22,682 bases of DNA from a virus. Below the pieces are notes generated by a model. The model was not told where the DNA came from. It saw only the letters and a list, made by a program, of their open reading frames with translations, and did not search any database. Both the position numbers and the translations under genes were made by a program. Shown here one piece after another: positions 1 to 22,682 of the stretch. Within the stretch, counting starts at the first letter, position 1, and the number at the start of each line of letters is the position of its first letter. The stretch covers positions 1 through 22,682 of IMG/VR virus record IMGVR_UViG_3300010354_000716; one strand, given 5' to 3'.

Positions 1-119
1 CTACAGCAATCTTTCGGCTTTGGGAGCCTCCGGTCGGTGGTTCGAATCCACCCTGTTGGACATAGTAATATGTCTTATGGTAGCTCAGCGGTAGAGCAGA
101 GTATAGTGCATCCTGTTTT
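1..119 (+). ncRNA. Y RNA-like RNA with permuted tRNA-mimic module (5' end outside window)
   Basis: Seen: a perfect T-arm (GGTGG TTCGAAT CCACC, 36-52) is followed by a 12-bp helix with one T-T mismatch (53-64 with 69-80) capped by GTAA, then a canonical D-arm (GCTC 83-86 / GAGC 94-97 with GCGGTA loop). This is tRNA order turned inside out: T-arm, acceptor 3' strand, loop, acceptor 5' strand, D-arm. Flanks are CTACAGCAA (1-9) and AGTGCATCCTGT (105-116), followed by a T run. The same two flanks occur in the RNA at 21724-21782, where a 7-bp stem pairs AGGATGC with GCATCCT. The 5' strand AGGATGC is therefore predicted just outside the window. Known: bacterial Y RNAs carry a stem bound by Ro/Rsr and a tRNA-like module. 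Inferred: this is a phage Y RNA. It could instead be a permuted tRNA gene, but no CCA or anticodon loop is visible. Confidence 0.62.
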
Positions 120-125
120 TACAGA

Positions 126-199
126 TGGGGGTTAGTTAAATGGTATAACCACGGATTTTGATTCCGTTATTGAAGGTTCGATTCCTTCACCCTCTGCCA
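126..199 (+). tRNA. tRNA-Gln(TTG)
   Basis: Acceptor TGGGGGT pairs with ACCCTCT (weak 1-72 position, as usual for Gln). Anticodon arm ACGGA-TTTTGAT-TCCGT gives TTG; T-arm GAAGG-TTCGATT-CCTTC; discriminator G and encoded CCA. The following gene's Shine-Dalgarno (AAGGA) overlaps its 3' end. Confidence 0.93.
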
Positions 200-209
200 A
201 GGACTTACT

Positions 210-578
210 ATGGACAATAAATTTTATATTGACGAACAATACATCTGTGATGTTACTGTTAGAACTGAACACGATTTTATCAAAGATCGTAATAATATCA
301 CACACGAAGACCTGATCCTGATCCTGAAAGGTCATGATAAGATGGTTACCACTGGCAGTAAAGATCACGATGAGTTTACTCGGTTGCGTAATCAGTTAGA
401 GAAACTTGGTTATATCAAATGCGAACGTGGTTGGTGGAATGGTGATAGAGTATTGAAGCCATTCTATTTGAACGGTTGGCGATTCAAAAAGAATCATAGA
501 TTTCCTTGCGCGGCGGCACTAAAGAATAGTATCCACTGTGCTAAAAAGTATGGCTGGAAAAGTATCAGTAGCCTATAA
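210..578 (+). CDS. hypothetical protein, 122 aa
   Basis: I do not recognise this protein. The ATG has an AAGGA ribosome binding site overlapping the 3' end of tRNA-Gln. The product is soluble-looking, with no signal peptide or membrane segment; charged N-terminal half, then a basic, aromatic C-terminal half (WWNGDRVLKPFY around 75-86; two cysteines near 100 and 109). The stop codon TAA ends exactly one base before tRNA-Thr begins, so the gene is sandwiched between two tRNAs with no free spacer. Such small proteins are common in phage tRNA clusters. No function can be assigned. Confidence 0.75.
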   Translation: MDNKFYIDEQYICDVTVRTEHDFIKDRNNITHEDLILILKGHDKMVTTGSKDHDEFTRLRNQLEKLGYIKCERGWWNGDRVLKPFYLNGWRFKKNHRFPCAAALKNSIHCAKKYGWKSISSL

Positions 579-652
579 GCTCTTATAGGTAAGTGGCATA
601 CCAGCACTTTGGTAAAGTGCAATCACAAGTTCGATTCTTGTTAAGAGCACCA
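579..652 (+). tRNA. tRNA-Thr(GGT)
   Basis: Acceptor GCTCTTA/TAAGAGC, D-stem GGTA/TACC, anticodon arm GCACT-TTGGTAA-AGTGC (GGT), T-arm ACAAG-TTCGATT-CTTGT, A discriminator, encoded CCA. It starts at the base after the stop codon of the preceding gene. Confidence 0.93.
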
Positions 653-658
653 ATATAT

Positions 659-751
659 GGAAGCGTGGCAGAGCCTGGTTTATTGCAACAGTCTTGAAAA
701 CTGTCGGTCGTTTTTAGCGGCCCGTGAGTTCGAATCTCACCGCTTCCACCA
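659..751 (+). tRNA. tRNA-Ser(TGA)
   Basis: Class II tRNA: acceptor GGAAGCG/CGCTTCC, anticodon loop CTTGAAA (TGA), long variable arm (CGGTCGTTTTTAGCGGCCCG), T-arm GTGAG-TTCGAAT-CTCAC, A discriminator, CCA encoded. Confidence 0.94.
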
Positions 752-760
752 CCTATAGTC

Positions 761-768
761 TATAAATA
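761..768 (+). promoter_or_regulatory. T4-type late promoter box TATAAATA
   Basis: Exact match to the T4 late-promoter -10 consensus TATAAATA. It lies between tRNA-Ser and the gene at 775, leaving only six bases before the ATG. In T4 late promoters transcription starts about six bases after this box, so a transcript would begin at or next to the ATG. Confidence 0.55.
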
Positions 769-774
769 TTTTAC

Positions 775-1266
775 ATGGATCAATTTGTTAAGAATATAGA
801 TTTGAAAAAAGCAATTGAAAATAAGACTCATCTTAAATTCAACTTAGAAACATTACCAAGTATAAATTGGAATGACATCTTAACTTGTCTAAGCGATAAT
901 GTAAAAAGTAAAAGTTTTATTAAAGTCATGCCTAACTTTGGGACTGTGGTCCATGACACAAGTATGAATAAGACAATTACTGATGTTTCAAAATCTATAC
1001 AAATGATTAATATAGATGCGCAAGTTACTGCACATTTATATATTTCATTTACAGATAGTGCTAGAACATTTGGTTGGCATAACGACGACGTCGATGTTAT
1101 ATTTTGGCAAATACAAGGAACTACGCTTTTTAGTGTAAAAGAAAACAACCATTTTTTTGATTATAGATTACAGGTTAATGATCTTATATACATTCCAAAA
1201 ACAATGGAACATAACACAAAGCCTATAACTCCTAGAGCAGGAATTTCATTTGGATTAGCATACTAA
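775..1266 (+). CDS. JmjC/cupin-like 2OG-Fe(II) oxygenase-type protein
   Basis: A 163-aa DSBH protein. Visible motif: H102-N-D104 followed by VDVIFWQIQG, then LIYIPKTMEH with distal H146 and R154. This is the HxD...H metal triad of JmjC-like/cupin 2-oxoglutarate oxygenases, including the typical FWQIxG strand after HxD. The N-terminal 95 residues probably form the rest of the fold. It is shorter than cellular JmjC enzymes but similar to stand-alone phage oxygenases. No Shine-Dalgarno precedes the ATG; a TATAAATA box ends six bases upstream, hinting at a leaderless late transcript. Its stop codon touches the ATG of the next oxygenase, so the two are probably co-expressed. Substrate unknown. Confidence 0.75.
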   Translation: MDQFVKNIDLKKAIENKTHLKFNLETLPSINWNDILTCLSDNVKSKSFIKVMPNFGTVVHDTSMNKTITDVSKSIQMINIDAQVTAHLYISFTDSARTFGWHNDDVDVIFWQIQGTTLFSVKENNHFFDYRLQVNDLIYIPKTMEHNTKPITPRAGISFGLAY

Positions 1267-1848
1267 ATGATCAAAGAACTTGATGTATTAAAATTGCCGT
1301 TCTATCAATGGCAACTTGAAGATGAAATTATAGATAAAGTAAACAGCATTGTTCCTAGTTTAGACTATTTTCCTAACGATTATAATTTTTCAACCAACTA
1401 CTCTTGTGACTTAGATTTTATTGTAGATGAAATAAATTATCGATTAGATGAACTTAAAGAAATTCTGTATCCAAACAATAACCAATTTAAAATAGAAGTA
1501 ACTGAATATTGGGCAAACAAAACTGATTTCTCGTCGCAACATCATAAACACAATCATCCTAATTCATTATTCAGTGGTATAATATACTTGACAAATCATA
1601 ATAAGGGTGGTTTTACTAGATTCTATTATGAGAATTTATTTTATTGGCATCCATTTATTGTAACTTTAAATCAAAACAAAGATTTGCATTTTGATGTTTC
1701 TCCTAAAAAAGGGATGATGATTGTGTTTCCTAGTAACATTAAGCATTCTGTTGTGCCTAATAGAAGTAGGGAAACTAGATATACAATTTCATTTAATACA
1801 TTTTTTAAAGGAATGATTGGAGAGAATTCTTATAATTTAAAAATTTAA
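1267..1848 (+). CDS. putative 2OG-Fe(II) oxygenase (2OG-FeII_Oxy_5 type)
   Basis: A 193-aa protein with the signature of the Oxy_5 family: H95-N-H97-P-NS followed by LFSGIIYLTN, then KKGMMIVFPSNIKH with distal H160 and a 2OG-binding Arg in RETRYTISFNTFF (168-180). The family normally reads HxHxNSxxSGVxYL...GxLxxFPSxxxHxVxxN...R. The N-terminus LDVLKLPFYQWQL resembles that of the paralogue at 16768, so the two are likely duplicates. It starts at the base after the upstream oxygenase stop codon and ends two bases before tRNA-Gly. It probably hydroxylates a protein or small molecule; the target is unknown. Confidence 0.8.
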   Translation: MIKELDVLKLPFYQWQLEDEIIDKVNSIVPSLDYFPNDYNFSTNYSCDLDFIVDEINYRLDELKEILYPNNNQFKIEVTEYWANKTDFSSQHHKHNHPNSLFSGIIYLTNHNKGGFTRFYYENLFYWHPFIVTLNQNKDLHFDVSPKKGMMIVFPSNIKHSVVPNRSRETRYTISFNTFFKGMIGENSYNLKI

Positions 1849-1850
1849 TT

Positions 1851-1925
1851 GCGGGTATGGTGCTAGTGGTAACACATGACTTTGCCAAAGTTAAGTTGCG
1901 AGTTCGATTCTCGCTACCCGCTCCA
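1851..1925 (+). tRNA. tRNA-Gly(GCC)
   Basis: Acceptor GCGGGTA/TACCCGC, anticodon arm TGACT-TTGCCAA-AGTTA (GCC; one G-T pair), T-arm GCGAG-TTCGATT-CTCGC, T discriminator, CCA encoded. Two bases after the preceding stop codon. Confidence 0.93.
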
Positions 1926-1930
1926 TACAA

Positions 1931-2023
1931 GGAAGGTTGGCTGAGAGGCTGAAGGCAGCGGTTTGCTAAACCGTCGATCGTTTTAAAAGCGGTCCAAGGG
2001 TTCGAATCCCTTACCTTCCACCA
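1931..2023 (+). tRNA. tRNA-Ser(GCT)
   Basis: Class II tRNA with acceptor GGAAGGT/ACCTTCC, anticodon loop TTGCTAA (GCT), long variable arm, T-arm AAGGG-TTCGAAT-CCCTT, A discriminator and CCA. Confidence 0.94.
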
Positions 2024-2039
2024 AACAAAGGAATTTATT

Positions 2040-2192
2040 ATGCCTATGTATGAAACTACTGTAAAAACACCCCAAGGTGAAGAGAAGAAAAGAATATATG
2101 CTGAAAATGTTCAAGAAGCTAAAAAACTTTTTGAACAACTGTATGGTGGTCCTAGAGCAGTGCCTTATATTCCTAAGGTTGTTGCTAGCTAA
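2040..2192 (+). CDS. small hypothetical protein, 50 aa
   Basis: A short ORF starting MPMYETTVKTPQGEEKKRIY and ending PRAVPYIPKVVAS. AAAGGA lies eight bases before the ATG, and the stop codon is followed three bases later by the methyltransferase gene. The sequence (TVKTPQGEEKKRIYAENVQEAKKLFEQLYG) looks like a two-stranded sheet plus helix, as in small phage proteins that act on amino-acid-side modification or translation, but I cannot assign a function. Coding nature is supported by the Shine-Dalgarno, the fit between tRNA-Ser and the next gene, and ordinary composition. Confidence 0.65.
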   Translation: MPMYETTVKTPQGEEKKRIYAENVQEAKKLFEQLYGGPRAVPYIPKVVAS

Positions 2193-2195
2193 TAA

Positions 2196-2966
2196 ATGGA
2201 CAATATTCAAAAAAAAATTGTCGACTATTGGAATAAGCAACCGTGCAATATCAAGCACAGTTCAGCAGAAGTTGGCACAGAACAATTCTTTAATGATATA
2301 ACAAATAAAAGATTATTTGTCGAACCTCATGCTGCTACTTTTGCTCAATATCACTTATATCAGAATAAACGTGTTTTAGAAATTGGCTGTGGTATAGGAA
2401 CAGAAGCTGCTGAATTTGCTAAACACGGTGCAGAGTATGTAGGTCTAGATATTAGTAAAAACAGTTTAGAATTGGCAAGAAAGAGATTTGAAATATTTGA
2501 CCTTGCTGGACAATTTCACCTTAGAAATGCTGCCGAAGATCTTAGTGATTTGGGATTGTTTGATCTAGTTTATTCATACGGTGTAATACATCATTATCCA
2601 AATGAGCAAGACATCATTAAACAAATTCATAAAGTTCTTAAACCACAAGGCGAATTTAAGTTTATGGTATATGCGAAGAATAGTTGGAAATATGCTATGA
2701 TACGCAAAGGTCTGGATCAATATGAGGCACAACCAGGTTGTCCATTTGCTAAGGTTTATACACAAGAAGAGATATATACATTGCTAGATGGATATTTTGA
2801 AGTAAAAAGAATTAGACAAGATCATTGTTTCATGTATAATATAGACAAATACAAACAAAACGTATACGAACTTGAATCTTGGTTTGCTGCTATGCCTCCC
2901 CAGGTGATAGAAGCATTGAAAGAATATCTAGGTTGGCATTTAATGATAAAAGCAGTAAAAATTTAA
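2196..2966 (+). CDS. class I SAM-dependent methyltransferase
   Basis: A 256-aa Rossmann methyltransferase. Motif I is VLEIGCGIGTEAAEFA (60-75), the acidic residue after beta-2 is in YVGLDIS (D85), and a motif IV-like strand is FDLVYSYGVIHHYPN (about 121-135) with a following LKPQGEFKFMVY strand. The VIHHYPN stretch is typical of Methyltransf_11/25 small-molecule or lipid-type methyltransferases rather than DNA methylases (no DPPY or PC motif). A C-terminal extension (about 170-256) contains Cys and aromatic residues. It lies three bases after the 50-aa ORF and one base before tRNA-Ala. Substrate unknown; it might serve peptide or surface-glycan modification with its neighbours. Confidence 0.82.
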   Translation: MDNIQKKIVDYWNKQPCNIKHSSAEVGTEQFFNDITNKRLFVEPHAATFAQYHLYQNKRVLEIGCGIGTEAAEFAKHGAEYVGLDISKNSLELARKRFEIFDLAGQFHLRNAAEDLSDLGLFDLVYSYGVIHHYPNEQDIIKQIHKVLKPQGEFKFMVYAKNSWKYAMIRKGLDQYEAQPGCPFAKVYTQEEIYTLLDGYFEVKRIRQDHCFMYNIDKYKQNVYELESWFAAMPPQVIEALKEYLGWHLMIKAVKI

Positions 2967-2967
2967 T

Positions 2968-3042
2968 GGGGGATTAGTATAGTTGGGAAAACACCGCGTT
3001 TGCACCGCGGAGTCAGCGGTTCGACCCCGCTATCCTCCACCA
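2968..3042 (+). tRNA. tRNA-Ala(TGC)
   Basis: Acceptor GGGGGAT/ATCCTCC, anticodon arm CCGCG-TTTGCAC-CGCGG (TGC), T-arm AGCGG-TTCGACC-CCGCT, A discriminator, CCA. The third acceptor pair is G-T. Confidence 0.93.
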
Positions 3043-3047
3043 ACAAT

Positions 3048-3122
3048 TCCAGATTAGCTCAGCGGTAGAGCAGTTGACTGTTAATCAATTGGTCCCTGGT
3101 TCGATCCCAGGATCTGGAGCCA
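3048..3122 (+). tRNA. tRNA-Asn(GTT)
   Basis: Acceptor TCCAGAT/ATCTGGA, D-arm GCTC...GAGC, anticodon arm TTGA-CTGTTAA-TCAA (GTT), T-arm CCTGG-TTCGATC-CCAGG, G discriminator, CCA. Confidence 0.94.
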
Positions 3123-3128
3123 TAATTT

Positions 3129-3228
3129 GCCCCCGTAGCTTAATTGGTAAAGAAGCGAGCTTATACCTCGCCAAAGCACAGGCCAGATAAGCCTGAGTGT
3201 GCAGGTTCGAGTCCTGCCGGGGGCACCA
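3129..3228 (+). tRNA. unusual tRNA-Ile-like gene with two anticodon-arm-like hairpins
   Basis: A 100-nt gene with acceptor GCCCCCG/CGGGGGC, T-arm GCAGG-TTCGAGT-CCTGC, A discriminator and CCA. Two perfect 5-bp, 7-nt-loop hairpins follow the D-arm. The first is GCGAG-CTTATAC-CTCGC (TAT in the anticodon position, U33 present). The second is CAGGC-CAGATAA-GCCTG (GAT in the anticodon position, A instead of U33), followed by a normal 5-nt variable loop AGTGT. Both triplets are Ile anticodons. It can be read as an Ile(TAT) tRNA with a very long (about 29-nt) variable arm, or as an Ile(GAT)-type tRNA with an inserted second anticodon arm. Confidence 0.75.
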
Positions 3229-3250
3229 ACAAACACAGAGAGGAAATAAA

Positions 3251-3331
3251 ATGGAAATTTTAGCAATTAATCTTGCATCAATATTTTTGATGTCATTGGT
3301 CTACACATTTAGTGAAATTATAGACATGTGA
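3251..3331 (+). CDS. tiny membrane peptide, 26 aa
   Basis: A short ORF, MEILAINLASIFLMSLVYTF followed by SEIIDM, preceded by a strong GAGAGGAAAT ribosome binding site. Residues 3-20 are a single hydrophobic helix. The stop codon TGA lies inside the first four bases of tRNA-Cys, so gene and tRNA overlap. It resembles the 20-aa membrane peptide at 4742 in layout (strong site, hydrophobic, between tRNAs), not in sequence. Function unknown. Confidence 0.5.
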   Translation: MEILAINLASIFLMSLVYTFSEIIDM

Positions 3332-3405
3332 AGGTGGCAGAGAGGCCCAATGCAACAGTCTGCAAAACTGTAAAACCGCCGGTTCAAATCCGGCCCTTCA
3401 CTCCA
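3328..3405 (+). tRNA. tRNA-Cys(GCA)
   Basis: Acceptor GTGAAGG/CCTTCAC, anticodon arm ACAGT-CTGCAAA-ACTGT (GCA), T-arm GCCGG-TTCAAAT-CCGGC, T discriminator (required by CysRS) and CCA. Its 5' end contains the stop codon of the 26-aa ORF. Confidence 0.93.
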
Positions 3406-3410
3406 ATAAC

Positions 3411-3484
3411 GGCCCTGTAGTTAAATGGTATAACGGTCGACTGATAATCGGCTATTACAAGTTCGATTCTTGTTGGGGCTACCA
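3411..3484 (+). tRNA. tRNA-Ile(GAT)
   Basis: Acceptor GGCCCTG pairs with TGGGGCT using three G-T pairs; anticodon arm GTCGA-CTGATAA-TCGGC (GAT); T-arm ACAAG-TTCGATT-CTTGT; A discriminator; CCA. This is the ordinary Ile tRNA, in contrast to the odd gene at 3129. Confidence 0.91.
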
Positions 3485-3491
3485 ATAAATA
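3484..3491 (+). promoter_or_regulatory. late-promoter-like box AATAAATA
   Basis: One mismatch from TATAAATA, beginning on the last A of tRNA-Ile's CCA. The ATG of the next gene is five bases downstream, as at 761/775, so the transcript would start at about the ATG. Confidence 0.4.
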
Positions 3492-3496
3492 TCTAC

Positions 3497-4132
3497 ATGC
3501 ATTATTTTCAAACTGATTTTGATTTTTCGGATGGAACAAAGAAATTAATCAAAAAACGATTTGAAAATTTTTGGGTGAAAGAATTTGAGCACGATGCCGA
3601 GTATGCTACACTCAAGAATATATTTGACATTAGTTCAATAGGAAAAGAACTTAGAACTTTTCTAAAATCATACGATATAGATTTCAAGTATGGTGGTGTA
3701 AATGCATTTATTAGTAACACAACCAGCTATACCAAAACCAACCCGCATGTGGATGTTTTGCATAAAGACAATTTTTTGCCTATAAAATCAAGATTCAACG
3801 TAATGATTTTAGGTAACCCAAATGATCCTATGATATGGTGGAAAGATTTTACATTTGGAAATCCGAATCATGTTAAACATAAATTTTCATATTTTGGAAA
3901 AGAATATGAATCTCTAGGAGTTCCTGGAGAATCTATAAAAGAAAGATTAGAGTATCTAGGAGCTCCTAGCTGTATTAAACATAATCTTTTGACGCCTAGT
4001 GCTTTTGTGAACACGTTTTCTGCACATGCATTAGAAATTTCTCCAGGACCTAGATTAATAATAAGTGTTCCAATCGACAAGCATATTGATCAATACTACC
4101 GTAGTTCAATGGATAGAACAACTCTCTCCTAA
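3497..4132 (+). CDS. putative 2OG-Fe(II) oxygenase-like protein overlapping tRNA-Arg
   Basis: A 211-aa protein beginning MHYFQTDFDFSDG. Visible DSBH signature: NPH84-V-D86 (HxD), then SRFNVMILGN and MIWW strands, and a distal FSAH177ALEISPGPR186LIISV with the 2OG-binding Arg. An insert of about 50 residues (120-168) separates the halves. I chose ATG 3497 rather than an in-frame TTG at 3470, which lies inside tRNA-Ile. The last 13 codons run through the 5' half of tRNA-Arg(CCT), and the TAA stop coincides with the anticodon loop CTCCTAA. The mRNA and tRNA are therefore mutually exclusive products. Substrate unknown. Confidence 0.7.
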   Translation: MHYFQTDFDFSDGTKKLIKKRFENFWVKEFEHDAEYATLKNIFDISSIGKELRTFLKSYDIDFKYGGVNAFISNTTSYTKTNPHVDVLHKDNFLPIKSRFNVMILGNPNDPMIWWKDFTFGNPNHVKHKFSYFGKEYESLGVPGESIKERLEYLGAPSCIKHNLLTPSAFVNTFSAHALEISPGPRLIISVPIDKHIDQYYRSSMDRTTLS

Positions 4133-4169
4133 AGAGTAGATACAGGTTCGACTCCTGTCGGAAGTGCCA
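4095..4169 (+). tRNA. tRNA-Arg(CCT)
   Basis: Acceptor ACTACCG/CGGAAGT with one A-A mismatch, D-stem GTTC/GAAC, anticodon arm ACTCT-CTCCTAA-AGAGT (CCT), T-arm ACAGG-TTCGACT-CCTGT, G discriminator, CCA. Its first 38 bases overlap the 3' end of the preceding coding region. Confidence 0.87.
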
Positions 4170-4174
4170 AAAAT

Positions 4175-4246
4175 ACCTCCACTGTCGGAACAGCGTCTGG
4201 TCTTCTAAACCGGATTAGGGGAGTTCGATTCTCTCTGGAGGTGCCA
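4175..4246 (+). tRNA. tRNA-Arg(TCT) with short D-arm
   Basis: Acceptor ACCTCCA/TGGAGGT, anticodon arm CTGGT-CTTCTAA-ACCGG (TCT), T-arm GGGAG-TTCGATT-CTCTC, G discriminator, CCA. Only 15 bases separate acceptor and anticodon stem; the D-arm reduces to CTGT-CGGA-ACAG. Confidence 0.88.
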
Positions 4247-4252
4247 ACAAAT

Positions 4253-4327
4253 ACCACCTTAGTATAATGGAGAATACACTCGGTTACGACCCGGGAAACG
4301 TGGGTTCGATTCCTGCAGGTGGTGCCA
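4253..4327 (+). tRNA. tRNA-Arg(ACG)
   Basis: Acceptor ACCACCT/AGGTGGT, anticodon arm CTCGG-TTACGAC-CCGGG (ACG; A34 would need conversion to inosine), T-arm GTGGG-TTCGATT-CCTGC, G discriminator, CCA. Confidence 0.92.
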
Positions 4328-4334
4328 TAAAAAT

Positions 4335-4425
4335 CTGGTAGGGGTAAGGTTGCGTAGCAATACCTGTATGAGTGAAAGGCTCATATGTCTAGACAGAGGA
4401 CCCACACGCCCTACGGAGTCTGTCT
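4335..4425 (+). ncRNA. possible pseudoknotted structured RNA between two tRNAs
   Basis: Seen in the 98 bases between tRNA-Arg and tRNA-Leu: hairpin TATGAG-TGAAAGG-CTCATA (4367-4385), hairpin around TTGC-GTA-GCAA (4350-4360), GTAGGG (4338-4343) complementary to CCCTAC (4409-4414), and AGACAGA (4391-4397) complementary to TCTGTCT (4419-4425). The last two helices cross, so together they would make a pseudoknot. The final helix ends at the base before tRNA-Leu. No ORF, promoter or known RNA family is recognised. Confidence 0.35.
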
Positions 4426-4503
4426 GCCCTTCTGGACAAATCGGTAAAGTCGTCTTCCTCAAAAGGAGAAATTTTCTTGGTTCAAATCCAAGGAAGGGCA
4501 CCA
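4426..4503 (+). tRNA. tRNA-Leu(CAA)-type anticodon in a class I body
   Basis: Acceptor GCCCTTC/GAAGGGC, D-stem GAC/GTC, anticodon arm TCTTC-CTCAAAA-GGAGA (CAA), short variable loop AATTTT, T-arm CTTGG-TTCAAAT-CCAAG, A discriminator, CCA. Bacterial tRNA-Leu normally has a long variable arm; this one does not. Confidence 0.8.
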
Positions 4504-4510
4504 AAATATA

Positions 4511-4539
4511 TTGACACAGATACAGTTAGGTAATACAAT
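4511..4539 (+). promoter_or_regulatory. consensus sigma70-type promoter
   Basis: TTGACA (4511-4516), 17-bp spacer, TACAAT (4534-4539). It lies in the gap after tRNA-Leu and drives the short leader ORF/hairpin and probably tRNA-Lys. It is one of two such near-perfect promoters in the window (the other at 21685). Confidence 0.75.
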
Positions 4540-4561
4540 TATTAATGTTAAGGAGAAAGGT

Positions 4562-4582
4562 ATGAATCCTGCTAAACCTTAG
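4562..4582 (+). CDS. six-codon leader peptide (MNPAKP)
   Basis: A strong Shine-Dalgarno-like run AAGGAGAAAGG ends just before an ATG that opens only six codons, MNPAKP, then TAG. The G of the stop codon is the first paired base of a strong hairpin (4582-4620). Placement 22 bases after a consensus promoter suggests a leader peptide or attenuator-like element, but no T run follows the hairpin. The peptide ends in Lys-Pro-stop, and Pro before a stop codon is known to slow termination. Coding status is tentative. Confidence 0.4.
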   Translation: MNPAKP

Positions 4583-4620
4583 TGTCCGCTATACTTCCAT
4601 TGTAAGGTATAGTTGGGCAC
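4582..4620 (+). other. stable hairpin after the leader ORF
   Basis: GTGTCC (4582-4587) pairs with GGGCAC (4615-4620) and CTATAC (4589-4594) with GTATAG (4607-4612), with a small internal loop. It lies between the leader ORF and tRNA-Lys. No T run follows, so it is not a simple terminator; it may be a processing or attenuation structure, or the body of a small RNA. Confidence 0.5.
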
Positions 4621-4645
4621 GTTAAATCAACAGATACAATACAAT

Positions 4646-4721
4646 GGGACGTTAGCTCAGTTGGTAGAGCAGTAGACTTTTAATCTATTGGTCGTGGGTT
4701 CGAACCCCGCACGTCCTACCA
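4646..4721 (+). tRNA. tRNA-Lys(TTT)
   Basis: Acceptor GGGACGT/ACGTCCT, D-arm GCTC...GAGC, anticodon arm TAGA-CTTTTAA-TCTA (TTT), T-arm GTGGG-TTCGAAC-CCCGC, A discriminator, CCA. Confidence 0.94.
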
Positions 4722-4741
4722 ATTACAAACTAGGAGTGAAT

Positions 4742-4804
4742 ATGGCAGCGATAGTTATAATATTCATAATGAGTATCTTGTATAGTTATATGAGAAAGAT
4801 CTAG
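4742..4804 (+). CDS. tiny membrane peptide, 20 aa
   Basis: MAAIVIIFIIMSILYSYMRK plus Ile, stop. An AGGAG ribosome binding site is six bases before the ATG. The whole peptide is one hydrophobic helix with a positively charged C-terminus, which predicts N-out/C-in insertion by the positive-inside rule. It lies just downstream of tRNA-Lys and upstream of the structured RNA. Function unknown; possibly a membrane-active phage peptide. Confidence 0.5.
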   Translation: MAAIVIIFIMSILYSYMRKI

Positions 4805-4810
4805 AATTAT

Positions 4811-5104
4811 TCGCCAGGATAGGGCGATAAAAAAAAGGGGGAGTGTTTAGCAGGACATGAGAATCTGCCTACTCTTAAACAACAATAATTGTGCCCCAAA
4901 GCATACCTCGGATACCCTTATCCGTTATTATTTAAGGGAGTAGGTGGTTACTAGATCCACCGGGCACACACGGAATAGGCCTTATAGACCCGCGATATGG
5001 GAGACTTGAAACACCGTGGGGCAGGAGCGAAACCTGTCCATATTAAAAAATGAGTGGACAGGGTAACAACTTAGGTCGGGGCTGATGGGGATCAGTGACC
5101 GACC
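4811..5104 (+). ncRNA. unidentified structured RNA of about 290 nt with alternative hairpins
   Basis: This gene-free stretch is rich in helices. TCGCC/GGCGA lies at 4811-4827. TGTTTA (4844) pairs with TAAACA (4876) around a GCAG/CTGC hairpin. TGTGCCC (4890-4896)/GGGCACA (4962-4968) encloses CGGATA-CCCT-TATCCG (4909-4924) and GGTGG/CCACC (4943-4961), and loop-strand CCCTTA (4915-4920) can also pair with TAAGGG (4933-4938). CACGG/CCGTG lies at 4969-5018. CCTGTCC (5033-5039) can pair either upstream with GGGCAGG (5019-5025) or downstream with TGGACAGG (5055-5062). It ends in an intrinsic terminator. No SRP, RNase P, tmRNA or tRNA motif is recognised. The 5' end is not defined. Confidence 0.55.
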
Positions 5105-5115
5105 ATTTTTATTTT
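5074..5115 (+). terminator. intrinsic terminator
   Basis: Hairpin GGTCGG (5074-5079)/CCGACC (5099-5104) with inner helix CTGAT-GGGG-ATCAG (5082-5095), followed by ATTTTTATTTT. It ends the + strand RNA-rich region just as the convergent minus-strand gene's stop codon is reached. Confidence 0.85.
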
Positions 5116-5600
5116 ACATCAAAATTCATTGAAATAATTATTTTTGATTCTTTTGAATTGTTTGGTGGAGATTTGTGTTTAATCCAACCCGGAAATACAA
5201 TAATGTCGCCTTCTTTCAAATCAGGTCTTATAACTGTATCAGCATCTGTTTGAAATGCAGTAGGTGATGAACCTGTAGGTAGATTGACATAGTAAACCAA
5301 TGCCCATTGACATTCATGTGAATGAAATGGATGATATGAATATTTTTGGTATTCTTGAAACCAACAGTTTAAAATGTTTATTTTTTCTTTTGGAAAAATT
5401 TTATCTAGTTCGTTTACAATTATAGGAATAAGAAAAGTTTTATATTCTGGTAAATGATCAATTTGGAAATCAGTTTTTGTAATTTCAGCTGAGGAATTGA
5501 AATTTGCCTTGTTAATATACTCTATTAATTTCTGCTTTGTTTCTCCATGACACGATAAGTTTAATACATAGTATGGAATTTGAAAATAATTCTTTTGCAT
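5109..5600 (-). CDS. putative 2OG-Fe(II) oxygenase (2OG-FeII_Oxy_5 type)
   Basis: A 163-aa DSBH protein starting MQKNYFQIPYYVLNLSCHGE. Motif region YHPFH93-S-H95-E96-CQWALVYYVNLP, then LKEGDIIVFPGWIKH142KSPPN, then ESKIIISMNF. The layout matches Oxy_5 proteins (HxH, GxIxxFPxxxxH, final NF strand). The usual 2OG-binding Arg before the last strand appears to be Lys153, a possible change in cosubstrate binding. Convergent with the structured RNA and its terminator, and divergent from the cupin gene at 5651. No clear Shine-Dalgarno. Substrate unknown. Confidence 0.75.
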   Translation of the reverse strand: MQKNYFQIPYYVLNLSCHGETKQKLIEYINKANFNSSAEITKTDFQIDHLPEYKTFLIPIIVNELDKIFPKEKINILNCWFQEYQKYSYHPFHSHECQWALVYYVNLPTGSSPTAFQTDADTVIRPDLKEGDIIVFPGWIKHKSPPNNSKESKIIISMNFDVK

Positions 5601-5611
5601 ATAAAGGCTCT

Positions 5612-5619
5612 CATAAATA
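5612..5619 (+). promoter_or_regulatory. late-promoter-like box CATAAATA
   Basis: One mismatch from TATAAATA, in the gap between divergent genes. The ATG of the cupin gene is 31 bases downstream, with AGGA in between, so this transcript would have a normal short leader. Confidence 0.4.
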
Positions 5620-5650
5620 TTTACGTTTGTAAAATGTATCAGGAAAATTT

Positions 5651-6103
5651 ATGCCACAACCAACAATAGAAATATTCGCTGTTAGCAATGTCTATACTAG
5701 AATAATGAATTTCAAAAAAGCAGGTGACATTGAAATTGGACATTATCATACATACGACCACGGAACACTTATTAGTTCTGGATCTATAAAACTTGAAATA
5801 CTTGGGGAGAATTTAGAAACTATAGAAACCAAAATTTACAAGGCTCCTCGAATGGTGTTGATTAAAAAAGAATTTAAGCATAGATTAACTGCACTAGAAG
5901 ATAATACCGTAGCAGTTTGCATTCATGCTTTACGAGACGTTGAAGGAGAACTATTACCTGTAGAAACTATAGAAGAGGTAATTCACACTACACCGGATGA
6001 AGATAGGAAAGCCTTGATAGAACACAGAAATTCTAATAGTGTTAAAGAATATTTGAATAAAAAAAATATTGTTTTAGAAAATATGGTAGATAACAAGTCT
6101 TAA
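5651..6103 (+). CDS. cupin-fold protein
   Basis: A 150-aa protein with a cupin metal site: GH31-Y-H33-TYDH37 near residue 30, then IKKEFKH77RLTALEDNTVAVCIHALRD. Cupin motif 1 usually reads G(x)5HxH(x)3-4E and motif 2 G(x)5PxG(x)2H(x)3N; here D36/H37 stand near the motif 1 Glu and H77 is the second-motif His. There is no HxD or distal Arg, so it looks like a stand-alone cupin rather than a 2OG oxygenase. The charged C-terminus (105-150) is probably helical. AGGA precedes the ATG. The gene ends three bases before the oxygenase at 6107. Role unknown. Confidence 0.75.
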   Translation: MPQPTIEIFAVSNVYTRIMNFKKAGDIEIGHYHTYDHGTLISSGSIKLEILGENLETIETKIYKAPRMVLIKKEFKHRLTALEDNTVAVCIHALRDVEGELLPVETIEEVIHTTPDEDRKALIEHRNSNSVKEYLNKKNIVLENMVDNKS

Positions 6104-6106
6104 AGT

Positions 6107-6700
6107 ATGGATGATATTGTTGTAATTGAAAATTTCTTCCCTTTAGTAGTCTATAGAGAAATACTGAATAAAGTTCATAGTTCAGAAACTAGATGGTTTT
6201 TTAAGGACAAAAATTTAAGCCATCCTATAGATTATGAGATCTACAAAGCACAATTACAGGATGTTAAAATTTTTGAAAATGTTAAAGGATTTCAAAGTGA
6301 ACTTTACAATGACAACATGACTGATTCAGATAATAGAATTAAAAATGTTTTCACTAGTTATATCGAAAAACAATTCAATATTACAGTCAATCATATTTTA
6401 AGAATTAATTGCAACTTTATAATCCCCTGTTCAAACTTTCCAAGCAACTCTTACATGCTACCACATACAGATGTAAATATTCCACATAAAACTTTAATTT
6501 ACTATATAAATGATTGTGATGGAGAAACAGTTTTTTTCAACAGAATATTAGATAAAGAAATTAATTACAGTGGTTTAACAGTAGAGAAAAAAATTACCCC
6601 TTCAAAAAATAAAGCAGTTTTGTTTAATGGACTTAGATTACATTCGTCTAGTCCGTCACAGACAATTCTTAGAAAAATTATAAACGTAAACTTTACCTAA
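6107..6700 (+). CDS. putative 2OG-Fe(II) oxygenase (prolyl-hydroxylase-like)
   Basis: A 197-aa protein with MLPH120-T-D122 followed by KTLIYYINDCDGETVFF, then a KNKAVLFNGLRLH179SSSP strand and R189 in TILRKIINVNF. This is the complete HxD...H...R set of prolyl-4-hydroxylase-like DSBH enzymes. The N-terminus DDIVVIENFFPLVVYREIL is typical of this family. It is three bases after the cupin gene, with which it probably forms an operon. The convergent oxygenase at 6693-7316 overlaps its last eight bases. Substrate unknown. Confidence 0.82.
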   Translation: MDDIVVIENFFPLVVYREILNKVHSSETRWFFKDKNLSHPIDYEIYKAQLQDVKIFENVKGFQSELYNDNMTDSDNRIKNVFTSYIEKQFNITVNHILRINCNFIIPCSNFPSNSYMLPHTDVNIPHKTLIYYINDCDGETVFFNRILDKEINYSGLTVEKKITPSKNKAVLFNGLRLHSSSPSQTILRKIINVNFT

Positions 6701-7316
6701 AATATTGCAGATTACTTTCATAATCTAATTTGTTGTTATAATCTGCATAGGGAAAATCATCCTTTGTGTGATTCCACCAACCTGTAGCAATATATTTAGA
6801 TAATCTACGAGGAGGGTTACCTCTGTGAAGATGTGTAAAGTATGCAGGCCAAATTAATATATTTCCCTGTTTAGGTGTTATTTCTAAATTTTGATATAAA
6901 AATTCAGTAGTCCCATCCCCTTCTTCCATAGTATTCAAATAAAGCATCCAAACTAAAACTCTATTACTTAAATCATTAATATTGTGTTCGTGATGCCAGG
7001 AATGAAATCCGCCATATACTGGTGTGCGTTGAAGCTTGCAGTGATCTGATATTAGAGTATATTGATTTAAACTTGAATACACGTCAATATAAGTTTTTAA
7101 ACAATACGTTAACGTTTTCTTAAGTTTTTTAAAATCTGGATTAAATGTAAATTTAAATTCTTTGCTAAAATCATGTCTGTTGTTATCTAATATTTCAAAT
7201 TCAGGATATTCTTTATTTTCTAGTAAATCAATCAATTTTAGACAGTCATTGCTATCAACAGCATTTTCAAACTCTGCTATATCATTATGAAATTTAACCA
7301 TACTTATTTTTTGCAT
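6693..7316 (-). CDS. putative 2OG-Fe(II) oxygenase
   Basis: A 207-aa protein. Motif region VYGGFHSWH108-H-E110-HN, then RVLVWMLYLNT, GDGTTEFLYQNLEITPKQGNI (in two stretches) and LIWPAYFTH162LHRGNPP with a following KYIATGWWNH strand. HxE replaces HxD, which is a tolerated variant. The overall pattern is that of phage oxygenases related to the prolyl-hydroxylase group. The start is supported by AGGAAG seven bases upstream. Its 5' end overlaps the 3' end of the upstream same-strand gene by 13 bases, indicating translational coupling, and its 3' end overlaps the convergent gene by eight bases. Confidence 0.8.
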   Translation of the reverse strand: MQKISMVKFHNDIAEFENAVDSNDCLKLIDLLENKEYPEFEILDNNRHDFSKEFKFTFNPDFKKLKKTLTYCLKTYIDVYSSLNQYTLISDHCKLQRTPVYGGFHSWHHEHNINDLSNRVLVWMLYLNTMEEGDGTTEFLYQNLEITPKQGNILIWPAYFTHLHRGNPPRRLSKYIATGWWNHTKDDFPYADYNNKLDYESNLQYFR

Positions 7317-7795
7317 AGTATACTTCCTATCAATAATTTTTCTTCATTTGATTGAATAGGATTGATTCTAAAAGCATGAGTAAAGCTAGATGGAAAAATT
7401 AAAAACATATTGTCTGTGATATGAATTTTTCCATCTTCTATGAATTCTACAGATACAGCGTTAGAAGATCTAGATAACTTACCTATTAAGGTTAATGTAG
7501 AAGGACGTGAATTAATTTGATCCAAAAAATTCCAAGAGTTTATGTATTGGTATTTTGCTAAATTTATAATGGACAAATAGTTTATATTGCTGTTTTCAGC
7601 TTGTATTAATGAGTTTTTATAAAGTTTTTTTACTATCGTGTGTAGTTGAGAGGTTAAACTGTTATCCAATACATCATAATGAGTAGAAAGAAACTTTCTA
7701 TTTTTTCTAACTAACCCTGTGTTATTGTGTAAATAAGTTTCAAAACTAGAAATTATTTTTTCGTCCAAAACATCCACAAAACTTTGTATATACAT
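7304..7795 (-). CDS. degenerate DSBH protein related to 2OG oxygenases
   Basis: A 163-aa protein (MYIQSFVDVLDEKIISSFET...) with the end of a DSBH fold: HITDNMFLIFPSSFTH140AFRINP and a final KLLIGSILCKK strand. The stretch where HxD should lie (about 85-105) has no HxD or HxE, so iron binding is doubtful. It may be an inactive partner of the oxygenase it overlaps downstream. I start it at ATG (7793-7795) rather than an in-frame TTG farther upstream. That puts its ATG one base from the ATG of the + strand gene at 7797, with no visible ribosome binding site for either. Confidence 0.65.
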   Translation of the reverse strand: MYIQSFVDVLDEKIISSFETYLHNNTGLVRKNRKFLSTHYDVLDNSLTSQLHTIVKKLYKNSLIQAENSNINYLSIINLAKYQYINSWNFLDQINSRPSTLTLIGKLSRSSNAVSVEFIEDGKIHITDNMFLIFPSSFTHAFRINPIQSNEEKLLIGSILCKK

Positions 7796-7796
7796 T

Positions 7797-8006
7797 ATGA
7801 GCAAAATTAGTCGATTAGCTGATAAAATTCAAGATCGAATTAAAATTCTAAATGTTGCAGATAATGAAACTGCCACCAAAAGAATAGAAATTTGCAATAG
7901 TTGTGAATATTTATCGACCACTACCAAACGTTGTCAGAAATGCGGATGTTTTATGTTTGCAAAAACCAAACTACTTTTTGCTCAGTGCCCAATAGACAAA
8001 TGGTAA
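7797..8006 (+). CDS. small zinc-ribbon-like protein, 69 aa
   Basis: Residues 33-64 carry C33-x-x-C36 and C46-x-x-C49-G-C51, with a final AQC64PIDKW. This arrangement, ICNSCEYLSTTTKRCQKCGC then a conserved F-KTKLLFAQCPIDKW, fits a small zinc-binding protein found widely in large phages, with no known role. The N-terminal 30 residues are predicted helical and charged. Its stop overlaps the ATG of the next gene (ATGGTAA), so the two are coupled. No ribosome binding site; it starts one base from a divergent ATG. Confidence 0.8.
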   Translation: MSKISRLADKIQDRIKILNVADNETATKRIEICNSCEYLSTTTKRCQKCGCFMFAKTKLLFAQCPIDKW

Positions 8007-8560
8007 ATCAACACAGTTTAATAACAGATTTAATTGGCCATTACAAAGGTGCTATAAAACCAGAGCTTTGTAATAGAATTACAAATTCTAATGGATATAA
8101 ATGGAGCAAGCATCAATGGACTTTTTATGATACCATTGTGGATACGTCAAATAAAACAAATGAATTTGATGTTACCTATAACATTGATAGAGTTTCTAAG
8201 CTCATAATTAATCAAGCAATTAATGAATGCCTAGACATATATTCTTTGCAACATAAGGTAATCTGTAGATCACATTCAAATCTTAGAATAAATCGATATT
8301 CTAAAGGACATAACATAGACAGTCATTATGATCATATAACTTCTTTGTTTGATGAGAGTAAAAAAGGAATCCCTGTGTTATCTATCGTAGGATTGTTAAA
8401 TGATGACTTTGAAGGTGGAAAATTTTACTTTTGGGATGATTATGAAATGGATCTTAAACAAGGAGATATAATTATTTTCCCCAGTATTTTTGCCTACAAA
8501 CATGCTACCACAACAGTGACTTTGGGAAATAGATGGAGTTTTGTTAGTTGGGCTTATTGA
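8000..8560 (+). CDS. putative 2OG-Fe(II) oxygenase (prolyl-4-hydroxylase-like)
   Basis: A 186-aa protein with full motif set: RINRYSKGHNIDSH109-Y-D111-H, then IPVLSIVGLLNDDFEGGKFYF, LKQGDIIIFPSIFAYKH168 and R178 in GNRWSFVSWAY. Strongly typical of P4H/PKHD-type oxygenases, including the GGxFxF strand. A longer in-frame start at 7931 would overlap the zinc-ribbon gene by 76 bases; ATG 8000, embedded in ATGGTAA of that gene, gives the expected N-terminus. Its stop codon is directly followed by the ATG of the PP-loop gene, so zinc-ribbon, oxygenase and PP-loop enzyme look like one operon. Confidence 0.86.
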   Translation: MVNQHSLITDLIGHYKGAIKPELCNRITNSNGYKWSKHQWTFYDTIVDTSNKTNEFDVTYNIDRVSKLIINQAINECLDIYSLQHKVICRSHSNLRINRYSKGHNIDSHYDHITSLFDESKKGIPVLSIVGLLNDDFEGGKFYFWDDYEMDLKQGDIIIFPSIFAYKHATTTVTLGNRWSFVSWAY

Positions 8561-9484
8561 ATGAATTGGATAAACTATTATTGGGACGACGGAACCGACA
8601 TTCTGTGCTCTTCTAAAACTGGCACGTTTGTAATTGATGTTTCAAACATTGAACTTCATAACAATGATGTTTTAGAAGAATCAATTGCCGCAGTTAAATT
8701 TATAATTAATTCTAATCCGCCACCATATAGATTATTGTTAAGTGGTGGAATTGATAGTCAAGCTATGGTTTATGCTTGGCTCAAATCAGGGGTGGATTTT
8801 GAAGCTCATACTTTTATATATGATGAAATAATGAATAACCATGATATTCATCAATTGTATGAATTCTCCAAGGAATATCCTTTTAGCATAGAAACACATA
8901 AAATTAGTCATTTTGAATTTTTAAATCATCATCTGCATTCCTACTCAAAAAAATATAATTGTAATAGTCCACAGTTAAACTTCTACATGTATATGATGGA
9001 CAGATTCAAAGATGGAACCCTAGTTCTATCAGGTAACCCTCCTATGAATTTAACCATGTGGGTTGATTACTCGCTTCATTCTCTGATTAGATATCAAAAA
9101 ATTAATCAACGAAATCTTGTTCCATTCTTTCACATTCATACGCCTAAACTTGCCGGTTCATGGGTTTCTAAAATTAGATCTCAACATTTTGATAGACAAG
9201 AGCTGGGATCTGCTGGCACAAATGAACTAAAGACTCTATTATATCTAGATAGCGGGTTTCCTGTTCTTATAACAGGTAAAAAATCAGGATTTGAAAAATA
9301 TAAAATATACTTCGATTCGCATACATTAGATAAAAAAATCAGGCAAAAAATACTACTAAATACAAGAAATGTTAGCAGACGCATGTATGATATATTATTC
9401 AGGCATTCGTTGGAATTAGAAAATCCTGTGTCTGCTACTACGAAAATTATAGGGTTAGATTATAATGACAAAGTATCTTATTGA
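8561..9484 (+). CDS. asparagine-synthase-like PP-loop ATPase
   Basis: A 307-aa protein with the PP-loop motif LLLSGGIDSQAMVYAW (about 59-74), which binds ATP pyrophosphate in enzymes that adenylate a carboxyl or amide. The conserved second block VLSGNPPMNLTMWVDYS (about 153-170) and a C-terminal SGFEKYKIYFD motif resemble asparagine-synthase C-terminal domains in large phages. There is no N-terminal glutaminase domain and no catalytic Cys2, so ammonia, or another nucleophile such as a peptide amine, would be needed. Related proteins close lasso peptides (B protein) in bacteria. It overlaps the protease gene by 20 bases. A peptide or protein amide-forming role is inference. Confidence 0.75.
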   Translation: MNWINYYWDDGTDILCSSKTGTFVIDVSNIELHNNDVLEESIAAVKFIINSNPPPYRLLLSGGIDSQAMVYAWLKSGVDFEAHTFIYDEIMNNHDIHQLYEFSKEYPFSIETHKISHFEFLNHHLHSYSKKYNCNSPQLNFYMYMMDRFKDGTLVLSGNPPMNLTMWVDYSLHSLIRYQKINQRNLVPFFHIHTPKLAGSWVSKIRSQHFDRQELGSAGTNELKTLLYLDSGFPVLITGKKSGFEKYKIYFDSHTLDKKIRQKILLNTRNVSRRMYDILFRHSLELENPVSATTKIIGLDYNDKVSY

Positions 9485-11510
9485 TTTTGAACAAAATGCT
9501 ACTTTAGAACAAATACAAGGTTATTTCCAACGTAACTCGTGTGTTCAGCTTCACATCTACAATAATTTTGATAAAGTATATTTGGTTGAATCTGAGAATA
9601 CACCGCCTATTGAATCTATAATAACAAGTGTCATCAACGATTCAGAATCTAACATTGCTCCATTGAATAATACTGCCGTATGCATAGATAGCCTAAGCAC
9701 ATCTTCTATTACGATTGATGACGACAAGAATTGGTGGAAGGTTGTAACTTATGTAAATGTAGACTTTACAGAGGAAACATTAAACATAAAAAGATTTGGC
9801 AGTAAAGTAACAATTTATCTTTTAGATAGCGGAGTTGATTTAACTCATCCAGAATTCCAAGGCGAAAATGTTAGTCAAATCTACACTTTTAATGGCAATC
9901 CTACTGATGTTAATGGACACGGAACAGCTCTAGCAAGTTTAATTACAGGAAAAGATACTTCAATGACATCTTGTAAACTTGTAAGTTTAAAGATTTTTGA
10001 AGACGGAGTTCCAACACCTTTAAGTAAACTGTTAGAGGCATTTGATATCATTTATACAGATTCATTAAATCAAAAAGCTTCTATTGTTAATATGAGCTGG
10101 TCTATTCCTAATAACGAATATGTTAACAATAAATTAAGGTTATTACATTACGGCGCTAATATTGGACTAGTAGCGGCTGCAGGAAATAGCGGTCAAGAAA
10201 TAAAAGACGTAACTCCTGCCTGTCTAGACGAAGTTTTTGTAGTTGGTGCATATGATCAGAACTTATTACCTTGTAATTTCAGTAACTATACAAGTGACCT
10301 AAATAATACACCTCAAGAAACTAATCATGGAGAACTAGATGTTTGGGCTCCAGGTGAAAGTATATATGTTGCTTTACCTGAAAATAATTATGGATTTGTT
10401 TCAGGAACAAGTTTTTCGGCTGCTATACACACTGCGGCATTGGCAGCAGATATTGATATACAATATTCTTTAGATTCAAATACATTAATTTCAAAAACTG
10501 TGCCTGTTAACGAAATCATAGATTCTGGGTTTGCAGTTGGCAGACCTGGTTTGTTAGAACTTTCAGGAAAGTATTTAAATTCTGTTAACATGGTAACAAG
10601 TATGTATCCAACAGATAAATTTTCACGGATACATAATTTGCCAAGCCATCTACGTGTAGTAACAGGTGAAGATGCTGATCAACCTTTAATGTCTCAGACT
10701 GCTTGTAAATCAATGACTATTTTGTCAGAACTTCCGCCAGGATTGTCAATTACAGAATTTGGATGGTTAGTAGGAGTTCACAGCTCTTTACCCGAAGGAG
10801 TCAATTACACAACCTGGCCCTTGTCAATTGAATACATAATGAATGATGGGTCTGTTGTAGTTAAAAATTATGACTTATACATAGTTTCACCTGATTTACA
10901 ACCCACAGACGTTCCTGATGACTTAATATGGATAACACAGCTAGCACGAAATTGTAGCGAATTTATCTTTAATTGTGGTTTTGATAGATGCCCAATTACA
11001 AATAACAGACAATTAAGGTATTGTTGGAATCTTAACGGCTTTAAAAACCCAGGTTGTGAATACTGCTGTGTTGCGGCTAATTGTTGCTTTACACCAGAAA
11101 CTAAAATTATCATGAGCGATCTCACATCTAAAGAAATAAAAGATCTTGTTATTGGTGACAAAGTTCTGGTATACGACCTTGAAAAAAATCTTCATATTCA
11201 TAAAGAAGTAAAATGTGTTATCACGAGAACTGAACGTCCTATGTATACATACACATTTGACAATGGTGTGACATTAAATGCATCAGAAGATCATCCATTA
11301 TACGTTAAAGACAAAGGATGGGCATCTGTTATTCCGCCTAACGAATATAAAGATTTAAAATCTGTTCAAAAAATCGAAATTGGTGATATTGTCAAGATAC
11401 ATGACAATAGTTTTAGCAAGATAGTAAAGATTGAGGAACTAGATTATCCAGATACCGTATATGAATTAGACACTAGCGGATTTTATGCAAACGGTATATT
11501 AGCATATTAA
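9465..11510 (+). CDS. subtilisin-like protease with Ig-like, Cys-rich and Hint domains
   Basis: A 681-aa fusion. Residues 1-100 look like a propeptide-type region. The subtilase domain follows: D121 in IYLLDSGVDLTHPEF, H152 in NGHGTALAS, oxyanion N241 in AAAGNSG, S316 in SGTSFSAA. The triad is intact. A putative Ig domain (LPPGLSITEFGWLVG, about 423-437) follows, then a Cys-rich stretch (about 497-541, nine Cys), then a Hint domain starting C541-FTPETKI with a SEDHPLYV block (H610) and ending GFYANGILAY. Hint domains self-cleave at their Cys. There is no terminal Asn, so protein splicing is unlikely and N-terminal cleavage is more plausible. No signal peptide is visible. It may process a structural or modified peptide. 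Confidence 0.9.
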   Translation: MTKYLIDFEQNATLEQIQGYFQRNSCVQLHIYNNFDKVYLVESENTPPIESIITSVINDSESNIAPLNNTAVCIDSLSTSSITIDDDKNWWKVVTYVNVDFTEETLNIKRFGSKVTIYLLDSGVDLTHPEFQGENVSQIYTFNGNPTDVNGHGTALASLITGKDTSMTSCKLVSLKIFEDGVPTPLSKLLEAFDIIYTDSLNQKASIVNMSWSIPNNEYVNNKLRLLHYGANIGLVAAAGNSGQEIKDVTPACLDEVFVVGAYDQNLLPCNFSNYTSDLNNTPQETNHGELDVWAPGESIYVALPENNYGFVSGTSFSAAIHTAALAADIDIQYSLDSNTLISKTVPVNEIIDSGFAVGRPGLLELSGKYLNSVNMVTSMYPTDKFSRIHNLPSHLRVVTGEDADQPLMSQTACKSMTILSELPPGLSITEFGWLVGVHSSLPEGVNYTTWPLSIEYIMNDGSVVVKNYDLYIVSPDLQPTDVPDDLIWITQLARNCSEFIFNCGFDRCPITNNRQLRYCWNLNGFKNPGCEYCCVAANCCFTPETKIIMSDLTSKEIKDLVIGDKVLVYDLEKNLHIHKEVKCVITRTERPMYTYTFDNGVTLNASEDHPLYVKDKGWASVIPPNEYKDLKSVQKIEIGDIVKIHDNSFSKIVKIEELDYPDTVYELDTSGFYANGILAY

Positions 11511-12175
11511 TTTTGGATATATTCTAGATATTTTTCTTTTATATTTTTAACTTTGTATTCCAACATAGAACTACTATTGTTGCTAACACAGCCAGTAGGA
11601 AAGCTGTTGAAAACATAGGTATATCTTACATTTTTTTGATGGTTAAAGACCTTAACCCTATGTAGCAGCCTAGAAGGATAAAGTATTAATTTACCTCGCT
11701 GACTTGGTATCTTTATATGCCTTATGTCTGTATCCTCAATACTGATAATTTGCTCAACATGTTCAAGTTCTCTTGGCGCAATTTCAAATGCTGTATATGA
11801 ATTGTTGTCTGTGAGGTAAAGTATTCCGCTTAAAACACTATTTTGATGATAGTGAGCTGTCACAGTCTTTAAAGAAGTTCCTTTCGTAAGCCATGCATCA
11901 CATATAGCAAAATCGATTTGTTTACCCCAAAAATAATAGTTTACAGCTTCTGCAATACAAGTGTTAAGCCAGTTGAATAACTTCTCATTATATGGTGGAA
12001 TTCTAAGATCCTTATTGACCATTCCTATTTCAAACGCATTAACATCATTTTCCCGCGCTATATGCCAATTAGGAACTTGTCCGATTAAGCCTTTGGTTAT
12101 TGTATCTAGTTCATCTAGATCAGGAAAATGAAATTCTAAAATATTTCCTGTGTTATCAAACTCAATTGTTTTCAT
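11507..12175 (-). CDS. putative 2OG-Fe(II) oxygenase (2OG-FeII_Oxy_5 type)
   Basis: A 222-aa protein with the Oxy_5 signature H108-Y-H110-QNSVLSGILYLTD, then QRGKLILYPSRLLH172RV and R184 in NVRYTYVFNSFPTG. It resembles the proteins at 1267 and 16768 more than the P4H-like ones. It is convergent with the protease gene (four-base overlap of stops) and its start overlaps the 3' end of the upstream minus-strand gene by 14 bases, so the two are coupled. Substrate unknown. Confidence 0.83.
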   Translation of the reverse strand: MKTIEFDNTGNILEFHFPDLDELDTITKGLIGQVPNWHIARENDVNAFEIGMVNKDLRIPPYNEKLFNWLNTCIAEAVNYYFWGKQIDFAICDAWLTKGTSLKTVTAHYHQNSVLSGILYLTDNNSYTAFEIAPRELEHVEQIISIEDTDIRHIKIPSQRGKLILYPSRLLHRVKVFNHQKNVRYTYVFNSFPTGCVSNNSSSMLEYKVKNIKEKYLEYIQN

Positions 12176-12767
12176 TGTATACCTTTAAAATATAAGGGTC
12201 TAAACAGATAAAATTAAACCCTAAAATTATTCTTAAATTGTCAGACTGGCTAGGAGACACAAGATGCCTATAATTGCTGTTGAAAAAATAAATTGTATCT
12301 TCAAAGCAAGGTAAAGAAAATCCATCTTCAAAGGACAAAGGTGAATGCTCCTTATTACTCTGTAGATATAATACCGCAGAGAAATTACAGAAAGAACCGT
12401 GCCCGTGTAGTCTAGCATAGTCACCCTTTTTATAAACCGCAGCCCAAGATTCTTGAACTAAAAGTCTATATTCGTAATCTAAATCAAAAAAATCATTAAC
12501 TGTAGAATTGACTAGTGTTACAAGTTTATCAAATAAGCTCGTTTCTTTATGTATATGATAACTAGATTGCCAGCAAGACAATTTTGTATTTGTTTGTCCG
12601 TTTGTTTTACTACATTCAGATTTAATAAATTGTAGAATTTCTTGCTTATTGTATTGATTAGGATCAATCTTTGAACTATAAACTTCAAATGTTTGATCAC
12701 GTTTAACTATGGCTGTATGAACGGGACTTTTATTAAGTTTTTGTTCTAATTTGTCTTTGATTGTCAT
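12162..12767 (-). CDS. putative 2OG-Fe(II) oxygenase (variant HxH)
   Basis: A 201-aa protein with YARLH121-G-H123-GSFCNFSAVLYL, a LPCFEDTIYFFNSNYRH168LVSP strand and R179 in NLRIILGFNF. HxH replaces HxD, as in Oxy_5 members, and GSFCNFSAVLYL corresponds to the NSxxSGxxYL strand. The N-terminal 70 residues are polar and helical. It is the upstream member of a minus-strand pair with 11507-12175. Divergent from the gene at 12840. No strong ribosome binding site. Confidence 0.75.
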   Translation of the reverse strand: MTIKDKLEQKLNKSPVHTAIVKRDQTFEVYSSKIDPNQYNKQEILQFIKSECSKTNGQTNTKLSCWQSSYHIHKETSLFDKLVTLVNSTVNDFFDLDYEYRLLVQESWAAVYKKGDYARLHGHGSFCNFSAVLYLQSNKEHSPLSFEDGFSLPCFEDTIYFFNSNYRHLVSPSQSDNLRIILGFNFICLDPYILKVYNENN

Positions 12768-12777
12768 TATCTTAGCA

Positions 12778-12785
12778 GATAAATA
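12778..12785 (+). promoter_or_regulatory. late-promoter-like box GATAAATA
   Basis: One mismatch from TATAAATA, in the divergent gap between 12767 and 12840. It would start a + strand transcript near 12791, about 50 bases before the ATG at 12840. Confidence 0.35.
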
Positions 12786-12839
12786 ATTAAGAATATTTAG
12801 TGTTGCCTAATCACCCTAAATTACTTTTTGATACGAAAC

Positions 12840-13358
12840 ATGATATTACATGATTTATTTCTACCTGAATCACTTAGTCAAGAAATAATTAAATTCTGTT
12901 TTAACGATGGTAAGATACATTTTAGAAACAATTCATACGGTAACTCTAGGAAATTTTGTAATCTTAATCAGATTGATGTAGAACTCAAGTATAAAGTTAA
13001 AAATTTTTCAAAATTGTGCTATCTTAAAATATTTGGTGTTGATGTAATAGATGAACCTAAGTTTGGTAATTTCATAAGTGTTCATAATGAAAATGGATTT
13101 GTTCATGCCCACAGGGATGTAAGCGAAGTTGAAAACTTTTCTCATGTTAGAATCAACTTTCTAGTTCAAAAACCAATAGAAGGCGGTATACCTATAATAA
13201 ACGGAACAGAACTACAAATTGAAGAAAGCGGCTGTTGGCTAAATTTAGCCAGTAGATATATACATTCATCTACACCTGTTGTAGGAGAAAAAGAAAGGGT
13301 AGTTTTAAGTTTAGGATCTTATATAAATGATAAAGTTATTATGCGGACCACAACATGA
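12840..13358 (+). CDS. putative 2OG-Fe(II) oxygenase
   Basis: A 172-aa protein with GFVHAH91-R-D93 (HxD), RINFLVQKPIEGGIP, a SGCWLNLASRYIH142SSTP strand and R153 in KERVVLSLGSY. All three metal ligands and the 2OG Arg are present. I start it at ATG 12840 (MILHDLFLPESLSQEI, the usual N-terminus of this family); an in-frame TTG at 12828 is possible. No Shine-Dalgarno is seen. Its last 32 bases overlap the QueC-like gene, so the two are probably translated together. Confidence 0.78.
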   Translation: MILHDLFLPESLSQEIIKFCFNDGKIHFRNNSYGNSRKFCNLNQIDVELKYKVKNFSKLCYLKIFGVDVIDEPKFGNFISVHNENGFVHAHRDVSEVENFSHVRINFLVQKPIEGGIPIINGTELQIEESGCWLNLASRYIHSSTPVVGEKERVVLSLGSYINDKVIMRTTT

Positions 13359-14022
13359 TGTAAGAGAATTTAATTTTTCTTTGCCTAGTTACGATTTAAA
13401 TTTACCAGCAGCTAACCTTTATTATCGTCTAAACAAAATTAAACAAAATTATAGAATTGGTGTTTTAGTTAGTGGTGGATTAGATAGTGCATTGCTATAT
13501 TATGTTTTGCAAAAGTCTAATCAAATGATCAATAGTAAATTTACTATTACACCTTATACAGTAAAACGTGTTGACGGCTCTTACAAATATGCTCTAAATA
13601 CTATCAACTATATTAATGATATTTTTGGAATACCTAATACAGATCTTAATTTGGTAGGTGATATTAGTCTAGAAGAAAGATTACAGGTTGATTCTGGTGT
13701 TAAGGACGTTTTAAAAGATAATGACTTTGTATATGTAGGAATTATAGATGCTAGGCCTGAACATTTAATAGGATGGTTTCAATTTGAGTTCAAAGAAACT
13801 TTACGTCTAAAATACCCCTTGATGCATCTTCAAAAATCTCATATAATAGATATAATAATTCAAAATAAATTATATGAATTATTTCCCCTCACTCATACCT
13901 GCAACATTGATCTACCAAAACCTTGCGGATCATGTAATGGTTGCAGAGAGAGATTTTGGGGATTTTCAGAATTGGGCTTGACAGAAGATGAAATAGATCT
14001 TAAACTACAAAAGCGATCGTGA
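13327..14022 (+). CDS. QueC-like PP-loop enzyme with intact zinc site
   Basis: A 231-aa protein with PP-loop GVLVSGGLDSALLYYV (45-60) and a C-terminal zinc motif C192-x7-C200-x2-C203-x2-C206 (PCGSCNGCRERFWGF), which matches 7-cyano-7-deazaguanine synthase QueC. QueC turns carboxy-deazaguanine into preQ0 with ATP and ammonia. Phages use preQ0 for DNA modification, and QueC-like proteins also act in defence systems (QatC; Cap9 of type IV CBASS). No other queuosine gene (queD, queE, folE, dpdA) is in the window, so the substrate is open. It overlaps the oxygenase gene by 32 bases and ends ten bases inside an aberrant tRNA-like gene. Confidence 0.78.
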   Translation: MIKLLCGPQHDVREFNFSLPSYDLNLPAANLYYRLNKIKQNYRIGVLVSGGLDSALLYYVLQKSNQMINSKFTITPYTVKRVDGSYKYALNTINYINDIFGIPNTDLNLVGDISLEERLQVDSGVKDVLKDNDFVYVGIIDARPEHLIGWFQFEFKETLRLKYPLMHLQKSHIIDIIIQNKLYELFPLTHTCNIDLPKPCGSCNGCRERFWGFSELGLTEDEIDLKLQKRS

Positions 14023-14124
14023 GTGGAATTGGCAGACCTGCCGCTTACCCTTAATTGGATAGCTGGTGACGGGGCACAAGACCTAGTCAACGTGCTTTTG
14101 TAGGTTCGAGGCCTACCGATCGCA
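14013..14124 (+). tRNA. aberrant Leu-type tRNA-like gene, possibly TAA
   Basis: 112 nt. The acceptor GCGATCG/CGATCGC and T-arm GTAGG-TTCGAGG-CCTAC are perfect, and GTGGAATTGGCAGAC is the usual Leu D-arm. The anticodon region is abnormal: TTACC pairs with GGTGA but encloses 15 bases (CTTAATTGGATAGCT) rather than seven, with TAA where a Leu anticodon would lie. The variable arm contains GCAC-AA-GAC-CTA-GTC-AAC-GTGC. Discriminator A is followed by TAG, so CCA is not encoded, unlike all other tRNAs here. It may be an intact but unusual tRNA, one with an insertion, or a decaying copy. Its first ten bases are coding for the QueC-like protein. Confidence 0.55.
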
Positions 14125-14135
14125 TAGACATAAAA

Positions 14136-14783
14136 ATGGATAGATTAGAAATAATACCATGGAGAGAATTCCAAATAGGAATAGCTCCGTTATGGAAAAA
14201 TCAAAATCCTCAGACTATCCCTATATACAATAATCCCTTTGGATTGATTCAATACTCAAATAATTATCTACATCAAAAAATAATCTATTTTCCTTGTAGG
14301 TATGTTATAAACAATCATGTCGTTGGTTATATTAGTATCTATAACATAAGCGATATTCATATTAGGCCTAGGGGTATCTATATATTAGAAGAATATCAAG
14401 GGATAGGATTAGGACACAAAATGCAGCAATTGGCATGGGATCTATTTCCTAAATCCTTTTACAGAGCCTTCATTATAACTGCACAAGCAGAAAGGTTCTG
14501 CATTTATAGCAAAATGAAAATCGTTCCCAATATTCCTACTCTTTTTAGCAAATTCAGTAATCAAAATCTCAAACTGCTTTGTCATGAAAGGCAGCAATAT
14601 CCAACAAATAGCGAGATAGAAGAAAATCAAAACTGGATTGAGAAAATGTCTAGTGATTTTTCATTTGGTGGAAAGAACAACCTTAATTGTAATTGGAATT
14701 CTCAAGAATGGCTAGAGTATTTTGATAAAAACAAAGGTGATTACGAAAATTATGTTTTCAATTTAGATGTTGATCTTTGCTAA
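14136..14783 (+). CDS. GNAT-family N-acetyltransferase
   Basis: A 215-aa protein with GNAT motif A: GIYILEEYQGIGLGHKMQQL (about 80-99), giving the acetyl-CoA pyrophosphate-binding Q/R-x-x-G-x-G/A loop. A core beta-strand VVGYISIYN precedes it. An extra C-terminal segment (about 125-215) with SDFSFGG is not typical. It starts 11 bases after the tRNA-like gene without a Shine-Dalgarno. Its stop codon abuts the stop of the convergent SGNH gene. Acceptor unknown. Confidence 0.75.
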   Translation: MDRLEIIPWREFQIGIAPLWKNQNPQTIPIYNNPFGLIQYSNNYLHQKIIYFPCRYVINNHVVGYISIYNISDIHIRPRGIYILEEYQGIGLGHKMQQLAWDLFPKSFYRAFIITAQAERFCIYSKMKIVPNIPTLFSKFSNQNLKLLCHERQQYPTNSEIEENQNWIEKMSSDFSFGGKNNLNCNWNSQEWLEYFDKNKGDYENYVFNLDVDLC

Positions 14784-15587
14784 TCATAATTTGTATAACC
14801 TAGGAATAGGCTGTTTTGTAAAAAGCTCGTCGTATTGATCTTTAGTTTCTAAAACTACCTTGTGCCAATGAGACGCATATTCTTCAGTAGTTTTTTTGAA
14901 TTCTGTTGCAGGCCAAAGTTTTTTCAGATATTCAAGATATTCTAAGGGATGTGCATGGCAATCTTCATACCATCCCTTTCCATAGATATCATGCGTAGCA
15001 TCAGGATGCTTGCTGATTGATCTAGGTTTAATGCTTTGCCAATCATTATTAAATATTAATTCAAAAATACTTTCCCTTATATATGAAGTATCATAACAAG
15101 ACACTATTTTTTCTTGTTGGCTGTTTAAAATCGTCTCACCTGCTTGTCCTTTAATGATAGGAACCATTGACATAAAATGATGATCTACTTTTTTATTCTC
15201 TAAAAAGTTTTTTGCAAATGTTATAAGGGTAAGGTCCCGTAAAAGGTAGTGTGTTTCGTCATAAAGCAGATACCAATCTTTAGGATAATAGTCTTGACTC
15301 CATAAGTTACCCGCTGGCAACCATTCACCTTTATAGAATCTATCTTCTCTGTGGAAATTAGTCCACATTACCATAACTAAATCTTTTTCCGTAAATTTAT
15401 GCAGAGCATCAGCTTCTGAAATAGTATGTGCAATATACAGATTACCTGCACCCTTCATACCGTAATTGTATAATGGTTTAGGTTTTATTTCTTCTGCAAG
15501 TATATCTGCCCACGTTGGCCATCTATAATTTGTAAAACTACAGCCAAAGGTAAAAACTCTATTATATTTTTCTAAATTTAAATTCAT
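14784..15587 (-). CDS. SGNH/GDSL hydrolase-like protein
   Basis: A 267-aa protein with block I FTFGCSFT (S17), NYGMKGAGN (41-49, Gly/Asn oxyanion block), and a C-terminal D209-C-H211-A-H213-P block resembling the DxxH of SGNH hydrolases. Such proteins are common in marine T4-like phages and usually lie near tail or glycan genes, where they may deacylate polysaccharide or lipopolysaccharide. The pairing with a glycosyltransferase-like gene (four-base ATGA overlap at 15584) supports a surface-glycan role. No signal peptide. Confidence 0.72.
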   Translation of the reverse strand: MNLNLEKYNRVFTFGCSFTNYRWPTWADILAEEIKPKPLYNYGMKGAGNLYIAHTISEADALHKFTEKDLVMVMWTNFHREDRFYKGEWLPAGNLWSQDYYPKDWYLLYDETHYLLRDLTLITFAKNFLENKKVDHHFMSMVPIIKGQAGETILNSQQEKIVSCYDTSYIRESIFELIFNNDWQSIKPRSISKHPDATHDIYGKGWYEDCHAHPLEYLEYLKKLWPATEFKKTTEEYASHWHKVVLETKDQYDELFTKQPIPRLYKL

Positions 15588-16612
15588 TTATAGTGCTTCT
15601 TGCAGTGTAGATAATGAGTGTAGATCATATGTTGCGGTTCAATTATTTCCCTGTGGTTTTCACACAAGTTTACAACAAAAGGATCTATTTTATTAATATC
15701 CTGTATTAAATTCTTATAATGCTCTTTATTATGTAGTAGCTTGGGATATATTTTTTCTGTTAATTTTGTAAGCTCATCATTTGAAGTATTTGCAATCCTT
15801 AACAAGTTTTGAGCTATCATCTCAAATCTTTTTTCTTCGTCAGGCTCGCTATCAAAAGAATAATCAAAGACTTCGTCATAGAGTTCAAACCCAAAATCTT
15901 TTAAAACTTTATGAATCCCCACTCTTGATGATATGATAAAAGGTTTCATATATTTTAAAGCAGGTATAGTTTTTTCAGTTATAAAATAAGAATATATAGT
16001 AGCCTCAGTTACCAATTGACAAAAACTTTCATAATATTGATCTGGTATTTGATTACTCCATCCATAGTTTTTAATATCCTTCATTTGGTCTAAAAGTGTA
16101 ATTTTAGGTGTCCAATATTGCCAATCTTTGTAATCAAATGAACAATCAATATTGCGTTCGTTTTGACCCCAATCTGAGCTGTTCCAACTAAAAGCTGCTT
16201 TTTCTAATAGGCCATATTTTGCTAACTTATCAATTTGAAGGCATCTAAACCAATGAGGTTTACCATTTAAACATACAAAGGGATATTTGATTTCTGCCTG
16301 TTTGTAATTAACAAACTTATCATGCCAAATGAACATGAAGTTGAAGGGATAGTCAACTACATTTACATTTCTAAATCTTGGATCATTAACATCATGTAGT
16401 AAAGGACTTCCAGGAAAGCTGCCATTTATTACAAATAGTTCACAATTTTTTTCATTAATATAGTCTATGAGATTATCCCAACCAAAGACATTACCAAATG
16501 ATGTGTAGCACCATTCTTGTTGATTAAAAAGAATAACAGCATCTGGATTAATATCTGGACTAATATGTTTCTTGAAATCTGCCGGAGATATTGTGTTAAG
16601 CGCGAGTATCAT
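15584..16612 (-). CDS. glycosyltransferase-like protein (GT10/fucosyltransferase-type C-terminus)
   Basis: A 342-aa protein. Its C-terminal part has YFITEKTIPALKYMKPFIIS followed by SRVGIHKVLKDFGFELYDEV, close to the SEKxxxxLxxGxxPI nucleotide-sugar-binding region of GT10 fucosyltransferases and to abundant marine-phage homologues. The N-terminal 200 residues look like an alpha/beta domain with NQQEWCYTSFG and LFVINGSFPG. It is the first gene of a minus-strand pair with the SGNH hydrolase. A minus-strand AATAAATA box lies about 23 bases upstream of its ATG. Function as a transferase is inferred. Confidence 0.65.
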   Translation of the reverse strand: MILALNTISPADFKKHISPDINPDAVILFNQQEWCYTSFGNVFGWDNLIDYINEKNCELFVINGSFPGSPLLHDVNDPRFRNVNVVDYPFNFMFIWHDKFVNYKQAEIKYPFVCLNGKPHWFRCLQIDKLAKYGLLEKAAFSWNSSDWGQNERNIDCSFDYKDWQYWTPKITLLDQMKDIKNYGWSNQIPDQYYESFCQLVTEATIYSYFITEKTIPALKYMKPFIISSRVGIHKVLKDFGFELYDEVFDYSFDSEPDEEKRFEMIAQNLLRIANTSNDELTKLTEKIYPKLLHNKEHYKNLIQDINKIDPFVVNLCENHREIIEPQHMIYTHYLHCKKHYK

Positions 16613-16634
16613 ATATAATAGACTTTGAAACCAA

Positions 16635-16642
16635 TATTTATT
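16635..16642 (-). promoter_or_regulatory. late-promoter-like box AATAAATA (minus strand)
   Basis: One mismatch from TATAAATA on the minus strand, lying within the inverted repeat CCAATATTTATTGG, about 23 bases before the ATG of the glycosyltransferase-like gene. Confidence 0.38.
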
Positions 16643-16681
16643 GGCACAGTAATAGGGTTTTCTTAAATAATGAAACTATAT

Positions 16682-16762
16682 GCCCCGGTGGTGGAATTGG
16701 TAGACACGCTGGTCTTAGAAGCCAGTCTTCGGGTGAGGGTTCGAGTCCCTCCTGGGGCACCA
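16682..16762 (+). tRNA. tRNA-Leu(TAG)
   Basis: Acceptor GCCCCGG/CTGGGGC, Leu D-arm GTGGAATTGGTAGACAC, anticodon arm CTGGT-CTTAGAA-GCCAG (TAG), variable arm TCTTCGGGT, T-arm GAGGG-TTCGAGT-CCCTC, A discriminator, CCA. Confidence 0.93.
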
Positions 16763-16767
16763 CAAAA

Positions 16768-17358
16768 ATGAAAATCATTGACTGCTTACATATTCCCTTC
16801 TACGAATTTCAATGCGACGAAGGTTTAGTAGATAATGTTCTACAAAGAGCAACAAATACAAAGTTTAATCCAGATGGGGTATCAGATTACTTTTTTGATC
16901 AAAATCTATTTAGATGGTTTGAGCAATGCTTAGAAGACGTAGGTGGTCAATTATACAATGATAAAATTAAATTAAAAATCTCTACATGCTGGATAAACAA
17001 AATTGATAAATTTGAAAATATACACCTGCATCATCATATCAACTCTATAGTAAGCGGAATCATGTATTTTTCAAATGAGTCATCTGGCAAGACAATCTTT
17101 GAAATTCCTAACCCTTGGTTCTTCGCTGAAAATCAACAGGTATTAAAATTGGCTAAGGGTGTAGTTGAAGATAAACCACCAGTTATTAAAACAGAAATTA
17201 CACCTGCTAAAGGTAAATTAATTCTTTTTCCAAGCAGCATTACTCACAGAGTGACCACATATACAGGCAAACCTTCTAGATATACACTAGCATTTAATGC
17301 CTTCTTATCAGGAGTTTTAGCAGAAGGAAGCCCTACAGCACAACTAGTCCTAGGGTAA
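16768..17358 (+). CDS. putative 2OG-Fe(II) oxygenase (2OG-FeII_Oxy_5 type)
   Basis: A 196-aa protein with NIHLH88-H-H90-INSIVSGIMYF, GKLILFPSSITH160RV and R171 in SRYTLAFNAFLSG. It has the same N-terminal LxIPFYEFQ layout as the protein at 1267 and is probably a paralogue. The ATG is five bases after the CCA of tRNA-Leu with no Shine-Dalgarno, so tRNA 3' processing would leave a nearly leaderless mRNA. Three bases separate its stop from the transglutaminase-like gene. Confidence 0.82.
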   Translation: MKIIDCLHIPFYEFQCDEGLVDNVLQRATNTKFNPDGVSDYFFDQNLFRWFEQCLEDVGGQLYNDKIKLKISTCWINKIDKFENIHLHHHINSIVSGIMYFSNESSGKTIFEIPNPWFFAENQQVLKLAKGVVEDKPPVIKTEITPAKGKLILFPSSITHRVTTYTGKPSRYTLAFNAFLSGVLAEGSPTAQLVLG

Positions 17359-17361
17359 ACT

Positions 17362-18090
17362 ATGAAAACTCATGATTTTAATTTTTTAACAAGCAATGAT
17401 AAAGCTAAAGATCTAGAAGTGTATAAAGAAATTTCTAGTCTACTTTCAAAAATGGTAAGCTCAGGAATTTTGTCTCTAGGAGCTGGTCATTGTATTAGTG
17501 TAAGTGATATGATTAGGACAGCTCTGTCACATAGAGGTATCAAATCAAAGCTAGTTGAAGTCAAAACCACTATTTCAAATTTCCATAGTTTTCCACCTGA
17601 TGTGAAATTTGTAGGCTACGAAGAAATAAAAAATCCTGGAGAAATAGATAGTCATGTAGTTGTTGTAACAGAAACCACTCCTTGTTTCTTAATTGACGCT
17701 AGTATCCCCCATCTGTTACCGCAAGGAGTGTTTGCTGTTGTTGAATCTATCGATGTTAAACAAGGATTAGAATTAATAAATTCAAAATTCAAAGCCCATC
17801 AACTAGCAATCTCATATATACAAAAAGAGCAACAGAAGATTCCTTATGTTCACGGTGATTCTATAATTAATAGAATAGAAACAGATAAGAGAATATTCAA
17901 GGGATTAGGCTGGCTCAAAGTTATTGTAATAGTTGCGCTAACTATCAGCAGCTTAAATTTTATAAGAGGGACTTATGATTTTTATCTAACATATATAGTT
18001 ACTGATAATTACTGGGGTCCAACTCACATGAAGGATATTCATGAAAGAGTAGAAAGAATTGAGAAAAAATTAGAACAGCCTAAAAAGTAG
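17362..18090 (+). CDS. transglutaminase-like protein with C-terminal membrane anchor
   Basis: A 242-aa protein. C44 (LGAGHC44ISVSDMIRTAL), H98 (DSH98VVVV) and D112 (FLID112ASIP) fit the Cys-His-Asp triad of papain-like transglutaminase/arylamine-acetyltransferase folds, here in a compact form. Residues 181-202 (GLGWLKVIVIVALTISSLNF) are a single transmembrane helix, and the last 25 residues form a short coiled-coil (HERVERIEKKLEQPKK). It follows the oxygenase by three bases and precedes two small genes. Possibly a membrane-tethered peptidase or amidase; exact activity unknown. Confidence 0.62.
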   Translation: MKTHDFNFLTSNDKAKDLEVYKEISSLLSKMVSSGILSLGAGHCISVSDMIRTALSHRGIKSKLVEVKTTISNFHSFPPDVKFVGYEEIKNPGEIDSHVVVVTETTPCFLIDASIPHLLPQGVFAVVESIDVKQGLELINSKFKAHQLAISYIQKEQQKIPYVHGDSIINRIETDKRIFKGLGWLKVIVIVALTISSLNFIRGTYDFYLTYIVTDNYWGPTHMKDIHERVERIEKKLEQPKK

Positions 18091-18099
18091 GGGATAAAC

Positions 18100-18237
18100 A
18101 TGGCAAAAGCAAAAGATATTTCACAGCGTAAAAAACTTAAAAAATTAACAAACCAAGGTGGCAGTAAGCCAAAAACCAGTGCAATGAATAAAGGCCAAAA
18201 ACGCAGCTTTAAACTTTACAGAGGACAAGGAAAATGA
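18100..18237 (+). CDS. small basic protein, 45 aa
   Basis: Sequence MAKAKDISQRKKLKKLTNQG followed by GSKPKTSAMNKGQKRSFKLY and RGQGK. About one third of residues are Lys or Arg, no acidic cluster, so it probably binds nucleic acid. A GGGGAT site precedes the ATG by four bases. Its stop overlaps the next start (ATGA), indicating coupling with the CDGSH-like gene. Function unknown. Confidence 0.65.
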   Translation: MAKAKDISQRKKLKKLTNQGGSKPKTSAMNKGQKRSFKLYRGQGK

Positions 18238-18422
18238 GTCCATCTGTTAACCAAATGAAAAAGGGAACGTGTGGTTGTGGTCGTAGCCCTACGGGCAATT
18301 GCATAGGTTGGCATAGCTTGACAAAAGAAGAATATGAACGTAAACTAGCTGAATATAACAAACTAGATGTTACTCCTGAGGAGGAGGAAGCATGGAGAGA
18401 ACTAGAAAAGAAAAATAAGTAA
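18234..18422 (+). CDS. CDGSH-like iron-sulfur small protein, 62 aa
   Basis: Contains C13-G-C15-G-R-S-P-T-G-N-C23-I-G-W-H27, close to the CDGSH [2Fe-2S] ligand pattern CxCxxSx(3)PxCDGSH, with one residue fewer between Ser and the third Cys. The remaining HSLTKEEYERKLAEYNKL and acidic C-terminus are helical. The three Cys plus one His suggest a 2Fe-2S or zinc site. It overlaps the 45-aa gene by ATGA and ends six bases before tRNA-Thr. In this setting it may give electrons or iron to the many Fe(II) oxygenases, but this is inference. Confidence 0.68.
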   Translation: MSPSVNQMKKGTCGCGRSPTGNCIGWHSLTKEEYERKLAEYNKLDVTPEEEEAWRELEKKNK

Positions 18423-18428
18423 CTGTAT

Positions 18429-18503
18429 GCCCCAGTAGCGCAATGGCAGCGCAACTGATTTGTAATCAGTAGGTTGGCGGTTCAAGTCCGTCCTGGGGCA
18501 CCA
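18429..18503 (+). tRNA. tRNA-Thr(TGT)
   Basis: Acceptor GCCCCAG/CTGGGGC, D-stem GCGC/GCGC, anticodon arm ACTGA-TTTGTAA-TCAGT (TGT), T-arm GGCGG-TTCAAGT-CCGTC, A discriminator, CCA. Confidence 0.93.
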
Positions 18504-18508
18504 ATTCC

Positions 18509-18584
18509 GCGGGAGTAGCTCAGTTGGTAGAGCACTTGCCTTCCAAGCAAGATGTCGCGAGTTCGAGACTCGTCTCCCGCTCCA
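18509..18584 (+). tRNA. tRNA-Gly(TCC)
   Basis: Acceptor GCGGGAG/CTCCCGC, D-arm GCTC...GAGC, anticodon arm CTTGC-CTTCCAA-GCAAG (TCC), T-arm GCGAG-TTCGAGA-CTCGT, T discriminator, CCA. Confidence 0.94.
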
Positions 18585-18591
18585 TAACTCT

Positions 18592-19104
18592 ATGAAAGAA
18601 AAATTTATAAAAGCCTATATGGATGTGGCTAGACGGTTTGCAGAACTTAGTCATGCTCGTAGACTTAAAGTAGGTGCCATAGTAGTAAAAGATGACCGTA
18701 TTATTTCCATTGGCTACAATGGTATGCCCTCGGGTTGGGATAACGATTGTGAAGATAAGCTATGGATGGATCAAACTGCAGGTGGTTGGCTTAGCCCAAA
18801 TGAAATATCAGAACGTTGGCCCCATGTTGAATACAATGAAGATGCAGAAGAAGAATATAGATATGCTTTAAAAACAAAGCCAGAAGTCCTTCACGCTGAA
18901 TCAAATGCGATTGCGAAATTAGCTAAGTCAAACGAGAGTGGCGATGGCTCTGATCTATTTGTTACTCATAGCCCTTGCCTTGAATGTGCTAAACTCATTT
19001 ATCAGTCAGGCATTCGCCGTGTTTATTATGGTGAAAACTACAGAGATGACTCAGGATTAAAGTTTCTTGAAAAATCAGGCATTGAGATAAAGTTGATTAA
19101 ATAG
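18592..19104 (+). CDS. dCMP deaminase
   Basis: A 170-aa zinc-dependent deaminase. The zinc and catalytic residues are H101-A-E103 (EVLHAESNAI) and P128-C129-L-E-C132, matching the deoxycytidylate-deaminase (ComEB/T4 Cd) family. The N-terminus HARRLKVGAIVVKDDRIISI and GYNGMPSGWDND are signature strands. It makes dUMP for dTTP synthesis, and in T4-like phages raises the T pool. It begins seven bases after tRNA-Gly's CCA. A 13-bp repeated element overlaps its stop. Confidence 0.93.
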   Translation: MKEKFIKAYMDVARRFAELSHARRLKVGAIVVKDDRIISIGYNGMPSGWDNDCEDKLWMDQTAGGWLSPNEISERWPHVEYNEDAEEEYRYALKTKPEVLHAESNAIAKLAKSNESGDGSDLFVTHSPCLECAKLIYQSGIRRVYYGENYRDDSGLKFLEKSGIEIKLIK

Positions 19105-19114
19105 GGTTATAACT
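19093..19114 (+). repeat. repeated intergenic element, copy 1
   Basis: TTGATTAAATAGG (19093-19105) followed by GTTATAAC; a second copy lies at 19719-19738. It contains the stop codon of dCMP deaminase and lies before the methyltransferase start. Confidence 0.5.
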
Positions 19115-19127
19115 AAAAGGAATTAAA

Positions 19128-19712
19128 TTGAAAACTCTAGTGGATATTATTGTAGAAAAAAAATATGATGCAATGTCTAGAGCCACTGTAGGCACTGACA
19201 AGGAATTTGATCACAAATATTGTTCTTTATGCTACGACAAAGAATTTGAAAAGTATCAAGATAAACCAATTAGCCTATTAGAAATCGGAGTAGAATCTGG
19301 CGGCAGTCTAATTGTATGGAATGAATATTTTCCAAATGCTACTCTAATTATGGGGTTGGAATGTCACCAACCACATATTCAAAAAGCACAACACTATACA
19401 CAAAATCTTTGGAATGTTAGAGTTGTTAATGCCGATGCTTACAATGCAGAATTTGTAAATCAACTACCGCAGTTTGATATTATTATTGACGATGGCCCTC
19501 ACGATAAAGAAAGTCAATTAAAGTCAATGAATCTATATTGCAGTAAAATTAAACCAGGTGGATGTTATGTCATTGAAGACATTCAAGACATCGCTTACAC
19601 AGAAGATTTTAAAACTTTAGTTCCAGAAGGTATGACCTATGAGGTTTTTGATTTAAGAGAGCCATCTAACCTATGGGATAGTATCGTTTTTGTAGTTAGG
19701 AAGCCTGTTTAA
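19128..19712 (+). CDS. SAM-dependent methyltransferase (Methyltransf_24/CmcI-like)
   Basis: A 194-aa protein starting at TTG (19128), supported by AAAAGG seven bases before it. Motif I LLEIGVESGGSLIVWNEYFP (about 49-68), GLEC acidic strand, NADAYN (about 104-109), and a metal-type IIDDGPHDKESQLKSM (about 119-134). IIDDGxH is typical of CmcI/TylF/Methyltransf_24 O-methyltransferases, which use Mg2+. CmcI-like proteins are often part of antibiotic or glycan methylation. It lies between dCMP deaminase and a GNAT-like gene. Confidence 0.8.
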   Translation: MKTLVDIIVEKKYDAMSRATVGTDKEFDHKYCSLCYDKEFEKYQDKPISLLEIGVESGGSLIVWNEYFPNATLIMGLECHQPHIQKAQHYTQNLWNVRVVNADAYNAEFVNQLPQFDIIIDDGPHDKESQLKSMNLYCSKIKPGGCYVIEDIQDIAYTEDFKTLVPEGMTYEVFDLREPSNLWDSIVFVVRKPV

Positions 19713-19718
19713 CTTCAT

Positions 19719-19744
19719 TTGATTAAATAGGTATATAACCTATA
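19719..19744 (+). repeat. repeated intergenic element, copy 2
   Basis: TTGATTAAATAGG (19719-19731) followed by TATATAACC. It includes the inverted repeat ATAGGT-ATATA-ACCTAT upstream of the GNAT-like gene. Copy 1 is at 19093. Confidence 0.5.
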
Positions 19745-19752
19745 TACATAAA

Positions 19753-22682: not shown

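Follow-up and report, generated by a model that had tools for sequence, protein, structure and literature searches.

The first 117 nucleotides of the window are best read (probability about 0.8) as a Y-RNA-like RNA from a phage whose genome also holds the gene for the RNA's likely partner, a DUF2828 protein with the Ro60 fold, the tRNA part of the RNA being the effector module. By the window we mean the whole stretch analysed, 22,682 nucleotides of the IMG/VR record IMGVR_UViG_3300010354_000716. The RNA belongs to a family that is widespread beside genes of Ro-like proteins in phages and bacteria, and probably in archaea. This family of small RNAs next to DUF2828 is apparently undescribed so far.

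A permuted tRNA module at the start of the window

The RNA at 1–117 (+ strand, as are all its elements) is a long, 5′-truncated member of the ACAGCAA/DUF2828-associated family, identified by its matches to the covariance model R1 and to YrlA. It opens with CTACAGCAA (1–9), a conserved single-stranded stretch that the family alignment A1 and the enrichment analysis place after the terminal stem's 5′ strand. An anticodon-arm-like element at 14–30 has the loop TTTGGGA (19–25), which is that of tRNA-Pro UGG; the stem below it, GGC/GCC (16–18/26–28), is weak. It is followed by the T-arm GGTGG-TTCGAAT-CCACC (36–52), recognised in the sequence, by folding and in the Rfam YrlA match, and by an acceptor-type helix found by folding (53–80), in which the 3′ strand comes first and the 5′ strand second. 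This helix contains one mismatched pair and several G-U pairs and is capped by a GTAA loop (65–68), with no CCA at the tRNA end. The D-arm GCTC-AGCGGTA-GAGC (83–97) is supported by the sequence and by the YrlA and R1 matches. At the 3′ end, GTGCATCCTGT (106–116) comprises the 3′ strand of the terminal stem, GCATCCT (108–114), and the conserved end; within it, GTGCATCCTG is identical to positions 21,772–21,781. The record begins at base 1, so that the 5′ strand lies beyond the contig end, and searches of the window's own record and of near relatives did not find the part missing upstream of position 1.

R1 was built from 11 long RNAs, all from other phages. It gives 1–117 a score of 55.2 bits (E 3.1e-9) and marks the match as truncated on the 5′ side. 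By chance, R1 scores at most 36–37 bits in the window, at junctions of real tandem tRNAs; the Rfam tRNA model scores the 1–117 region at 14.9 bits. The sequence-only reading had proposed a circularly permuted tRNA module here, with T-arm, GTAA-capped acceptor helix and D-arm in that order; the R1 score, the YrlA-like tRNA part and the arms themselves, read on the + strand at 36–97, bear this out. Single-sequence folding of 1–119 also forms the T-arm and the capped helix, but the stability is ordinary (z −0.27). Folding energy alone thus lends no support to the RNA, and the support comes from comparison.

Other features of the window include a tRNA found by Rfam at 3129–3225 and uncalled by ARAGORN, 97 nt long with a long variable arm and the loop CTTATAC; read in the usual way, its anticodon would be UAU. 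Spread over 775–12767 are many small genes of 2OG-Fe(II) oxygenase-like proteins; of the proteins tested, Pfam matched two (PF13759) and a JmjC-type one, and several more ORFs look similar. A subtilase gene (Peptidase_S8) with a C-terminal Hint/intein-like domain occupies 9465–11510.

A sister RNA and a Ro-like gene at the other end of the window

The sequence-only reading held that nothing else in the window needs such an RNA; it had overlooked a sister RNA at 21,724–21,783 and the Ro-like gene starting at 21,810. The sister RNA (+ strand), recognised by sequence, RF01414 and R1, is a short family member of the form AGGATGC-CTACAGCAA-hairpin-GTGCATCCTGTC and resembles the Class I RNAs of Dictyostelium. 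Its AGGATGC-CTACAGCAA...GTGCATCCTGT arrangement repeats the flanks of RNA 1–117, this time with both strands of the stem; the copy has a complete terminal stem, the CUGU end, and ACAGCAA adjoining the 5′ strand. R1 scores it at 31 bits and RF01414 at 21.1 bits (E 0.066). The RNA ends 26 bases 5′ of the truncated DUF2828 gene, and the same short copy is located 5′ of the DUF2828 gene in three relatives (L003–L005). The window record holds the ACAGCAA motif, the CTGT end and the DUF2828 gene together. Long relatives in Cronobacter phage S13 (L009) and L156 also have AGGATGC directly before CTACAGCAA and the same 3′ strand. Together with the sister RNA they lend indirect support to the sequence-only prediction that the seven bases preceding position 1 read AGGATGC or a close variant, which is plausible; the sister RNA may be the source of that prediction. 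In an unbiased search of viral contigs for CTACAGCAA...GTGCATCCTG, L156 was the sole real match, besides six chance matches. The exact AGGATGC version was absent from the bacterial genomes searched, in which the stems have other sequences.

The gene at 21,810–22,682 (+ strand) is cut by the contig end and encodes 291 aa of a Ro-like RNA-binding protein, matching Pfam DUF2828 (PF11443) at 93 bits (E 1.8e-26) and the PHROG family phrog_850, annotated as RNA-binding protein, at 304 bits. Hundreds of the phages sequenced to date encode a DUF2828 protein (680 records). When solved structures were searched with a profile of the DUF2828 protein, TROVE-domain proteins ranked at the top, with marginal significance (E 0.008). 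A structure model was obtained for the complete, nearly identical homologue from L003 (pLDDT 83). Over about 395 aligned residues it gives Z 17.6 against a TROVE domain, 16.4 against the Ro60 of phage phiLo and 15.8 against Xenopus Ro, versus 9.6 or less for unrelated vWA proteins. The predicted fold of the DUF2828 protein is that of full-length Ro60/TROVE, a HEAT-like ring plus a vWA domain.

The ACAGCAA RNA family at DUF2828 loci

Members of the family share a terminal stem whose 5′ strand is followed by ACAGCAA, invariant in alignment A1, and a 3′ end of the form C(C/T)TGT. Enrichment was scored as ACAGCAA after a stem of at least 7 pairs, the 3′ strand being followed by TG. In 17 viral DUF2828 loci, which were fetched by protein and hence not chosen by motif, this combination occurs 18 times, against a mean of 0.43 for 104 permuted motifs; the largest permuted count, 8, comes from a motif overlapping the true one. 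The 80 bacterial and archaeal DUF2828 loci contain 129 occurrences versus 1.86 for permuted motifs. All occurrences are on the strand of the gene. Bacterial and archaeal members frequently form tandem arrays, and 84 of the 91 RNAs in long loci lie at most 1.5 kb upstream of the DUF2828 gene. An RNA was not detected at every locus; 53 of the 80 bacterial and archaeal loci have one. Covariation was tested on the inner four pairs of the stem, with both RNA ends picked by their outer letters only, blind to pairing. Pairing was found in 19/32 cases versus 3.3 in permutations, 11/13 versus 1.2, 8/11 versus 1.1 and 15/18 versus 2.5.

The linkage also holds in the opposite direction. Among IMG/VR loci fetched by RNA patterns, all 19 that encode DUF2828 hold a stem-confirmed RNA (a few of these contigs are duplicates), and among whole phage records DUF2828 is present in 14 of the 21 that carry a confirmed RNA, compared with 1 of 21 with a chance motif match only. 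None of the eight TROVE loci that were scanned contains the motif. The inserts carried by the terminal stem are short hairpins, permuted tRNAs resembling YrlA, or tRNAs that bear the stem in the place of the anticodon.

Further structured RNAs were noticed in the records examined. One phage record with about nine ACAGCAA RNAs (L120) also carries a ROOL RNA (323 bits) and an OLE-like stretch, at 5852–6477 (−) and 187–276 (−), respectively. Permuted tmRNA genes (RF04321) are located near DUF2828 in two other phages (L010, 1780–2076; L006, 828–1125). The freshwater-1 RNA in L158, whose position suggested kinship, has no ACAGCAA motif and was rejected.

The tRNA part in relatives and alternative readings

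The acceptor strands pair at 7 of 7 positions in 14 of 22 long RNAs, against 1.6 when the strands are redealt, and an anticodon-arm-like hairpin is kept in 12 of the 22 (shuffle mean 1.7, maximum 6). Several long relatives (L009, L056, L074, L120, L122) keep NCCA in the acceptor loop. A mirror arrangement also occurs. DUF2828 loci contain 42 oversized tRNA-like genes, and in 23 of them a hairpin stands where the anticodon would be, with ACAGCAA immediately behind it; among permuted motifs that do not overlap the true one, the highest count in the same genes is 5. The two arrangements are related by circular permutation and represent a single composite, in which a tRNA body is attached to a Ro-type stem. 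Four tRNA-called genes with an ACAGCAA or variant stem in the anticodon place (L008, 7891–8005; L009, 7895–8015 and 8025–8137; L236, 3013–3129), some of them annotated as tRNA-Ser, OTHER or pseudo, look like Ro-stem tRNA chimeras.

Permuted tRNA genes exist in algae and archaea, and the 3′ half precedes the 5′ half in these genes, as it does in the window RNA. The window RNA could be such a gene, with a precursor that is cut and rejoined into a working tRNA, as in red algae. The anticodon arm kept by 12 of 22 long relatives, the NCCA in several acceptor loops and the existence of tRNAs in normal order that carry this stem where the anticodon would be fit this reading. We nevertheless regard it as improbable: the window copy is GTAA-capped with no CCA at the tRNA end, and the family also includes short hairpins devoid of any tRNA portion. 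Unlike the permuted tRNA genes, the window RNA would have ends that pair into a Ro-type stem, and its acceptor may be permanently capped. It is still less probable that the region is debris of a tRNA array, in which the contig end would have removed all but the 3′ half of a tRNA-Pro and the degenerate 5′ half of another tRNA would come next. Region 1–117 does head a tRNA array, tRNA-Pro UGG is present at 20,560, and neighbouring real tRNAs yield the same T-arm-to-D-arm order. Yet their best junction scores 37 bits with R1 against 55 for 1–117, which the Rfam tRNA model barely sees (14.9 bits); the sister RNA at 21,724 has the same flanks, CTACAGCAA and GTGCATCCTGT, and complete copies with both stem strands exist in other phages.

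Equally remote is true membership in YrlA (RF02553) with binding to TROVE Rsr, which has in its favour the common order of T-arm, capped acceptor and D-arm, a match of 27.3 bits at 28–104 (E 2.4e-4 in a 130-base search) and a relative with the best YrlA score, 40.8 bits over the full length, and against it a partial window match (model positions 23–88 of 114) far below the gathering score of 69 bits, a YrlA consensus with no ACAGCAA beside the basal stem, the lack of the motif in the eight TROVE loci scanned and a linked gene that encodes DUF2828, not TROVE. An Rfam scan of the window at gathering thresholds reported no YrlA. The match to bacterial Y RNAs drawn by the sequence-only reading thus stands in kind, given the Ro60-type fold encoded on the contig and the YrlA-like tRNA part, but the YrlA label does not, since the score is low and the basal stem differs; the flanks in the window are of the ACAGCAA-family type.

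A proposed tRNA-shaped Ro ribonucleoprotein

For the preferred reading, a Y-RNA-like RNA with a DUF2828 partner, we envisage the following. Once the RNA is expressed, its ends would pair into a short terminal stem, and the DUF2828 protein would recognise this stem together with the adjoining single-stranded ACAGCAA. The remainder of the RNA would act as an effector module, here tRNA-Pro-like and circularly permuted: the tRNA chain would have been opened between the D-arm and the anticodon arm, the stem attached there and the acceptor ends sealed by GTAA. The resulting RNP would resemble a tRNA on its surface but could not be charged with an amino acid. The tRNA part may hold nucleases or enzymes that act on tRNA at the Ro ring, by analogy with YrlA and PNPase, or it may serve as a decoy that occupies the anticodon nucleases of the host. 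For Salmonella YrlA, competition with an anticodon nuclease has been suggested (PMC7790460), and phage tRNAs have been suggested to counter such nucleases (PMC10264068). On the strength of these two proposals we favour a tether or decoy RNP.

Published work on Listeria phage CKA15 touches on the same system. Its DUF2828 protein was detected in purified particles, with the authors cautioning that association with the particle is uncertain, and abundant RNAs near the DUF2828 gene were proposed to be Y RNAs (PMC12282133). CKA15, accession OR088597, carries a cluster of ACAGCAA RNAs at 25,276–25,577, and the published most transcribed region lies elsewhere, at 26,236–26,727 (PMC12282133); the ACAGCAA cluster is present in 54 Listeria phage records. 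An unannotated, structured-looking stretch upstream of a Listeria-phage DUF2828 gene (L017, about 4440–5030) probably corresponds to the highly transcribed region of CKA15. That the most transcribed region of CKA15 is not the ACAGCAA cluster counts against the preferred reading, as do the missing 5′ stem strand, the mismatched and G-U acceptor pairs and the DUF2828 loci at which no RNA was detected.

In the literature we found, no RNA partner of DUF2828 is described. With a candidate partner family that sequence searches can pick out, Ro-type RNPs become open to experiment in a wide range of gut bacteria and laboratory phages. The tRNA-stem chimeras, which occur naturally in both permutations, also form a series with which to examine the role of the tRNA part in a Y RNA.

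Comparison with known systems

The closest known protein is the Ro60 of Thermus phage phiLo (PDB 9l5y), which shares the full-length fold with the DUF2828 model, its sequence similarity to DUF2828 being marginal (E 0.008). The Ro-like RNA-binding proteins of mycobacteriophages belong to the same DUF2828 family and have the same RNAs alongside (L016); for the Y RNAs suspected in these phages, no published description of an RNA family was found in the literature examined. YrlA with its partner Rsr (TROVE) is similar in layout: a tRNA-like module sits on a stem made by the RNA ends, as is predicted for the window RNA, and a gene for a Ro60-fold protein is a neighbour in both systems. By contrast, YrlA has its own basal stem in place of the basal stem plus ACAGCAA of the window family, and the protein encoded by the gene linked to the RNA on the window fragment is DUF2828, with a TROVE-like fold; the phage may still have a TROVE gene elsewhere. 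The window RNA also retains an anticodon loop, and many of its siblings have no tRNA part.

The short form of the phage RNAs resembles the Class I RNAs of Dictyostelium (RF01414; PMC7919456), in which a short stem joins the ends, CCUUACAGCAA stands beside the 5′ strand and the end is CUGU. As in the phage family, the interior is variable and the copies are many and diverged (PMC7919456). Class I RNAs have been reported in dictyostelids only, being absent from other organisms searched, and their known binder is an RRM protein (PMC7919456). The best phage match to RF01414 reaches 36.0 bits (E 1.4e-6 for that record), below the gathering score of 41.5. Matches cluster beside DUF2828, for example eight in about 4 kb of Aeromonas phage LAh_9. 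This phage was the only one of six further loci with matches, the five bacterial arrays giving none at E up to 1. As chance matches appear at this cutoff in 7 of 14 control genomes, only low-E and clustered matches are counted. The DUSE is a dictyostelid (eukaryotic) promoter element and is not expected in a phage. Since the phage scores are sub-threshold and the five bacterial arrays have no match, we put forward shared descent with the amoeba RNAs as a hypothesis. The phage family also gives a starting point for work on the Class I RNAs, which are unexplained in social amoebae. In its widest form, to which we give somewhat less than even odds, one ancient Ro-type RNP class of DUF2828 and stem-ACAGCAA RNAs would span phages, bacteria, archaea and eukaryotes, with Class I RNAs as its eukaryotic members and with tRNAs grafted repeatedly, in two permuted orders, to make tRNA-shaped effectors. 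Set beside these systems, the RNA and protein described here would make up a new form of the Ro/Y-type RNP, recognisable by a sequence signature that is both strong and testable.
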